64,000 nt of DNA from Pseudomonas lini (lineage in GTDB: Bacteria; Pseudomonadota; Gammaproteobacteria; Pseudomonadales; Pseudomonadaceae), in NCBI RefSeq assembly GCF_964063345.1, contig NZ_OZ061318.1, positions 3,286,001 to 3,350,000 of the forward strand, read 5' to 3'. Below are positions 1 through 64,000 of this stretch, one piece after another. The translations under genes were made by a program, and so were the position numbers. The notes below the pieces were generated by a model that was not told the DNA's origin, did no database searches, and saw only the letters and a program-made list of their open reading frames with translations. Every line of letters begins with the position of its first letter. Positions within the stretch are counted from its first letter, which is position 1.

Positions 1-65
1 TTGGCGTCCAGGCTCATCGTCAGGCCGATGCACAACGCCATGGCGATGCTAAGAAAACGTTTCAT
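1..65 (-). CDS. N-terminus of an exported protein (partial), possibly Tim44-domain family
   Basis: Only the first 21 or so codons lie in the window; the rest runs off the left edge. They read as a typical signal peptide: Met-Lys-Arg, then a hydrophobic stretch (FLSIAMALCIGLTMSL), then Asp-Ala. The start at 65 was chosen because it places MKR directly before the hydrophobic core; an in-frame ATG at 80 would add five residues. From memory, a Tim44-like secreted protein with a very similar signal sequence lies beside uvrD in other Pseudomonas. That identity is an inference from context, because the mature protein is not visible. Confidence 0.5.
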   Translation of the reverse strand, partial: MKRFLSIAMALCIGLTMSLDA

Positions 66-252
66 AAAGGGAATTCCCATTTGTGGATGGCACGCGCGCC
101 ATGTTGCACAGCTGAAGTGTTACTGGCTAGCGGCAGAGTGTTTCGGGCTTTTGCCTGACAGGTTGTGTTCAGCTTCAGTCAGCGCAATAAGGCCTGTTGA
201 TTTTGGTCTGTAGGATGAGTGGATGAGTTCTGTAGGAGTCAGGGTATCAACC

Positions 253-340
253 TGTGGGAGCGGGCTTGCTCGCGAAGGCAGCACCTCGGTGTATCAGAGG
301 CACCGCGTCATCGTTCTTCGCGAGCAAGCCCGCTCCCACA
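253..340. repeat. REPIN, TGTGGGAGCGGGCTTGC family
   Basis: Two 24-bp arms, 253-276 and 317-340, are perfect inverted copies separated by 40 bp. The arm begins TGTGGGAGCGGGCTTG, which is a Pseudomonas REP core. The element lies between the left-edge gene and the uvrD stop codon, both read on the minus strand, so any transcript leaving uvrD would carry the hairpin. Confidence 0.9.
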
Positions 341-357
341 AAAGCGCTCGGTCGCTT

Positions 358-2541
358 TTAGATGGCTTCCAGCTTGGCGTAACCCAGCATCAACCACTTG
401 CTGCCTTCGCTGAAATTCACCTGCACCCGCGCCTGAGCACCAGCGCCTTCGAAGTTCAGGATCACGCCATCGCCGAACACCGAATGCCGCACAGTCTGGC
501 CGAGGCTGAAACCGGTGTCCGGGATCTCGCTGCCGCCGAACAGGCTGCTGGAACTCTGTTGCTGGCCACCGCCGAACGGACGGCTGACGCTGTTGGACAG
601 CCGCACTTCCTGGATCAGGCCTTTCGGCACTTCACGTACGAAACGCGACACCTTGTTGTAGGTCTCGCTGCCGTACAGGCGTCGGGTTTCAGCATAAGTC
701 AGCACCAGATTCTGCATCGCCCGGGTGATACCGACATAGGCCAGGCGGCGTTCCTCTTCAAGACGGCCGGGTTCTTCCAGGCTCATCTTGTGCGGAAACA
801 GGCCTTCTTCCATACCCACCAGGAACACGTAAGGGAATTCCAGGCCCTTGGCGCTGTGCAGGGTCATCAACTGAATGCTGTCTTCGTGTTCGTCAGCCTG
901 GGTATCTCCGGCCTCCAGCGAGGCGTGACCGAGGAACGCCGCCAATGGCGACTGCTCTTCATCCTCTTCCGGATTTTCGAAGTTGCGCGCGGCGCTGACC
1001 AATTCCTCAAGGTTTTCTACCCGGGCCTGGCCTTTCTCGCCTTTTTCCGCCTGGTGGTAGGCAATCAGTCCCGACTGCTCGATGACGGTTTGGGTCATCA
1101 GATGCAACGGCATTTCCAGGCATTTGGCGGCGAGGTTCTCGATCAGCTCCATAAATGCCCCAAGAGCACCGGCAGCGCGACCGGTCAGGCCTTTGTTGGC
1201 CACCAGCTGACGCATGGCTTCCCACATTGACACATGGCTGTGGCGTGCATGATCGCGGATGGCTTCGACGGTTTTTTCACCGATGCCACGGGCCGGAACG
1301 TTGATCACCCGCTCGAGGGCCGCATCGTTGCCACGGCCTTCCAACAAACGCATGTACGCCATGGCGTTCTTGATTTCTGCCCGTTCGAAGAAGCGCTGAC
1401 CGCCATAAATGCGATACGGAATGCGCTCACGCAGTAAGGCTTCTTCCAAAACGCGCGATTGGGCGTTGGAGCGATACAAAATCGCGATATCGCTACGAGC
1501 CAAGCCGGTTTTCAGCGCGCTTTCGATGGTTTCAACCACGTAGCGTGCTTCGTCGTGTTCGTTGAAGGCTGCGTACAAATTGATCGCTTCGCCTTCGCCG
1601 CCATCGGTCCACAGCTCTTTGCCCATGCGCCCGGTATTGTTGGCGATCAGGGCGTTGGCGGCCTTGAGGATCCCGGCTGTGGAGCGGTAGTTTTGCTCCA
1701 GACGAATGATCTGGGCATCCGGGAAGTCGTCGGAATACTGATAAATGTTCTCGATTTTCGCGCCACGCCAGCCATAGATCGACTGATCGTCGTCGCCGAC
1801 CACCATCAGGCTGTCGCCACCCTTGGCCAGCAGACGCAACCAGGCGTACTGCACGGCGTTGGTGTCCTGGAATTCGTCCACCAGAATGTGCCGGAAGCGC
1901 TTCTGATAATGGGCGAGCAGGCCCGGGTTATCGCGCCACAGATCGAGGGCGCGCAGCAGCAGTTCAGAAAAGTCGATGACACCGGCGCGCAGGCACGCGG
2001 CCTCGTAGGCTTCATAAATGCTGCGCATAGTGGCCAGGAACAGATCGCCACTGGCCTGAATATGTTGCGGACGCAGACCTTCGTCTTTCTGCCCGTTGAT
2101 GAACCACTGGGCCTGCCGGACCGGCCAGCGTTGCTCGTCCAGCCCCAGCTCGCGGATCACCCGCTTGACCAGCCGTTGCTGGTCGTCGCTGTCGAGAATC
2201 TGGAAGGTCTGGCTCAGGCCTGCTTCCTGCCAGTGCGCCCGCAGCAAGCGGTGCGCCAGGCCGTGGAAGGTACCGACCCACATGCCGGCCGGGTTGATAC
2301 CCATCAGCTGCTCGATGCGATGACGCATCTCGGCAGCGGCCTTGTTGGTGAAGGTCACCGACAGAATGGAGTGGGGCGAGGCGTTTTCGACCTGGATCAA
2401 CCAGGCGATACGGTGCACCAGCACTCGGGTTTTACCGGAACCAGCACCGGCCAGGACCAACTGACGACCCACGGAGGCAGCTACGGCCTGACGTTGGGCA
2501 TCGTTGAGGGAGTTCAGCAGAAGGGAGAGATCATCGCGCAT
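358..2541 (-). CDS. uvrD: DNA helicase II UvrD
   Basis: This 727-residue superfamily 1A 3'-5' DNA helicase acts in nucleotide excision repair and mismatch repair; its length is close to the roughly 720 residues of E. coli UvrD. The N-terminus carries the Q-motif region (LNDAQRQAV) and Walker A (GAGSGKT, residues 32-38). The DEFQDTN Walker B box and GDDDQSIYGWRGA follow, and later LTYAETR-type motif VI sequence. A variable C-terminal tail ends in a conserved UvrD/PcrA-type small domain (FGDGVILNFEG). No LexA-type box of the form CTGT-N8-ACAG is visible upstream, so SOS control as in E. coli is not supported here. Confidence 0.98.
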   Translation of the reverse strand: MRDDLSLLLNSLNDAQRQAVAASVGRQLVLAGAGSGKTRVLVHRIAWLIQVENASPHSILSVTFTNKAAAEMRHRIEQLMGINPAGMWVGTFHGLAHRLLRAHWQEAGLSQTFQILDSDDQQRLVKRVIRELGLDEQRWPVRQAQWFINGQKDEGLRPQHIQASGDLFLATMRSIYEAYEAACLRAGVIDFSELLLRALDLWRDNPGLLAHYQKRFRHILVDEFQDTNAVQYAWLRLLAKGGDSLMVVGDDDQSIYGWRGAKIENIYQYSDDFPDAQIIRLEQNYRSTAGILKAANALIANNTGRMGKELWTDGGEGEAINLYAAFNEHDEARYVVETIESALKTGLARSDIAILYRSNAQSRVLEEALLRERIPYRIYGGQRFFERAEIKNAMAYMRLLEGRGNDAALERVINVPARGIGEKTVEAIRDHARHSHVSMWEAMRQLVANKGLTGRAAGALGAFMELIENLAAKCLEMPLHLMTQTVIEQSGLIAYHQAEKGEKGQARVENLEELVSAARNFENPEEDEEQSPLAAFLGHASLEAGDTQADEHEDSIQLMTLHSAKGLEFPYVFLVGMEEGLFPHKMSLEEPGRLEEERRLAYVGITRAMQNLVLTYAETRRLYGSETYNKVSRFVREVPKGLIQEVRLSNSVSRPFGGGQQQSSSSLFGGSEIPDTGFSLGQTVRHSVFGDGVILNFEGAGAQARVQVNFSEGSKWLMLGYAKLEAI

Positions 2542-2719
2542 CGGGGCATTCTAGGGTGCGCCGTCACACCGGGCAAACCGAGCTTTGCATTAGCCGATGA
2601 AAGAAGCACCGATGACGACTGGTCGGTCACCAGCTGCAAGCATGGGCGGAGCTCGTCTGGCGGCTTTTTTACCAAGGCAGGCGGCTCAAACTTTCGTCTA
2701 CTTTATGACCTTGGGCTGT

Positions 2720-2747
2720 TTGGTCCGGGCATTTGCTTGTGTATGCT
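2720..2747 (+). promoter_or_regulatory. candidate sigma-70 promoter of the GGDEF-EAL gene
   Basis: TTGGTC (2720-2725) and TATGCT (2742-2747) are separated by 16 bp. Transcription would begin near 2755, which excludes the in-frame upstream start at 2733 and supports translation from 2769 or 2799. This is sequence inspection only. Confidence 0.4.
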
Positions 2748-2798
2748 CCGTCCACAATTCGGGCTCGCATGCTCACTATAAGAACAAGAACATTGCCT

Positions 2799-5672
2799 AT
2801 GACCTTCAGCTCCGACCTGTCGGGCCCCTCTGTGGAGCCCCGGGTTATCCGCAAACAGTACGCCATGGAGATGGCGGTCGAACGCACGCGTCTGCTGTAC
2901 CAGGGTTCGCTGTTGCCTACGCTGTTCATGCTGATCAACGGTCTGGTGTGCGCCGGCTTGCTCTGGAGCCCGCAGCGTTACTTCATGGTCAGCGTCTGGC
3001 TGATCTGGCTATTGTCGCTGGTGGCATTGCGGGTGATTCAAGTCGCGGCCTTCGATTCGGCGATTCCCAATCGTCAGGCGCATCCGGTCTGGCGTCGTAT
3101 GTTCTTCCTCGGCTCGGCGATGACAGGCCTGACCCTGGCCGGTGCCGGCATCGCGTTGGTGCCCGCTGATAATTTCATGCAACAAGCCTGGGTATTCGGC
3201 CTGATCGGCGCCGCGGCACTCTCGGCCAGCGTTGCTTATGCCGTCAGCCTGCCGGCTTTTCTATCCTTTACCTTGCCCTGTCTGTTGCCGGCCATCGGCT
3301 ATCTGTTCTGGGGCGGGGATGAGCAGGAACAGGGCTGGGGCTGGTTCGGGCTGATTTTGCTGGGCTCGCTGAGCGTGGTTGCCTGGCAGGTCAATCGGCT
3401 GATCGATCAGGGGTTGCTGCGGCGTTTTCAAAATCAGGCCCTGATCGAGCATTTGCAGCAGGCGCAAAGTCGTAGTGATCAGCTCAATCAGGAGCTGGGC
3501 AAGGAAATCGACCAGCGTCGCCGCGCCGAAGACGAATTACGTGAAACTCAGGTCGACCTCGAAAACCGGGTCGCACAACGCAGTCTGGAGCTGGACGCCG
3601 CCAACCACGCCTTGAGCAAAAGCGAAGCGCGGCTGGCGCTGGCATTGAAGGCGAGCGAACTCGGGTTGTGGGACTGGAACCTGCAGACAGACGAAGTTCA
3701 TCACACGCAACTCCAGGAGCTGTTTGGTCTGGAGCCAGAATACGTGACGGCGATGCTCCGCCACCTCAAGCCCAGGCTGCACCCCGACGACTTGCCATCG
3801 CTGAAGCGGGCGCTGGTCGAGCATTTGAAGGGGCGTAGCGAGGATTATCAGATCGAGTATCGGGTGCGGCATGGCGATGGCCATTGGGTCTGGATCGAGG
3901 ACCGTGGTCGAGCGGTTGAGCGCAGTGAAAACGGCCGGGTGATCCGCATGGTCGGCACCCGTCGCGACATCAGCGCCAGCAAGGGTCTGGAGCAACAGCG
4001 ACAACTGGCGGCGACGGTGTTTGAGGCCGCCAGCGAAGGCATTGTAATTCTGGACCCGAATTACGCGCTGATTGCCGTCAATCAGGCCTTCAGTCGGGTT
4101 ACCGGCTATGACATCGATGACATGCTCGGACGCAACGTGGTCGAGTTGCCCTGCAGCCGCGATGCCCGCCGGCATTACGCGACGATTCGTCAGGCGCTGG
4201 AGCAGGACGGTAGCTGGCAGGGCGAGCTGGTCGAAGCCCGCAAGAATGGCGAGCTGTATCCGCAATGGCTGCAACTGAATGCCGTGCGCGATTCGCGGGG
4301 AAATGTGAGTCATATCGTCGGCTTCTTCGCCGATCTGTCCGCTCGGCGTGAATCCGAAGAACGTATGCGCTACCTCGCTCATTACGATGAACTCACGGGG
4401 CTGGCCAACCGTTCGTTGTTCCGCGAACGGCTGCACGAGGCTCATCAGCGTGGGCGCCAGGGCGGTCGTCGCAGTCTGGCGTTACTGCACATCAATCTGG
4501 ACCGTTTCAAGCTGCTCAACGATAGCCTCGGCCACGAAATTGCCGATGAGTTGTTACAAAAAATGGCCCGACGGTTGGTCAATGCACTGCCGGAAGCGGA
4601 CACTATCGCCCGGCTGTCCGGCGATGAGTTTGCAGTGCTGTTCGATACCTACGGCAACTTGTCGAGCCTGGCGCGGGTGGCGACCCGATTGTCGACCAAA
4701 CTGCGTTTGCCGCTCACCGTCGAGGGGCATGAATTGGTGATGAGCGCGTCCATGGGCATCAGCCTGTTGCCGGACACCGCGCGGGATATTTCCGCGCTGG
4801 TCAGCCAGTCGAACATGGCCATGCAGCATGCCAAACACTTGGGCGGCAACAACTTCCAGTTCTATACAGACAGCCTGCAAGCCAGCACGCTCGAGCGTTT
4901 GCAGCTCGAGAACCAGTTGCGCAAAGCCATCGAAGAAAAGCAGCTGAAAGTGTTTTATCAACCGAAACTCTGCCTCGCCACCGGCCGGCTGAACGCCGCC
5001 GAGGCGTTGGTACGCTGGAATCACCCAATCCTGGGTCAGGTACCGCCGGGGGATTTCATCGGTCTGGCCGAGGAAACCGGGCTGATCGGCGCTATAGGCG
5101 AGTTCGTTTTGCGCCAGGCCTGTTGGCAAGCGTGTGAGTGGCAGCGTCAGGGACTAGAGCCGATTCGGGTCTCGGTCAACCTGTCGGTGCATCAGTTGCG
5201 TCAGGGAAAACTGGTCAGCCTGGTGCGTCAGGTGCTGGAGGAAACCGGCCTGGCGCCGCATTACCTGGAACTGGAGCTCACCGAGAGCCAGTTGTTGGAC
5301 AGTGTCGAGCACATCATTGCGACCTTCCAGCAGTTGCGCGACCTTGGAGTGAAACTGGCCATCGACGACTTTGGCACTGGCTATTCGTCCTTGAGCTATC
5401 TCAAGCGCATCCCCGTGGACTACGTGAAAATCGATCAGGCATTTATCCGCGGGCTGGGGGAGAGCAGTGAGGATGCGGCGATCACCCGGGCGATCATCGC
5501 CATGGCGCATGGTTTGTCGCTGAAAGTGGTGGCTGAAGGCGTCGAGCGACCGGAACAGCTGGAATTTCTGAAAGCCGAGCGCTGCGATGAAGTGCAGGGC
5601 TATTGGGTTAGCCGTCCGGTCGAGGCCGCCGACCTGGCCGAGCTTTTACGTCGCGACGCCAATCCTTTGTAG
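2799..5672 (+). CDS. membrane-anchored PAS-GGDEF-EAL cyclic-di-GMP protein
   Basis: This 957-residue protein has an N-terminal block of about six membrane segments (roughly residues 25-190). A coiled coil follows (about 205-270), then two PAS domains (about 275-400 and 405-510), a GGDEF domain and a C-terminal EAL domain. The GGDEF signature reads SGDEF (RLSGDEFAVL), so cyclase activity is uncertain. The phosphodiesterase residues look intact: EALVRW, the VNLS Asn, LELTES, DDFGTGYS, VKID, AEGVE and QGY. The likely output is c-di-GMP hydrolysis controlled by a PAS or membrane signal. Start 2799 gives MTFSSDL; in-frame starts at 2733 and 2769 are possible. From memory the PAO1 counterpart is PA5442, also beside uvrD. 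Confidence 0.93.
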   Translation: MTFSSDLSGPSVEPRVIRKQYAMEMAVERTRLLYQGSLLPTLFMLINGLVCAGLLWSPQRYFMVSVWLIWLLSLVALRVIQVAAFDSAIPNRQAHPVWRRMFFLGSAMTGLTLAGAGIALVPADNFMQQAWVFGLIGAAALSASVAYAVSLPAFLSFTLPCLLPAIGYLFWGGDEQEQGWGWFGLILLGSLSVVAWQVNRLIDQGLLRRFQNQALIEHLQQAQSRSDQLNQELGKEIDQRRRAEDELRETQVDLENRVAQRSLELDAANHALSKSEARLALALKASELGLWDWNLQTDEVHHTQLQELFGLEPEYVTAMLRHLKPRLHPDDLPSLKRALVEHLKGRSEDYQIEYRVRHGDGHWVWIEDRGRAVERSENGRVIRMVGTRRDISASKGLEQQRQLAATVFEAASEGIVILDPNYALIAVNQAFSRVTGYDIDDMLGRNVVELPCSRDARRHYATIRQALEQDGSWQGELVEARKNGELYPQWLQLNAVRDSRGNVSHIVGFFADLSARRESEERMRYLAHYDELTGLANRSLFRERLHEAHQRGRQGGRRSLALLHINLDRFKLLNDSLGHEIADELLQKMARRLVNALPEADTIARLSGDEFAVLFDTYGNLSSLARVATRLSTKLRLPLTVEGHELVMSASMGISLLPDTARDISALVSQSNMAMQHAKHLGGNNFQFYTDSLQASTLERLQLENQLRKAIEEKQLKVFYQPKLCLATGRLNAAEALVRWNHPILGQVPPGDFIGLAEETGLIGAIGEFVLRQACWQACEWQRQGLEPIRVSVNLSVHQLRQGKLVSLVRQVLEETGLAPHYLELELTESQLLDSVEHIIATFQQLRDLGVKLAIDDFGTGYSSLSYLKRIPVDYVKIDQAFIRGLGESSEDAAITRAIIAMAHGLSLKVVAEGVERPEQLEFLKAERCDEVQGYWVSRPVEAADLAELLRRDANPL

Positions 5673-5675
5673 CCC

Positions 5676-5778
5676 GCTGCCGAAGGCAGCGTTCGGCTGC
5701 AACGCAGTCGTAAACCTGCTTACCGGACTTTTCCTGTTAAACCGCATCCACCTTCACAACGGCTTCGCAGCCGAACGC
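5676..5778. repeat. hairpin and 12-bp inverted repeat after the GGDEF-EAL gene
   Basis: Three bases after the stop codon, GCTGCC-GAA-GGCAGC (5676-5690) forms a compact hairpin without a T run. GCGTTCGGCTGC (5689-5700) is matched by its exact inverse at 5767-5778. The pattern resembles a decayed intergenic repeat pair. The rest of the gap up to rccR holds only the palindrome at 5882. Confidence 0.6.
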
Positions 5779-5881
5779 AGGCTTCACATGCTGCTACAAG
5801 GACCGAGAGGGCTACATGGAGCGCATGTCGCATGAAATGGGGACATTGAGTTACGCATTGAGCAGGCAAAATGCCGATTCA

Positions 5882-5896
5882 TGTAGTATAACTACA
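5882..5896. promoter_or_regulatory. perfect 15-bp palindrome upstream of rccR, candidate autoregulatory site
   Basis: TGTAGT-ATA-ACTACA is a perfect inverted repeat with a 3-bp centre, 47 bp before the rccR start. RpiR-family regulators bind such palindromes as dimers, and RccR is known to act on its own promoter region in Pseudomonas. Assigning this site to RccR is an inference from its position and symmetry. Confidence 0.65.
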
Positions 5897-5943
5897 AGCG
5901 TGCTACATCCCCGGCACCTGCCAATAACAAAGAGTCCGCCCCT

Positions 5944-6810
5944 TTGAATCTGCTGCAACACATCGCCCAGTCACGCCACCTGTTACGCAAGTCGGAGCTC
6001 AAGGTCGCCGACCACGTGCTGCTTGATCCTGCGGCGGTGATGCACAGTTCCATGGCCGACCTGGCCCACAGCGTGGGCATCAGCGAGCCGACCATCGTGC
6101 GGTTTTGCCGCGCCATCGGTTGCTCCGGGTTTCAGGATTTGAAGCTGAAACTGGCGCAGAGCCTGGCGGCTGGCGCGAGTTTCGGGCAGTTCGCGATCCA
6201 TGAAGACGATTCGGTCGCCGACTACAGCCTGAAAATCTTCGACACCACCCTGCACACGCTGATGGAAGTTCGCGAGAAACTCGATCCGGTGGAGTTGCAG
6301 AGGGCGGTGTCGCTGATGTCTCAGGCCCAGCGTGTCGAGTTCTATGGATTCGGTGCCTCGGGCGCCGTGGCGGCGGATGCCCAGCATAAGTTTTTCCGTT
6401 TGCTGCTGACTGCAGCGGCGTATTCCGACCCGCACATGCAGGCGATGTCGGCGGTTACCCTGAAGCCGAGCGACGTGGCGATCTGCATTTCCCAATCGGG
6501 GCGTTCCAAGGACCTGTTGATCACCGCCAACCTTGTGCGCGAAAGCGGAGCTTCGTTGATCACGTTGTGCCCGAGCCAGACACCGTTGGCCGAGCTGTCG
6601 ACCGTCAACCTGGCGATCGATGTGCATGAAGACACCGAAATCTACACGCCGCTGACGTCGCGCATCGCGCACCTGGTGGTGATCGATGTGCTGGCGATGG
6701 GCGTGGCCATGGCCCGCGGTCCGAGCCTGGTCAATCACCTCAAGAGCGTCAAACGCAGCCTTCGCAGCTTGCGGCTGTCGCCCAAGTCAGTAAAAGCCCT
6801 CGACGATTGA
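5944..6810 (+). CDS. rccR: RpiR/HexR-family carbon metabolism regulator RccR
   Basis: The 288-residue protein has an N-terminal RpiR winged HTH (residues 1-75; recognition region VGISEPTIVRFCRAIG) and a C-terminal SIS sugar-phosphate domain (about 130-260; FGASGAVAADAQHKFF and ISQSGRSKDLL). RccR senses the Entner-Doudoroff intermediate KDPG and controls pyruvate, glyoxylate-shunt and gluconeogenic genes. It is close to HexR, but its place beside pycR-pycAB identifies it as the PA5438 type. The start is TTG, chosen because the sequence MNLLQHIAQSRHLL aligns with the family N-terminus. The perfect palindrome upstream suggests autoregulation. Confidence 0.9.
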   Translation: MNLLQHIAQSRHLLRKSELKVADHVLLDPAAVMHSSMADLAHSVGISEPTIVRFCRAIGCSGFQDLKLKLAQSLAAGASFGQFAIHEDDSVADYSLKIFDTTLHTLMEVREKLDPVELQRAVSLMSQAQRVEFYGFGASGAVAADAQHKFFRLLLTAAAYSDPHMQAMSAVTLKPSDVAICISQSGRSKDLLITANLVRESGASLITLCPSQTPLAELSTVNLAIDVHEDTEIYTPLTSRIAHLVVIDVLAMGVAMARGPSLVNHLKSVKRSLRSLRLSPKSVKALDD

Positions 6811-6847
6811 GCCCGATCTGACATTGCCGGAAGGTCGTTCCGACCTT

Positions 6848-6939
6848 TTCGCGGGCAAGCCCGCTCCCACAAGGATCGGCTGTGTTGCACAGAATGAGTG
6901 AACACCACCGGTCCCTGTGGGAGCGGGCTTGCCCGCGAA
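6848..6939. repeat. REPIN, TGTGGGAGCGGGCTTGC family
   Basis: Perfect 24-bp inverted arms lie at 6848-6871 and 6916-6939, in the gap between rccR and the next plus-strand gene. Apart from this element and weak AT-rich sequence at 6960-7030, the gap shows nothing else. Confidence 0.9.
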
Positions 6940-7060
6940 GGCGTCCTCAAAAACACCCCTGTCATCTGCCAATGTTCACACCGCTGTAACCTTCCCGCCG
7001 CCAAACCGTCATCCCTCGCACCTATCTTGTAACTCCCGTACTCGCCTTGGGAGACTCGAA

Positions 7061-7273
7061 ATGGCTCAGCCCTACGAAGAACGCAACAGCGCCGTCAAAA
7101 CCCGTCGTCAGCAAGAAGATCAGCGCCGCATGGAATTTCGCCGTGCCATCGAAGATCGCAGCGAGCGCCGTCAGCTTCTGGCGGAAATTGGCGAATTTCC
7201 TGACGACCTCGAACTCAATTACTGGCAGGCAGCTCCCGTAACTTCCCGTCGAAACGCTCAACCAGGGCGCTGA
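7061..7273 (+). CDS. small charged protein, PA3496-like family
   Basis: This 70-residue protein is very rich in Arg, Glu and Gln (KTRRQQEDQRRMEFRRAIEDRSERRQL) and probably mostly helical. It has no signal peptide or membrane segment. The arrangement resembles the short Pseudomonas PA3496-type proteins, sometimes labelled envelope integrity proteins; the function is unknown. The ATG at 7061 was chosen because the in-frame sequence upstream is REP-derived. Its last 59 bp overlap the 3' end of pycR on the other strand. Confidence 0.7.
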   Translation: MAQPYEERNSAVKTRRQQEDQRRMEFRRAIEDRSERRQLLAEIGEFPDDLELNYWQAAPVTSRRNAQPGR

Positions 7274-8177
7274 TCTGCATCCGCTCGCTGCGGATAAACG
7301 CAAGAAATGCGTGCGCCACCGGTGACAGCCGTTTGGCTTTTGCCTGGACCAGGCACCAACTGCGGTACAGCGGCAGTTCTTCGACCGGCAACTCGATCAA
7401 TCCGCCCGTTGCCAATTCAAGGTTCAGGGCATGGCGCGTCAACAGCGCCAGGCCCAGACCCGCGAGCACGCATTCACGCTGGGCTTCGGCCGATGAGACT
7501 TCTTGGGTCTGGTTGAAGTGCACGCGCTTTTCTTTGAAATACTCTTCGCACGCCAATCGCGTACCGGAGCCGGATTCGCGCAATAGCAGTGTGTAAGGCT
7601 CCAGATCCTGTAAGCGCAGTGGGCCCATGTGGCACAACGGATGATCCGGTGGTGCTACGGCGACAATCGGGTTGTTGAGAAATGGCAAGAACTCCAGCCC
7701 CATGTCCTGCGGCACCATGGACATGATCACCAGATCGTCGCGGTTGTCGGAGAGGCGCCGGATTACCTGCCCACGGTTGACCACCGTCAGTTGCAGATTC
7801 ACCTCCGGGTGCTGGCGCTTGAAGGCGGCAAACAGGTGCGGCACGAAATACTTGGCGCTGGATTCCACCGCCAGTTTCAGCTGACCCTGCAATGAGCCTT
7901 GCATGTCCGACAGCTGCATATCGAGGTTTTCCAGGCGCCCGAAAATGTCCCGGCTGGCGCGCTGCAGTGCTTCGGCCGCCTCGGTCATGTAGAGTTTTTT
8001 GCCGACGTAATCGAATAAAGGTTGGCCGATCAGCTCTTCGAGTTGACGAATCTGTAGGCTCACGGCAGGTTGTGTGAGCGACATTTCGTCGGCCGCGCGG
8101 CTGTAGGACCTTAAGTCGCACACCTCATTGAAGATCTGCAATTGACGCAACGTCATACGCATCAATGACTTACGCAT
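7215..8177 (-). CDS. pycR: LysR-type regulator of pyruvate carboxylase, PycR
   Basis: This 320-residue LysR regulator has an HTH at about residues 25-45 (YSRAADEMSLTQPAVSLQIRQLEEL) and a C-terminal effector-binding domain (about 95-300). It is divergent from pycA, as in P. aeruginosa, where the PA5437 protein was named PycR. A palindrome with LysR-box symmetry lies between the two genes. The start at 8177 gives MRKSLMRMTLRQLQIF; Met6 or Met8 are also possible since the ribosome site is weak. The 3' end overlaps the small gene at 7061-7273. Confidence 0.88.
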   Translation of the reverse strand: MRKSLMRMTLRQLQIFNEVCDLRSYSRAADEMSLTQPAVSLQIRQLEELIGQPLFDYVGKKLYMTEAAEALQRASRDIFGRLENLDMQLSDMQGSLQGQLKLAVESSAKYFVPHLFAAFKRQHPEVNLQLTVVNRGQVIRRLSDNRDDLVIMSMVPQDMGLEFLPFLNNPIVAVAPPDHPLCHMGPLRLQDLEPYTLLLRESGSGTRLACEEYFKEKRVHFNQTQEVSSAEAQRECVLAGLGLALLTRHALNLELATGGLIELPVEELPLYRSWCLVQAKAKRLSPVAHAFLAFIRSERMQISALVERFDGKLRELPASN

Positions 8178-8214
8178 TTTCTAGAGACCCTGAGCGGAGG
8201 CTGATGCCTCAACT

Positions 8215-8230
8215 ATAAGTCTTTGCTTAT
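8215..8230. promoter_or_regulatory. candidate LysR-type operator between pycR and pycA
   Basis: ATAAG-TCTTTG-CTTAT is a perfect interrupted palindrome 38 bp from the pycR start and 138 bp from pycA. Size, AT-rich arms and position suit a LysR recognition site that would serve both autorepression and activation of pycA. This is inferred from symmetry and position. Confidence 0.5.
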
Positions 8231-8367
8231 GTGTAACCCAATTATTATTCATTTTTGTTAATCCTTTGCGAAGGCTAGTGTGGAGCTGCGACTGAATTGA
8301 AATATTTGGTCACGCGTCGACCTGGTCTGACAGGTCGTGGGTACCACCGGCTCAAGGGAACCTCCAA

Positions 8368-9783
8368 GTGATAAAAAAGATCCTGATCGCCAACCGTGGT
8401 GAGATTGCCGTACGAATCGTGCGTGCCTGCGCCGAAATGGGCATTCGCTCGGTCGCGATCTATTCCGACGCCGACCGCCATGCCTTGCATGTGAAGCGTG
8501 CGGACGAGGCCCACAGCATCGGTGCCGAGCCATTGGCCGGCTATCTGAACCCGCGCAAGCTGGTGAACCTGGCGGTGGAAACCGGTTGCGATGCGTTGCA
8601 CCCCGGTTACGGCTTCCTTTCGGAAAATGCCGAGCTGGCAGACATCTGCGCCGAACGCGGTATCAAATTCATTGGTCCATCGGCTGAAGTGATTCGCCGC
8701 ATGGGCGACAAGACCGAAGCGCGCCGCAGCATGATCAAGGCTGGCGTACCGGTCACGCCGGGCACCGAAGGCAACGTGTCGGGCATCGAAGAAGCCCTGA
8801 CCGAAGGCGATCGCATCGGTTATCCGGTGATGCTCAAGGCCACCTCCGGGGGCGGCGGCCGCGGTATTCGTCGTTGCAACAGCCGCGAAGAACTCGAACA
8901 AGCCTTTCCACGGGTCATTTCCGAAGCCACCAAGGCCTTCGGTTCGGCGGAAGTGTTCCTGGAAAAATGCATCGTCAATCCGAAACACATCGAAGCGCAG
9001 ATTCTCGGCGACAGCTTTGGCAACGTGGTGCACCTGTTCGAGCGTGATTGCTCGATCCAGCGTCGCAACCAGAAGCTGATCGAGATCGCCCCGAGCCCGC
9101 AACTGACCCCGGAACAGCGCGCCTACATCGGCGATCTGTCGGTGCGTGCGGCCAAGGCTGTGGGTTACGAGAACGCCGGCACCGTGGAGTTCCTGCTCGC
9201 CGAGGGCGAGGTGTACTTCATGGAAATGAACACCCGGGTGCAGGTGGAACACACCATCACCGAAGAAATCACTGGCATCGACATCGTTCGCGAGCAGATT
9301 CGCATCGCGTCCGGCCTGCCGCTTTCGGTGAAGCAGGAAGACATCCAGCACCGCGGTTTCGCGCTGCAGTTCCGGATCAACGCCGAGGACCCGAAAAACA
9401 ACTTCCTGCCGAGCTTCGGCAAGATCACCCGTTACTACGCGCCCGGTGGTCCTGGTGTGCGCACCGACACGGCGATCTACACCGGTTACACCATACCGCC
9501 GTTCTACGATTCCATGTGCCTGAAACTGGTGGTCTGGGCGCTGACCTGGGAAGAGGCGATGGACCGTGGCTTGCGAGCTCTGGACGACATGCGTCTGCAA
9601 GGGGTCAAGACCACCGCCGCGTACTACCAGGAAATCCTGCGTAACCCGGAATTCCGTAGCGGCCAGTTCAACACCAGCTTCGTTGAAAGCCACCCTGAAC
9701 TGACCAACTACTCGATCAAGCGCAAACCCGAAGAGCTGGCCCTGGCCATCGCCGCCGCCATCGCCGCCCACGCAGGCCTGTGA
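8368..9783 (+). CDS. pycA: pyruvate carboxylase subunit A (biotin carboxylase)
   Basis: This 471-residue biotin carboxylase carboxylates biotin on the partner subunit with ATP and bicarbonate. Domains run in the usual order: N-terminal Rossmann-like domain (MIKKILIANRGEIAVRI), ATP-grasp with the glycine-rich loop KATSGGGGRGIRR (about 157-169), the EMNTRVQVEHTITEE active-site segment (about 286-300) and the C-terminal biotin carboxylase domain. There is no biotin-carrier domain here; it is on PycB. The GTG start has AAGGGA upstream. The next gene starts 11 bp downstream, so the two are co-transcribed. Pairing with an OadA-type subunit separates it from acetyl-CoA carboxylase AccC. Confidence 0.95.
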   Translation: MIKKILIANRGEIAVRIVRACAEMGIRSVAIYSDADRHALHVKRADEAHSIGAEPLAGYLNPRKLVNLAVETGCDALHPGYGFLSENAELADICAERGIKFIGPSAEVIRRMGDKTEARRSMIKAGVPVTPGTEGNVSGIEEALTEGDRIGYPVMLKATSGGGGRGIRRCNSREELEQAFPRVISEATKAFGSAEVFLEKCIVNPKHIEAQILGDSFGNVVHLFERDCSIQRRNQKLIEIAPSPQLTPEQRAYIGDLSVRAAKAVGYENAGTVEFLLAEGEVYFMEMNTRVQVEHTITEEITGIDIVREQIRIASGLPLSVKQEDIQHRGFALQFRINAEDPKNNFLPSFGKITRYYAPGGPGVRTDTAIYTGYTIPPFYDSMCLKLVVWALTWEEAMDRGLRALDDMRLQGVKTTAAYYQEILRNPEFRSGQFNTSFVESHPELTNYSIKRKPEELALAIAAAIAAHAGL

Positions 9784-9794
9784 GGAATATTCCA

Positions 9795-11603
9795 ATGACT
9801 AAAAAAATCCACGTTACCGACACAATCCTGCGCGACGCCCACCAATCGCTGCTCGCCACCCGCATGCGCACCGAAGACATGCTGCCGATCTGCGACAAGC
9901 TCGACAAAGTCGGCTACTGGTCGCTGGAATGCTGGGGCGGCGCGACCTTCGACGCCTGCGTACGCTTCCTGAAAGAAGACCCGTGGGAGCGCCTGCGCCA
10001 ACTGCGCGCGGCCTTGCCTAATACGCGTCTGCAAATGCTCCTGCGTGGCCAGAACCTGCTGGGCTACCGCCATTACAGCGACGACGTGGTCAAGGCCTTC
10101 GTCGCCAAGGCTGCGGTCAATGGCATCGACGTGTTCCGCATCTTCGATGCGATGAACGATGTGCGTAACCTGCGAGTCGCCATCGAAGCGGTGAAAGCGG
10201 CCGGCAAACACGCTCAAGGCACTATCGCTTACACCACCAGCCCAGTGCACACCATTGACGCGTTCGTGGCGCAAGCCAGGCAAATGGAAGCCATGGGATG
10301 TGATTCCGTGGCGATCAAGGACATGGCCGGCCTGTTGACCCCGTACGCCACTGGCGAACTGGTCAAGGCATTGAAATCCGAGCAATCGCTGCCCGTGTTC
10401 ATTCACTCGCACGACACCGCTGGCATGGCCACCATGTGCCAACTCAAGGCCATCGAAAACGGTGCCGATCACATTGACACCGCGATCTCCAGCTTCGCTT
10501 CCGGTACCAGCCATCCGGGCACCGAATCAATGGTCGCTGCCCTTAAAGGCAGCGAATACGACACCGGCCTGAACCTGGAGCTGTTGCAGGAAATCGGCTT
10601 GTACTTCTACGCCGTGCGCAAGAAGTACCACCAGTTTGAAAGCGAATTCACCGCCGTTGACACCCGCGTGCAAGTCAACCAGGTACCGGGCGGGATGATT
10701 TCCAACCTGGCCAACCAGTTGAAAGAGCAGGGCGCCCTGAACCGCATGAGCGAAGTGTTGGCGGAAATCCCGCGCGTTCGCGAAGATCTCGGCTTCCCAC
10801 CTCTGGTGACGCCGACCTCGCAGATTGTTGGCACCCAAGCGTTCTTCAACGTGCTGGCCGGCGAGCGCTACAAGACCATCACCAACGAAGTGAAGCTCTA
10901 CCTGCAAGGCGGCTACGGCAAAGCGCCGGGCACCGTGAACGAAAAACTGCGTCGTCAGGCGATCGGCAGCGAAGAAGTGATCGACGTCCGTCCAGCTGAC
11001 CTGCTCAAGCCGGAAATGACCAAGCTGCGTGCCGAAATTGGCGCCGTGGCCAAGTCTGAAGAAGACGTGCTGACCTACGCCATGTTCCCGGACATCGGCC
11101 GCAAGTTCCTCGAAGAACGCGCAGCCGGCACCCTCACACCAGAGGTGCTGTTGCCAATTCCGGAAGCGGGCGGCGTGGCGTCGGTCGGTGGCGAAGGCGT
11201 GCCGACCGAGTTCGTCATCGACGTTCACGGCGAAACCTACCGCGTCGACATCACCGGTGTCGGCGTCAAGTCGGAAGGCAAGCGCCACTTCTATCTGTCC
11301 ATCGACGGCATGCCGGAAGAAGTGGTGTTCGAACCGCTCAACGAGTTCGTCAGCGGTGGCAGCAGCAAGCGCAAGCAAGCCACTGCACCGGGCCACGTCA
11401 GCACCACCATGCCGGGCAACATCGTCGATGTGCTGGTCAAGGAAGGCGACACCGTGAAAGCCGGCCAGGCCGTGCTGATCACCGAAGCGATGAAGATGGA
11501 AACCGAAGTCCAATCGGCCATCGCCGGCAAAGTCACCGCCATCCACGTGGCCAAGGGCGACCGGGTGAATCCGGGCGAGATCCTGATCGAGATCGAAGGC
11601 TGA
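9795..11603 (+). CDS. pycB: pyruvate carboxylase subunit B (carboxyltransferase plus biotin carrier)
   Basis: This 602-residue subunit moves CO2 from biotin to pyruvate to make oxaloacetate. The N-terminal carboxyltransferase barrel begins with TDTILRDAHQSLLATRMR and includes the active-site Lys segment SVAIKDMAG and the metal motif HSHDTAG. A linker-rich C-terminus ends in a biotinyl domain with EAMKM, the biotin-accepting Lys being about residue 567. Databases often call it oadA, but no membrane decarboxylase subunits are present, and the pairing with a separate biotin carboxylase matches the Pseudomonas two-subunit pyruvate carboxylase. GAGGAA precedes the ATG at 9795. A terminator follows at 11636. 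Confidence 0.95.
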   Translation: MTKKIHVTDTILRDAHQSLLATRMRTEDMLPICDKLDKVGYWSLECWGGATFDACVRFLKEDPWERLRQLRAALPNTRLQMLLRGQNLLGYRHYSDDVVKAFVAKAAVNGIDVFRIFDAMNDVRNLRVAIEAVKAAGKHAQGTIAYTTSPVHTIDAFVAQARQMEAMGCDSVAIKDMAGLLTPYATGELVKALKSEQSLPVFIHSHDTAGMATMCQLKAIENGADHIDTAISSFASGTSHPGTESMVAALKGSEYDTGLNLELLQEIGLYFYAVRKKYHQFESEFTAVDTRVQVNQVPGGMISNLANQLKEQGALNRMSEVLAEIPRVREDLGFPPLVTPTSQIVGTQAFFNVLAGERYKTITNEVKLYLQGGYGKAPGTVNEKLRRQAIGSEEVIDVRPADLLKPEMTKLRAEIGAVAKSEEDVLTYAMFPDIGRKFLEERAAGTLTPEVLLPIPEAGGVASVGGEGVPTEFVIDVHGETYRVDITGVGVKSEGKRHFYLSIDGMPEEVVFEPLNEFVSGGSSKRKQATAPGHVSTTMPGNIVDVLVKEGDTVKAGQAVLITEAMKMETEVQSAIAGKVTAIHVAKGDRVNPGEILIEIEG

Positions 11604-11635
11604 GTTAACAGCCTCGATATACCGTTTTAAACCTC

Positions 11636-11662
11636 GGGGGGGCATGTGCTCCCCTTTTTTTT
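11636..11662 (+). terminator. intrinsic terminator of pycAB
   Basis: A G-rich arm pairs with GCTCCCC around an ATGT loop (hairpin 11637-11654), directly followed by eight T residues (11655-11662). It lies 34 bp after the pycB stop codon. Confidence 0.85.
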
Positions 11663-11671
11663 CGCCCGATA

Positions 11672-11761
11672 TGTGGGAGCGAGCCTGCTCGCGATAGCGG
11701 AGTATCAACCAACCATGATGCTGAATGTCACACCGCATTCGCGAGCAGGCTCGCTCCCACA
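11672..11761. repeat. REPIN, TGTGGGAGCGAGCCTGC variant
   Basis: Perfect 23-bp inverted arms at 11672-11694 and 11739-11761 lie between the convergent pycB and autotransporter genes, immediately after the pycAB terminator. Confidence 0.9.
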
Positions 11762-11793
11762 GGTTCTGCATCAAGTCAGTGAGAGCGGCTTTA

Positions 11794-13935
11794 TCAGAAT
11801 GCCATTCGCCATTGCCCCATCACGCCATGATTGCGGCTATCACCGGCGATCTCGCCGGTGAGGCCAACGCCAACTGTATGGTTTGTCGAAACCCCAAGAT
11901 CCAGTCCCGCATCGAGCAACACGCTGTCGCGATCCAGCTCCGCACCGTAAACGGAGTAGTTGTTGCCGCCATTGACCAGCTGCTGACGGGTTTTGGTGTA
12001 GACCTCACCGTACGTATGTTTCCAGCCGGCACTGAATCTCGGCGTCAGTTGCATGCCGTTACCCAGCGTGTTGACCTTCGCCAGACGCAGGCCAAAGGTG
12101 CTGTTCATGTTGTTTTGGGCTTGCTCATGGACTTTCAGCGCCGCAGCACCGCCTTTTTCGGTATAGCCATCGCGCTGATAGCGTTGGTAGCCGAGGCTGG
12201 CGAACGGTTCGATGCTGGCGTTAGCGCGGCCCAGGTTGTAACCCACCTCAACGAAGGCTTGCTGGGTACTGGCGTCGTAGCTGCCCTTGGGGCGGTCGCT
12301 GAAGCCCGCGAAGGCTATCTGGCGTGTGTTGCTGCCGTCGTGGTTGCTGTAAGTCGCGCCAAGGCGAAGTGACATCGGGCCGTCCTGGCGCAATGCATAG
12401 GCCCCGAGGTGCCAGCTGTCGAGATCTCCGTCGAGTTCGCTGCTATCCAACCGAGTCCGGGATTTGCCGCCCATCACCCCCAAGCGCCATTCCTCGTCGA
12501 TTCTCCAATCCGCTCCCAGCAACAGGCCCTCGGTTGTGTGCTGCAGGGGATAAACGTCGCGATCCAGTTTCCCGTTATGCCCAAGCGCTTGTAGCCAGAC
12601 TCTGCCGTCGTCTTCGCTGCCGCCGGCGGCCAAGCGTGGTGCGTTGTTTCGCTTGTCGGGATTGCTGTAGGCACTGGCGCTATCCAGCTGGCGCATGGCC
12701 GAGAGCATGCTGGAACCTACCGGACTATCACTGGCCAGCGTCGCCTTTGCGAGGTTCGCATTGCTGTCGCCGGCCAGTAGCTCGATAGCCTGTGAAGCTG
12801 TTTCCTTGTTGGAAGCGAGCAGGGCGGTAACGGCGGCATTGGATGGCTGTTGAGCCACAGGAGCGTTTTCCGTGCGGGTAGACGACGGCGCGGCTGGACT
12901 GATTGGTTCCTTCAGACTGCGAGCAAATTCTCGACCGTTTTCGGTGGTCGCAACGCTCTCGAATGGCACCTCGTTGCGTGCGTAGGTCAGGCCTACTTCT
13001 TTCTTGTGGTACTGCAGGGTAGGAGTCATGAACGCGAGATTGTTTTCAATGGCTCCGAATTCGCCCTCCACGAGGTTTTCGGCCCTGATGATCGTGTGCT
13101 GGCTGCTTTGCGGGTAGTCATTGGGGGCAGCGACGATCTTCAGGGTTGCATTGCCGAGGCTGGCGGTACCCTTGACGTTGATGGTCTCGCCAGGAGCGTT
13201 GGCAGTAATTCCATAGACCAATACGGCTGTGCTAGACAGTTTCAGATCACCCGCTACCGTCGGGGCTCCGTGTAATTTGTCGACGTTAAGACGGCCTCGT
13301 ACTGCCAGACCACCAACGCTGCCATCACCGGCAAAACTGCCTTGCTCACTGACGTCGACGTTACCTCCGATAATGCCCAGGTTGGTCAGGCTGCCTGTGG
13401 AAAGCACGAAGGCGTCGCCGCCAATCTTGCCTTTGTTTTCCACGCGGCCCAAGGTCAGTACTTTGCCCTCAATATGACCTTCATTGATCAGTGCTGCGTT
13501 GGGTCTTACCAGCGCACCGATAGAGAAATCTGTACTTTTGAGGGTCCAGCTTCCCTGCTTGACCTCCAGTCCATTGATGTTCCGGGTTTCACCCAGCGTG
13601 CCTCCTTTAGGAGCATCGAGTTGCAGGACATTGGTTCCGCCCCCGCCATCCAATAACCCGCTAAAACTTCCCCGGGGGAGAACAGTGATCAGATCATCTG
13701 CATCGGTCAGTTGAAGCGCTGGCTCGTTCTTTCCTTTGTATCCCTTGGCGACTGTGGTCCGAATGGTTTCTGGATCGCTGATGAAGGCATCGAGTGTCAC
13801 GATCAGATCATTCGGTGTTTCAGCCGGGGTGGGCGCTTCAGGGATCTGCTGGGCAATTGCGAAATCAGTGCAACCCAGTGCCAGCGCAATCGCTAAAGCA
13901 AGGTGATGTGGTCGGTGTTTGTATTGAACGGGCAT
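11794..13935 (-). CDS. type V autotransporter (outer-membrane beta-barrel)
   Basis: This 713-residue classical autotransporter has a signal peptide ending near AIA-QQ (about residue 29). The passenger is Gly- and Asn-rich and beta-helical in character (about 30-430, with repeated short strands such as LTLGRVENKGKIGGDAF). A C-terminal barrel of about 260 residues starts near DDGRVWLQALG and ends in Phe, as barrel proteins do. No protease or esterase catalytic motif is visible in the passenger, so adhesion or aggregation is more likely, though unproven. The ATG at 13935 has AGAGG nine bases upstream; a TTG 30 bp further upstream has no ribosome site. Confidence 0.88.
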   Translation of the reverse strand: MPVQYKHRPHHLALAIALALGCTDFAIAQQIPEAPTPAETPNDLIVTLDAFISDPETIRTTVAKGYKGKNEPALQLTDADDLITVLPRGSFSGLLDGGGGTNVLQLDAPKGGTLGETRNINGLEVKQGSWTLKSTDFSIGALVRPNAALINEGHIEGKVLTLGRVENKGKIGGDAFVLSTGSLTNLGIIGGNVDVSEQGSFAGDGSVGGLAVRGRLNVDKLHGAPTVAGDLKLSSTAVLVYGITANAPGETINVKGTASLGNATLKIVAAPNDYPQSSQHTIIRAENLVEGEFGAIENNLAFMTPTLQYHKKEVGLTYARNEVPFESVATTENGREFARSLKEPISPAAPSSTRTENAPVAQQPSNAAVTALLASNKETASQAIELLAGDSNANLAKATLASDSPVGSSMLSAMRQLDSASAYSNPDKRNNAPRLAAGGSEDDGRVWLQALGHNGKLDRDVYPLQHTTEGLLLGADWRIDEEWRLGVMGGKSRTRLDSSELDGDLDSWHLGAYALRQDGPMSLRLGATYSNHDGSNTRQIAFAGFSDRPKGSYDASTQQAFVEVGYNLGRANASIEPFASLGYQRYQRDGYTEKGGAAALKVHEQAQNNMNSTFGLRLAKVNTLGNGMQLTPRFSAGWKHTYGEVYTKTRQQLVNGGNNYSVYGAELDRDSVLLDAGLDLGVSTNHTVGVGLTGEIAGDSRNHGVMGQWRMAF

Positions 13936-14254
13936 CGAGTACAGCCTCTTTTGAATAGAGACCAAACTCTAAGAGGGAGGCTATAGGTACCGATGTCAGC
14001 CGCTTCCGGCGGGCTTGCGGGGGTTGTCAGATGGGTTGTGTAGAAAATGGCCAGTCGTTTGAGGAGGACTGTTTTTGCCCGTTTGAGCTGATGCTTTTTC
14101 TGACAACGAATCAAGACAAGAGGGCTATCGCATTGCCAAAAACGCATCTGCCGCATGTTAAAGATCAAAAGATCGCAGCCTTCGGCAGCTCCTACATTGG
14201 GCCGGCGCGTACCCTGTAGGGGTTGCCGAAGGCTGCGATCTTTTGGCTTTTAAC
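13936..14254. repeat. intergenic region carrying a GATCGCAGCCTTCGGCA-type inverted repeat
   Basis: The 319-bp gap contains the upstream region of the autotransporter and a perfect 21-bp inverted pair at 14167-14187 and 14224-14244 (core GATCGCAGCCTTCGGCA), a second Pseudomonas REP-like family. The remainder, 13970-14160, shows no convincing gene or regulatory site. Confidence 0.8.
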
Positions 14255-15091
14255 CTAACTACGGCTCAAATACGCCTTCCCATAATGCCGCTCCATCCGC
14301 GCCTGAATCAGTTCCAATCCAATCGACATCAACCAATAAATAATCGCCGCCGTCGTCAGCATTTCAATATAGCGATAGCTCGAGCGCCCATACGACTGCG
14401 CCAAAAACATCACTTCCCAAACCCCCATCACCGAAATCAGTGACGAGTCTTTGAGCATGGAGATGAACTGGTTGGTGGTGGGCGGGATGATGGTGCGCAT
14501 GGCCTGGGGCAGGGTGACGCGCCAGAAGATCACGGTTTCGCGCATGCCCAGGGCCAATGATGCTTCGCGTTGGCCATGGGGGACACCGAGGATGCCGGCG
14601 CGGAAGATTTCGCTCAGGTAAGCGCCGTAGTTCAGCGACAGCGCGATGATGCCCGCGGCGATGGCGCCCGGCACGATGCCCAATTGCGGTAAGCCGAGGT
14701 AGATCAGCAGTATCTGAATCAGCAGCGGTGTGCCGCGAAAGAACGAGGCATAGAAGCTCGCGATACCGAACGCCACGGCGCTTTTCGACAGCCGCGCCAG
14801 GGCGGTGATGAATCCTAGCAGCGAGGACGTCACGATCGAGCACAGACACAAAAACAATGTCAGCGCCGCACCTTGCAGAAAGCCGTTGGGCGCCAGGTGC
14901 AGGCCGATCAGGTTCGGCAGTTTATCGAGGATGATCGAGAACTTCAGGTCGAAGCTCAGGAAGAAACTCGCGAACAAGCCGAACATCGCCGCCCAGGTCA
15001 GGTACAGCCGCGTGCGGAAACCGAAAATCCGTTGCAGCAATGACTCAGCCACTGGTTGCGGCGGCTGAGGTGGTTTGGGGAAAGAAGTCAT
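14255..15091 (-). CDS. polar amino-acid ABC transporter permease (HisM/GlnP family)
   Basis: This 278-residue inner-membrane permease has about five to six membrane segments. Its cytoplasmic EAA loop (HGQREASLALGM, then FWRVTLPQAMRTIIPP) docks the ATPase. The start at 15091 overlaps the stop of the binding-protein gene by four bases (ATGA), so the pair is translationally coupled. No ATPase gene is adjacent, so the transporter must borrow an ATPase encoded elsewhere or rely on a distant gene. The substrate is unknown; the divergent homocysteine methyltransferase hints at a sulfur amino acid. Confidence 0.93.
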   Translation of the reverse strand: MTSFPKPPQPPQPVAESLLQRIFGFRTRLYLTWAAMFGLFASFFLSFDLKFSIILDKLPNLIGLHLAPNGFLQGAALTLFLCLCSIVTSSLLGFITALARLSKSAVAFGIASFYASFFRGTPLLIQILLIYLGLPQLGIVPGAIAAGIIALSLNYGAYLSEIFRAGILGVPHGQREASLALGMRETVIFWRVTLPQAMRTIIPPTTNQFISMLKDSSLISVMGVWEVMFLAQSYGRSSYRYIEMLTTAAIIYWLMSIGLELIQARMERHYGKAYLSRS

Positions 15092-15909
15092 TTGCTGATG
15101 TCGGCGCCAATCCATTTTTGCGACAGTTTGCTCAGGGTTCCGTCTTGTTTCAACTGAGCGAAAACTTCACGCACTTTGCTGTTCCACTGCACGTCGCCTT
15201 TTTCGATGGCCACCGAGTTCGGCTCCGAGTACAGCGGCTGGCCGGCGAGTTTGAAGCGCTTGTCTTCATTCAGGCGTGGTTGGGCAGTGACAAGGTTGGT
15301 GAGGATCGCATCCAGACGCACGCCAGCGCCCAGGCCCAAATCCTGGAAGGCCACGTTGTCGGTGTCATACGGGGCGATCTGCACGTTCTCGAACGGGTAC
15401 TGCAGTTGGGTGTCTTCGGCGCCTTCGATCACCAGGTTTTTGTTCAGGTAGCTTTCATAACTGGAGGCGCTGGTGAGGCCGACTTTTTTGCCGCTCAGGT
15501 CCTTGGCGCTGTGAATGCTGTCGTTCTTGGCGTTGACCACAATCACGGCAGGGGACGCGTAGTATTCAACCGGGAAGTCGAAGACTTCGGCGCGGGCCTT
15601 GCTCGGAGTCATGGAGCAGATGCAGATGTCGTAACGCCCGCTCCAGCGGCCGGCGGCGATCACATCCCAGGACGGCGTTTCGAGGCGCAGCTTGACGCCC
15701 AGTTTGTCCGCCACGGCCTTGGCCACGTCGACGTCGAAACCGTCGAGCTGGTTTTGATCGTTGAGGAACGAGAAAGGTGGATAGCTTTCCATCAGCACGC
15801 CCACCAGTTCTTTCTTTTGCTCGATGCGATCCAGGGTGGCGCCCGCAAAGGCTTGGGTAGAGGCAGCCAAAATCGTCAGGCCCAGGGCCAGCAGTGGTTG
15901 AAATTTCAC
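15088..15909 (-). CDS. periplasmic amino-acid-binding protein (ABC transporter)
   Basis: This 273-residue family 3 solute-binding protein has a signal peptide (KFQPLLALGLTILAASTQAFA, cleavage after AFA). The family signature is present around GFDVDVAKAVADKLGVKL. The ligand-site Arg region is at SMTPSKARAEVFDFPVEY. The GTG start at 15909 has AGGGA upstream; the frame remains open much further upstream, but that sequence lies antisense to the divergent gene. It feeds the permease downstream. Ligand specificity cannot be read from the sequence. Confidence 0.92.
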   Translation of the reverse strand: MKFQPLLALGLTILAASTQAFAGATLDRIEQKKELVGVLMESYPPFSFLNDQNQLDGFDVDVAKAVADKLGVKLRLETPSWDVIAAGRWSGRYDICICSMTPSKARAEVFDFPVEYYASPAVIVVNAKNDSIHSAKDLSGKKVGLTSASSYESYLNKNLVIEGAEDTQLQYPFENVQIAPYDTDNVAFQDLGLGAGVRLDAILTNLVTAQPRLNEDKRFKLAGQPLYSEPNSVAIEKGDVQWNSKVREVFAQLKQDGTLSKLSQKWIGADISK

Positions 15910-15984
15910 AGTTGATCCCTGAAAAAAAGAGGTTGTTATTAACCGAGTGGTGCGTATTAAATAGTTATAAGAAGGACTCTGATA

Positions 15985-16917
15985 GTGAGTTATTTTCATA
16001 AGCTTATGAGTGAAAAGCATATGGGCGCAAATACGGTAATTCTGGATGGCGGCATGGGTCGGGAGCTGCAACGCCGAGGGGCGCCGTTCAGGCAGCCCGA
16101 GTGGTCGGCGCTGGCCTTGAGCGAGGCGCCGCAAGCCGTAGAGGCGGTGCACGCGGCTTATATTGAAAGCGGTGCCAACGTGATCACCAGCAACAGTTAC
16201 GCAGTGGTGCCGTTCCATATTGGTGAAGAGCGTTTTGCCGCTGAGGGTCAGGCGCTTGCGGCGTTGGCCGGTGAACTGGCCCGTCGTGCGGTCGATGCGG
16301 CGGGCAAACCGGTGCGTGTGGCCGGTTCATTGCCACCCTTGTTCGGCTCCTATCGTCCGGACCTGTTCGACGCTGCTCGCGTAACTGAACTGCTGGCGCC
16401 CCTGGTCAATGGACTGGCGCCTCATGTCGACTTATGGCTGGCCGAAACCCAGAGTTCGACTGCCGAAGCAAAGGCGATCCATGCCGGTCTGCCGAAGGAC
16501 GGCAAGCCGTTCTGGCTGTCGTTTACCTTGAAGGATGAAGACACCGACGAAGTGCCGCGTCTGCGTTCGGGTGAGCCCGTGGCTGAGGCCGCCGCGGTGG
16601 CGGCTGAGTTGGGCGTCGAGACCTTGCTGTTCAACTGCAGCCAGCCAGAAGTGATCGGCGCTGCGATTGATGCGGCACGGGAAACGTTCGAACGCTTGGG
16701 TGTGAAGATTCACATCGGCGCGTACGCCAATGCCTTCCCGCCGCAGCCGAAAGAGGCCACGGCCAATGACGGTCTGGACCCGTTGCGCGACGATCTCGAT
16801 CCGCCGGGCTACCTGCAGTGGGCGGCCGAGTGGCAGAAGCGCGGGGCCAGCCATTTGGGCGGTTGCTGCGGGATCGGGCCGGAGCACATTGCGGTGCTCG
16901 CCCAGAAACTGGTTTGA
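15985..16917 (+). CDS. homocysteine S-methyltransferase family protein (MmuM/BHMT type)
   Basis: This 310-residue TIM-barrel methyltransferase uses zinc to activate homocysteine thiolate. The barrel opens with VILDGGMGRELQRRG. The zinc cysteines are in LLFNCSQPEV and in the GGCCGIGPEH motif near the C-terminus. Methyl donors in this family include S-methylmethionine and betaine; the donor here is not evident. The GTG at 15985 has GAAGGA eight bases upstream; an ATG at 16006 is an alternative. The 75-bp gap to the divergent ABC binding-protein gene suggests shared control. Confidence 0.9.
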   Translation: MSYFHKLMSEKHMGANTVILDGGMGRELQRRGAPFRQPEWSALALSEAPQAVEAVHAAYIESGANVITSNSYAVVPFHIGEERFAAEGQALAALAGELARRAVDAAGKPVRVAGSLPPLFGSYRPDLFDAARVTELLAPLVNGLAPHVDLWLAETQSSTAEAKAIHAGLPKDGKPFWLSFTLKDEDTDEVPRLRSGEPVAEAAAVAAELGVETLLFNCSQPEVIGAAIDAARETFERLGVKIHIGAYANAFPPQPKEATANDGLDPLRDDLDPPGYLQWAAEWQKRGASHLGGCCGIGPEHIAVLAQKLV

Positions 16918-16919
16918 AA

Positions 16920-17031
16920 GATCGTTCCCACGCGCGGCAAAGGAATGCATCCGGCGACGCTCTGCGTCGCCTTCCGGATCGAACGCAGAGCGTCCGTGGC
17001 TGCATTCCCACGCAGGAGCGTGGGAACGATC
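16920..17031. repeat. large nested palindrome, GATCGTTCCCACGC family (degenerate copy)
   Basis: Outer arms GATCGTTCCCACGC (16920-16933) and its inverse (17018-17031) enclose an inner GACGCTCTGCGTC palindrome and further imperfect repeats. The element sits between convergent genes, starting three bases after one stop codon and ending one base before the other. A better preserved copy is at 36526-36636 and a single arm at 45013-45043. Confidence 0.8.
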
Positions 17032-17032
17032 A

Positions 17033-17704
17033 TCAGGTGCGGCACTCCACCAACGTTTTCAACTGTCCCGATTCCGTCTGGTTTTCATCGGACAGCCACC
17101 GCTCGAACCCTGCGCCAATCGCCGGCCATTCCGAATCCAGAATCGAATACCACGCCGTGTCTCGGTTCTGACCCTTGACCACCATGTGCTGACGGAAAAC
17201 CCCTTCAAAACTGAACCCCAACCGCTCGGCCGCGTACTTGGAGCGGGCATTGCCGTTATTGCATTTCCATTCCAGACGCCGGTAACCCAACTCAAAGGAT
17301 TCCCTGGCCAGCAGGTAAACCGCTTCGGTACTTTTTGGTGAGCGTTGCATGGCTGCGCCGAAGGTCACATGGCCGATCTCGATGCGGCCCTGAGCAGGGA
17401 CAATCGACATCAGGCTGAGAATACCCTGCACGTCGCCGCTGGCGCGGTCGATCACCGTGAAGAAATACGGGTCGCTGTTGGCCGCGTGGTTGTTCAGCCA
17501 ATCATTGAACGCGCTGCGCTCCGGGAACGGACCGTAAGGCAAATAGTCCCAGAGTTTCGGATCCGAGCCCGGGCCTTCGAGGGCTTTCCACAAGCCGTCG
17601 GCGTGACGGGGCGGGTCAAGTTTTTCCAGGCGGATGAAACGCCCTTCGATCAGCTGAACCGAGGGCGGCGGAACGCCTTTCCAGTCCGCGAGTGAAGTCG
17701 ACAT
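17033..17704 (-). CDS. GNAT acetyltransferase, RimJ/RimL-like
   Basis: This 223-residue protein matches the RimL-type acetyltransferase fold. It has an N-terminal strand-rich region (GRFIRLEKLDPPRHADGLW), a central strand block GDVQGILSLMSIVPAQGRIEIGHV, the acetyl-CoA region near RSPKSTEAVYLLARESFE, and the motif B segment NGNARSKYAAERLGFSFEGVFRQH. The acetyl acceptor is unknown; the family includes ribosomal-protein N-terminal and small-molecule acetyltransferases. A strong AAGGAG precedes the ATG. It is the third gene of a paiB-GNAT-GNAT operon with a 17-bp gap. Confidence 0.88.
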   Translation of the reverse strand: MSTSLADWKGVPPPSVQLIEGRFIRLEKLDPPRHADGLWKALEGPGSDPKLWDYLPYGPFPERSAFNDWLNNHAANSDPYFFTVIDRASGDVQGILSLMSIVPAQGRIEIGHVTFGAAMQRSPKSTEAVYLLARESFELGYRRLEWKCNNGNARSKYAAERLGFSFEGVFRQHMVVKGQNRDTAWYSILDSEWPAIGAGFERWLSDENQTESGQLKTLVECRT

Positions 17705-17721
17705 GCTGCTCTCCTTGAACC

Positions 17722-18168
17722 TTATAGGGCGTGGCGAAACTGGATGAAGCCGGGACGCTCGGCGATGCGCTCATAGAGCTGGATCGCGGTGGCGTTGGTT
17801 TCGTGGGTCAGCCAATGAACCTTGCAGCAGCCATCGGCCTTGGCCGTGGTGTAGACGAATTCGATCAGTTGCCGACCGACACCGGTGCCACGGGTTTCGG
17901 GCGTCACCAGCAAGTCTTGCAGATAACAGGAGTTTTCGATGCTCCAGTTCGAGCGGTGATAGATGAAATGCACCATGCCCACCGCTTTGCCATCGGCCCA
18001 GGCCAGCGCCCCATGGGTCGGCTCACCCAGATCGAGCAGGCGCTGCCAGGTGCTCTGGGTGACTGCATCGGGCAATTCGGTGTTGTAGAAGCGCAAGTAG
18101 GCTTGCCACAACGGCAGCCAGGCAGCGTGATCGTCGGCGGTGACTTGGCGGATGTCGATCTGACTCAT
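17722..18168 (-). CDS. GNAT-family N-acetyltransferase
   Basis: This 148-residue compact GNAT domain contains the acetyl-CoA-binding motif A as LLVTPETRGTGVGRQLIEF (consensus R/Q-x-x-G-x-G/A) and a C-terminal GFIQFRH end. Its ribosome site AAGGAA overlaps the paiB stop codon, so it is probably translated from the same mRNA. The presence of PaiB and GNAT genes together resembles the Bacillus paiAB pair, in which PaiA acetylates polyamines. That parallel is suggestive only. Confidence 0.87.
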   Translation of the reverse strand: MSQIDIRQVTADDHAAWLPLWQAYLRFYNTELPDAVTQSTWQRLLDLGEPTHGALAWADGKAVGMVHFIYHRSNWSIENSCYLQDLLVTPETRGTGVGRQLIEFVYTTAKADGCCKVHWLTHETNATAIQLYERIAERPGFIQFRHAL

Positions 18169-18177
18169 GTGGGTTCC

Positions 18178-18801
18178 TTAACGCATCAAGTGGGCGAGGG
18201 CCTGGTCATGCACATCAGGGCTGGCGGCCAGCCCCTCGCGCACACCGGCGATGTCTGCAGCATTGCGGTTCTGGCTGAGCTTGCGTTTACCCTCCAGACG
18301 CTGGATCGGCAAGGCAAAACCGACGATGGCCTTGAGCATCCCATCAATGTAGTCGGTGGGGGCATCGGCGACTTTCCATGGATGGGTGCGACCCGACTCA
18401 TGGCGATCAGTCAGAGTGCTGACCAGATTGCGCAGGCGATCGGCGTCGGTGAAAACTTCGGCCATGCCATAGGCGTGCACGGCAACGTAATTCCAGGTCG
18501 GCACGACTTTGCCATGCTCGGCTTTGCTCGGGTAAAACCCCGGGCTGACGTAGGCATCGGCACCGGCAAAAATCACCAGCGCCTCGGCGCCGTTCTGCAA
18601 TTCCCGCCATTGTGGATTGGCCCGAGCGAGGTGCCCGTAGAGAGTGCCATTCGGGCCGTGGTCGACATTCAGCAGCAATGGCAGATGACTGGCTTGCAGG
18701 CCTTGCTCACCGTGGGTGACCAAGACCGCGAGACGAGTCCCGAGAATCTGCTGATGCAGTTCATTCAAATCATCGATAGCGAAAGAACCGGGCGTGTACA
18801 T
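18178..18801 (-). CDS. PaiB-like FMN-binding negative regulator
   Basis: This 207-residue protein has a split-barrel flavin-binding fold: MYTPGSFAIDDLNELHQQI at the start, HLPLLLNVDHGPNGTLYGHLARANPQW in the FMN-site region, and VPTWNYVAVHAYG as the conserved PaiB motif. Family members act as transcriptional repressors in Bacillus or as flavin-dependent proteins of uncertain activity. The ATG at 18801 has AAGGA upstream. It is first in the operon with two GNAT genes and is divergent from the MocR-type regulator, which may control it. Confidence 0.9.
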   Translation of the reverse strand: MYTPGSFAIDDLNELHQQILGTRLAVLVTHGEQGLQASHLPLLLNVDHGPNGTLYGHLARANPQWRELQNGAEALVIFAGADAYVSPGFYPSKAEHGKVVPTWNYVAVHAYGMAEVFTDADRLRNLVSTLTDRHESGRTHPWKVADAPTDYIDGMLKAIVGFALPIQRLEGKRKLSQNRNAADIAGVREGLAASPDVHDQALAHLMR

Positions 18802-18891
18802 GGAAGTTTTCCTTGGCGAATGCCTGCATCCTAGGCAGGCTATTGGTCTGTTGTAAGAGCCATTAATGACCAATTTCATAGGTCCATTATC

Positions 18892-20445
18892 ATGTCGAAC
18901 ACGCCGCTTCCTTCTTCATTCAACCCCGCGGGTATCGAACTTGACCGCCGTCTGGGCCTGAGTCGTCAGCTCTATCAAGCGCTACGGGTGCGTGTGCTCG
19001 ACGGGCGACTGGCCAGCGGCACACGACTGCCGGCCAGTCGCGATCTGGCGGCGGCGTTATCGATTTCCCGTAACAGCGTGGTCCGTGCCTACGATCAGCT
19101 TTACGCTGAGGGCTTCATCGAGGGGCGTGTGGGTGACGGGACTTATGTCGCGCAATTGCCTAAAGCCGCGCTGTCGGTGAAAAAACTATCCACAAAAGTA
19201 TCCACAGGGTTTTCAACAGGGTTACCCACAGCCTTATCCACAGATTGGCTGGATTTACCTGTGCTTTCATCCAGTAAAGTTATCCACAACGGTGCTTTGG
19301 GTCGGGTTGAAAAGAACCATTTGGCCTTGCCTCCCAGTGGTCCGCCTCGGGCATTTCGTGTCGGCGTTCCGGCCTTTGATCTGTTTCCCTTCGAGGTCTG
19401 GGCCAAGCTGAACGCGGCTTTCTGGCGTAAGCCGGATTTACGGCAACTCTGTTATGGCGATCCGGCGGGTGATGAACGCTTGCGCGGATTGATTGCGGCC
19501 TACTTGCGCAGCTCAAGGGGTCTGCAGTGCTCGGCTGAGCAAATAGTGATCACCAGTGGCGCGCAACAGGGGATTAGCCTTTGTGCACAGTTGCTGGTGG
19601 AGCCTGGCGATGGAGTGGGCATTGAAAATCCGGGGTATCGAGCGGCGGGTCATGCGTTCGCTGTTGCCGGCGCGCGATTGCACGGGATAGCGGTGGACAG
19701 TGAGGGCATTGATTGCACCGAATTGGCGGCGCTCAGCGATTGTCGATTGGCTTACGTCACGCCGTCGCATCAGTACCCGACCGGGGTGGTCATGAGTCTG
19801 GCGCGACGTCTTGAATTGTTGGCCTGGGCCGAACGCACCCAAGGCTGGATCGTCGAGGACGACTACGATGGCGAATACCGTTACAGCGGCGCGCCACTGG
19901 CACCGTTGGCTGCACTCGATCGGCAGGGGCGGGTGCTGTATGTCGGCACCTTCGGCAAGGTCGCATTCCCGGCATTAAGACTGGGTTATCTGGTATTGCC
20001 TCCCGGATTGGTTGAGGCGTTCTCCCAGCGTCGTGCGGTGGACGTGCGGCACTCGGAGGTCAGCACTCAAGCGGTAATGGCTGAGTTCATGGCGGCCGGG
20101 CACTTCCAACGACACATCCGGCGTATGCGCCGTGCTGCATTGAGTCGGCGTAACGTCTTGCTCAATGGCTGGCCTGTGGATATCCCGGGCGTCGGTAAGC
20201 TACCCAGTGTGGCGGCCGGTTTGCACCTGACGGTACGTGTCGAGAGCATGGCTCGTGAGCGCGAATTGATCGAACAAGCCACCAGCGTCGGGGTGGAGGT
20301 TAATGGACTGAGCAGTTATTGGCTGCCAGATACGACGCTCCCCGAGGACCAGCGAGCGGGGCTGGTCCTGGGGTTCGCCGCAGTGCCGGAGGCGGCTATC
20401 GAATCGGCACTGGCGAGGCTCAAGGAGATCTGGATTCCGGTGTGA
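18892..20445 (+). CDS. MocR/PdxR-family transcriptional regulator (GntR HTH plus aminotransferase fold)
   Basis: The 517-residue protein has a GntR winged HTH (residues about 20-90, LPASRDLAAALSISRNSVVRAYDQL). A linker follows (about 90-150), then a fold-type I aminotransferase-like domain with DDYDGEYRY (323-331) and the PLP lysine at about K356 (GTFGKVAFPALRLGY). PdxR-type members sense pyridoxal phosphate; others control neighbouring amino-acid or amine genes. It lies divergent from the paiB-GNAT operon with a 90-bp shared promoter region, suggesting control of that operon. The linker consists of a repeated four-residue unit whose DNA forms DnaA-box-like sequences. Confidence 0.92.
   Translation: MSNTPLPSSFNPAGIELDRRLGLSRQLYQALRVRVLDGRLASGTRLPASRDLAAALSISRNSVVRAYDQLYAEGFIEGRVGDGTYVAQLPKAALSVKKLSTKVSTGFSTGLPTALSTDWLDLPVLSSSKVIHNGALGRVEKNHLALPPSGPPRAFRVGVPAFDLFPFEVWAKLNAAFWRKPDLRQLCYGDPAGDERLRGLIAAYLRSSRGLQCSAEQIVITSGAQQGISLCAQLLVEPGDGVGIENPGYRAAGHAFAVAGARLHGIAVDSEGIDCTELAALSDCRLAYVTPSHQYPTGVVMSLARRLELLAWAERTQGWIVEDDYDGEYRYSGAPLAPLAALDRQGRVLYVGTFGKVAFPALRLGYLVLPPGLVEAFSQRRAVDVRHSEVSTQAVMAEFMAAGHFQRHIRRMRRAALSRRNVLLNGWPVDIPGVGKLPSVAAGLHLTVRVESMARERELIEQATSVGVEVNGLSSYWLPDTTLPEDQRAGLVLGFAAVPEAAIESALARLKEIWIPV
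19186..19288 (+). repeat. 12-bp-period array of DnaA-box-like sequences inside the regulator linker
   Basis: Nine-base units start at 19186 (CTATCCACA), 19198 (GTATCCACA), 19210 (TTTTCAACA), 19222 (TTACCCACA) and 19234 (TTATCCACA), exactly 12 bp apart and in the same orientation. A further perfect TTATCCACA lies at 19280-19288. TTATCCACA is the consensus DnaA box. At protein level the array encodes degenerate [LVF]-[SP]-T-x tetrapeptides (about residues 99-117). Binding by DnaA is an inference. Confidence 0.75.
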
Positions 20446-20460
20446 GCCACGCCACCCGGA

Positions 20461-21576
20461 TCAGGTGCCGGACTTGATCTTGGTCCAGGCGCGGGTCCGC
20501 GCCCGCTCAGCATCGCGAGGTAACGGTTGCAGGGTGTAGAGCGTGCTCATCGCCGCTTCGGTCGGGTACAGGTTCGGGTTGTTGCGGATCGCCGGGTCGA
20601 CCATTTCCGTGGCGTCCTTGTTCGGGTTCGGGTAACCGACGAAGTCGCTGACCGGTGCAATGACCTGAGGTTGCAGCAAGTAGTTGATGAAGGTGTAAGC
20701 GTCTTCCGGGTTTTTCGCGCCTTTGGGGATCGCGAGCATGTCGAACCAGATCGGCGCGCCTTCTTTGGGCAGGCGCATGTCGACGATCACACCATTCTTG
20801 GCTTCCTTGGCGCGGTTGGCGGCCTGGGAGAAGCTGCCGGAGTAACCGACCGCCACGCAGATGTCACCGTTGGCAATGTCGGCCATGTACTTGGACGAAT
20901 GGAAGTAGGTGATGTACGGACGAATCTTCATCAGCAGCGCTTCAGCCTTGGCGTAGTCCGCCGGCTTCTTGCTGTTGGGGTCCAGGCCCAGGTGTTGCAG
21001 GGCCAGCGGCAGGATCTCCGACGGCGAGTCGAGCAGGGCTACGCCGCACTGCTTGAGCTTGCGGATGTTCTCTTCCTTGAAGATCAGGTCCCAGCTGTCC
21101 ACCGGTGCGTTGTCGCCCAAAGCCGCCTTGATCTTGTCCGGGTTGAAGCCGATCAGAATGGTCCCGTACATGTACGGCACGGCGAATTTGTTACCCGGGT
21201 CGTTGGCTTCGATCAGCTTCATCAGCTTCGGATCGAGGTGATTCCAGTTCGGCAGTTTGCTGCGGTCCAGCGGCTGGAACACCCCGGCTTCGATCTGCTT
21301 GGCGAGGAACACGTTGGACGGCACCACCACGTCGTAACCGGAGTTGCCGGTCAGCAACTTGGCCTCCAATGCTTCGTTGGTGTCGAAGATGTCGTAGACC
21401 AGTTTGGTCTGGGTGTTTTGGGCTTTGAAGTCTTCCAGCGCTTTGGGGGTGATGTAGTCGAACCAGTTGTACACCCGCAAGGTGCGTTCTTCAGCGTGAA
21501 CAGCACCATTGAGTAACGTGGCGCATAGCACTGTGGGGAAGAGCGCTGGCGCGATAAAACGCTTGAGTCGGTTCAT
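20461..21576 (-). CDS. PotF-like polyamine-binding periplasmic protein
   Basis: This 371-residue extracellular solute-binding protein has a signal peptide (residues 1-28, ending AVHA). The PotD/PotF/SpuD hallmarks are LRVYNWFDYI near the N-terminus, YDVVVPSN, and ADIANGDICVAVGYSGSF. It starts 5 bp after the acetylpolyamine amidohydrolase gene, with AGAGGAA as ribosome site overlapping that gene's end. The pair strongly suggests capture of a polyamine or acetylpolyamine followed by deacetylation. No permease or ATPase gene is adjacent. Confidence 0.92.
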   Translation of the reverse strand: MNRLKRFIAPALFPTVLCATLLNGAVHAEERTLRVYNWFDYITPKALEDFKAQNTQTKLVYDIFDTNEALEAKLLTGNSGYDVVVPSNVFLAKQIEAGVFQPLDRSKLPNWNHLDPKLMKLIEANDPGNKFAVPYMYGTILIGFNPDKIKAALGDNAPVDSWDLIFKEENIRKLKQCGVALLDSPSEILPLALQHLGLDPNSKKPADYAKAEALLMKIRPYITYFHSSKYMADIANGDICVAVGYSGSFSQAANRAKEAKNGVIVDMRLPKEGAPIWFDMLAIPKGAKNPEDAYTFINYLLQPQVIAPVSDFVGYPNPNKDATEMVDPAIRNNPNLYPTEAAMSTLYTLQPLPRDAERARTRAWTKIKSGT

Positions 21577-21581
21577 TTGTT

Positions 21582-22619
21582 CTAATTCCTCTGGGCACTT
21601 TCAAAACCTTCGAGAACGTTCACGGCATTGATGCCGATTTCTTCCACCGCGTAACCGCCTTCCATCACGAACAGCGTCGGCTTGCCGAGGCCCGCGATGC
21701 GCGCGCCCATCGCCAGGTAATCCGGGCTGTCGAGTTTGAATTGGGAGATCGGGTCGTCCTTGAATGTATCCACACCCAGAGACACGACGATGATGTCGGC
21801 GCCGTACTTTTCGATCTCTTTGCAGGCCTGCTCCAGCGCCGCGCTCCAACGGTCCCAGCCCGACCCGGCGGGCAAAGGGTAGTTGAAGTTGAACCCTTCG
21901 CCAGGGCCTTCACCGCGTTCGTCTTCGTAGCCGAGGAAGAAGGGAAACTCGGCTTCCGGATGACCATGGATCGAGGTGAAGAGCACATCGCTGCGCTCGT
22001 AGAAAATCGATTGGGTACCGTTGCCGTGGTGGTAATCGACATCGAGGATCGCGACCTTTTTGTGGCCTTGATCGAGGAAAGCCTGAGCGGCGATGGCGGC
22101 GTTGTTGAGGTAACAATAACCGCCCATCAAGTCGCTGGCGGCATGGTGTCCCGGTGGACGGCACAAGGCGAAGGCACTGCGCGCTCCACGCTGGATCACC
22201 GCTTGAGCCGTGAGGGCAACTTGCGACGCGCTGTACGCCGCTTGCCAGGTGCCGGCGGTAATCGGTGCGCCGCCGTCGAAGCTGTAATAGCCGAGCTGGC
22301 CGTGCAGGCTGGTGGGCATGATCCGGCGCAAGGTGCGGGCCGGCCAGGTATAGGGCAGCAAGTCGCCGTCTGTTTTGAATTCGGTCCAGCGCGCCCAGGC
22401 TCCTTTGAAGAAGTCGAGGTAGTCGCGGCTGTGGACGCGCTCGATCGGCCCGAGGCCGAAGTCCTCCGGCGCCTCGACCGGGCCGAGACGGCGGTACTGC
22501 ACGCGTGCCAGCACATGGTCGGCCCGCGAGGGCATCTCGAAGCAGGGCATCAATTGCCCGTCCATCAATTCACAACGACCGTGGTGCAGGTGGTGATCGT
22601 CCGAGTAGATCGTCAGCAT
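21582..22619 (-). CDS. acetylpolyamine amidohydrolase (histone-deacetylase superfamily)
   Basis: This 345-residue zinc enzyme deacetylates acetylated polyamines such as acetylputrescine or acetylcadaverine. The residues known from the Mycoplana enzyme are at the same numbers here: catalytic His158-His159 (RPPGHHAA), zinc ligands Asp195 and His197 (LDVDYHHGNG) and Asp284 (LGVDTF), and the transition-state Tyr323 (EGGY). The ATG at 22619 has GGAG eight bases upstream. It is co-transcribed with the PotF-like gene. Products would enter putrescine or cadaverine catabolism. Confidence 0.96.
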   Translation of the reverse strand: MLTIYSDDHHLHHGRCELMDGQLMPCFEMPSRADHVLARVQYRRLGPVEAPEDFGLGPIERVHSRDYLDFFKGAWARWTEFKTDGDLLPYTWPARTLRRIMPTSLHGQLGYYSFDGGAPITAGTWQAAYSASQVALTAQAVIQRGARSAFALCRPPGHHAASDLMGGYCYLNNAAIAAQAFLDQGHKKVAILDVDYHHGNGTQSIFYERSDVLFTSIHGHPEAEFPFFLGYEDERGEGPGEGFNFNYPLPAGSGWDRWSAALEQACKEIEKYGADIIVVSLGVDTFKDDPISQFKLDSPDYLAMGARIAGLGKPTLFVMEGGYAVEEIGINAVNVLEGFESAQRN

Positions 22620-22742
22620 TCTTGTTCTCCGCAGGCTGATTCGGTTTGCATACAGTCTTGCGGCGGGCGGCGTTTGGGAGAACGGCAAGAAAGGCCAAAA
22701 GGGGATCGATATGGCCAAAAGATTTGACCGAAATTCGCCCCT

Positions 22743-22876
22743 CTGTGGCGAGAGAGCTTGCTCCCGTTGGTCTGCGTAGCAGACCCAAACCGCACACCGC
22801 GTTCTTCCATTCAAATAGCGGTTGCCGGTTTTACGACTGCTGCGCAGCCGAGCGGGAGCAAGCTCCCTCGCCACAG
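22743..22876. repeat. REPIN, CTGTGGCGAGGGAGCTTGC family
   Basis: Arms 22743-22765 and 22854-22876 are inverted copies over 23 bp with one mismatch. Their core differs from the TGTGGGAGCGGGC family, so this is a separate REP class. A second copy lies at 46086-46216. It fills the gap between the amidohydrolase start and the AraC gene end. Confidence 0.88.
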
Positions 22877-22883
22877 AGGTAGA

Positions 22884-23876
22884 TCACGGCCGGAACTGGC
22901 TGGGCGCCACGCCACTCCAGCGCACAAACGCATGGCGGAAGCTCGCGGTCTCGCTGAACCCCAACGCCTCGGCAATTCGATAAATCGGCAATTGATCTTC
23001 GCAGAGCATTCGCTTGGCCTGCTCGAAGCGCAACTCATCGAGCAGTTCCTGATAGCTGCAACCCAGGCCCTTCAGATGTCGACGTAGCGTGCGCGCCGAG
23101 CAGTTCAGCTGTTCGGCCAACCCATCCAGGCCCGGCGCCGCGCTCAGTTGCGCCGCGAGTAGTTGGCGGATACGCCCGAGCCAGGCCTGACGCCCGGTGA
23201 ATTCGGTGTTTTGCTTGCGGCAACGCTCGGCCATGGCCTGGTGCGTAATGGCGTCGGCCAGAGGCAGTGGTTGTTCGAGCCAGTGTTTATCGAAGGCAAA
23301 GGCATTGGATACTGCCTCGAACTGCAAGGGGCAGTCGAAACGCTCGGCGTAGCGCGCGTGATAGTCCGGCGCCGGGTGTTCGAAGCGGGCTCCGAGCAGA
23401 GGCAGAGGGTGGCCGAGCAAGTCTTCGCAGGTGACTTTCATAGAGACCAGGCAAAACTCGACATTGAACGGCGCCAGCGCCGGATTCTCCCGATAGTCGC
23501 CGGCGGTGAGCCAGATGCGTTCGCCATCTTCTTCCAGGCTCAACTCGAACAGTGTTCCCAATAGCGCCGGATAGTGCAGCCCCAACCGCAAGGCGTCACC
23601 CAAAGTGGCGCTGGTGAGTAAGGCGTACCCGAGCATGCCGTAGGAGGAAACGTGCATCCGCCGGCCCAACTCCAAGCCGATATCGTGGCGTAACGCGACG
23701 GCGTTGGCGCAAACCAGCATCTCTTGGTTGGTGGTAATACGCGTATCCGCCCGGCTCAGATCCGCCGCATTGATGCCGCTGCCGGCCAGCAATGCATCGC
23801 TCGACAGGCCTTCGGCCTTGAAGGTGTTGAGTACCAGGGAGACGGCGTTGAGGGTGGTGAGATGGGAGTGGAGCAT
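22884..23876 (-). CDS. AraC-family regulator with arabinose-binding-like N-terminal domain
   Basis: This 330-residue regulator has an OruR/ArgR-type N-terminal ligand domain (about 15-200; SYGMLGYALLTSATLGDAL is typical). The C-terminal AraC HTH pair covers about 230-330 (LDGLAEQLNCSARTLRRHLKGLG, then YRIAEALGFSETASFRHAFVRWSGVAPSQFR). Its position upstream of the acetylpolyamine module on the same strand suggests it could regulate that module, but a REPIN and a 264-bp gap separate them and no operator is recognised. The effector is unknown. Confidence 0.88.
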   Translation of the reverse strand: MLHSHLTTLNAVSLVLNTFKAEGLSSDALLAGSGINAADLSRADTRITTNQEMLVCANAVALRHDIGLELGRRMHVSSYGMLGYALLTSATLGDALRLGLHYPALLGTLFELSLEEDGERIWLTAGDYRENPALAPFNVEFCLVSMKVTCEDLLGHPLPLLGARFEHPAPDYHARYAERFDCPLQFEAVSNAFAFDKHWLEQPLPLADAITHQAMAERCRKQNTEFTGRQAWLGRIRQLLAAQLSAAPGLDGLAEQLNCSARTLRRHLKGLGCSYQELLDELRFEQAKRMLCEDQLPIYRIAEALGFSETASFRHAFVRWSGVAPSQFRP

Positions 23877-23940
23877 GGGGGCTTCCCGCGTTGGGCGTGC
23901 CGGAATGGGAGCAAGTTATATGCCGGTATGACCCGGCCCT

Positions 23941-24014
23941 TGTAGGAGCGAGGCTTGCCCGCGAAGCTTTTGGCGCACTTGAAGACGCCTTCGCGGGCAA
24001 GCCTCGCTCCTACA
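23941..24014. repeat. REPIN, TGTAGGAGCGAGGCTTGCC variant
   Basis: Perfect 25-bp inverted arms at 23941-23965 and 23990-24014, separated by only 24 bp. The core has TAG in place of TGG compared with the main family; the same variant appears at 37779-37867. Confidence 0.9.
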
Positions 24015-24029
24015 CGGTTCTGTGTCGTG

Positions 24030-25034
24030 TCAGCTCAGTTCGCCGCACAGGTCGAGTTCAACCAACCGCCGAACTTCAGCCGTCTCAAGCCCTGCGCCCA
24101 GCAACCCATGCAACTTGCCAAACGCCGCCTCGCGAGTCATGCCGCCACCGGACAACACACCGGCGTCACGCAAGCGGCTGCCTGCCTCGTACACGTCGAG
24201 CTGCACGCCACCTTCATGACATTGCGTCACCGCGACCACCACCACACCTTTGTCCCGGGCCCGTTCCAGGCTGGCGAGAAACTCGGGGTTGTCGCTTGGC
24301 CCGGTACCGCTGCCATAACATTCCAGCACCAGACCCTGAATACCGCTGTTGAGCAGGCCATCCAGTTGATCGGCACCGATGCCCGGGAACAGCGGCAGCA
24401 CCGCGACCTTCGCCAACTGTTTAGGCTGGTTGTAGTTCAGCGGCTCAGGTATCGAAGACGCTTTCACGCCGCCACCCTGACGCTCCAGTCGCTTGAATGG
24501 ATGACGACCGAAGCTGCGAACCTTGGCGCAACGGGTCGGGTCGAGCAGTTCACCGTGGAAGTACAGATGAACGCCCGGTGCGAGGCCCTGGCCAAGAGCA
24601 ACCAACGCACCGCTGAGGTTTTCCCAGGCATCGCTGTCGGTCACGCCGGCCGGCAGCATCGAACCGGTGAAGCACACGCGGGCGTGCAGACCGAGCAATT
24701 GAAAGCTCATGGCCGCGGCGCTGTAGGCCAGGGTGTCGGTGCCGTGCAGGATCAACACGCTGTCGCAGCCCTGGACATCAACGGCATCGACCACCGCTTC
24801 ACGCAGTTGCTGCCAGTAGGCGGGCGTCATGTTGGCGCTGTCGATCAGCGGCGACATCTCGCGAAAGCGCCACTGCGGTATCACCAGTTCGGGTTGGCTG
24901 TGCAGATACTCGCGCATCCGCGCTTCGAAACCGGACGCCGGGGCCAGGCCGTGGGCACTGGCTTGCATGCCGATGGTGCCACCGGTGTACAGCACCATGA
25001 CGTGCTGGGCGGCAGGAAAAGTCGAAGGGTTCAT
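24030..25034 (-). CDS. ansA: L-asparaginase
   Basis: This 334-residue asparaginase hydrolyses asparagine to aspartate and ammonia. Both catalytic signatures are present: YTGGTIGMQ (residues 16-24, with the nucleophilic Thr near 17) and LILHGTDTLAYSAAA. No signal peptide is seen, so a cytoplasmic enzyme is likely. The ATG at 25034 has GGAG upstream. A solitary REP lies 20 bp upstream of the start codon, in the leader. With aspA and the amino-acid symporter nearby, it fits use of asparagine through aspartate to fumarate. Confidence 0.93.
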   Translation of the reverse strand: MNPSTFPAAQHVMVLYTGGTIGMQASAHGLAPASGFEARMREYLHSQPELVIPQWRFREMSPLIDSANMTPAYWQQLREAVVDAVDVQGCDSVLILHGTDTLAYSAAAMSFQLLGLHARVCFTGSMLPAGVTDSDAWENLSGALVALGQGLAPGVHLYFHGELLDPTRCAKVRSFGRHPFKRLERQGGGVKASSIPEPLNYNQPKQLAKVAVLPLFPGIGADQLDGLLNSGIQGLVLECYGSGTGPSDNPEFLASLERARDKGVVVVAVTQCHEGGVQLDVYEAGSRLRDAGVLSGGGMTREAAFGKLHGLLGAGLETAEVRRLVELDLCGELS

Positions 25035-25053
25035 GGAGGTTCTCCGAAAACGA

Positions 25054-25086
25054 TGTGGGAGCGACGGTGCGACCTGCTCGCGATGG
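25054..25086. repeat. solitary, interrupted REP in the asparaginase leader
   Basis: The sequence begins TGTGGGAGCGA and ends CTGCTCGCGATGG, with extra bases in the middle compared with the complete arms elsewhere. There is no inverted partner nearby. It lies within 52 bp upstream of the asparaginase ATG and can fold by itself. Confidence 0.6.
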
Positions 25087-25197
25087 ACCGGGGTCGCGCT
25101 CGAGCGATGTGGTCTCAAGCTCGAACCAAAACGGCAGCATCAAAAAAGCTGCCACAACATGCGACCGAGCATGACGCCGGTCGCAAGCTGTGTCACG

Positions 25198-25226
25198 CCG
25201 GGCGCAGGGGATGCGCCCGGTTTTTT
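25198..25226 (+). terminator. intrinsic terminator pointing along the plus strand, opposite to its neighbours
   Basis: CCGGGCGCA (25198-25206), loop GGGGA and TGCGCCCGG (25212-25220) form a perfect 9-bp stem followed by TTTTTT (25221-25226). Only the plus-strand reading has a T run; both flanking genes are on the minus strand. A second hairpin, GCGACCG...CGGTCGC (25161-25184), lies just upstream, which suggests the end of a short plus-strand transcript. Confidence 0.65.
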
Positions 25227-25231
25227 ACCGA

Positions 25232-26683
25232 TCAGCGTTGCGCTGCGGTCACGCCTTGCGGCTCGGCTGCGGCCGTAGGAGCGGCGGCTGGCGGATTGGC
25301 TGGCCAGGCTTTCAGGTCCAGGTCCAGATCCGGGAACTTGCTCGAATCGAACACTGGGGTCTTGATGCCGGCAGCACGCTGGTCATCGTAGTCACGCAGG
25401 ATGCGCATGCCGACCTTGAACAGCAGGAACAGCGCAATCAGGTTCACGAACGCCAGCAGGGTCATGGTGATGTCGGCGAACGCGAACACCGTGCTGAGGT
25501 TTTCGATGGCACCCCAGAAGATCAGTACCAGTACCAGCGCGCGATAGGCGATCAGTGCCTTGCGGTTTTCGCCGATCATGAAGCGCAGGTTGTTCTCGCC
25601 CAGATAGTAGTTGTAGAGAATCGAGGTGAATACGAACAGCGCCAGAGCCACGGAGATGAACATCCGACCCCACTCACCGACTACGGCAGCCAGGGAGTTC
25701 TGGGTCAGGGCAATGCCGTCGCCTTCGAAGCCCGGGGTGTAGAAGCCCGACAGCAGGATCAGCAATGCGGTGCAGGTGCAGATCACGAAGGTGTCGAGGA
25801 ACACGCTGAACGCCTGAACCACACCTTGCGAAACCGGATGCTCGACCGAGGCCACAGCGGCGACGTTCGGCGCACTGCCCAGGCCTGCTTCGTTGGCGAA
25901 CACGCCGCGCTTCACGCCCATGACGATGGCGCTGCCGATCAGGCCGCCGAACGCCTGGTCCAGACCGAAGGCGCTTTTGACGATGGTCATCAACATGCCC
26001 GGAACGTGGTCGAACTGCAGCACGATCACGTAGATGGTCACGCCGATGTACACCAGGGTTTTCACTGGTACCAGCAGGTCAGCGACCTTGGCAATCCGCT
26101 TGATACCGCCGATGAACACCAGACCCAACAATACCGCCAGGCCCAGCCCGGTGTACGTGGTGTCGAGGCCGAAGGCATTGTTCAGCGAGTGGGTTACGGC
26201 GTGGGCTTGCAGGCCGTTGAAGGCAAAGCCAAAGGTGATCAGCAGCAGGAACGCCATGATCATCCCCAGCCAGCGTTTCTGCAGGCCGTGCTGAATGTAA
26301 AAGGATGGGCCGCCGCGGAACTGACCTTCGGAGTCGCAGCGCTTATAGAGCTGGCCGAGGGAGCATTCGAAGAAGCTGCTGGACATGCCGACCAGCGCGG
26401 TCACCCACATCCAGAACACCGCACCGGGGCCACCAAGGGTCACGGCAATACCGACACCGGCGATGTTACCCGCACCGACGCGGCCGGCGAGGCTGAGCAT
26501 CAGGGCCTGGAATGAGCTGAGCTGGCCAGCGCTGCTTTTCAGGCTGTCGCGGAAGACCGCGAACATGTGAAAGAAATGGCGGAACTGAACGAAACGCGAG
26601 CGGATCGTGAAGTAGCTACCGAGCCCGACAATGAGCACGATCAGTACTTTCCCTGAGAGGAAGTCGTTGATGACTTCGAGCAT
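25232..26683 (-). CDS. alanine/glycine:cation symporter (AGCS family)
   Basis: This 483-residue inner-membrane carrier takes up alanine or glycine with sodium or protons. About 10-11 hydrophobic segments are visible. Family signatures include SRFVQFRHF near the N-terminus, GAGNIAGVG (LAGRVGAGNIAGVGIAV) and GVFANEAGLGSAPN. The start at 26683 gives MLEVINDFLSGKVLI, with GAGGAA upstream; the additional upstream in-frame sequence is not needed by the family. It is a single transcription unit between asparaginase and aspA. Confidence 0.93.
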   Translation of the reverse strand: MLEVINDFLSGKVLIVLIVGLGSYFTIRSRFVQFRHFFHMFAVFRDSLKSSAGQLSSFQALMLSLAGRVGAGNIAGVGIAVTLGGPGAVFWMWVTALVGMSSSFFECSLGQLYKRCDSEGQFRGGPSFYIQHGLQKRWLGMIMAFLLLITFGFAFNGLQAHAVTHSLNNAFGLDTTYTGLGLAVLLGLVFIGGIKRIAKVADLLVPVKTLVYIGVTIYVIVLQFDHVPGMLMTIVKSAFGLDQAFGGLIGSAIVMGVKRGVFANEAGLGSAPNVAAVASVEHPVSQGVVQAFSVFLDTFVICTCTALLILLSGFYTPGFEGDGIALTQNSLAAVVGEWGRMFISVALALFVFTSILYNYYLGENNLRFMIGENRKALIAYRALVLVLIFWGAIENLSTVFAFADITMTLLAFVNLIALFLLFKVGMRILRDYDDQRAAGIKTPVFDSSKFPDLDLDLKAWPANPPAAAPTAAAEPQGVTAAQR

Positions 26684-27068
26684 GGATTTTTCCTCGCTGT
26701 TTTTTGTGGGTGCAGATGCTGGAGGGTCCGACATATTGCGTTACACCCGCTTGCGCGTGGCTCAGCAGGTGGATCGACGTTCGTTCCGGTTCCATATCGC
26801 GGGATTGTTATTAGTTCGGGTTTCGCATGGGTTTGGGCCTCGTTAACGACGAGCACTCACGCGAAGAGGGGCGGCACTATACATAAGGAGAGTGCCGTCC
26901 GTCTGCACGATTGTGGTGCAAGCGACGAAACGAGAGTGCTGCAAAATCAAAAAATTGCAGCCTTCGGCAGCTTCTACAGAGGGTCTCAAACCCTGTGGAA
27001 GCTGACGAAGGCTGCGATCTTGGTGGTACTTAAAACATTCAACATGTTCGGAAAATCCGCGAATGGGT
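26684..27068. repeat. intergenic region with a GCAGCCTTCGGCAGC-type repeat
   Basis: The gap upstream of the symporter contains an imperfect inverted pair spanning about 26955-27017 (TTGCAGCCTTCGGCAGCTTC and its near-inverse), of the same class as 14167-14244. The remaining sequence, about 26690-26950, should contain the symporter promoter, but no site stands out. Short reading frames here run through the repeat and were not accepted as genes. Confidence 0.65.
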
Positions 27069-27104
27069 AAAAAAAAGGGCTTGAGGGAACATATCCCCAA
27101 GCCC
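27069..27104 (-). terminator. intrinsic terminator downstream of aspA
   Basis: Read on the minus strand, GGGCTTGGGG pairs with the inverse CCCTCAAGCCC around a short loop and runs into eight T residues (27069-27076). It lies about 70 bp after the aspA stop codon. Confidence 0.85.
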
Positions 27105-27172
27105 TCAAAAGGTGAGAGGTGTCTAGTCCCTCGACCTGGTGAGCGTGGCTCTTCAAAAGAGCCTGCGTTTGG

Positions 27173-28597
27173 TTAAGCCTTCAGAGGCACCAGACGCGGA
27201 GCAATCATGTTTTCCGGACGCAGGATGTCGGCGAGCATTTCTTCGTCGAGCAAGCCTTCTTCACGCACCAGTTCCAGCACGCCGCGGCCGCTCTCAAGGG
27301 CGATACGGGCAATGCGGGTTGCGTTTTCATAACCGATGTACGGGTTCAGCGCGGTGACCAGGCCAATCGAATGCTCGACCAGTTCACGGCAGCGCTCTTC
27401 GTTGGCGGTGATGCCGACGATGCAGTGTTCGCGCAGCATGTCCATGGCGCGTTGCAGCAGGCGGATCGAGTCGAAGATCTTGAAGGCGATCAGCGGCTCC
27501 ATCACGTTCAGTTGCAACTGGCCACCTTCGGCCGCGATGGTCAGGGCCAAGTCGTTGCCGATGATCTGGAACGCCACCTGGTTCACGGCTTCCGGGATAA
27601 CCGGGTTGACCTTGCCTGGCATGATCGAGCTGCCTGGCTGACGTGCTGGCAGGTTGATTTCGTTGATGCCGGTGCGTGGACCGCTGGACAGCAGGCGCAG
27701 GTCGTTGCAGATTTTCGACAGCTTGACTGCGGTGCGCTTGAGCATGCCGGAGAACAGCACGAAGGCGCCCATGTCGGAGGTGGCCTCGATCAGGTCGGCA
27801 GCCGGCACCAGCGGTTGACCGCTGATCGTTGCCAGACGCTGAACGGCCAGGGCTTGATAACGCGGGTCAGCGTTGATGCCGGTACCGATCGCGGTGCCGC
27901 CCAGATTCACTTCGGTCAGCAACTCAGGTGCCAGGGTCTTCAGGCGCGCCAGGTCTTCGCTCAGGGTGGTGGCGAAAGCGCGGAATTCCTGGCCCAGGGT
28001 CATCGGCACGGCGTCTTGCAGTTGGGTACGACCCATCTTCAGGACGTGGCTGAATTCTTCACCTTTGGCGGCAAACGACTGGATCAGGCTGTCGAGGCTG
28101 GCCAACAGTGCGTCGTGACCCAGCAGCAGACCCAGACGGATCGCGGTCGGGTAGGCGTCGTTGGTCGACTGCGCCATGTTCACGTCGTTGTTCGGATGCA
28201 GGTACTGATATTCGCCCTTGCTGTGGCCCATGGCCTCCAGCGCGATGTTGGCGATGACTTCGTTGGCATTCATGTTGGTTGAAGTGCCAGCGCCGCCTTG
28301 AATCATGTCCACCACGAATTCTTCGTGGAAATCACCGCGGATCAATCGGGCACAGGCTTCGCTGATGGCAGCGTGCTTGGCGTCGCTCAGGTGACCCAAC
28401 TCGCGGTTGGCGTCAGCGGCGGCCTGTTTGACCATTGCCAGACCGACAACCAGTTTCGGGTAATGCGAAATCGGAACGCCCGAGAGGCGGAAGTTGTTCA
28501 CCGCTCGCAGGGTCTGGATGCCGTAATACGCTTGAGCAGGTACTTCGAGTACGCCAAGCAGGTCTTTTTCTGTGCGGAAAGATGCAGCGGAGGACAT
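27173..28597 (-). CDS. aspA: aspartate ammonia-lyase (aspartase)
   Basis: This 474-residue cytoplasmic enzyme converts aspartate to fumarate and ammonia. The fumarase/aspartase superfamily signature GSSIMPGKVNPV is present, with the flexible active-site loop Ser in GSSIMPG. The substrate regions GGAGTSTNMNANEV and MAQSTNDAYPTA are also present. The ATG at 28597 starts MSSAASFRTEKDLLG; an ATG 12 bp upstream is possible. It is divergent from a LysR gene with about 180 bp between, and is followed by a clear terminator. Confidence 0.96.
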   Translation of the reverse strand: MSSAASFRTEKDLLGVLEVPAQAYYGIQTLRAVNNFRLSGVPISHYPKLVVGLAMVKQAAADANRELGHLSDAKHAAISEACARLIRGDFHEEFVVDMIQGGAGTSTNMNANEVIANIALEAMGHSKGEYQYLHPNNDVNMAQSTNDAYPTAIRLGLLLGHDALLASLDSLIQSFAAKGEEFSHVLKMGRTQLQDAVPMTLGQEFRAFATTLSEDLARLKTLAPELLTEVNLGGTAIGTGINADPRYQALAVQRLATISGQPLVPAADLIEATSDMGAFVLFSGMLKRTAVKLSKICNDLRLLSSGPRTGINEINLPARQPGSSIMPGKVNPVIPEAVNQVAFQIIGNDLALTIAAEGGQLQLNVMEPLIAFKIFDSIRLLQRAMDMLREHCIVGITANEERCRELVEHSIGLVTALNPYIGYENATRIARIALESGRGVLELVREEGLLDEEMLADILRPENMIAPRLVPLKA

Positions 28598-28777
28598 GAT
28601 AGAAATCATCTCGATAGGGACCCGGTCTGTGCCGGAACACTGCAAATGCTAGGCTGGTGAACTATTTTGGGCCAATGCTGTTAAACACTAGCCTATGCAC
28701 ATTCGGCATAATGCCCGTGTGACGCCGCGTGTATGGCGAGCGTGTGACCTAAATTGGTGCGTGTCCGGGAGGGCGTG

Positions 28778-29689
28778 ATGAATCTGGAAAGTAAATGGCT
28801 TGAAGACTTCAGTGCTCTGGCCGCCACCCGTAGCTTCTCCCAAGCGGCTGAACGACGCTTCGTGACCCAGCCTGCATTCAGCCGGCGGATCCGCAGCCTC
28901 GAAGCCGCGCTGGGGCTGACACTGGTCAATCGCTCCCGCACACCCGTCGAGTTGACAGCGGCGGGTCAGCTGTTTCTCGTTACTGCACGTACTGTGGTCG
29001 AGCAATTGGGTGAAGTGTTGCGCCATCTTCATCACCTGGAAGGCGGGCAGGGCGAGGTGATACAAATCGCTGCCGCTCACTCTCTGGCACTGGGTTTTTT
29101 CCCGCGCTGGATCGCACAATTGCGCAACGAAGGATTGAATATAGCCACGCGGCTGGTGGCCACCAACGTCGGCGATGCGGTGCATGCGCTGCGTGAAGGC
29201 GGATGTGATGTGATGCTGGCGTTCTATGACCCGGACTCGGCGATGCAAATGGACCCGGAGATTTTCCCGTCACTGCATCTGGGCGACACTGAAATGCTCC
29301 CGGTCTGCGCGGCCGACGCCGACGGCAAGCCGTTGTTCGACCTGGAAGGCGAAACCAGCGTGCCTTTGCTGGCCTACAGCGCCGGGGCATTTCTCGGGCG
29401 TTCTGTGAATTTGCTTTTACGTCAGCGAGCGCTGCGATTCACCACCATTTATGAAACCGCCATGGCCGACAGCCTGAAAAGCATGGCGCTGGAAGGCCTG
29501 GGCATCGCCTGGGTGCCGCAACTGAGCGTGCGCGCCGAGTTGGCGCGCGGTGAACTGGTGATCTGCGGCGGCCCGCAATGGCATGTGCCACTGGAAATCC
29601 GGCTGTATCGCTGCGCACTGGTGCGCAAGGCCAATGTTCGGTTGTTGTGGCGCAAACTCGAGGGCGGGGCGGCGAGCCCTGCCTCTTGA
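28778..29689 (+). CDS. LysR-family regulator divergent from aspA
   Basis: This 303-residue protein has an N-terminal LysR HTH (FSALAATRSFSQAAERRFVTQPAFSRRIRSLE, about residues 8-45) and a periplasmic-binding-protein-like effector domain. The ATG at 28778 has GGGAGGG upstream. The gene order aspA-LysR matches PA5429-PA5428 from memory. In the shared gap AGGCT (28651-28655) and AGCCT (28690-28694) form part of an imperfect dyad that could be an operator. Control of aspA is a reasonable inference; the effector is unknown. Confidence 0.9.
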   Translation: MNLESKWLEDFSALAATRSFSQAAERRFVTQPAFSRRIRSLEAALGLTLVNRSRTPVELTAAGQLFLVTARTVVEQLGEVLRHLHHLEGGQGEVIQIAAAHSLALGFFPRWIAQLRNEGLNIATRLVATNVGDAVHALREGGCDVMLAFYDPDSAMQMDPEIFPSLHLGDTEMLPVCAADADGKPLFDLEGETSVPLLAYSAGAFLGRSVNLLLRQRALRFTTIYETAMADSLKSMALEGLGIAWVPQLSVRAELARGELVICGGPQWHVPLEIRLYRCALVRKANVRLLWRKLEGGAASPAS

Positions 29690-29746
29690 GATGGGTGGAA
29701 ATCAGGGGTTCTGATTTTCAGCCAGAGGCAGACAACCCGAGGTGTT

Positions 29747-30316
29747 TCAGTCGAATTGATTGAGGTAGTTTCGAATATTCTCTCGGTTTTTTTCACTGAA
29801 ACGGTAGTAATTACCCCGGAAAGTAGAACCTAGGTCGGCTTTCATAATTGTGTCGTGCCACCAGCCGTCGTAGACGACGTCAGCGTCTTCATGCGTGGCA
29901 CCGAACATATGACCCACCTCGTGTGCAGGCGTCAAATAGGAGTTTATCGAGGCTAATGCAACTTGACCTTTTCCGGTTGCAACGCCAGCGACGGTGCTGT
30001 TCATAGGGCTGCGGGTTAACAACAAAAACTTGTTCAAGTTTGGATCGTAAGGGCGCGTGTCCTCTACTTTCGATGTTAACTCGCTAACCATTTTTCCCCA
30101 GCCACGATTGGAGTCTCCGGCGCTTTCATTTTTGTAGTTGTAATTGGTCATTTCCGGTGAGGAGTTTTTAGGGACGAAGATAATCAAGACGCCACGACCT
30201 GAAATATCTTCAAGCTCGATCTTCAGCCAAGAGAAATAATCATCGTAGAGCTTGTCTCGGTCGTACGCATCGAGGTCATCGTGGATATAAACCATTAATA
30301 GGATGGGGTTTTTCAC
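29747..30316 (-). CDS. small metzincin-type zinc metalloprotease
   Basis: This 189-residue protein carries a complete metzincin motif, HEVGHMFGATH (residues 132-142): zinc ligands His132, His136 and His142, catalytic Glu133, and Gly139 for the turn. A candidate Met-turn follows (DTIMKAD, Met158). No signal peptide is present; it starts KNPILLMVYIHDDLDAYD, so it is either cytoplasmic or exported by another route. The GTG start has a strong AAAGGA seven bases upstream. The gene and the 438 bp upstream look clearly more AT-rich than their neighbours, suggesting acquisition. I do not recognise a named family. It could be an effector or colonisation factor, but that is speculation. Confidence 0.75.
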   Translation of the reverse strand: MKNPILLMVYIHDDLDAYDRDKLYDDYFSWLKIELEDISGRGVLIIFVPKNSSPEMTNYNYKNESAGDSNRGWGKMVSELTSKVEDTRPYDPNLNKFLLLTRSPMNSTVAGVATGKGQVALASINSYLTPAHEVGHMFGATHEDADVVYDGWWHDTIMKADLGSTFRGNYYRFSEKNRENIRNYLNQFD

Positions 30317-30634
30317 GTTATAGTCCTTTATATGTTTTTTAGTGGGTCGAGCGAAATTGACTGATGGATGGTTTCCACCGTATGGTTCTATTTAATTGAG
30401 ATATAAGTTGAAGTTTGTTGGCGCTCCCAGCAAGTAAAAGTTGTTTTATTAGATGTCTTGTATGTTGCTGATTAAATAATTATGGATGACAGGTAGTTGT
30501 ATTTGTTGTGTGCGGTAAATCGATTCGCTACCGAAAAACGCCCATTGATTTATTAACCCTGGAGTCAAAAAACCGAAAATTCATGACGTGTGACAGCTGG
30601 TCGCTCAAGGGGCTGTTTATCTGCCTTATTGAGG
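30317..30634. other. AT-rich intergenic region upstream of the metzincin gene
   Basis: From about 30320 to 30540 the sequence is visibly AT-rich (for example TTTAATTGAGATATAAG), in contrast to the GC-rich surroundings. It should hold the promoter of the minus-strand metzincin gene. No further gene or repeat could be supported. Confidence 0.6.
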
Positions 30635-30717
30635 TATACTGCGCGGCCTTCGGCCGGTTCGCCCGGCCATAATTCGTACAATCAAGCCACGCATCCTGCG
30701 TGGCTTGTTGTTTTTTG
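30635..30717 (+). promoter_or_regulatory. purE promoter -10 and leader with an internal intrinsic terminator
   Basis: TATACT (30635-30640) is a good -10 box; the -35 is weak. Downstream, GGCCGG (30652-30657) can pair with CCGGCC (30663-30668) around TTCGC. Next comes a perfect 9-bp stem, AAGCCACGC (30684-30692), loop ATCCT, GCGTGGCTT (30698-30706), followed by GTTGTTTTTTG (30707-30717). The terminator lies inside the leader, 37 bp before the purE ATG, as expected for attenuation. Confidence 0.6.
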
Positions 30718-30754
30718 ACGCGCCTGCGGGCGCCCAGAGAGAAGAGGCACGACG

Positions 30755-31246
30755 ATGAGTGCACTGGTTGGCGTGATCATGGGCTCCAAGTCCGATTGGT
30801 CCACCCTTAGCCACACCGCCGATATGCTGGAAAAGCTCGGCATTCCTTACGAGGTGAAAGTGGTTTCGGCCCACCGCACCCCGGACCTGCTGTTCCAGTA
30901 TGCCGAAGAGGCCGAGGCCCGGGGCATCGAGGTGATTATCGCCGGTGCCGGTGGCGCGGCCCACCTGCCAGGCATGTGTGCGGCCAAGACCCACCTGCCG
31001 GTGCTGGGCGTGCCGGTGCAGTCGTCGATGCTCTCGGGCGTCGATTCACTGCTCTCTATCGTGCAGATGCCCGCGGGCATTCCGGTCGCCACCCTGGCCA
31101 TCGGCAAGGCCGGCGCGATCAACGCAGCGCTGCTCTCGGCGAGCATCCTGGGCGCCAAGCACCCACAATTTCATACCGTGTTGAAGAAATTCCGCGCTGA
31201 GCAGACAGACAGCGTCCTGGACAATCCAGACCCACGCATCGCCTGA
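30755..31246 (+). CDS. purE: N5-carboxyaminoimidazole ribonucleotide mutase
   Basis: This 163-residue class I PurE converts N5-CAIR to CAIR in purine biosynthesis and forms octamers. The signatures are MGSKSDWST (substrate phosphate site), SAHRTPD (catalytic His) and [16 protein letters not shown] precedes the ATG. purK begins 11 bp after the stop, so the two are an operon as in PAO1. Expression may depend on read-through of the leader terminator at 30684-30717. Confidence 0.97.
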
Positions 31247-31257
31247 GGTTGTTGACG

Positions 31258-32340
31258 ATGAAGATCGGTGTAATCGGTGGCGGCCAATTGGGTCGCATGT
31301 TGGCGCTGGCGGGTACTCCGCTGGGCATGAATTTCGCTTTCCTGGACCCGGCGCCGGATGCTTGCGCAGCCGCGTTGGGCGAACACCTGCGGGCCGATTA
31401 CGGCGATCAGGACCACCTGCGTCAGTTGGCCGATGAAGTCGATCTGGTGACCTTCGAGTTCGAAAGCGTCCCGGCCGAAACCGTGGCCTTCCTGTCGCAA
31501 TTCGTCCCGGTGTACCCGAGTGCCGAAGCGCTGCGCATCGCTCGCGATCGCTGGTTCGAAAAGAGCATGTTCAAGGACCTGGGGATTCCGACTCCCGCGT
31601 TCGCCGACATCCAGTCGCAAGCCGACCTGGACGCCGCCGTGGCTTCGATCGGCCTGCCTGCCGTGCTGAAAACCCGCACCCTGGGTTACGACGGCAAGGG
31701 CCAGAAAGTCCTGCGCAAGCCTGAAGATGTGGTCGGTACCTTCGCCGAGCTGGGCAGCGTCGCCTGCCTGCTGGAAGGCTTCGTGCCATTCACTGGCGAA
31801 GTCTCGCTGATTGCTGTGCGTGCTCGCGATGGCGAAACCAGGTTCTATCCACTGGTGCATAACACCCACGACAGCGGCATTCTCAAGCTGTCCGTGGCCA
31901 GCACCGATCACCCGCTGCAAGCGTTGGCTGAAGATTACTCCAGCCGAGTACTCAAGCAGCTGGAGTACGTCGGCGTGATGGCGTTCGAGTTCTTTGAAGT
32001 CGACGGCGGCCTCAAGGCCAATGAAATCGCCCCGCGCGTGCACAACTCCGGGCACTGGACTACCGAAGGCGCCGAGTGCAGCCAGTTCGAAAACCACCTG
32101 CGGGCCGTCGCCGGTCTGCCGCTGGGTTCGACGGCCAAGGTCGGCGAGAGCGCGATGCTCAACTTCATCGGTGTCGTGCCGCCAGTAGAAAAAGTGATCG
32201 CGATCGACGACTGCCATTTGCATCACTACGGCAAGGCTTTCAAGGTCGGCCGCAAGGTCGGTCACGCCAATCTGCGCTGTGCAGACCGTGAGACGTTGGC
32301 TGAGCAAATCCTCAAGGTCGAAGCGCTCATCGCCGAATAG
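31258..32340 (+). CDS. purK: N5-carboxyaminoimidazole ribonucleotide synthase
   Basis: This 360-residue ATP-grasp enzyme makes N5-CAIR from AIR, ATP and bicarbonate. It begins with the nucleotide-fold sequence MKIGVIGGGQLGRMLALAG. ATP-grasp residues follow in LKTRTLGYDGKGQ and EIAPRVHNSGHWT. The ATG at 31258 has GAGG at nine bases' distance, overlapping the purE stop region; an in-frame TTG at 31249 is less likely. It supplies the substrate of PurE. Confidence 0.97.
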   Translation: MKIGVIGGGQLGRMLALAGTPLGMNFAFLDPAPDACAAALGEHLRADYGDQDHLRQLADEVDLVTFEFESVPAETVAFLSQFVPVYPSAEALRIARDRWFEKSMFKDLGIPTPAFADIQSQADLDAAVASIGLPAVLKTRTLGYDGKGQKVLRKPEDVVGTFAELGSVACLLEGFVPFTGEVSLIAVRARDGETRFYPLVHNTHDSGILKLSVASTDHPLQALAEDYSSRVLKQLEYVGVMAFEFFEVDGGLKANEIAPRVHNSGHWTTEGAECSQFENHLRAVAGLPLGSTAKVGESAMLNFIGVVPPVEKVIAIDDCHLHHYGKAFKVGRKVGHANLRCADRETLAEQILKVEALIAE

Positions 32341-32447
32341 TTTCATGTGGCAACGGCGGAACCTTCAGGGACCGCCGTTCTCTGATGGCAGGATGCCAAA
32401 GTCTGTCTAGGCTTTCCGCATATCCAAATCATTCAGAGGGAAATGCC

Positions 32448-32696
32448 ATGGGAATTATCGGAACCATCTTTATCGGTTTGATCGTCGGCCTGCTGGCTCG
32501 GTTTTTGAAACCGGGCGATGACAGCATGGGCTGGATCATGACCATCCTGCTCGGTATCGGCGGTTCGCTGGCGGCCACTTACGGCGGCCAGGCCTTGGGC
32601 ATTTACCATGCTGGCGAAGGCGCAGGTTTCATCGGTGCTCTGGTGGGTGCGGTGGTATTGCTGGTGGTCTACGGCCTGATCAAAAAAAACAACTGA
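32448..32696 (+). CDS. GlsB/YeaQ/YmgE-family small membrane protein
   Basis: This 82-residue protein consists almost entirely of three hydrophobic glycine-rich helices (IIGTIFIGLIVGLLARFL, WIMTILLGIGGSLAATYGG, GFIGALVGAVVLLVVYGL) with a short charged tail, KKNN. The family is known as transglycosylase-associated or general stress proteins of the inner membrane; the molecular activity is undefined. GAGGGAAA precedes the ATG. Confidence 0.9.
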   Translation: MGIIGTIFIGLIVGLLARFLKPGDDSMGWIMTILLGIGGSLAATYGGQALGIYHAGEGAGFIGALVGAVVLLVVYGLIKKNN

Positions 32697-32708
32697 TTGA
32701 AGTGACAA

Positions 32709-32739
32709 AGCCCTCTCTGCGTCCTCGCTGGAGAGGGCT
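32709..32739 (+). terminator. possible terminator hairpin after the GlsB-like gene
   Basis: AGCCCTCTC (32709-32717) and GAGAGGGCT (32731-32739) form a perfect 9-bp stem with a 13-base loop, 13 bp after the stop codon. No T run follows, so it may be a weak terminator or an mRNA-stabilising hairpin. Confidence 0.45.
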
Positions 32740-32793
32740 AGAATGCTCGGCGTTGCCATCGTCACATTGCCCTATCCTTTGCCGAGCACTTTC

Positions 32794-33330
32794 ATGCGCC
32801 GTCTTCTGTTGACTCTTCTCTTCCTGGGCAGTGGTTTGGCCCATGCCGGCGAACTGCCGGAAACCGACTGGCTCGAACTGATGCCCAAGTCGGACCAGAA
32901 AGCCCTCGAGGCCATGCCCGAAATCGATCACAACTCCCCGGAAGCCAACGGCACCTTTACCCAAAAGGGTGGCATGAAGCAGAGCAAGGGCTTGCCGGCG
33001 GTGATGTACTCGACCAAAACCGTGCCGTCGATGAACGACAAACACATCCGCATTGGCGGTTATCCGGTACCGCTGGAATCCGACGCCAAGGGCCGAAGCA
33101 CGTTGTTCTTCCTTGTGCCGTACCCGGGCGCTTGCATCCACGTGCCGCCACCACCGCCTAACCAGTTGGTGCTGGTGCGTTATCCCAAAGGCTTGAAGCT
33201 GAATGACATCTATACACCGCTGTGGGTGACCGGCACGCTGAAGATCGAGACGGTCAACAACGACCTGGCGGATGCGGCTTATGCGCTGGATGCGGCGCAG
33301 GTGCGAGTGGTTAAAGAGTCGGATTTGTAG
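32794..33330 (+). CDS. DUF3299-family exported protein
   Basis: This 178-residue protein has a signal peptide (MRRLLLTLLFLGSGLAHA, cleavage about residue 18). The mature domain contains GGYPVPLE, FFLVPYPGACIHVPPPPPNQ and YTPLWVTGTL, typical of DUF3299 proteins. The conserved Cys-His segment GACIHVPPPPPN suggests metal or ligand binding, but the function is unknown. The ATG at 32794 fits the signal peptide; an earlier in-frame start at 32743 would extend it without reason. From memory, PA5424 occupies this place after purK in PAO1. Confidence 0.85.
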   Translation: MRRLLLTLLFLGSGLAHAGELPETDWLELMPKSDQKALEAMPEIDHNSPEANGTFTQKGGMKQSKGLPAVMYSTKTVPSMNDKHIRIGGYPVPLESDAKGRSTLFFLVPYPGACIHVPPPPPNQLVLVRYPKGLKLNDIYTPLWVTGTLKIETVNNDLADAAYALDAAQVRVVKESDL

Positions 33331-33337
33331 GCGTTCA

Positions 33338-33431
33338 AATGTGGGAGCGAGCCTGCTCGCGATGGCGGTTTAACAGTCAACATTGATGTTGGATGTTATG
33401 GCCTCATCGCGAGCAGGCTCGCTCCCACATT
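33338..33431. repeat. REPIN, TGTGGGAGCGAGCCTGC variant
   Basis: Perfect 27-bp inverted arms at 33338-33364 and 33405-33431 lie between two convergent genes. The arms match those at 11672-11761. Confidence 0.92.
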
Positions 33432-33445
33432 GGTTTACGGTGTTG

Positions 33446-34345
33446 CTATAAAGGTTTGCTACCGATGCTCACGCCCAGGGTATGACTCGCCCCAGGTGCC
33501 AGCGTCACCACATCGCCCATCACATTCGCCGTTTCAATGCATAGCATGCGCTGCCAGCCATCGTCGGCCATGTCGCTGAACGCTGCGGCGCGGTCGATCC
33601 AGGGGTTCCAGATCACCGCAGAGCGCGAACCGCTGCTGGTCAGTTCGATGCGTCGTTCCCAGTGCGGGTCAACGATGCTCAGCTTCGGCGGGGTATTGAG
33701 ATAGATGCGGTCGGTCTCGCCGCTAAAATGCAGATCACCGGTCTGGGTGACGGTTTTCCAGTCGCCCAGGGTTTCGATATAGCTCAAGCCATCCAGCCCT
33801 TCAACGTGCACGTTGCGCACATCGCTGACCGCGAAATAGCTGTGCAATGCCTGGCTGATAGTGACCTGTTCGGCGCCCTTGTTTTCGCTCGTCAGGCTGA
33901 TGTGCAACTGCTCATCCAGACGAATGCTCAGTTTCAAGTCCACCTGATGCGGCCATCCTGGCAGACCGTCTTCGGGGAAAGGCAGGACAAATTCCACCTT
34001 CAGGCTTTCGCCCTCGGTTTCGATGCCACCCAGTTCCCAGTCCATCGCCCGCACCAGACCATGGGCGGTCGGCGGTTCCTGGCTGACGCGCATGGCCTGG
34101 ACACTCTGCGGGTTGCGCGACAGGTTACCGAACCATGGCCAGCACACCGGCACGCCGGCGCGGATACTCTTGCCAGTCTTGAATACCGCCTCATCGTTGA
34201 GCCAGATCAGCGGCGGCTCGCCGGCCAGTTGATAACTGAGGATGTGCGCGCCTTGCTGGGCCACCAGCAATTCGGCCTGACCGTGGCGGATGCGCCAGCA
34301 GTTCAGTTCATCCAGTTTCACGGCTTCAACGTTGGGCGTGCTCAT
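33446..34345 (-). CDS. D-hexose-6-phosphate mutarotase (YeaD family)
   Basis: This 299-residue aldose-1-epimerase-fold protein interconverts alpha and beta glucose 6-phosphate. Conserved features include GVPVCWPWFGN (phosphate-site Arg region just upstream), ALHSYFAVSD with the catalytic His, and VIWNPW near the C-terminus with the catalytic Glu region CIETANV. The start MSTPNVEAVKLDEL at 34345 has GAGAG upstream. It supports the Entner-Doudoroff pathway but stands alone here. Confidence 0.92.
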   Translation of the reverse strand: MSTPNVEAVKLDELNCWRIRHGQAELLVAQQGAHILSYQLAGEPPLIWLNDEAVFKTGKSIRAGVPVCWPWFGNLSRNPQSVQAMRVSQEPPTAHGLVRAMDWELGGIETEGESLKVEFVLPFPEDGLPGWPHQVDLKLSIRLDEQLHISLTSENKGAEQVTISQALHSYFAVSDVRNVHVEGLDGLSYIETLGDWKTVTQTGDLHFSGETDRIYLNTPPKLSIVDPHWERRIELTSSGSRSAVIWNPWIDRAAAFSDMADDGWQRMLCIETANVMGDVVTLAPGASHTLGVSIGSKPL

Positions 34346-34447
34346 GGGGCAACTCTCGATCAGGAACAGGACTGCAATGGACCGCAAAACGGTCGCCGGG
34401 TTTAACGCCCACTTTTTTTACGGACTCTGGTTTTTACCAGCTCCGGT

Positions 34448-34852
34448 TCAACGAGCTCTGGGCGGAACCGAGCGAGTGCGGCCGCTGCCGTCGATGGCGA
34501 CGAACACGAAGACGGCTTCGGTCACTTTACGCCATTCGCTGGACAGTGGGTCGTCGCTCCAGACTTCGACCATCATCTGAATCGAGCTGCGGCCGATTTC
34601 CAGCGCCTGGGTATAAAAGGACAGTTGAGCACCCACCGCCACCGGCACCAGGAACGCCATGCGATCGATCGCAACGGTGGCTACGCGACCACCGGCAACC
34701 TTGCTGGCCATAGCGGTACCGGCCAAATCCATCTGCGCCACCAGCCAGCCGCCGAAAATATCGCCAAAGCCGTTGGTTTCGCGCGGAAGCGCGGTGATTT
34801 GCAGGGCCAGATCGCCTTGCGGGATTGGATCTTCTTGTTCGAGCTCTATCAT
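34448..34852 (-). CDS. YciA-type acyl-CoA thioesterase
   Basis: This 134-residue single hot-dog domain hydrolyses acyl-CoA thioesters. The family motif TNGFGDIFGGWLVAQMDLAG (residues about 26-45) includes the conserved Asn and Asp of the active site, followed by RVATVAIDRMAFLVPVAVGAQLSF. It is separated from the downstream mutarotase gene by about 100 bp and is probably transcribed with or ahead of it. The acyl chain preference cannot be deduced. Confidence 0.9.
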   Translation of the reverse strand: MIELEQEDPIPQGDLALQITALPRETNGFGDIFGGWLVAQMDLAGTAMASKVAGGRVATVAIDRMAFLVPVAVGAQLSFYTQALEIGRSSIQMMVEVWSDDPLSSEWRKVTEAVFVFVAIDGSGRTRSVPPRAR

Positions 34853-35216
34853 GCCGGGGGTGCCTCTGACCCGTGACTCTTCATGTATGTAGCGGGTAAA
34901 TAGCCGTCTTGGAAAAACGATTCAGCCCCGAACATACTACGTTCGTCACGTTTTTCGTAAGGCGCCTAAAGGGAAACTCTGCGAAATCGGCTGACAGGTG
35001 CCAACGACGGTTTCGCACAGCAACCCCTTACAAGCCGTTGCAATGTTACGAGTATATCGATCGGTAGACTCCGAGACGACCGTCCGGTTCTCATTTTGAC
35101 CGTCAAATACGCGCCTCTATGTGCTTTTTCGAACAATTTGCTATCGTGCCGAACCTGCCCAAGCCTCTGCCAGCGTTGTTGAGGTTGCAGATCCGACTAT
35201 AAGAGAAGCCCTTGCC
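34853..35216. other. intergenic region between divergent thioesterase and MHS transporter genes
   Basis: The 364-bp gap must hold both promoters. No REP, hairpin with T run or recognisable operator was found. An AT-richer patch around 35050-35070 (GAGTATATCGATCGG) and 35130-35145 is the likeliest promoter area. Confidence 0.5.
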
Positions 35217-36515
35217 ATGACCACAGCGCCCTCGAGCATCGCGCAGCCCACCCAATCCGCACGTCCGCTGACCCGCAACGACTATAAGACGTTATCGCTG
35301 TCTGCCTTGGGCGGCGCTCTGGAGTTTTACGACTTCATCATCTTTGTGTTCTTCGCCACGGTGGTCGGCAAACTGTTCTTCCCCGCCGACATGCCCGAGT
35401 GGCTGCGCCTGATGCAGACGTTCGGCATCTTCGCCGCTGGCTATCTGGCGCGGCCGCTGGGCGGCATCGTCATGGCGCACTTCGGTGATCTGCTGGGGCG
35501 CAAGAAGATGTTCACCTTGAGCATTTTCATGATGGCAGTGCCGACCCTGATCATGGGCTTGCTGCCGACTTATGCGCAGATAGGTATGTGGGCGCCGATC
35601 CTGTTGCTGCTGATGCGGGTGATCCAGGGCGCGGCGATTGGCGGTGAAGTGCCTGGGGCGTGGGTATTCGTTTCCGAACACGTGCCACAGCGGCACATCG
35701 GTTATGCCTGCGGCACGCTGACCTGCGGTCTGACCGCCGGTATTCTTTTGGGCTCGTTGGTCGCCACCGCGATCAACAGCATTTACACGCCGGTTGAAGT
35801 CGCGGATTACGCCTGGCGGATCCCGTTCCTGCTGGGCGGTGTGTTTGGCCTGTTCTCGGTCTACCTGCGCCGCTGGCTCCACGAAACACCGGTGTTCGCC
35901 GAACTGCAACTGCGCAAAGCGCTGGCCGAAGAAGTGCCGCTGCGTGCCGTGTTACGTGACCATCGCGGTGCGATTCTGATTTCCATGCTGCTGACCTGGC
36001 TGCTGTCCGCCGGCATCATCGTGATCATCCTGATGACCCCAACCGTGCTGCAGACCGTTTACCACTTCTCGCCGACTACCGCATTGCAGGCCAATAGCCT
36101 GGCCATCGTATTCCTGAGTCTGGGCTGTGTGGCTTCCGGTGTATTGGCTGACCGTTTCGGCGCCGGCCGGGTGTTCGTGTTCGGTAGCGCCGCGCTGCTG
36201 ATCAGTTCGTGGACGTTCTATCACAGCCTGTTCAACCATCCCGAGTGGCTGTTCCCGATGTATGCCCTGACCGGCCTGCTGGTTGGCACTATCGGTGCGG
36301 TGCCGTACGTGATGGTCAAAGCCTTCCCGGCGGTGGTGCGGTTCAGCGGGTTGTCGTTTTCCTACAACCTGGCCTATGCCATCTTCGGTGGCCTGACGCC
36401 GATGGTGGTGACGTTGCTCTTGAAGGAAAGCCCGCTGGGGCCTGCCTATTATGTGGCGATTATTTGTTGTGTCGGGATTCTTGTGGGTGGATATCTCTGG
36501 AAGAAAGGGCGGTAA
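35217..36515 (+). CDS. MFS transporter, metabolite:H+ symporter (MHS) family
   Basis: This 432-residue carrier has 12 predicted membrane segments. The MHS signature is clear: GALEFYDFIIFVFFATVVG in TM1 and RPLGGIVMAHFGDLLGRKK between TM2 and TM3. The best-known relatives carry citrate, tricarballylate, proline/betaine or dicarboxylates with protons. Its substrate is not visible from the sequence and no catabolic genes sit beside it. The ATG at 35217 has AGAGAAG upstream; the in-frame start at 35121 would add an unlikely 32-residue leader. Confidence 0.92.
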   Translation: MTTAPSSIAQPTQSARPLTRNDYKTLSLSALGGALEFYDFIIFVFFATVVGKLFFPADMPEWLRLMQTFGIFAAGYLARPLGGIVMAHFGDLLGRKKMFTLSIFMMAVPTLIMGLLPTYAQIGMWAPILLLLMRVIQGAAIGGEVPGAWVFVSEHVPQRHIGYACGTLTCGLTAGILLGSLVATAINSIYTPVEVADYAWRIPFLLGGVFGLFSVYLRRWLHETPVFAELQLRKALAEEVPLRAVLRDHRGAILISMLLTWLLSAGIIVIILMTPTVLQTVYHFSPTTALQANSLAIVFLSLGCVASGVLADRFGAGRVFVFGSAALLISSWTFYHSLFNHPEWLFPMYALTGLLVGTIGAVPYVMVKAFPAVVRFSGLSFSYNLAYAIFGGLTPMVVTLLLKESPLGPAYYVAIICCVGILVGGYLWKKGR

Positions 36516-36525
36516 CCTTGTAACC

Positions 36526-36636
36526 GATCGTTCCCACGCTCTGCGTGGGAATGCCGCCATGGACGCTCTGCGTCCGCTTTTGAATGGGACGCAGAGCGTC
36601 CCGAGATGCATTCCCACGCAGAGCGTGGGAACGATC
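36526..36636. repeat. large nested palindrome, GATCGTTCCCACGC family (complete copy)
   Basis: Outer arms 36526-36554 and 36608-36636 are perfect inverted copies over 29 bp. Each arm is itself a hairpin (TTCCCACGC-TCT-GCGTGGGAA), and the centre contains a further inverted pair (GGACGCTCTGCGTCC and GGGACGCAGAGCGTCC). The 111-bp element starts 10 bp after the MHS transporter gene and lies upstream of pstS. Confidence 0.92.
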
Positions 36637-36664
36637 TATTGCTAGATGCTGGCCTTTCATCCAA

Positions 36665-36682
36665 TTGTCATATTTCAGCCAT
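36665..36682 (+). promoter_or_regulatory. candidate Pho box upstream of pstS
   Basis: TTGTCAT-ATTT-CAGCCAT has the direct-repeat layout of the Pho box (CTGTCAT-N4-CTGTCAT), with one mismatch in the first half and two in the second. It lies 66 bp upstream of the pstS start codon, as expected for PhoB activation. Confidence 0.65.
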
Positions 36683-36748
36683 AGAGTGTTCACACGGCCT
36701 GCTGATACTTGGCCCCGACTTAACACACCTATCTGCTAGGAGTAAGGC

Positions 36749-37747
36749 ATGAAACTGAAGCGTTTGATGGCGGCAATGACTTTTGTCGCTGCTGGCGTTG
36801 CGACTGCCAACGCGGTTGCCGCTGTTGACCCGTCGATCCCGAGCTACACCAAGACCACTGGTGTGTCGGGCAACCTGTCCAGCGTCGGCTCCGATACCCT
36901 GGCCAACCTCATGACCCTGTGGGCTGAGAACTACAAAAAAGAATACCCGAACGTAAACATCCAGATTCAGGCCGCTGGCTCCGCCACTGCGCCACCTGCG
37001 CTGACTGAAGGCACCTCTAACCTGGGCCCGATGAGCCGCAAGATGAAGGACACCGAACTGGCTGCCTTCGAACAGAAATACGGCTACAAGCCAACCGCTA
37101 TCCCGGTTGCCGTGGACGCCCTGGCTGTCTTCGTACACAAAGACAACCCGATCCAGCACCTGACCATGGAACAAGTCGACGCGATCTTCTCCTCGACGCG
37201 TCTGTGCGGCGCCAAAGCTGACGTGAAAACCTGGGGCGACCTGGGTGTGACCGGCGACCTGGCCAACAAGCCAGTGCAACTGTTTGGTCGTAACTCGGTA
37301 TCCGGCACTTATGGCTACTTCAAGGAAGAAGCCCTGTGCAAAGGCGACTACAAGCCAAACGTCAACGAACAACCTGGCTCGGCTTCGGTCGTGCAGTCGA
37401 TCAGCTCCTCGCTGAACGGTGTTGGTTACTCGGGCATCGGCTACAAGACCGCCAGCGTGAAAACCGTGGCCCTGGCCAAGAAAGGCACCACTGAGTTCAT
37501 CGAAGACACCGAAGAGAACGCCCTGAACGGCAAGTATCCGCTGTCGCGTTTCCTCTACGTATACGTCAACAAGGCCCCGAACAAGCCTCTGGCCCCGCTG
37601 GAAGCCGAGTTCGTGAAACTGATTCTGTCCAAACAGGGTCAGGAAGTGGTTGTGAAAGACGGCTACATCCCGCTGCCAGCCAAGGTTGCTGCAAAAGCAC
37701 TGGCTGACCTGGGTCTGCAAGAAGGCAACAACGTCGTAAAAAAGTAA
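36749..37747 (+). CDS. pstS: phosphate-binding periplasmic protein PstS
   Basis: This 332-residue high-affinity phosphate receptor has a signal peptide ([25 protein letters not shown], residues 1-25 or so). Phosphate-loop sequences include [34 protein letters not shown] and [18 protein letters not shown] precedes the ATG. A Pho box lies upstream, and pstC has its own promoter signal after a strong hairpin, so pstS can be made in excess over the permease. Confidence 0.97.
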
Positions 37748-37753
37748 AACCCT

Positions 37754-37777
37754 AGGTCCGGGGTAAACCCCGGACCT
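37754..37777 (+). terminator. strong hairpin between pstS and pstC
   Basis: AGGTCCGGGG-TAAA-CCCCGGACCT is a perfect 10-bp stem with a tetraloop, 6 bp after the pstS stop. There is no T run, so it is more likely an mRNA 3'-end stabiliser or partial terminator than a full terminator. Confidence 0.65.
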
Positions 37778-37778
37778 A

Positions 37779-37867
37779 TGTAGGAGCGAGGCTTGCCCGC
37801 GAAGGGATCGCATCGCTTTCAAGGGAGAACCGAGGCGATCCCTTCGCGAGCAAGCTTCGCTCCTACA
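37779..37867. repeat. REPIN, TGTAGGAGCGAGGCTTGC variant
   Basis: Arms 37779-37810 and 37836-37867 are inverted copies over 32 bp with about two mismatches, directly after the pstS hairpin. The arms extend the family core by a GGGATCG block. Confidence 0.88.
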
Positions 37868-37960
37868 AAGGCTCAGGGTTGCCACGATGGCAACCCGGCC
37901 CTCCCAAATTTCCGATCCACTGCCAGTTCCCACCGGCGGCGGATTTGTTGCGTCACTGCA

Positions 37961-37978
37961 TTGTCATCTTTCTGTCAT
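37961..37978 (+). promoter_or_regulatory. Pho box upstream of pstC
   Basis: TTGTCAT-CTTT-CTGTCAT matches the Pho consensus at 13 of 14 repeat positions. It ends 22 bp before the pstC ATG at 38001. This gives pstCAB-phoU a PhoB-dependent promoter separate from that of pstS. Confidence 0.85.
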
Positions 37979-38000
37979 ACAGGATCGCTAGGGTGTGCGA

Positions 38001-40283
38001 ATGAATGATCTGGCCAACTCCACCATGACTACAAATCCCCCCAAGCGAATTGACTTCAATACGCCTGAGCTGCAACGCAAGCGCCGCATTCGTGCGCTGA
38101 AAGATCGCCTGACCCGCTGGTACGTCCTCGTCGGCGGCCTCGCCGTTCTTGGCGCAATCACCCTGATCTTTTTCTTCCTCGGTTACGTCGTCGCGCCGCT
38201 GTTCCAGGGGGCCGACCTGACCGCCAAAGACGCCATCACGCCTGCCTGGATGCAAGACGCTGGCAAGCCGCTGATGATCTCCCTCGAAGAGCAGAACCAG
38301 GTCGCCATGCGGGTTTCCGACAAGGGCCAGGCGTTGTTCTTTGATATCGACACTGGCGCTGAACTGCGCCGCGTCGACCTGCCGATTCCGGCCGGCACCA
38401 GCGTGACCTCCATTGGTGAAGATCAGCCCGGCCATCCATTGGTGGCGGTGGGCCTGTCCAACGGCCAGGCGCTGGTGTTCCGTCACACCTATAAAGTCAG
38501 CTACCCGGAAGGCAAGAAAACCATCTCGCCGGCCGTCGAGTACCCGTACGGCGAAACGCCGGTCGCGCTGAACGAGGCGGGCGGAGCGCTGGAGCACGTC
38601 AGCCTCAACGCTACCGAATCGACCCTGCTGCTGGCCGGTTCCACCGGTGCGCAACTGCATGTCATGTCGCTGACCAGCGAAGAAAACATGATGACCGGCG
38701 AAGTCACCAACGAGCAGAAGCGCATCGAACTGCCGCAAATGACCGAGCCGGTGAAGAACATCTTCGTCGACCCGCGTCAGCAATGGCTGTACGTGGTCAA
38801 CGGTCGCGCTCAGGCCGACGTTTTCAGCCTGCGCGAGAAGAGCCTCAACGGGCGCTACAAGTTGCTTGAAGATGGCAATGCCGAAGTGACCGCCAGCACC
38901 CAATTGCTGGGCGGCATCTCGCTGATCATCGGCAACTCCAAGGGTGGCCTCGCCCAGTGGTTCATGGCCCGCGACCCGGATGGCGAGCTGCGTCTGAAGC
39001 AGATTCGTACCTTCCAGATGGGCACTGCGCCAATCGTTGAAATCACCGCCGAAGAACGTCGCAAAGGCTTCGTTGCCCTCGACGCGTCTGGCAAGCTCGG
39101 CGTGTTCCACAGCACCGCTCACCGCACTTTGCTGGTGGACCAGGTGGTTGATGGCCAAGGCCTGTTCGGTCTGTCGCCACGGGCCAACCGCGTGATCGTG
39201 GAGCAGGGCGGCAAGCTGCAACCGTTGCTGCTCGACAACCCGCACCCGGAAGTCTCGTGGAGCGCGTTGTGGAGCAAGGTCTGGTACGAGAACTACGACG
39301 AGCCTAAATACGTCTGGCAATCGACCGCGGCCAACACCGACTTCGAACCCAAGCTGAGCCTCTCGCCGCTGACCTTCGGTACCCTGAAAGCTGCGTTCTA
39401 CGCCATGCTGCTGGCCGCGCCACTGGCCGTGGCCGCGGCGATCTACACCGCGTACTTCATGGCCCCAGGCATGCGTCGCAAGGTCAAACCGGTGATCGAG
39501 TTGATGGAAGCGATGCCGACGGTGATCCTCGGCTTCTTCGCCGGCTTGTTCCTGGCGCCGTATGTCGAAGGGCATTTGCCCGGTATCTTCAGCCTGCTGA
39601 TGCTCCTGCCGATCGGCATTCTGGTGGCGGGTTTCGTCTTCAGTCGCCTGCCTGAATCCATCCGCCTGAAAGTGCCGGACGGCTGGGAAAGCGCGATCCT
39701 GATCCCGGTGATTCTGTTTGTGGGCTGGCTGTCGCTGTACATGAGCCCGTACATGGAAACCTGGTTCTTCGGCGGCGACATGCGCATGTGGATCTCCCAC
39801 GACTTAGGGATTACCTACGACCAGCGCAACGCTCTGGTGGTCGGTCTGGCCATGGGCTTCGCGGTCATTCCGAACATTTACTCCATCGCCGAAGACGCCG
39901 TGTTCAGCGTGCCTCGCGGCCTGACCCTGGGCTCCCTGGCCCTCGGTGCCACACCGTGGCAGACCATGACCCGCGTGGTAATCCTTACCGCCAGCCCGGG
40001 CATTTTCTCGGCGCTGATGATCGGCATGGGCCGTGCGGTCGGTGAAACCATGATCGTGCTGATGGCCACCGGTAACACCCCGGTCATGGAAATGAACCTG
40101 TTCGAAGGCCTGCGCACCCTGGCGGCCAACGTCGCAGTGGAAATGCCCGAATCGGAAGTCGGCGGCAGCCACTACCGCGTGCTGTTCCTCTCGGCGCTGG
40201 TGCTGCTGTTGTTCACCTTCATCATGAACACCCTCGCGGAACTGATTCGTCAGCGTCTGCGCAAGAAATACTCGTCGCTTTAA
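38001..40283 (+). CDS. pstC: phosphate ABC transporter permease PstC, long Pseudomonas form
   Basis: At 760 residues this is more than twice the length of E. coli PstC. One membrane segment lies at about residues 35-60. It is followed by a large soluble, probably periplasmic region (about 65-450) with repeated beta-strand blocks (GQALFFDIDTGAELRRV, QWLYVVNGRAQADVF, GFVALDASGKLGVF) resembling a beta-propeller. The canonical permease part, with about six helices and the EAA loop (LTLGSLALGATPWQTMTRVV), ends the protein. The ATG at 38001 has AGGG seven bases upstream. With the Pho box so close, the mRNA leader must be very short or the start lies further downstream (38025). Confidence 0.94.
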   Translation: MNDLANSTMTTNPPKRIDFNTPELQRKRRIRALKDRLTRWYVLVGGLAVLGAITLIFFFLGYVVAPLFQGADLTAKDAITPAWMQDAGKPLMISLEEQNQVAMRVSDKGQALFFDIDTGAELRRVDLPIPAGTSVTSIGEDQPGHPLVAVGLSNGQALVFRHTYKVSYPEGKKTISPAVEYPYGETPVALNEAGGALEHVSLNATESTLLLAGSTGAQLHVMSLTSEENMMTGEVTNEQKRIELPQMTEPVKNIFVDPRQQWLYVVNGRAQADVFSLREKSLNGRYKLLEDGNAEVTASTQLLGGISLIIGNSKGGLAQWFMARDPDGELRLKQIRTFQMGTAPIVEITAEERRKGFVALDASGKLGVFHSTAHRTLLVDQVVDGQGLFGLSPRANRVIVEQGGKLQPLLLDNPHPEVSWSALWSKVWYENYDEPKYVWQSTAANTDFEPKLSLSPLTFGTLKAAFYAMLLAAPLAVAAAIYTAYFMAPGMRRKVKPVIELMEAMPTVILGFFAGLFLAPYVEGHLPGIFSLLMLLPIGILVAGFVFSRLPESIRLKVPDGWESAILIPVILFVGWLSLYMSPYMETWFFGGDMRMWISHDLGITYDQRNALVVGLAMGFAVIPNIYSIAEDAVFSVPRGLTLGSLALGATPWQTMTRVVILTASPGIFSALMIGMGRAVGETMIVLMATGNTPVMEMNLFEGLRTLAANVAVEMPESEVGGSHYRVLFLSALVLLLFTFIMNTLAELIRQRLRKKYSSL

Positions 40284-40298
40284 CAAAGGTAGAAGTCT

Positions 40299-41969
40299 GT
40301 GAAACAGAACTCCCTGAATGGATGGTTCAAGAGCGGCGCCCCCGGCGTCTGGATCAGCGGCGGCGCGGTGTCCATTGCGGTCATCATGACCATTGGCCTG
40401 CTGGCGGTGATTGCCGTGCGCGGTCTGGGTCACTTCTGGCCGGCGGACCTGATCCACGCCAGTTACGACGTGCCGGGACAAGCCAATCACCTCGTCATCG
40501 GCGAAGTGGTGCAGAAGGAAGAAGTGCCACGCGAGCGCCTGAAAAGCGCTGGCCTGCCGGTGCCCGATCAGGGCCCGGAGTTCATGACCCGCGAGCTGAT
40601 CAAGGTCGGCAACCGTGATCTGAACGGCACCGACTTCACGTGGATTGTCGGCGAATGGCTGACCAACCAGAAAACCCCACCTGAGCTGATGACCATTGAG
40701 CGTCGCGAGTGGGGCAACTTTTACGGTTATCTGGTCAACGTCAAACAGGATGGCAAGGTTATCGCTGAAGGCGAGGCCGCATGGCCTGAGTTGCAGGCGC
40801 GTGTCGATCGCGTCAACCAGCTCGCCGCACAGCTCAAGAGCCTGGAAAAAACCGATATCGGCGCGATCAACGCCGGGCTCGAACGAGTGCGTCTGCACGG
40901 TCGCAAACTGGAACTGGCTGGCCATCTCGACGCTGCCGCACAAGCGGACCTGGAGTCCGAGCGTGCCGAGCTGAATGCCCGTTATCAGGAAATCGAAGCG
41001 CGTCTGAATGATCTGCACGCGCAGTTCAACCGCGACAGCCTCACCGCTCGCGACGCGAACGGTAAAGAGGTCGAAATCGGCATCGGTAAAGTGGTTCACG
41101 CCTACCAGCCGAACGCCATGGGCACTTTCACCAAGATCGGCTTCTACTTCAGCAAGGTCTGGGAATTCCTCAGTGATGACCCGCGTGAAGCCAACACCGA
41201 AGGCGGGATTTTCCCGGCGATTTTCGGCACCGTGATGATGACTCTGATCATGGCGATGATCGTGACGCCGTTCGGTGTATTGGCGGCGGTTTACCTGCGT
41301 GAATATGCACGGCAAGGACCGATGACCCGGCTGATCCGCATCGCGGTGAACAACCTGGCGGGTGTTCCGGCCATCGTTTACGGCGTATTCGGTCTGGGCT
41401 TCTTCGTCTATGTGCTCGGCGGTTCGGTCGACCGGTTGTTCTTCCCTGAAGCACTGCCGGCGCCGACCTTCGGTACGCCGGGCCTGCTCTGGGCCTCGCT
41501 GACCCTGGCGCTGCTGGCGGTGCCGGTGGTGATCGTGGCCACCGAAGAAGGCCTGGCGCGGATTCCTCGTACCGTTCGCGAAGGCTCGCTCGCCCTCGGT
41601 GCAACCAAGGCTGAAACCTTGTGGAAGATCGTGCTGCCAATGGCCAGCCCGGCAATGATGACCGGCATGATCCTCGCCGTGGCCCGTGCCGCCGGTGAAG
41701 TGGCGCCGCTGATGCTGGTGGGGGTGGTGAAACTGGCGCCGTCGCTGCCGCTGGATGGCAACTACCCGTACTTGCACCTGGACCAGAAGATCATGCACTT
41801 GGGCTTCCACATTTATGACGTCGGCTTCCAGAGCCCGAACGTCGAAGCCGCGCGGCCGCTGGTGTACGCCACCGCATTGCTGCTGGTGCTGGTGATTGCC
41901 ACGCTCAACTTGTCGGCGGTATGGATTCGTAACCATCTGCGCGAAAAATACAAAGCACTGGATAGCTAA
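40299..41969 (+). CDS. pstA: phosphate ABC transporter permease PstA, long Pseudomonas form
   Basis: This 556-residue permease partner of PstC is also much longer than the roughly 300-residue E. coli protein. One N-terminal membrane helix (about 20-45) leads to a periplasmic insert that includes a Glu/Leu/Arg-rich coiled coil (about 165-250; LESERAELNARYQEIEARLNDL). The permease domain follows, with the EAA loop VREGSLALGATKAETLWKIVLPMA. The GTG start lies 15 bp after pstC with AAAGGTAGAAG upstream. A REPIN then separates it from pstB. Confidence 0.94.
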   Translation: MKQNSLNGWFKSGAPGVWISGGAVSIAVIMTIGLLAVIAVRGLGHFWPADLIHASYDVPGQANHLVIGEVVQKEEVPRERLKSAGLPVPDQGPEFMTRELIKVGNRDLNGTDFTWIVGEWLTNQKTPPELMTIERREWGNFYGYLVNVKQDGKVIAEGEAAWPELQARVDRVNQLAAQLKSLEKTDIGAINAGLERVRLHGRKLELAGHLDAAAQADLESERAELNARYQEIEARLNDLHAQFNRDSLTARDANGKEVEIGIGKVVHAYQPNAMGTFTKIGFYFSKVWEFLSDDPREANTEGGIFPAIFGTVMMTLIMAMIVTPFGVLAAVYLREYARQGPMTRLIRIAVNNLAGVPAIVYGVFGLGFFVYVLGGSVDRLFFPEALPAPTFGTPGLLWASLTLALLAVPVVIVATEEGLARIPRTVREGSLALGATKAETLWKIVLPMASPAMMTGMILAVARAAGEVAPLMLVGVVKLAPSLPLDGNYPYLHLDQKIMHLGFHIYDVGFQSPNVEAARPLVYATALLLVLVIATLNLSAVWIRNHLREKYKALDS

Positions 41970-41992
41970 GTTAATGGGTCGCCGCTGTCCCT

Positions 41993-42094
41993 TGTGGGAG
42001 CTGGCTTGCCTGCGAGGCGAACGACGCGGTGTATCAGAGGCACCGCAGTGATGCCATCGCAGCGGTGCGGCGATCCGACAAGCCAGCTCCCACA
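41993..42094. repeat. REPIN, TGTGGGAGCTGGCTTGCC variant, between pstA and pstB
   Basis: Perfect 16-bp inverted arms at 41993-42008 and 42079-42094. It lies within the pst operon, so the transcript of pstCAB would contain a long hairpin between pstA and pstB. Confidence 0.85.
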
Positions 42095-42188
42095 GGGACC
42101 GGCGTCAGACAGAGATTTTGAGTAAGCCGCTGGCCTGAACAAAGCCAGCGGTTCAACGAACCGAATTTGTTAGCACAGGGAGCCTCCC

Positions 42189-43022
42189 ATGCAGCACGAA
42201 GCACACACTCACGGCATCAACATGTCGGCCTTGGGCCGCGACAAACAGAGCCTGAGCCTCGAGCAGGAAACCGTGGCCATCGAAGTGCCGGGCCTGAGCC
42301 TGTTCTACGGCGACAAACAAGCGCTGTTCGACGTCAGCATGAACATCCCGAAACAGCGCGTGACCGCCTTCATCGGCCCGTCCGGCTGCGGCAAGTCCAC
42401 GCTGCTGCGCACCTTCAACCGCATGAACGACCTGGTGGACGGCTGCCGCGTCGACGGCGCGATCAACCTCTACGGTCACAACATCTACCGCAAGGGCGAG
42501 GACGTGGCCGAGCTGCGTCGTCGCGTCGGGATGGTGTTCCAGAAGCCCAACCCGTTCCCGAAAACCATCTACGAAAACGTGGTTTACGGTTTGCGCATTC
42601 AGGGCATCAACAAGAAACGCATTCTTGATGAAGCCGTCGAGTGGGCATTGAAAGGCGCGGCGTTGTGGGATGAGGTCAAAGACCGTCTGCACGAGTCGGC
42701 CCTTGGCCTGTCCGGTGGTCAGCAGCAACGTCTGGTGATTGCCCGCACCATCGCCGTGGAGCCGGAAGTGCTGCTGCTCGACGAGCCGTGCTCGGCACTC
42801 GACCCGATCTCCACGCTGAAAGTCGAAGAGCTGATCTACGAACTGAAATCCAAGTTCACCATTGTTATCGTGACCCACAACATGCAACAGGCCGCGCGGG
42901 TTTCCGACTACACGGCGTTCATGTACATGGGCAAACTGGTGGAATTCGGCGACACCGACACCCTGTTCACCAATCCGGCGAAGAAGCAGACCGAAGACTA
43001 CATCACCGGTCGTTACGGCTAG
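42189..43022 (+). CDS. pstB: phosphate ABC transporter ATPase PstB
   Basis: This 277-residue ABC ATPase powers PstCA. Walker A is GPSGCGKST, the Q-loop is VFQKPNPFP, the signature is [16 protein letters not shown], Walker B is [13 protein letters not shown] and the switch His is in [13 protein letters not shown]. An N-terminal extension of about 30 residues ([13 protein letters not shown]) precedes the domain. Together with PhoU it also transmits the phosphate signal to PhoR. Confidence 0.97.
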
Positions 43023-43093
43023 CAAGCGGTTGTTACTCACTGAACTGACGCTGCGGTCCACCGCACCTTACCGGACGCTCCAAGGACGCCAAC

Positions 43094-43855
43094 ATGATTA
43101 GTAAAGAAGGCCTTACCCATCACATCTCCGCGCAGTTCAACGCTGAGCTCGAGGAAGTGCGCAGCCACCTCCTGGCCATGGGCGGGCTGGTCGAGAAGCA
43201 GGTCAACGACGCGGTCACCGCGCTGATCGAGGCCGACTCCGGCCTGGCCCAGCAAGTGCGTGAGATCGACGACCAGATCAACCAGATGGAACGCAACATC
43301 GACGAAGAATGCCTGCGCATTCTGGCCCGTCGTCAGCCGGCGGCGTCGGACTTGCGGTTGATCATCAGCATCTCCAAATCGGTGATCGATCTGGAGCGTA
43401 TCGGCGACGAAGCCACCAAGATCGCCCGTCGTGCCATCCAGTTATGCGAAGAAGGCGAAGCACCGCGCGGTTACGTCGAGGTTCGCCACATCGGCGACCA
43501 GGTGCGCAACATGGTTCGCGATGCCCTGGACGCATTTGCCCGCTTCGACGCCGACCTGGCGTTGTCGGTGGCGCAATACGACAAGATCATCGACCGCGAA
43601 TACAAGACCGCACTGCGTGAACTCGCCACCTACATGATGGAAGACCCACGCTCTATCTCGCGGGTCTTGAGCATTATCTGGGTGCTACGCTCGCTGGAGC
43701 GGATCGGCGACCACGCGCGCAACATCTCGGAACTGGTGATTTACCTGGTGCGTGGCACCGACGTGCGTCACTTGGGCCTCAAGCGCATGAAAGAAGAAGT
43801 TGAAGGCACAAGTGCCGAAACCGCTAATGTTCCGGGAAAAGCTGACGATAAGTAA
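43094..43855 (+). CDS. phoU: phosphate signalling regulator PhoU
   Basis: This 253-residue protein is made of two three-helix PhoU bundles with the metal-binding E/DxxxD-type motifs (for example LERIGDEATKIA and LERIGDHARNIS). It links the Pst transporter to PhoR and keeps the Pho regulon off at high phosphate. It starts 71 bp after pstB with AAGGA upstream and ends the operon, followed by a strong terminator. Confidence 0.97.
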   Translation: MISKEGLTHHISAQFNAELEEVRSHLLAMGGLVEKQVNDAVTALIEADSGLAQQVREIDDQINQMERNIDEECLRILARRQPAASDLRLIISISKSVIDLERIGDEATKIARRAIQLCEEGEAPRGYVEVRHIGDQVRNMVRDALDAFARFDADLALSVAQYDKIIDREYKTALRELATYMMEDPRSISRVLSIIWVLRSLERIGDHARNISELVIYLVRGTDVRHLGLKRMKEEVEGTSAETANVPGKADDK

Positions 43856-43867
43856 GATTGCCCAAGA

Positions 43868-43901
43868 AAAGCGCCCGGCCCTTTGGCCGGGCGTTTTTGT
43901 T
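43868..43901 (+). terminator. intrinsic terminator of the pst-phoU operon
   Basis: CGCCCGGCC (43872-43880), loop CTTT and GGCCGGGCG (43885-43893) form a perfect 9-bp stem followed by TTTTTGTTT. Confidence 0.93.
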
Positions 43902-43915
43902 TGCGTGAGGCTCTC

Positions 43916-43954
43916 GAATTGAAAAGCTGAATTGAAAAACCGAATAGAAAAGCA
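43916..43954 (+). repeat. three tandem 13-bp repeats upstream of the response regulator
   Basis: Units GAATTGAAAAGCT (43916-43928), GAATTGAAAAACC (43929-43941) and GAATAGAAAAGCA (43942-43954) follow one another without gaps, about 97 bp before the next start codon. Direct AT-rich repeats of this type can be activator sites or upstream promoter elements. Confidence 0.7.
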
Positions 43955-44050
43955 GCACCCGCGAACGAAAAGTCCCGGCGTGACTGAAGAGTTTTGGCAA
44001 AGTGCCATCAGCCAGCGTTATGCTTGCCGGGATTTTTAAAGGGGTGTTGG

Positions 44051-45001
44051 ATGAGCAAGATCAGTGTGTTGGTCGTGGACGATGCGTCGTTCATTCGTGA
44101 CTTGGTGAAGAAGTGCCTGCGCAACTACTTCCCGGGGATCCGGACCGAAGATGCAGTCAACGGCAAAAAGGCCCAGGCCATGCTGGCCAAAGAAGCGTTC
44201 GACCTGGTTCTGTGCGACTGGGAAATGCCGGAAATGTCTGGTCTGGAACTGCTGACCTGGTGCCGCGAGCAGGAAAACCTCAAGACCATGCCGTTCGTGA
44301 TGGTCACCAGCCGTGGCGACAAAGAGAACGTCGTCCAGGCAATTCAGGCCGGCGTTTCCGGCTACGTCAGCAAACCGTTCACCAATGAGCAGCTGCTGAC
44401 CAAGGTCAAGCAGGCGCTGAACAAGGTCGGCAAGCTCGACACCTTGATGAACAGCGCGCCGACCAAAATGAACTCGGCGTTCGGCAATGATTCCCTCAGC
44501 GCGTTGACCGGCGGCAAGGCTGCCGTGGCTACCCCATCGGCAGCCATCGTCAATCCGTTCGCCAAACCTGTCGCCGCCGCGCCAGCCCCGGCTGCCGCGC
44601 CGTCCCGCGGCCTACTCAATAGCCCGCCAGTCAAGGCACCTGCCGCCTCCGCCGCATCGGCTGGCGGTCGTGGCCAAGGCCAACTGCGCCTGCCCAGCGG
44701 CACCCAGCAATGCGTGATCAAGGCCTTGAGCATCAAGGAAGCGCTGCTGGTGGTGAAACGCACCGACACCCTGCCGCAAGTCCTCGATAGCGCCGTGCTC
44801 GACCTGGAGCAGGGCGACAACGCTGAAATCGCCCGCCTCAACGGCTACCTGCATGCCATCGTCGCCTATGAGCCGAAACCTGACAGCGACTGGCTGCAAC
44901 TGACTTTCCGCTTTGTTGACCAGGATGCGCAGAAGCTCGACTACATCTCCCGCCTGATCGCCCGTGGCACGGCGCAGAAGCATTTCGTACCCGGCGCGTA
45001 A
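44051..45001 (+). CDS. response regulator with a PilZ-like C-terminal domain
   Basis: This 316-residue protein has a CheY-type receiver (residues 1-125) with the acidic pair at VVDDAS, phosphoacceptor Asp56 (LCDWEMP) and Lys in YVSKPF. A long Ala/Pro linker follows (about 165-220), then a C-terminal domain of about 105 residues (LRLPSGTQQCVIKAL to YISRLIARG). The C-terminal part looks like PilZ in size and ending, but the c-di-GMP motifs RxxxR and D/NxSxxG are not apparent, so ligand binding is doubtful. No kinase gene is adjacent. From memory PA5364 holds the same place after phoU. The ATG at 44051 fits the receiver start. Confidence 0.87.
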   Translation: MSKISVLVVDDASFIRDLVKKCLRNYFPGIRTEDAVNGKKAQAMLAKEAFDLVLCDWEMPEMSGLELLTWCREQENLKTMPFVMVTSRGDKENVVQAIQAGVSGYVSKPFTNEQLLTKVKQALNKVGKLDTLMNSAPTKMNSAFGNDSLSALTGGKAAVATPSAAIVNPFAKPVAAAPAPAAAPSRGLLNSPPVKAPAASAASAGGRGQGQLRLPSGTQQCVIKALSIKEALLVVKRTDTLPQVLDSAVLDLEQGDNAEIARLNGYLHAIVAYEPKPDSDWLQLTFRFVDQDAQKLDYISRLIARGTAQKHFVPGA

Positions 45002-45012
45002 CGTGTACCGCT

Positions 45013-45043
45013 GATCGTTCCCACGCAGAGCGTGGGAACGATC
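45013..45043. repeat. single hairpin arm of the GATCGTTCCCACGC family
   Basis: GATCGTTCCCACG (45013-45025) and its exact inverse (45031-45043) enclose CAGAG. This is one arm of the element seen in full at 36526-36636, and it starts 11 bp after the response-regulator stop, where it may act as a transcript-end hairpin. Confidence 0.8.
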
Positions 45044-45154
45044 AAGCTCACCGCACATCCCTTGAACCACCCCATCTTGAAACATCTGTCGACTACGCGG
45101 GTCCATTTCAGCTGCTAGGCTCCTTTCCAGGCCTTACTCGACAGAATCTTGCCC

Positions 45155-46051
45155 ATGCTCGCGCGCCTGCTGTTTTTCTGTGGTCTGTTCATGGCCTCCA
45201 CCTCGGCTGTGGCCATGACGATTTACCGGTCCACCGACGCCAGTGGCGTGGTCTCTTACAGCGACCGCCCCACCAAAGGCGCGAAGGTGTTCGTTTTTCG
45301 GGACCGAATGGTCGAGCGTCTTGAGCGGCAGGTGTACCTCGATATCAAGAAGCAGAGGGGCATGGACAGTGTGTTCGTGCGCAACGATCTGTATGCGCCG
45401 GTCGAGATCGAGCTCAGTTTTTCTGGGCTGAATAACGTCAGCGGTGCGCCAAGCCGACCGATCCGTCGGGTTTTGCCGGCGCGCAGTAACATTCGTCTGG
45501 CGCTGCTCAAGGCGACGAAGGTCGGAAGGCCGCTGGCGTATACCCCAAGGTTCGAATATTCCCTGGGCGACCCCGCAGGGGCCGCCATGGCCTATCGATA
45601 TCCGTTGCCCTGGCGTGGCGGGCCGTTTCGGCTGAGTCAGGGCGCCAATGGCCAATACAGCCACTACGGGCCGAAGAACCGTTATGCGATGGACATCGCC
45701 ATGCCCGAAGGCACGCCGATAATCGCGGCGCGCGGCGGGATGGTAGTGAAAACCGAGAATGGCCAGACCGGGCGCGGCAATGACCCGTCGGGCAATTTCG
45801 TGCGGGTATTGCACGATGACGGGACCATGGGCGTGTACCTGCACCTCAAGAAAGGTTCGGTCAGCGTACGGGAAGGTCAGCGAGTGGTGGTGGGCAGTGC
45901 GCTGGCGCTGTCGGGCAATACCGGCAACAGCAGCGGCCCGCACCTGCACTTCGTGGTGCAGCGCAATACCGGGTTGGGGCTGGTGTCGATTCCATACCAG
46001 TTCAATCAGCCGGTAGGCGCGTTGCCCAACTTTGCGTTGGGCAAGAAATGA
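45155..46051 (+). CDS. exported M23-like peptidase with DUF4124-like N-terminus
   Basis: This 298-residue protein has a signal peptide (LARLLFFCGLFMASTSAVA). A DUF4124-type strand region (MTIYRSTDASGVVSYSDRPT) follows, then a C-terminal LytM/M23 fold (about 165-285) with NRYAMDIAMPEGTPI and SGPHLHFVV. M23 enzymes cut peptidoglycan cross-links. The HxH zinc pair and the Asp are present, but the first zinc His (four before the Asp) is Arg. It may therefore be inactive and act as an amidase activator, like EnvC or NlpD. The ATG at 45155 was preferred to an in-frame TTG 6 bp upstream. Confidence 0.88.
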   Translation: MLARLLFFCGLFMASTSAVAMTIYRSTDASGVVSYSDRPTKGAKVFVFRDRMVERLERQVYLDIKKQRGMDSVFVRNDLYAPVEIELSFSGLNNVSGAPSRPIRRVLPARSNIRLALLKATKVGRPLAYTPRFEYSLGDPAGAAMAYRYPLPWRGGPFRLSQGANGQYSHYGPKNRYAMDIAMPEGTPIIAARGGMVVKTENGQTGRGNDPSGNFVRVLHDDGTMGVYLHLKKGSVSVREGQRVVVGSALALSGNTGNSSGPHLHFVVQRNTGLGLVSIPYQFNQPVGALPNFALGKK

Positions 46052-46085
46052 ACGCGATGGAAATCTACTGTAGCGAGGGGCTTTT

Positions 46086-46216
46086 TGTGGCGAGGGAGCT
46101 TGCTCCCGCTCGGCTGCGCAGCAGTCGTAAACCGGTGAATGCGGTGTGCCTGGGTAAGCGCGGCTGCAGGATTGGGGCCGCTTCGCGACCCAGCGGGAGC
46201 AAGCTCCCTCGCCACA
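46086..46216. repeat. REPIN, TGTGGCGAGGGAGCTTGC family
   Basis: Perfect 22-bp inverted arms at 46086-46107 and 46195-46216, between convergent genes. Same family as 22743-22876, with a similar internal GGCTGCGCAGCAGTCGTAAA segment. Confidence 0.9.
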
Positions 46217-46243
46217 AGAACCCGCTCACCACCGGTATCACAC

Positions 46244-47584
46244 CTAGTCGAGCATCAACACCTTGGCCAAAATGATCTTCGGTCCTTTCATCTTCTTGAT
46301 GATGATCCGCAAGCCTTCGACTTCCAGCACTTCTTCCTCTTCCGGCACCCGTTTCAGGGTTTCGTAGACCAGCCCGGCGAGGGTTTCGGCTTCGATGTGG
46401 TCCAGATCGATGCCCAACAGGCGTTCCACCTTGAACAGCGGCGTATCGCCCCGCACCAGCAGCTTGCCCGGCTGATACGCGAGGATCCCGCGTTCGGCCT
46501 TGCGGTGTTCATCCTGAATGTCGCCGACCAGCACTTCCAGCACGTCTTCCATGGTCAGGTAGCCGATGATGTTGCCGTCGGCTTCCTCGACCACAGCGAA
46601 ATGCGAACCGCCCTTGCGGAACTGTTCCAGCAACTGCGACAGCGGCATATGGCGAGATACACGCTCCAGCGGGCGGGTCAACTCGGCGAGGTTGAACGAC
46701 TCGGGAATGTGATCCAGTGCGGCCAATTCAAGCAGCAAATCCTTGATGTGCAGCAGGCCGACGAACTCCTGGCGCTCGCTGTCGTACACCGGGTAGCGGC
46801 TGAACTTGTGGCGACGGAACATCGCCAGGATTTCCTTGAGCGGCGCGTTGAACTCCAGCGTCACCAGGTCTTCCCGGGAGTTGGCCCAGTCGACCACCTC
46901 CAGCTCGCCCATTTCCACCGCCGAGGCCAAAACACGCATGCCTTGGTCGCTCGGGTCCTGGCCACGGCTGGAGTGCAGGATCAGTTTCAGTTCTTCACGG
47001 CTGTAATGGTGCTCGTGATGCGGGCCGGGTTCACCCTGGCCTGCGATCCGCAGGATCTGGTTGGCGCTGGCGTTGAGCAGGTAAATGGCCGGGTACATGG
47101 CCCAGTAGAACAGGTACAGCGGCACGGCCGTCCAGAGCGACAGCAGCTCGGGTTTGCGGATGGCCCAGGATTTCGGGGCCAGCTCGCCGACCACGATGTG
47201 CAGGTACGAAATGATAAAGAACGCCGTGAAGAACGACACGCCTTTGACCACTTCGGCGGACTCTACGCCGACCGCTTCGAGCACCGGCTCGAGAATATGC
47301 GCGAACGCCGGTTCGCCGACCCAGCCCAAGCCCAGCGAGGCGAGGGTGATACCCAGTTGGCAGGCCGAGAGGTACGCATCGAGCTGGCTGTGCACGGTGC
47401 GCAGGATATGCCCGCGCCAGCCGTGTTGTTCAGCGATGGCTTCGACCCGGGTCGAGCGCAGTTTGACCATGGCAAATTCCGCCGCAACGAAAAAGCCGTT
47501 GAGCAAAACCAGGATCAGAGCAAAAAGAATCATGCCGAAATCGGCGAAGAGTGTCGCGAGGGTCAAGCCAGGGGAAGGGTCCAT
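46244..47584 (-). CDS. CNNM/CorC-HlyC family membrane protein with CBS domains
   Basis: This 446-residue protein has an N-terminal CNNM (DUF21) transmembrane domain with about four hydrophobic segments and the conserved GELAPKSWAIRKPE motif. Two CBS domains follow (about 215-340; FSRYPVYDSERQEFVGLLHIKDLL and HFAVVEEADGNIIGYLTMEDVLEVLVGDI), then a C-terminal CorC/HlyC domain. Such proteins are implicated in magnesium or cobalt efflux or in ion homeostasis; the older name hemolysin is misleading. It lies downstream of phoR, but a terminator stands between. Confidence 0.93.
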   Translation of the reverse strand: MDPSPGLTLATLFADFGMILFALILVLLNGFFVAAEFAMVKLRSTRVEAIAEQHGWRGHILRTVHSQLDAYLSACQLGITLASLGLGWVGEPAFAHILEPVLEAVGVESAEVVKGVSFFTAFFIISYLHIVVGELAPKSWAIRKPELLSLWTAVPLYLFYWAMYPAIYLLNASANQILRIAGQGEPGPHHEHHYSREELKLILHSSRGQDPSDQGMRVLASAVEMGELEVVDWANSREDLVTLEFNAPLKEILAMFRRHKFSRYPVYDSERQEFVGLLHIKDLLLELAALDHIPESFNLAELTRPLERVSRHMPLSQLLEQFRKGGSHFAVVEEADGNIIGYLTMEDVLEVLVGDIQDEHRKAERGILAYQPGKLLVRGDTPLFKVERLLGIDLDHIEAETLAGLVYETLKRVPEEEEVLEVEGLRIIIKKMKGPKIILAKVLMLD

Positions 47585-47622
47585 GATGGAGTTTTGCGGG
47601 TTCCGTGTATTCGAAAGGAAAG

Positions 47623-47649
47623 AAAAAAGTGCGCCTGAAGGGCAGGCAC
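47623..47649 (-). terminator. candidate terminator downstream of phoR
   Basis: On the minus strand GTGCCTG...CAGGCGCAC forms a stem with a small bulge, followed by TTTTTT (47623-47628). A second perfect hairpin, AGTCAGCC...GGCTGACT (47651-47674), lies just before it. Confidence 0.65.
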
Positions 47650-47707
47650 AAGTCAGCCAATGTAGCGGCTGACTCGGGGCTTGCCTAGTGGCGAGTGCTG
47701 GCCGGTA

Positions 47708-49030
47708 TCAATCGGCGGCGCTGATAACCCGGGATTTGGTGACCTGGGCTGGCGAAAAATGGCAGGTAAACGTGCTGCCGTGGCCCGGCACACTGCTGAT
47801 TTCCATACGTGCCCGATGGCGCAACAACACATGTTTGACGATGGCCAGCCCCAGCCCGGTGCCGCCGGTGTTGGAGTTGCGGCTGGAGTCGACACGGTAG
47901 AAGCGCTCGGTCAGACGCGGCAAGTGTTTGCTGTCGATGCCGATCCCCGAATCCTGCACGCTCAAATGCGCGCCTTGATCGTCACCCCACCAGCGAATGC
48001 GAATATTGCCCTCGGCCGGGGTGTATTTCACTGCGTTGAACACCAGGTTGGAGAACGCGCTACGCAATTCGGCTTCGCTGCCCTTGAGCAGAATCGTCGG
48101 ATCGGCTTCCAGGCTGATGTGCTGGTTTTTTTGGCCGGACAGTTGCTGAGCGTCGCCCTTGATCGATTGCAACAGGCTGTCGATGGACACCGGTTGATTG
48201 TCCGACGGGTAATCGGTGGCTTCCAGTTTGGCCAGCAGCAGCAAGTCGTTAAGCAAGGTCTGCATGCGCCCGCCTTGCTGCTGCATCTGCTGCAGGGCAC
48301 GGGTCCAGCGCGGATTCACTTCCTCGACGTTATCGAGCAGGGTTTCCAGGTAGCCGCAGATCACCGTCAGCGGCGTGCGCAGTTCGTGGGACACATTGGC
48401 GATGAAGTCTTTGCGCATCTGTTCCAGCTGATGGATACGCGTCACGTCGCGCACCAGCATCAGGTGTTCGTTGTTGCCGTAGCGGGTGATGTACAGCTGA
48501 ATGCGCAGGCGATCATTGATTGGCGAAGGAATTTCCAGCGGCTCGGCGTAGCTGTCCTGCTCGAAGTATTCCTTGAAGCGCGGATGGCGCACCAGATTGG
48601 TCACGGGCTGGCCGCTGTCCTGAGGGGTCTTGAGGCCGAGCAGGGTTTCGGCGGCGCGATTCCACCATTCCAGGTTGCCGTCGCTGTCGAGCATGATCAC
48701 CGCGTCTTTCAGCGCAGCGGTGGATTCCTGAACCCGGTCGATCACCGCTTGCAGGCGCCCGCGCACCCGTTGGTCGCGGCGTTGCAAGTGGTAGATGCTG
48801 TCGAACACTTCACCCCACAGGCCGTAGCCGTCGGGCGGTGCTTCATCGGGTTGGTGCAGGCGCAGCCATTCGTGCAAGCGCAGCAGTTGCTTGAGGGTCC
48901 AGGCCAGGTAAAGGCCCAGGCCCACAGCGAGGCTCCAGCCGTAGTAGCCGGAAATCAGGCCGATCACCAGGCAGGCGGTGACCAGCAACAGCATGTGGCG
49001 AATCAGGGTGCCATGCCAGTTTTGGTTCAC
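47708..49030 (-). CDS. phoR: phosphate regulon sensor kinase PhoR
   Basis: This 440-residue inner-membrane kinase phosphorylates PhoB when phosphate is scarce. Two N-terminal hydrophobic segments cover about residues 8-48, with no sizeable periplasmic domain. A charged linker and a PAS domain follow (about 95-195). The HisKA box has His215 (FIANVSHELRTPL), and the ATPase domain has the N box (NLVFNAVKYTP), G1 (VQDSGIGID) and G2 (GGTGLGLAIVKHV). The GTG start at 49030 (VNQNWHGTL) matches other Pseudomonas PhoR. It starts 40 bp after phoB. Confidence 0.97.
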   Translation of the reverse strand: MNQNWHGTLIRHMLLLVTACLVIGLISGYYGWSLAVGLGLYLAWTLKQLLRLHEWLRLHQPDEAPPDGYGLWGEVFDSIYHLQRRDQRVRGRLQAVIDRVQESTAALKDAVIMLDSDGNLEWWNRAAETLLGLKTPQDSGQPVTNLVRHPRFKEYFEQDSYAEPLEIPSPINDRLRIQLYITRYGNNEHLMLVRDVTRIHQLEQMRKDFIANVSHELRTPLTVICGYLETLLDNVEEVNPRWTRALQQMQQQGGRMQTLLNDLLLLAKLEATDYPSDNQPVSIDSLLQSIKGDAQQLSGQKNQHISLEADPTILLKGSEAELRSAFSNLVFNAVKYTPAEGNIRIRWWGDDQGAHLSVQDSGIGIDSKHLPRLTERFYRVDSSRNSNTGGTGLGLAIVKHVLLRHRARMEISSVPGHGSTFTCHFSPAQVTKSRVISAAD

Positions 49031-49070
49031 GGAAAATTGCGTCCTTGTCAGCGAGTCTGGCGCAGTCGGC

Positions 49071-49760
49071 TCAGGCCTTGGTGGAAAACCGGTAGCCAGT
49101 GCCGCGCACGGTTTGTACCAGATTTTCGTAGGCATCGCCGAGGGCTTTGCGCAGGCGACGGATGTGCACATCGACAGTGCGCTCTTCGACATAGACATTG
49201 CCGCCCCAGACCTGATCCAGCAACTGGCCACGGGTGTAGGCACGTTCCTGGTGGGTCATGAAAAATTGCAGCAAACGGTACTCGGTCGGGCCCATCTCGG
49301 CAGGTTTGCCGTCAATGGTCACGCGGTGGCTGATCGGGTCCAGCAGCAGGCCGCCGACTTCGATCGGCGCTTCGCCATCGGTCGGGCCGGCGCGGCGCAG
49401 CACGGCTTTCAGGCGCGCCACCAGCTCACGCGGGGAAAACGGTTTGGTGATGTAGTCGTCAGCGCCGACTTCCAGGCCCTGGATCTTGTTGTCCTCTTCG
49501 CCCTTGGCGGTGAGCATGATGATCGGGATATCCCCGGTCAGCTCATCGCGCTTGAGGCGGCGGGCCAGCTCGATGCCGGAGGTGCCGGGCAACATCCAGT
49601 CGAGCAGGATCAGGTCCGGTTTGCGGTCGACGATAATGGCATGGGCCTGCTGCGAGTTCTCTGCCTCCAGGCAGTCGTAGCCGGCCATTTCCAACGCAAC
49701 GGCGATCATTTCGCGAATGGGCGCTTCGTCGTCGACGATCAGAATGCTCCTGCCAACCAT
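49071..49760 (-). CDS. phoB: phosphate regulon response regulator PhoB
   Basis: This 229-residue OmpR-family activator binds Pho boxes. The receiver domain (1-120) has the phosphoacceptor Asp54 (LLDWMLPGT) and [11 protein letters not shown]. The winged-helix DNA-binding domain (130-229) includes [13 protein letters not shown]. Pho-box-like sequences in the upstream region predict autoregulation. phoR follows in the same operon. Confidence 0.98.
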
Positions 49761-49772
49761 GCGTTAATCCTC

Positions 49773-49790
49773 TTGTCATTTAACTGTCTT
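49773..49790 (+). promoter_or_regulatory. Pho-box-like sequence oriented away from phoB
   Basis: TTGTCAT-TTAA-CTGTCTT has Pho-box layout with two mismatches, on the plus strand. It lies within 30 bp of the phoB start codon and points toward the exported-repeat gene that starts at 49913. Confidence 0.6.
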
Positions 49791-49813
49791 GCGCCGCATT
49801 AGATAACGGAATT

Positions 49814-49831
49814 ATTGCAGTCGTGTGACAG
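49814..49831 (-). promoter_or_regulatory. Pho box of phoB
   Basis: On the minus strand CTGTCAC-ACGA-CTGCAAT matches the known Pho-box form CTGTCAT-N4-CTGCAAT with one mismatch. It lies 54 bp upstream of the phoB start and is correctly oriented for autoactivation. Confidence 0.8.
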
Positions 49832-49912
49832 TATTTTAGCCGCCCTGCGATTGTCGCGATCCTGAACTAAGCTCTAAGTCCGAATCCTGACAACCACAAG
49901 AGGAAGGTTTCC

Positions 49913-50296
49913 ATGAATCACATTGCTCAATCCTGGAAGGCCCTGCTGGTCGCGGCTGCGCTAACGCTGCCGTCCCTGGCCTTCGCCGCCGAGCCGGCGA
50001 TGATGAAAGACGGGATGATGGTCGATCATAAGGGCATGACGGTGTACACATACGACAAGGACTCAGGCGGTAAGTCGATGTGCAACGGCGAGTGCGTTGA
50101 ATATTGGCCGCCAATGATGGCGCCGGCGGGAGCCAAGCCCGAAGGCAAGTGGAGCACGATCAAGCGTGACGACGGTAAGATGCAGTGGGCCTATGACGGC
50201 AAGCCGCTTTACACGTTCATGAAGGACAAAAAACCTGGTGACATGGCAGGCGACAATATGAAGGACGTCTGGCACATCATGCGCGAGCATAAGTAA
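49913..50296 (+). CDS. small exported repeat protein (COG4315 type)
   Basis: This 127-residue protein has a signal peptide (about residues 1-26, ending SLAFAAE). Two copies of a short strand repeat follow: MVDHKGMTVYTYDKDSGGKS with CNGECVEYWPP, and KMQWAYDGKPLYTFMKDKKPGD. The two Cys could form a disulfide. The family is described as predicted lipoprotein or secreted repeat, but no lipobox Cys is present here. The function is unknown. It is divergent from phoB, and a plus-oriented Pho-box-like sequence lies upstream, so phosphate control is possible. AGAGGAAGG precedes the ATG. Confidence 0.85.
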   Translation: MNHIAQSWKALLVAAALTLPSLAFAAEPAMMKDGMMVDHKGMTVYTYDKDSGGKSMCNGECVEYWPPMMAPAGAKPEGKWSTIKRDDGKMQWAYDGKPLYTFMKDKKPGDMAGDNMKDVWHIMREHK

Positions 50297-50385
50297 GCGA
50301 TTCGCCTGCGCCGTAAACAGTTCGCAGCCTGCAGTCGCTCCATCCCCCTGTTGGAGCTTGCACAGGCTGCGATCTTTTCCAACGG

Positions 50386-51276
50386 TCAATGCAATGCGTA
50401 ATCCAGCACTATCCCGACAAAAATCGCCAACCCCGCCCAATGGTTATGCAAAAACGCCTGGAAGCAGCGCATCCGGTCCTTGCTGCGGGTGTACCAGAAC
50501 TCCCACGCAAAACAGCCCGCCGCCGCCAGCAACCCGAGGTGGAACCAGCCACCGAGGTGGAATTTCGAACCCGCCAGCAACAAACACCCCAGCGCCAGTC
50601 CCTGCAGGGTCAGAATGATCACCCTGTCGGCGTCGCCAAACAGAATCGCAGTGGATTTCACCCCGATCTTCAGGTCGTCGTCGCGGTCGGTCATGGCGTA
50701 ATAGGTGTCGTAACCCACGGTCCACAACAGGTTGGCGATCCACAGCAACCAGGCCACCGCCGGCAGTTCACCGGTTTCGGCGGTGAACGCCATCGGCATG
50801 CCCCAGGAGAATGCCGCGCCCAGTACCACTTGTGGGTAATAGGTGTAGCGCTTCATGAACGGGTAAGTGAATGCCAGGGCCAAACCGCCCAGCGACAGCC
50901 AGACTGTCGCCGCGTTGGTGCACAACACCAGCAGGAAACTCACACCCATCAGCACCGCGAAGAACACCAGGGCTTCTTTCGAGCTGATCTTACCGCTTAC
51001 CAATGGCCGCTGTTCGGTGCGTTTCACGTGGCCATCGACCTTGCGGTCCGCCCAGTCGTTGATCACGCAACCGCCGGCACGGGTCAGTACCACGCCGAGC
51101 ACGAAAATCACGATATTGGCCAATGACGGCGAACCTTCACCGGCAATCCAGAGTGCCCACAACGTTGGCCACAGCAGCAAATAAATGCCGATCGGCTTGT
51201 CCATGCGGGTCAGCTGAATAAAATCCCAGGCCCGAGGGTTCAAGCGGTTCAGGGACCTGAGCAGGCTCTGGTACAT
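50386..51276 (-). CDS. ubiA: 4-hydroxybenzoate polyprenyltransferase UbiA
   Basis: This 296-residue integral membrane prenyltransferase attaches the polyprenyl tail to 4-hydroxybenzoate in ubiquinone synthesis. Two Asp-rich prenyl-diphosphate sites are visible: [19 protein letters not shown] and [13 protein letters not shown]. About eight membrane segments are present. Its start codon shares one base with the ubiC stop (TGATG), so translation is coupled to the enzyme that makes its substrate. Confidence 0.97.
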
Positions 51277-51839
51277 CAGCAATTCTCCGGATGGGCGCGG
51301 GTGGCGTTCCACAAGGTCGGCAGGAAGATCTCGGCCACCAGCACGCTCAAGGCACCGCGGTCGAAACGCGAGCGCCGGCCCCACAGTTCAGGGGTCTGAG
51401 CCTCCATCGGCAACCATGCTTGAGGATAGTGACAAACCTCGATAGCCCGGCGCTGAAACGCCTGATCGCAAAACAGCAATTCGCCCAGAGAGCGGCTGCC
51501 CAGTTCGTCCATATGTAATCCATCCCCCTGCAACGCGCTACGCGCCGCCACGCTGCGGGCAAACACCCAGGCTTCTCCGTGACCGCGCAGATACACCTCG
51601 CGCACCCAGCCTTCACTGCCTTCGGCCAACTCCAGCGCAGCACATTCATCGGCGCGTAGCGATTGCCAGCCCTCGAACAGCGGCGTGACGCTGAAGCTGT
51701 CATTCGACAGGCGGATCAGGCGCCGGGTCAGCGACCCTTCATCGAACAACCAATCAAGCGTAGACGTGTCGGGGAGGGGCGTCAGTTGGCTTCGAGGGAG
51801 CCAGACCGGCGTCGGGAAGGGAGCTTTTGAGTGCGGCAC
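51276..51839 (-). CDS. ubiC: chorismate pyruvate-lyase UbiC
   Basis: This 187-residue enzyme converts chorismate to 4-hydroxybenzoate and pyruvate. The conserved Arg segment WVREVYLRG and the C-terminal LVAEIFLP with the active-site Glu are present, along with SLGELLF in the middle. It is the first gene of the ubiCA operon; the order ubiC-ubiA with coupled translation is usual in proteobacteria. Confidence 0.95.
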
Positions 51840-52039
51840 AGTGAGTCATTATTGGCAGCAAATGAGGCGGCGAGCTTACCATGTCAGGCACCGATTTTGA
51901 TTGACCGGCCTGCCGTTACGCCGAACAGGCTTGCATCTGCACGGCCCGATCAGTACAAAACGCCCCTGAGCCGGACGGCAACACTTCACCTATCGACCGT
52001 TCGTGCCGGCAAAAGCCTGAATCCTGAGGAAGTACCTGA

Positions 52040-52207
52040 ATGAAAAAGTGGCAATGTGTGGTCTGCGGCCTGATCTATAACGAAGCCGAGGGCTGGCCGG
52101 ACGACGGTATTGCAGCGGGCACGCCGTGGCAGGACGTGCCGGAAGACTGGCTGTGCCCGGACTGCGGCGTGGGCAAGATGGATTTCGAAATGATCGAAAT
52201 CAACTAA
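52040..52207 (+). CDS. rubA: rubredoxin
   Basis: This is a 55-residue single-iron electron carrier. The four iron cysteines occur in the two classic knuckles: CVVCG near residue 6 and CPDCG near residue 39, with [18 protein letters not shown] between them. The ATG at 52040 has GAGGAAG upstream. It lies 18 bp before the reductase gene, with which it forms an electron-transfer pair. PAO1 has two rubredoxins in tandem here as I recall; only one is present in this window. Confidence 0.96.
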
Positions 52208-52225
52208 GAACCAAAGGAGCAAGGA

Positions 52226-53374
52226 ATGAACGCACCTGTCGTGATCGTCGGCACTGGGCTGGCTGGCTACAACCTGGCCCGGGAGTTTCGCAAACTCGAT
52301 GGCGAAACCCCGCTGCTGCTGATTACCGCAGATGACGGACGCTCCTACTCCAAGCCGATGCTCTCCACCGGCTTCGGCAAGAATAAAGATGCCGATGGCC
52401 TGAGCATGGCCGAACCTGGCGCCATGGCCGAGCAATTGAAGGCCGAAGTGCGCACCCACACGCGCATCAGCGGTATCGATCCGGGCCATAAACGCCTGTG
52501 GATTGGTGAGGAAGCGGTGATCTACCGTGACCTGATCCTGGCCTGGGGCGCGGAAACCGTGCGGGTGCCCATCGAAGGCGACGCGGCGGATGCCGTTTTC
52601 CCGATCAATGATCTTGAAGACTACGCACGCTTTCGCGCGGCCGCAGACGGCAAGCGTCGGGTGTTGCTGCTGGGCGCCGGTTTGATCGGCTGCGAATTCG
52701 CCAACGATCTCATCCTCGGTGGTTACGAGGTGCAACTGGTTGCACCGTGCGAACAGGTCATGCCGACTTTGCTGCACCCGGCGGCGGCCGCTGCGATCCA
52801 AGCCGGTCTGGAAAGCCTGGGCGCGCGCTTCCACCTCGGGCCGGTGCTCAATCGCCTGCAACGAGTGGCTGATGGCCTGGAAGCGCATCTGTCCGATGGC
52901 CAAGTCATCCCTTGCGATGTGGTGGTGTCGGCCATTGGTCTGCGTCCGCGCATCGACCTGGCGGCCGCTGCCGGGCTGCAGGTCAACCGTGGCGTGGTGG
53001 TCGACCGTCATCTGAAAACTTCTCATGCCAACATCTATGCCTTGGGCGACTGCGCCGAGGTCGATGGGCTGAATCTGTTGTACGTCATGCCCCTCATGAG
53101 CTGTGCGAGAGCGCTGGCCCAAACCCTCGCCGGCAACCCTGTAGCAGTGAGTTATGGCCCGATGCCAATCACCGTGAAAACCCCGGTCTGCCCATTGGTG
53201 GTTTCGCCGCCGCCACGGGGCGCGGAGGGCGTCTGGACGGTCGAAGGGCAGGGCGCGGACGTCAAGGTGTTGTGCCGCGACAGCGCCGGCAAATTGCTGG
53301 GCTATGCCCTGACAGGCGCGGCGGTGATGGAAAAACTCGCCCTGAACAAAGAGCTTCCAGCTCTGCTGGCGTAA
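52226..53374 (+). CDS. rubB: NADH:rubredoxin reductase
   Basis: This 382-residue FAD-dependent oxidoreductase passes electrons from NADH to rubredoxin. The FAD Rossmann motif is [16 protein letters not shown] (residues about 5-20), the NADH motif is [15 protein letters not shown] (about 145-160) and the second FAD contact is [19 protein letters not shown] precedes the ATG. In Pseudomonas the pair supports alkane hydroxylation or oxidative-stress defence; no hydroxylase is in the window. Confidence 0.95.
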
Positions 53375-53566
53375 ATACCGGACGTTCTGTCGGAATCACC
53401 CCGCTTTTGCCCCCACAAAGGTCGCGGGGAGACTGGCGCCGCTCTGAAGCGCGTGCCATTCTCACTCCCGTCTGCCGCAGAGTAGAGCACCTGCGGCGCC
53501 TTAGGCGCTGTTCCAACGAGAACAGCACGGACATAACAACAAAAAACCGTCAAAGGGGCTTCACTA

Positions 53567-53842
53567 ATGCGTAAACCAGAACTCGCCGCTGCAATCGCGG
53601 AAAAAGCAGACCTCACCAAAGAACAGGCCAACCGCGTTCTCAACGCCGTTCTCGAAGAAATCACCGGCGCTCTGCACCGCAAAGACAGCGTCACGCTGGT
53701 GGGCTTCGGGACCTTCCTGCAACGCCATCGCGGTGCACGTACGGGCAAAAACCCGCAGACCGGTGAGCCAGTCAAAATCAAGGCCAGCAACACTGTTGCG
53801 TTCAAGCCAGGCAAATCGTTGAAAGACAGCGTTAATCCATAA
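53567..53842 (+). CDS. hupA: HU-family DNA-binding protein
   Basis: This 91-residue histone-like nucleoid protein has the N-terminal helices MRKPELAAAIAEKADLTKEQA, the central VTLVGFGTFLQRHRGARTGKNPQTGE (the HU signature with the DNA-inserting Pro region) and KPGKSLKDSVNP at the end. AAGGGG precedes the ATG. A terminator-like hairpin follows. The symbol follows common use for the copy near the rubredoxin genes; hupA versus hupB is not distinguished by sequence alone. Confidence 0.93.
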   Translation: MRKPELAAAIAEKADLTKEQANRVLNAVLEEITGALHRKDSVTLVGFGTFLQRHRGARTGKNPQTGEPVKIKASNTVAFKPGKSLKDSVNP

Positions 53843-53883
53843 TTGCGGCGAATTCCCTGAATAGTGGGGAGGACCGTATTGAA

Positions 53884-53921
53884 AAATGGGCATGCCGATT
53901 GAATCGGGTGCTCATTTTTTT
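53884..53921 (+). terminator. intrinsic terminator of the HU gene
   Basis: AATGGGCATGCCGATT pairs imperfectly with AATCGGGTGCTCATT, followed by a run of seven to eight T residues ending at 53921. Confidence 0.75.
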
Positions 53922-53997
53922 GCTTTCCGGAACTGAATTATTGTCTTGTTTCTCAAGTCTGGGGTGAGGACGGAGGCACAGAAACCGCTCCACTTTT

Positions 53998-55155
53998 CTA
54001 CTGCGTTGTCTCTGGATCCGGAGCCGGAATGACCACACTCGCCCAACTGGCTGTACGTTTGCGTTGTGTCAGAGCACGCAATGCTTCTGCGTCAGGTTCG
54101 CCTTTTTTCGTGAATTTGACAGGTGCCAAAACATAGAGCATCACCTTTTCCTCGTCGGGGATCGTCTCTTGTTCGGTTTTCGTATCCCAGGCTTTATCCA
54201 CGGCCACGAAAGCATCCACTTCATCTGGCCAGGCCAGGTTGGCATACATGGCATCGGAACGACGAATCAAGAAGCCTTCCGACAAGGGGCAATCATCGAA
54301 CGTGTGGCGAGCGAGCAGAGACAGCAACTCAACCGGAAAAACCCAAGGACTGTGCGGGGTAAAACCTTGCTGCGTAAGAGGCCAGTCGCCAGGCAAGCAT
54401 ACGAATAATTCCGTATGAGGACTTTCGGCAAAAAGTCCGATGGTGAAGAGCAACTTGAACTTGTTTTTGCCGTCAATACAGCTGATACGCAGCTCCAGAC
54501 CCTCTTCATTAGTGAAGGGACTCAGTTGCGCGGGTAAAACCCAGCCAGCGGTGTTGTGCACGAAAGTGACTATAGAACCACCAAATTCCTCGGGCTGGCT
54601 TTCAACAACGTCCATGATACTGACCGCCCCCGATTTTCTTAAGGTGGACGCAATATCTGTAAATCCCCAAGTATTGGCGATGTCCAATGGCGCGGTATTC
54701 AGCCTGGTGTGCAGTCGATTGATGTTGGCATGGTGTTCTATAAGAAGATTGACGACGTCCTCATGCCCAAAGGTAATCGCGTCAATCAGCGGGGTGGTTA
54801 TGCTGTTAGGCCACCCATCCACCAGAGCACCGGCCTCAAGAAACCATTGGCATGTTTGTAGATGTCCATTGCCAGCGGCTGCGGCAAGTGGCGTGCTATT
54901 GCCGGAACTGGCAGCAGGCTGGTCCAGCGCAATACCTAAAGACACCAATAAGCGGCAAATTTCGGTTTGACCCTGTTCGGCAGCCATGTGCAGCAGGGTC
55001 TCATGCCCATCAAGACCATACATGGGCAGGTGCAATAGAACGGAATTTTTCTCTAGGTGCTTTTTTAGTGAGGCTGCATTTCCCGACGCGATGTCTGCGT
55101 GAATGGCTAATAAAGTCTTGATGTTCTTTTCATAAATTTCTTCTGGGTTGTTCAT
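53998..55155 (-). CDS. ankyrin-repeat plus SUFU-like protein, predicted immunity protein of the Rhs toxin
   Basis: This 385-residue protein has an N-terminal ankyrin array (about residues 45-185; GHETLLHMAAEQGQTEICRLLVSLG, STPLAAAAGNGHLQTCQWFLEAG, TTPLIDAITFGHEDVVNLLIEH, TAPLDIANTWGFTDIASTL). Its C-terminal domain (about 190-370) resembles the suppressor-of-fused family in the segments FKLLFTIGLFAES, HTELFVCLPGDWPL and VFPVELLSLLARHTF. Both folds recur among polymorphic-toxin immunity proteins. The ATG directly follows the Rhs stop (TAAATG), so translation is coupled. No signal peptide is present, so it would act in the cytoplasm on the nuclease tip. The immunity role is inferred from position and fold. 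Confidence 0.8.
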   Translation of the reverse strand: MNNPEEIYEKNIKTLLAIHADIASGNAASLKKHLEKNSVLLHLPMYGLDGHETLLHMAAEQGQTEICRLLVSLGIALDQPAASSGNSTPLAAAAGNGHLQTCQWFLEAGALVDGWPNSITTPLIDAITFGHEDVVNLLIEHHANINRLHTRLNTAPLDIANTWGFTDIASTLRKSGAVSIMDVVESQPEEFGGSIVTFVHNTAGWVLPAQLSPFTNEEGLELRISCIDGKNKFKLLFTIGLFAESPHTELFVCLPGDWPLTQQGFTPHSPWVFPVELLSLLARHTFDDCPLSEGFLIRRSDAMYANLAWPDEVDAFVAVDKAWDTKTEQETIPDEEKVMLYVLAPVKFTKKGEPDAEALRALTQRKRTASWASVVIPAPDPETTQ

Positions 55156-58100
55156 TTAAAAAATACCTTTTGTCATTTGAGCACCCATTTTTTTCAATGC
55201 GTTTTGGACACTGGCCAGCCCGCCGACGTCCGCTTTCTGAAGTATTTCATTGACTTTTTTGGCGCTGGCTATCGAGTGATTCCCTCCACCATTTTGGGCC
55301 CAAGTGAAGTTGCGCGGGTCGTTGTTTAGGCCAATTTTGTGTTTGGCCAGAATTTTTTGCGAGTCGGTAATGTACTTTTGATTTTGAGCTTTCCAGCTTT
55401 TCGGAGCTTTTTCGCGGACGATATGATGGTAATGCGGCTTTACCATACCCTTAGGTGCAGGCCCCATCGCTCTCTTCTGTGAGGCGCTGAGTCGACAAAC
55501 TTCCCACCCCCACGGATCCACCCACCCAATCGGATTCGGTGCGTATTGATAGAGGTTAAATCCCCCCATCAACCCAATCGGATCCGGCGTCGTAAACCGC
55601 CCCACATCCGGATCGTAAAACCTGAACGTATTGAAATGCAGCCCCGTCTCCCGGTCCAGGTACTGCCCCTGAAACCGCAGGTTCTGCTCTTCGATGTAAT
55701 ACGGCTCGCGCACCTCTTCTAACGTGTTGCCCCACACCCGATAACTCGCCTGCCAGACGTTGTGGCCGTCCGCTTCGGTGAGTTGTTCCGGCAGGCCGTT
55801 GAGGTCATTGTGGTAATAGCGGATTTTTCGCAGCGGGCCGATACCATCGACGCGGGCCAGGGGTTCGTAACCGTCGTCTTCGTAGAGGTAAAGGCTGGTC
55901 TGTTGATGGCGATGTTCCTGCAACAGGCGCAGACCGTCCCAGGTGAAGCGGGTTTCACCGAGCGGGTAGCCGTTGGTGTCGTGCTCGGTTTTTTTAATGC
56001 GTCGACCCAGTGGGTCGTAGGTCATCCTGAGCACGCTGCCGTTTTCATTGCGCACTTCAATCAATCGGCTTTCGGCGTCGTAACCGAAGCGCTGCAGGCC
56101 CCGTTTAGCGCTGCGTTTTTCGATCATCCGGCCAAATGCGTCGTAGCGGTAACGCTTGTCTTGGTAGGTCAGCAGTTTGTTGTGTACCACCAGTCCGGCG
56201 CCGGGTTGTGGGCCGTCCAGCAGGTTGGCGGCGGCGTCGTAGGCGAAGGTTTCGCGCTGGCCGTGCAGGCTGTCCTGGCTGGCAATGATGCGGCCGGTGG
56301 CGTCGTAGTGCAGCAGTTGGCGATGTTGCGCGGCGGGTTGTTGGTCGAGTTTGCCGATCAGGTTGTCGGCGGGGTCATATTCGAAATGTTTCTGCACGGC
56401 TGCCGGCATCAGCGATGGCTGGCTGGTGTGTCGGCGCTGGCGTGAGCGTAAACGTCCGCAGCGGTCATATTCGCTGCGGGTGCTGATCTGGCCTTGGGTG
56501 CGCAGCACTTCGCGGTGCAGGCGATCGCGTTCGAAGTCGCTGATGACCTGGCCGTCGAGGTTGATCTGGTGCAGGTGGCCGCTGCCGTAATACAGGCGAT
56601 TGATCCAGCGGCGGTCGGGCAGTTGGGTCTGGATCAGGTTGCCGAGTTCGTCATAGTGATATTGCAGGCTGCCAGCCGCGCTTTGTTCTTCGAGCAATTG
56701 GCCGAGGGCATCGTAGGCGAAGCTCAGGGTTTGTGCGTTGGCGTGGTGGTCGGTAAAGGTGACGGCGGTGAGCTGGTCCAGTGGGTCGTAGGTGTAGTCG
56801 GTGCGGCCATCGTCGGTGATTTTGGCGATCAGCCGGCCGACGGCGTCGCGCTCCAGTCGATGAACGATGGGGGCCGGGGGCGTCTCGGGGACGATGGCCA
56901 AGCCGTTGCCGTAAGGCGCCGGAACAGCCGTTACCGCCGCGACGTTATCCAGCAGGTCATAGATGTAGCGCTTGGCGCTGCCATCCAGATCCTGTTGTTC
57001 GGTCAGCCGATCTCCCGCATCCCAGGCAAACCGATAACTTTCACCGTTCTCATTGGTCAGCGCTTGTAGCCGCCCATAGCTGTCATACCCGAACTGCACT
57101 TGCCGGCCGTGGGCGTCGGTGCGCTGACGCACCTGGCCGCGACGGTTGTGTTGATAGAGCGTGGTGTGCCCGGCCGGGTCGGTATAACCGGTCAATTGGC
57201 CGCTGACGTCGCGCTGATAGTGCTCGGTACGGCCGTCCGGCAATTGGCTGCTGAGCAACCGCCCTTGGGCGTCGTAGCTGAATTGGCTGCGCTCGCCGAG
57301 GGCATCAGTGATGGTTTGCAGATAGCCCCGGTTGTCGTAAGTGAACCGCGTCGGATAACCCGAGCAATCGATGTGTTCGACCAATTGGCCGAACGGGTTC
57401 CAGCGTAGCTTTTTGCTTTTACCGGTGGCGTCGATGATCTCGACGACCTGGCCGTGGGTGTCGTAGCGGTATCGGGTGATGTGGCCCAGCGGATCGGTTT
57501 CGGCGATGCAGTTGCCGCGCTGATCGTAGCGGTATTGCCAGCTATTGCCGGCGGCATCGGTTTCCACCAGCGGCAAGGCCCAGAGCTCCAGCCACAAGGT
57601 CGAGTCGCTGCGACCCAGCGGGTCGGTTTCGCCGATCAGATTGCCGGCGTCGTCGTAGCTGTATTCGTAGTGCCCACCCTGCGGGTCGGTGGCGCTGAGC
57701 AATTGGCGCTCGTCGTTCCACTCGAACTGCCAGGTCTGGCCAAGGTTGTCGGTGTATTCGGTGATCTGGTGCTGGTTGTTCCAGCGTCGTGTACTAATGC
57801 GCTGCAAATCATCGGTAATGCGCGTAACACCGGCGTCGAGGTCATAGTCGAACTGGTAAGCATCGCCCTCGTCGGTCCAGTGCCGGACCACGCGCCATTC
57901 TTTTTCCTCGATGTAAGCCCATTCATAGAAGCAACGCAGCCCCGTGGGCAACTGGTGCTCGACCATCCGCTGTCCGGCGTCGTAACTGAAGCGCCGTTGC
58001 ACCTGGCCGGTGGCGTCACGCACTTCGGTCAGGTTGCCTGACTGATCGTAGCCATAACTCACCAACACTTCGCGGTGTTGGTCAGGGTAGACCCGCTCCA

Positions 58101-59514
58101 CCTGACTGACCCGTGTCTGAAGGTAGGTCAATTCCACCTGAACCAAGTCAAAGGTGTCGCGCAGTTTTACAAGGCGTCCGACGTCGTCATAGTCGAGATG
58201 GATGCGGTTGTCGTTGCGGTCACCCAATTGATCAAGGCGCAGCAGCGCGGTATTGCCCGGCGTTGGATTGAACAAGCGGTACACACCGTCATCGCTTTCA
58301 ATCAGCAACTGCCCATTAACGTGCCGCCGGACACTCAGCCCTTCACCCGCGCTGAACACCGCGCCGCCCAACGGAATCGAACCCATGTCGATGCGCCGGC
58401 CCTGTTCATCGGTGTAGACCAGCGTTTCACCGCCCTCCGGATGAGGCAGGATTTCAACCCGCACCTCGTAGGACACGCTCCAACCCGCCCCGAACAAGCC
58501 GTCGCGACGCTCGTCACGGCTGTTGTAGAAGCGCTGCCAATCTATCGGCAGCACCCCCGGCAACACGAAATCCAGCTCTTCGTCACCGCCCAACACCTTG
58601 GCCCCGGTGGCGGCGTGCACCGGGTTCGACGAGCCCATGGCGGCGTTGGCCATGGCGCCCATCGCGCTGCTGACGGCCATCGACGTCGCGCCACCGACCA
58701 GCATGCACGGCAATTTGCTGAAGAACTTGCCTTTGCCGCCCTTGAGCATCAGCAACGCGGTGACCGCCAGGCCCACGCCCGGGGTCTTGCCGCTGCGGAT
58801 CTCGCGCACCACCACCGAACCGCCGCCAATGGTCACATTGGAGGAAATCAGCCCGGACGATACGACCTTGGCATCGCAGGTGCTGCGATCGCCGCTGCGC
58901 ACGGCGGGCTGGCCGTTGATGGTGACTTTGTCCGAGCCCTCGGCCAGAAACTGCGGCGGCATCGGCGGATGCTTCATGCAGACGAGCAGGTCCAGCGGCT
59001 TGGGCACGGCGCCAGGTGCCGGGGTGGCAACGGTGGGGCGCCACATCTGCGAGAAGAAGCTCTCGGCCATGTCGAGGTAACTGGCTTCGGCTTCCGGCTC
59101 GGGTATTTCCAGCTCGGTGCCGGCCGGCGCGACATGGGACGGGATCGCCCCGGCGGCCCGGGCGGCGGGAATGTTGTTGGTGAGGGTGTTGGTGGAGCCG
59201 GTGAGAATGTTCGCCTGTACCGTGGGCGGAAACAGCGAATTACTGAAACTCTCGCATAAATTGCTCAGGCCCTTGTCGGCCCCGGTCTTGCTCATGGCGA
59301 GGCCGACGATCGTGCCCACCACCAAGCCGAGCACGACGCAACCCAACCCGCCGGTGACGACCGTGATGCCCGTGGCCGCCACCACGGCGGCGGTGGCCAG
59401 CGCGGTGATCGCGATGTTGGCTGCCACCTCGAGCACGCCGCCGAGGATGTCGGCCATCATCGAGGTGTGGTTGAGTGCATCACCCAGCCGGGCGGCCCAG
59501 AGCGCGTCAGACAT
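55156..59514 (-). CDS. T6SS Rhs effector: prePAAR, PAAR, Rhs cage, HNH/AHH-like nuclease tip
   Basis: The 1452-residue protein begins with a prePAAR motif AARLGDALNH (residues 7-16, pattern AARxxDxxxH). Hydrophobic helices (about 30-75) and a PAAR spike domain (about 95-245; VTINGQPAVRSGD, GSVVVRE) follow, then a second hydrophobic stretch (about 248-295). RHS/YD repeats (about 300-1310) form the cage. The core ends with the conserved DPIGLMGGFNLYQYAPN and GWVDPWGW. The variable tip (about 1338-1452) contains HYHHIV and GLNNDPRNF with GGGNHS, an HNH/AHH nuclease-like pattern. It starts 12 bp after the Eag gene. Base composition near the tip looks lower in GC, as is usual for exchangeable toxin ends. 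Confidence 0.93.
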   Translation of the reverse strand: MSDALWAARLGDALNHTSMMADILGGVLEVAANIAITALATAAVVAATGITVVTGGLGCVVLGLVVGTIVGLAMSKTGADKGLSNLCESFSNSLFPPTVQANILTGSTNTLTNNIPAARAAGAIPSHVAPAGTELEIPEPEAEASYLDMAESFFSQMWRPTVATPAPGAVPKPLDLLVCMKHPPMPPQFLAEGSDKVTINGQPAVRSGDRSTCDAKVVSSGLISSNVTIGGGSVVVREIRSGKTPGVGLAVTALLMLKGGKGKFFSKLPCMLVGGATSMAVSSAMGAMANAAMGSSNPVHAATGAKVLGGDEELDFVLPGVLPIDWQRFYNSRDERRDGLFGAGWSVSYEVRVEILPHPEGGETLVYTDEQGRRIDMGSIPLGGAVFSAGEGLSVRRHVNGQLLIESDDGVYRLFNPTPGNTALLRLDQLGDRNDNRIHLDYDDVGRLVKLRDTFDLVQVELTYLQTRVSQVERVYPDQHREVLVSYGYDQSGNLTEVRDATGQVQRRFSYDAGQRMVEHQLPTGLRCFYEWAYIEEKEWRVVRHWTDEGDAYQFDYDLDAGVTRITDDLQRISTRRWNNQHQITEYTDNLGQTWQFEWNDERQLLSATDPQGGHYEYSYDDAGNLIGETDPLGRSDSTLWLELWALPLVETDAAGNSWQYRYDQRGNCIAETDPLGHITRYRYDTHGQVVEIIDATGKSKKLRWNPFGQLVEHIDCSGYPTRFTYDNRGYLQTITDALGERSQFSYDAQGRLLSSQLPDGRTEHYQRDVSGQLTGYTDPAGHTTLYQHNRRGQVRQRTDAHGRQVQFGYDSYGRLQALTNENGESYRFAWDAGDRLTEQQDLDGSAKRYIYDLLDNVAAVTAVPAPYGNGLAIVPETPPAPIVHRLERDAVGRLIAKITDDGRTDYTYDPLDQLTAVTFTDHHANAQTLSFAYDALGQLLEEQSAAGSLQYHYDELGNLIQTQLPDRRWINRLYYGSGHLHQINLDGQVISDFERDRLHREVLRTQGQISTRSEYDRCGRLRSRQRRHTSQPSLMPAAVQKHFEYDPADNLIGKLDQQPAAQHRQLLHYDATGRIIASQDSLHGQRETFAYDAAANLLDGPQPGAGLVVHNKLLTYQDKRYRYDAFGRMIEKRSAKRGLQRFGYDAESRLIEVRNENGSVLRMTYDPLGRRIKKTEHDTNGYPLGETRFTWDGLRLLQEHRHQQTSLYLYEDDGYEPLARVDGIGPLRKIRYYHNDLNGLPEQLTEADGHNVWQASYRVWGNTLEEVREPYYIEEQNLRFQGQYLDRETGLHFNTFRFYDPDVGRFTTPDPIGLMGGFNLYQYAPNPIGWVDPWGWEVCRLSASQKRAMGPAPKGMVKPHYHHIVREKAPKSWKAQNQKYITDSQKILAKHKIGLNNDPRNFTWAQNGGGNHSIASAKKVNEILQKADVGGLASVQNALKKMGAQMTKGIF

Positions 59515-59526
59515 GCAAGGTGCTCA

Positions 59527-59961
59527 TCAGGCCGTAACGTCGAACAATAGCGAACTCTTGATAGTCGCCCAATGCGCGGCTTCGGCATCGCCGAGTTTTT
59601 CGGCCTTCACGTAGCTCAGGGCGAGCATTTTGCGGGTGCCGGGCAACACCAGTGCCAACTGGTATTGGAAGACTTTGTCGTTGCCCTTGTTGAACTGGCT
59701 GCGCAACTCGATGCCTTCGACTTGCTGGCTGGCGCCCAGACGCACGGCGACGCCCGGTTGAAAACGCAAGTCTTGCACCTGCTTTTCCAGGCGCTTGAGC
59801 TGGTCGTCGAAGTTGCTTTGCAAGGTTTCGCCCTCGGCCAGCAAGCTGCGGCTGACAATCAGCGACGTGCCCAGTTCAGGGAACTTGAGGATGTTGATCG
59901 ACGCGTCTTGCAGTTCGCCTGCCGGCAGTTGGAACTGGAATTCATTGATTCGGTAAGTCAT
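59527..59961 (-). CDS. eagR: Eag chaperone (DUF1795/DcrB-like)
   Basis: This 144-residue protein has the DUF1795 fold (MTYRINEFQFQLPAGELQDASINIL at the start; LVLPGTRKMLALSYVKAE near the end). Eag proteins bind the prePAAR transmembrane segments of T6SS effectors and stabilise them before secretion. It lies between vgrG and a prePAAR-Rhs gene, with 18 and 12 bp gaps, as expected. Start 59961 (MTYRINEF) was preferred to a Met three codons upstream. Confidence 0.93.
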   Translation of the reverse strand: MTYRINEFQFQLPAGELQDASINILKFPELGTSLIVSRSLLAEGETLQSNFDDQLKRLEKQVQDLRFQPGVAVRLGASQQVEGIELRSQFNKGNDKVFQYQLALVLPGTRKMLALSYVKAEKLGDAEAAHWATIKSSLLFDVTA

Positions 59962-59979
59962 GGAACACAAATCTCGTGA

Positions 59980-61917
59980 TTAGCCCTTGGGCTTGGGAAA
60001 CGCGGCATTGATGTTGGCGTCGATACTGGCCTTGATGCCCTGGCCATCAGGCGTGGCGCCAGCGCCGCCGCCATTGTTCAGATGCAGCACGCCGCCGGTG
60101 TTGAACTCGGCATCACCGCTGGCATAGAAGCTGATTTGCACGCCGGTCAGGTTGATCTGGCCGCTGGCATTGAGCTCCAGGATGCTTTCACCACAGACCA
60201 GCCGCAGGTTCTCACCCACTTCAATGACGTAGCTCTGGCTGATGCTGTCGGTCTTGCGCTGACCCACCGAAAGAATGTCTTCCTGTTTGACGATACGCAG
60301 GCGGTTGTTGCCGATGGTCACCGTCTCGTTATGCCCGATGCTCTTGTTGCGGTCGTGGCCCACCGAGTGGCTTTCATCCACCTCGACCACGATGTCCTGA
60401 TTGCGCTCGGCATGGATGTACAGTTGCTCGGCGCCTTTCTTGTCTTCCATGCGGATTTCGTTGAAGTTCGCCGGTGTGCCGCCCTTGCTCGAACGGCTTT
60501 TCATGCCGCTTTGGGTGGCATTTTCCGGCAAGTCGTAGGGCACGGTTTGTTCAGCGTTGTAGACGCGGCCGGTGATGATTGGCCGGTCCGGATCGCCTTC
60601 GAGGAAGCTGACGATCACTTCCTGGCCGATCCGTGGGATCTGCATCGAGCCCCAGTTTTTTCCGGCCCAGGATTGCGACACACGTATCCAGCAGGAGCTG
60701 TTTTCGTTGGACTGGTCGTGGCGGTCCCAATAGAAGTGCACCTTCACCCGGCCGAATTGGTCGGTCCAGATTTCCTCGCCCTTGGGGCCAACCACCAGTG
60801 CGGTCTGCGGGCCTTTGACGATAGGCCGATGGGTGTTGGGCAGGGGGCGGTAGCTTTGTTGCGCGTCGATGCAGGTCAGGCTGCTTTCGAACTGCGCCGA
60901 AGCGCCAGCGCCGCCGCTTTCCCCGCTTTCCTGGGAAATGTAGTAACGGGCGCCGACGATCAGGTATTCGCGGTTCTGGTCCTGGCGGCTGAAGCCGGTG
61001 AGGCTGAACAAATGACCCGACCCCAGGCCCCGGGCGTTGCCGGCCAACTCGACCTGTTCGTGCAGGGTCTGCAAGGCTTCGATGCGGGTGCGGGCGTAAT
61101 GTTCGCCGTCTGCACTTTGCACATAGGTGCCCGGATAGTCGTACAGCGGATAGTCGCCTGCGGTGTGCGGACGCGGCATGGCCGAGCGCACGTCAATTCG
61201 CGCGCTGGGGCGCTGAAAGTCGTAGTCGTTGAGTTCCAGTGAGCCCGGCTGGACTTCCTGGGCCAGGTGCCAATCGTGAATATGATCGCGTTCGCGCTGC
61301 TGTTCATTCTTCGGGTAGTAGGGCACCGAAGCATAGCCGGGCGCGCCGGTGTGAGCACCGTAAGCATCGGCCAACACCAGCACGTGACGACCCTGTTCAT
61401 GGCGGAAGAAGTAGTAGATCCCTTCCTGCTCCATCAGGCGGCTGACGAAATCGAAACTGGTTTCGCGATACTGCACGCAGTATTCCCACTCGCGATAGGG
61501 CCGGCTCAGGGCATCTTCGAAATCGGAAAAACCCAGGTCGCGAAAAACCTGTTTGATGATCTGCGGGATGGTCAGGTTCTGGAAAATCCGGCAATCGGAG
61601 GTGCGGGTCAGCAGCCATAGCCAGGGCCGCAGCGTGGCCTGGTAACTGGCGAACTGGCCCTGGTCGACGTTCTGGCTGCAACGGGCAACGATGCCATGGA
61701 AATAGCGCTCGCCACCGCCGTCCAGTTGCAGGCTCAGGCACATGGGTTTGCCCAGCAACTGGTTGAGGTCGATGGCGTTGTCCAGCGAGTGCAATTGCAG
61801 CTCATAGTTGAACAGCCGCCCCAGCTCTTCGCCGCCGCCCATGTCCTTGAGCAACAGCACATCCGGCCCCAGGGGGCTGGTGATTTTTGCCAGGCGTGAG
61901 AGTTGCTTGAATAGCAT
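59980..61917 (-). CDS. vgrG: T6SS spike protein VgrG (TssI)
   Basis: This 645-residue protein has the usual VgrG layout: a gp27-like N-terminal part (LFNYELQLHS, CVQYRETSFDFVSRLMEQEGIYYFF), the gp5 OB domain around GRVKVHFYWDRHDQ and SWAGKNWGSMQIPRIGQEVIVSFLEGDPDRPIITGRVYN, and a C-terminal beta-helix ending near residue 640. No added effector domain is present, so its cargo is the PAAR-Rhs protein encoded downstream. The four genes vgrG, eagR, rhs and the immunity gene form an apparent operon. Confidence 0.97.
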   Translation of the reverse strand: MLFKQLSRLAKITSPLGPDVLLLKDMGGGEELGRLFNYELQLHSLDNAIDLNQLLGKPMCLSLQLDGGGERYFHGIVARCSQNVDQGQFASYQATLRPWLWLLTRTSDCRIFQNLTIPQIIKQVFRDLGFSDFEDALSRPYREWEYCVQYRETSFDFVSRLMEQEGIYYFFRHEQGRHVLVLADAYGAHTGAPGYASVPYYPKNEQQRERDHIHDWHLAQEVQPGSLELNDYDFQRPSARIDVRSAMPRPHTAGDYPLYDYPGTYVQSADGEHYARTRIEALQTLHEQVELAGNARGLGSGHLFSLTGFSRQDQNREYLIVGARYYISQESGESGGAGASAQFESSLTCIDAQQSYRPLPNTHRPIVKGPQTALVVGPKGEEIWTDQFGRVKVHFYWDRHDQSNENSSCWIRVSQSWAGKNWGSMQIPRIGQEVIVSFLEGDPDRPIITGRVYNAEQTVPYDLPENATQSGMKSRSSKGGTPANFNEIRMEDKKGAEQLYIHAERNQDIVVEVDESHSVGHDRNKSIGHNETVTIGNNRLRIVKQEDILSVGQRKTDSISQSYVIEVGENLRLVCGESILELNASGQINLTGVQISFYASGDAEFNTGGVLHLNNGGGAGATPDGQGIKASIDANINAAFPKPKG

Positions 61918-61978
61918 CAGTTATCCCGTAAACGTTGTAATCGCCGCGCCGCTTTTTCCCTGCCGTAACCGGATCAAG

Positions 61979-62068
61979 TGTGGGAGCTGGCTTGCCTGCG
62001 ATAGCGGTGTGACATTCAGCATTGATGCCGATTGATACATCGCTATCGCAGGCAAGCCAGCTCCCACA
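61979..62068. repeat. REPIN, TGTGGGAGCTGGCTTGCC variant, between clpV and vgrG
   Basis: Perfect 28-bp inverted arms at 61979-62006 and 62041-62068. It separates clpV from vgrG on the minus strand and may limit read-through from the T6SS structural operon into the effector module. Confidence 0.92.
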
Positions 62069-62089
62069 CTGACGGCATTCCTTCAGGGG

Positions 62090-64000
62090 CTATGCGGCGT
62101 CGCTGAAGTCGTAGTGCAATTCGTTATCCCGGGCGCTGATCCGCACGCCTGCCAGCGCTTTGCCTTCGAGCATGCGGGTGAGGAACTCGCGGCTCATGTC
62201 CGGCAGCAGGCTGTTGGTCAGGATGGTGTCGATCATTCGCCCACCGCTTTCGGTTTCGGTGCAGCGGGAGACGATCAGGTCGATCACCGCGTCGTCGTAA
62301 TCGAAGGCCACTTTATGGGTGTTCTCCACGCGCTTTTTGATGCGGTTGAGTTGCAGGCGGGTAATGGCCTTGAGCATCTCGTCGCTGAGCGGGTAGTACG
62401 GAATGGTCACCAGGCGGCCCAGCAATGCCGGCGGGAAAATCTCCAGCAGCGGCTGGCGCAAGGCCTTGGCGATCTCTTCGGGCTCGGGCACGTTTTGCGG
62501 GTCTTTGCAGACCCGGGCAATCAACTCGGTGCCAGCGTTGGTGGTCAGCAGGATCAAGGTGTTCTTGAAGTCGATCACCCGGCCTTCGCCGTCCTCCATC
62601 ACGCCTTTGTCGAACACCTGGAAGAAGATCTCATGCACATCCGGGTGGGCTTTTTCCACCTCGTCCAGCAGCACCACGCTGTACGGTTTGCGCCGCACGG
62701 CTTCGGTCAGCACGCCGCCTTCGCCATAACCGATATAGCCCGGTGGCGCGCCCTTGAGTGTGGACACGGTGTGGGCTTCCTGGAATTCGCTCATGTTGAT
62801 GGTGATGACGTTCTGCTCACCGCCGTACATGGCTTCGGCCAAAGCCAGGGCGGTTTCGGTCTTGCCCACGCCGGAGGTGCCCGCGAGCATGAACACGCCA
62901 ATTGGTTTGCTCGGGTTGTCGAGGCCGGCGCGGGAGGTCTGGATGCGCTTGGCGATCATCTGCAAGGCATGGTCCTGGCCGATGATGCGTTTTTTCAGGT
63001 GCTGGTCGAGGTTGAGCACGGTTTCCAGTTCGTTACGGGCCATGCGGCCCACCGGAATCCCGGTCCAGTCAGCGACCACCGAGGCCACGGCCTGATAATC
63101 GACCGTCGGCAGAATCAGCGGGGTTTCACCTTGCAGGGCGGTCAGGCGCTGTTGCAGGTCCACCAGTTTCTCGCGCAGGGCGTGGCTGTCGTTACTGCCA
63201 ACGTCGCTGTCTACCACGCCGACGCTTTCGCGCAGGGTGGCGCGGGTGGCGAGCAGTTCGTCCACCAGGGTTTTCTCTTCGGCCCAGCGGCTTTCGAGTT
63301 CGGCCAGGCGTTCGCGCTCGGCGGCCAGCAGGTTTTCACTGTTGCTCTGACGGGCGCCGATGACGATGCCGATGGCGTGCTCGCGGGCGATGATTTGCAG
63401 TTCGGTTTCCAACGCCTCGATGCGGCGACGGCTGTCGTCCACTTCGGCCGGCACGGCGTGCAGGCTGATGGCGACCCGGGCGCAAGCGGTGTCCAGCAGG
63501 CTCACGGATTTGTCCGGCAACTGGCGCGCGGGGATGTAGCGATGGGAGAGCTTGACCGAAGCTTCCAGGGCTTCGTCGAGGATCTGCACCTGATGGTGTT
63601 TTTCCATGGTCGAGGCCACGCCGCGCATCATCAGCAGCGCCTTGTCTTCGGACGGCTCGGCGACTTGCACCACCTGGAAACGGCGGGTCAGGGCCGGGTC
63701 TTTCTCGATATGCTTCTTGTACTCGGCCCAGGTCGTGGCGGCCACGGTGCGCAGGGTGCCCCGGGCCAGGGCCGGTTTGAGCAGGTTGGCCGCGTCCCCG
63801 GTGCCGGCGGCGCCACCGGCACCTACCAGCGTGTGGGCTTCGTCGATAAACAGGATGATCGGTTTTGGCGAGGCCTGGACGTCTTCGATGACCTGGCGCA
63901 GGCGCTGTTCGAATTCACCTTTCATGCTCGCGCCGGCCTGCAACAGGCCGACGTCGAGGCTGCGCAGTTCCACGTCCTTGAGCGCTGGCGGCACGTCACC
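62090..64000 (-). CDS. clpV: T6SS AAA+ ATPase ClpV (TssH), N-terminal part missing at window edge
   Basis: The last 636 codons of a ClpB/ClpV-type unfoldase are present; the frame is open to the right edge, so the N-domain and first Walker A lie outside. Visible parts: the rest of the first AAA module (ILFIDEAHTLVGAGG), the coiled-coil middle region (about 63200-63500), and the second AAA module with Walker A GTSGVGKTE, Walker B VLLDEVEKAHPD and sensor LLTTNAGTELI. The sequence around the first module (GDVPPALKDVELRSLDVGLLQAG) and the adjoining vgrG favour ClpV over ClpB. ClpV recycles the contracted TssBC sheath. Confidence 0.95.
   Translation of the reverse strand, partial: GDVPPALKDVELRSLDVGLLQAGASMKGEFEQRLRQVIEDVQASPKPIILFIDEAHTLVGAGGAAGTGDAANLLKPALARGTLRTVAATTWAEYKKHIEKDPALTRRFQVVQVAEPSEDKALLMMRGVASTMEKHHQVQILDEALEASVKLSHRYIPARQLPDKSVSLLDTACARVAISLHAVPAEVDDSRRRIEALETELQIIAREHAIGIVIGARQSNSENLLAAERERLAELESRWAEEKTLVDELLATRATLRESVGVVDSDVGSNDSHALREKLVDLQQRLTALQGETPLILPTVDYQAVASVVADWTGIPVGRMARNELETVLNLDQHLKKRIIGQDHALQMIAKRIQTSRAGLDNPSKPIGVFMLAGTSGVGKTETALALAEAMYGGEQNVITINMSEFQEAHTVSTLKGAPPGYIGYGEGGVLTEAVRRKPYSVVLLDEVEKAHPDVHEIFFQVFDKGVMEDGEGRVIDFKNTLILLTTNAGTELIARVCKDPQNVPEPEEIAKALRQPLLEIFPPALLGRLVTIPYYPLSDEMLKAITRLQLNRIKKRVENTHKVAFDYDDAVIDLIVSRCTETESGGRMIDTILTNSLLPDMSREFLTRMLEGKALAGVRISARDNELHYDFSDAA

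Follow-up and report, generated by a model that had tools for sequence, protein, structure and literature searches.

A candidate toxin-immunity pair of an AHH-like Rhs tip and an ankyrin-SUFU protein at a type VI secretion locus of Pseudomonas lini

Proteins with ankyrin repeats, SuFu-like domains, or both are described as immunity partners of AHH toxins. The passages of the 2012 survey PMC3482391 that bear on them list Imm-ank as a partner of Tox-AHH and report fusions of Imm-ank with SuFu-like domains in firmicutes. The same passages describe fusions of Imm-SuFu with ankyrin repeats and an association of Imm-SuFu with Tox-AHH, mention polyimmunity proteins that combine such domains, usually without an adjacent toxin gene, and print the AHH signature as N, H, H, Y. 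Ankyrin proteins are also cited as immunity to AHH toxins in an excerpt of PMC8285248. On the toxin side, part of PMC9990079 lists AHH DNase effectors of the T6SS and T4SS, e.g., Rhs2 (Acinetobacter baumannii), VP1415 (Vibrio parahaemolyticus), and Txe2 (Pseudomonas plecoglossicida).

The window is the whole stretch of 64,000 nucleotides of P. lini that was analyzed. The genome is 6.58 Mb in one contig, and the locus lies on the minus strand of the window (Table 1). The gene order on that strand is ClpV, VgrG, DcrB, PAAR/Rhs, and the partner gene. A family scan of ten proteins beyond ClpV assigned a protein family to nine of them and found genes for TssG, TssF, Hcp, VipB, VipA, TssA, TssK, and TssL/DotU. 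The locus is therefore the effector end of a T6SS cluster. It has what characterizes a T6SS PAAR-Rhs effector, i.e., a PAAR, an Rhs core, a VgrG, and a chaperone in an operon near such a cluster. The DcrB-family gene is taken to be the EagR-type chaperone, both in name and in role. The Rhs stop codon TAA (55156-55158) directly abuts the partner start codon ATG (55153-55155), and these coordinates confirm the direct start at TAAATG noted in a preliminary description of this DNA. The partner gene is faced by an ORF of the opposite strand (53567-53842, plus strand) that, by eye, resembles HU-type DNA-binding proteins. The ORF opposite it has its counterpart at locus L004, where an Rhs fragment intervenes and the distance from the partner is ~1.5 kb.

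Table 1. Positions of the locus features in the window
Feature	Position	Strand	Basis or remark
clpV-like T6SS ATPase	62090..64000	-	clipped by window end; 892 aa in genome
VgrG spike protein	59980..61917	-	Pfam Phage_GPD 2.8e-109
DcrB/EagR-type chaperone gene (presumed role)	59527..59970	-	Pfam DcrB 7.2e-20
PAAR-Rhs effector (putative), 1452 aa	55156..59514	-	Pfam RHS_repeat, RHS, DUF6531, PAAR_motif
PAAR motif, residues 175-219	58858..58992	-	Pfam PAAR_motif 3.6e-11
Rhs core end with DPIG (1311) and DPWG (1333), presumed self-cleavage segment	55507..55584	-	Rhs_assc_core 1.2e-25
Putative AHH-like nuclease tip, residues 1338-1452 (115 residues)	55159..55503	-	alignment, AF2, profile comparison
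HYHH motif, residues 1361-1364	55423..55434	-	H invariant at tip positions 24, 26, 27
N1402 of RNFTWA	55309..55311	-	invariant in 15 aligned tips
H1413 of GNHS, presumed metal ligand on HNH helix	55276..55278	-	invariant; aligns with second AHH His
Ankyrin-SUFU immunity candidate, 385 aa	53998..55155	-	ORF, Pfam, family matches
Ankyrin-repeat half, residues 1-180	54616..55155	-	
SUFU half, residues about 195-379	54019..54573	-	family matches, profile comparison, HMM match
Position equivalent to the L006 join, residues about 292-295	54271..54282	-	alignment

The locus most probably encodes an antibacterial effector delivered by the T6SS, together with the immunity protein cognate to it; the confidence in this reading is about 0.87. 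The DcrB/EagR-type chaperone would help to load the PAAR-capped Rhs shell, and the shell would ride on VgrG into a neighboring cell. The end segment of the shell (DPIG...DPWG), presumably the site of self-cleavage, would free the tip. The tip is predicted to adopt the beta-beta-alpha metal fold of an AHH-like nuclease and, once in the cytoplasm, would cut nucleic acid, with DNA as the most likely substrate. In the producer and in kin cells, the cytosolic ankyrin-SUFU protein would bind and block the tip, with specificity probably set by the ankyrin half together with the initial SUFU part.

The tip appears to be a divergent AHH-like domain (HNH/EndoVII) and is no curated AHH member. Compared with Pfam AHH (PF14412), the window tip scores 14.7 and 16.1 bits (E 0.012-0.031), below the gathering score of 22.3. 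Of the 11 tips in the alignment, 9 match AHH at E<=10, all of them sub-threshold and the best at 3.2e-4. Profile comparison of the tip family with 26 AHH domains, taken from other genomes in the window's order, gave 95.3% with hhalign (E 2.4e-8 for a single comparison) over 84 columns. The control comparisons gave 0.2% for the tip with SUFU and 0.6% for the partner with AHH. Genome searches with PF14412 and PF05076 found no match in the window's own genome.

Six residues are invariant across the 15 aligned tips: H24, H26, H27, N65, N71, and H76, which are residues 1361, 1363, 1364, 1402, 1408, and 1413 of the Rhs protein. RNFTW begins at Rhs residue 1401 and GNHS at 1411. Because of this invariance, the HYHH, N, and H residues are no chance pattern. 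The [AG]HH motif is absent from the 15 tips, which carry H[Y/R]HH instead (HYHH in the window tip). The N (N65) and the second His (H76) of the AHH signature are kept and invariant; in the hhalign alignment, the first helix His corresponds to a gap and the Tyr to Ala or Ser. The AF2 model of the tip (pLDDT 91.7, pTM 0.85) has a strand at 23-27 (PHYHH), a helix at 39-54, a strand at 66-70, and helices at 78-92 and 96-111, and the helix from 78 starts just past H76. The order of strand, helix, strand, and helix fits an HNH fold. A fold search with this model found no match among solved structures. The HNH/AHH-like nuclease tip of the preliminary description is thus upheld at the sequence level by the invariant residues and the family profile, but the window copy itself misses the Pfam cut-off.

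A tip with an HNH fold could also act on RNA or protein, with the partner still serving as the immunity protein. The substrate is unreadable from the motif alone because certain LXG toxin domains behaved as RNases in E. coli but are DNases in B. subtilis, according to an excerpt of PMC8321402. Such a target is nevertheless unlikely here. The five AHH rows in the listed part of PMC9990079 are all DNases, and the tip retains HH, N, and H, which argues for DNA as the substrate.

The partner is made up of an ankyrin-repeat half and a SUFU half. It matches Pfam ankyrin families down to 1.3e-17 and has both the ankyrin repeat profile and the solenoid fold; its fold-search lists are filled by matches to the ankyrin half. 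SUFU (PF05076) is matched by 20 of 23 aligned partner proteins at E<=10, the best at 7.3e-9. Profile comparison of the second half with SUFU reaches 90.5% with hhalign (E 1.4e-6), and an HMM of the SUFU half matches one of nine SUFU loci (9.2e-6). The window copy has no Pfam match to SUFU even at E<=10. The fusion of the two domains, originally suggested from the letters of this gene, therefore holds, with SUFU recognized in the family but not in the window copy. An ankyrin protein that is 34% identical to the partner and covers 92% of it is found on the 438 kb plasmids NZ_CP029094.1 and NZ_CP027170.1, labelled Pseudomonas paraeruginosa. A second, different SUFU protein is present at L088 (G083:C80), in a genome that also holds an ankyrin-SUFU gene.

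The tip and the partner are found together across genomes. A tip scan of genome contigs from 84,980 species gave 17 loci, and an ankyrin-SUFU gene adjoins the tip in all of them, as is characteristic of a cognate immunity gene. Sixteen of these genes are complete. The other, at L005, is clipped by the contig end 121 bases past the tip, and its first bases are like those of the window by eye. Two tips contain in-frame stops (L011 and L019), and the partner genes there are open. The pairing is no general feature of AHH genes, since 30 other AHH loci of the window's order (16 genomes) have no ankyrin or SUFU match within about 1500 bases.

Among 398 Pseudomonas genomes, the partner family is represented by at least 20 copies, spread over 18 genomes; scoring covered only a subset of the candidates in each genome, which makes the counts lower bounds. 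Eight copies directly follow a full-length open tip (window included), two a tip with an in-frame stop, and two a partial tip; one is a tandem second copy, and for seven no tip was found in the retrieved flank. The eight open tips lie in frames of 1455-1460 aa (six), 363 aa (one, at a contig edge), and 339 aa (one). Some tip-less copies are located behind Rhs genes with other ends or amid Rhs fragments, and three of the seven are divergent (L036) or partial (L037 and L038). The tip is present in at least 15 of the 398 genomes, with 11 strong and four distant matches, and all 11 strong matches adjoin a partner copy by coordinates. Partner copies without a tip, or behind interrupted or partial tips, fit immunity retained after toxin loss. 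Together with the adjacency, the persisting tip-less copies bear out the proposed toxin-immunity pair as far as can be judged from sequence. Locus L051 (G257, 3116-5741) has a tandem pair of ankyrin-SUFU genes behind one tip. At L044/L045 (G183), a long island where Rhs end fragments are mixed with small genes has two ankyrin-SUFU genes of different allelic types, one behind an interrupted tip and one tip-less.

The adjacency in 17 of 17 loci would be equally expected if the ankyrin-SUFU protein were a loading or targeting adaptor for the tip and not an immunity protein. This role is very improbable, however. A chaperone of the DcrB/EagR type is already encoded upstream, and 7 of 20 partner copies have no tip in the flank, with four more behind interrupted or partial tips (lower-bound counts). 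The gap between the partner and the opposite-strand ORF is only 155 bases, and there is therefore no space for another immunity gene there. Moreover, the same slot is filled otherwise after distant tips, by DUF4303 in the two that were scanned.

The four distant tips (L103-L106; G071, G068, G103, and G311) carry PHAHHIV, a true AHH motif, and the next gene in each case encodes about 180 residues. This gene is DUF4303 (PF14136) at L103 and L104 (8e-26 and 2.9e-23), and the neighbor genes at L105 and L106 resemble these by eye. For AHH-like Rhs tips, DUF4303 is thus a candidate family of immunity proteins.

The ankyrin-SUFU gene of L006, from P. zanjanensis, is a recombinant with its join at codon ~293, inside SUFU. 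The comparison piece starts 39 bases upstream of the tip; from there to partner codon ~294, the DNA of L006 and that of the window are 89.4% identical. From codon ~292, the L006 DNA is 99.0% identical to L016 of P. kilonensis over 1046 bases, a stretch that runs through the end of the partner gene and about 770 bases beyond. In windows of 40 columns, the L006 protein before the join is 70-98% identical to the window protein and 27-62% identical to L016; after the join, it is 97-100% identical to L016 and 34-50% identical to the window. Identity to the window tip is 92% for the tip of L006 and 54% for that of L016. The exchange in L006 left the tip, the ankyrin half, and the first SUFU part together. 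By eye, P0004, which groups 24 sequences, appears to be the L006 recombinant as well. In P. lini, L005 (1-6505) is an array of Rhs ends. The first is an L016-like tip with its partner, the next is an Rhs end that has been displaced and whose tip, by eye, is apparently a regular AHH, and the last is a window-like tip with a clipped partner gene. Two allelic tips are thus found in one strain.

Over 15 pairs, tip distance correlates with the distance of the ankyrin half (r 0.83) and of the two SUFU parts (0.63 and 0.42), values reached by 0, 0, and 2 of 2000 permutations. Without L006, the values are 0.81 for ankyrin and 0.58 and 0.61 for the SUFU parts; without L003, L004, and L006, they are 0.76, 0.48, and 0.49. 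The weak correlation of the last SUFU part owes much to L006. Linkage and descent alone yield correlation, and therefore only the contrast between ankyrin and SUFU is suggestive.

That contrast, with tip divergence best tracked by the ankyrin half, would be explained if inhibition came from this half alone. SUFU would then be a passenger or, in a polyimmunity protein, a further immunity domain directed at a different toxin. The exchange of the SUFU end in L006 would agree, and polyimmunity proteins joining Imm-Ank and SuFu appear in the passages of PMC3482391. Inhibition by ankyrin alone is still rather improbable. In the alignment of 23 proteins, SUFU is conserved to the same degree as ankyrin (mean majority-residue share 0.69 and 0.63 in the two SUFU parts vs. 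0.47-0.69 in the ankyrin segments), and the two-part gene follows the tip at every locus with a complete gene (16 of 17).

The partner may also be a two-part lock, although this is less likely than not. The ankyrin half and the first SUFU part would read the toxin, and the last third of SUFU would be exchangeable. Crossovers inside SUFU, along with the conserved Rhs core, would allow the toxin and the reading head to be swapped as one cassette, and the resident tail would be kept. If this is true, the two allelic tips of L005 would be non-cross-protecting specificities. To our knowledge, the toxin-recognizing domain of compound immunity proteins has rarely been established. The allelic pairs, the L006 recombinant, the two-tip L005, the tip-less copies, and the tips with DUF4303 neighbors form a natural test set. 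Which immunity domain recognizes the toxin is therefore directly testable.

The kind of system is already known, since the cited portions of the surveys cover Imm-ank with Tox-AHH as well as ankyrin-SuFu fusions. The initial suggestion of an unusual and possibly undescribed immunity architecture was too strong given the entries in PMC3482391. In open-licence PMC papers, no description was found of the Pseudomonas pair and its family, of ankyrin-SUFU as a dedicated T6SS immunity protein, or of recombinant partners. The particular pairing, which occurs in several species and is sometimes reshuffled inside the immunity gene, is new in detail.

Tox-AHH (PF14412) effectors share with the window an AHH-type domain in a T6SS effector and the HH, N, and H residues. 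The window tip differs in having H-[Y/R]-HH and not [AG]HH, in lacking the first helix His and the Tyr, and in scoring below the cut-off. Rhs2, VP1415, and Txe2 are set beside the window tip by their description in part of PMC9990079, not by sequence. The Imm-ank and Imm-SuFu proteins in the passages of PMC3482391 are like the partner in that both domains are fused and Imm-ank is paired with Tox-AHH. The fusion described there is from firmicutes, whereas the window fusion is the neighbor of one tip clade, mostly in Pseudomonas. The polyimmunity proteins described there are usually without an adjacent toxin gene, whereas the window fusion adjoins its tip. The DUF4303 proteins beside AHH-motif Rhs tips of Pseudomonas are encoded, like the partner, directly after a related tip. 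They are unrelated to the ankyrin-SUFU protein, and their tips have a true AHH where the window tip has HYHH.
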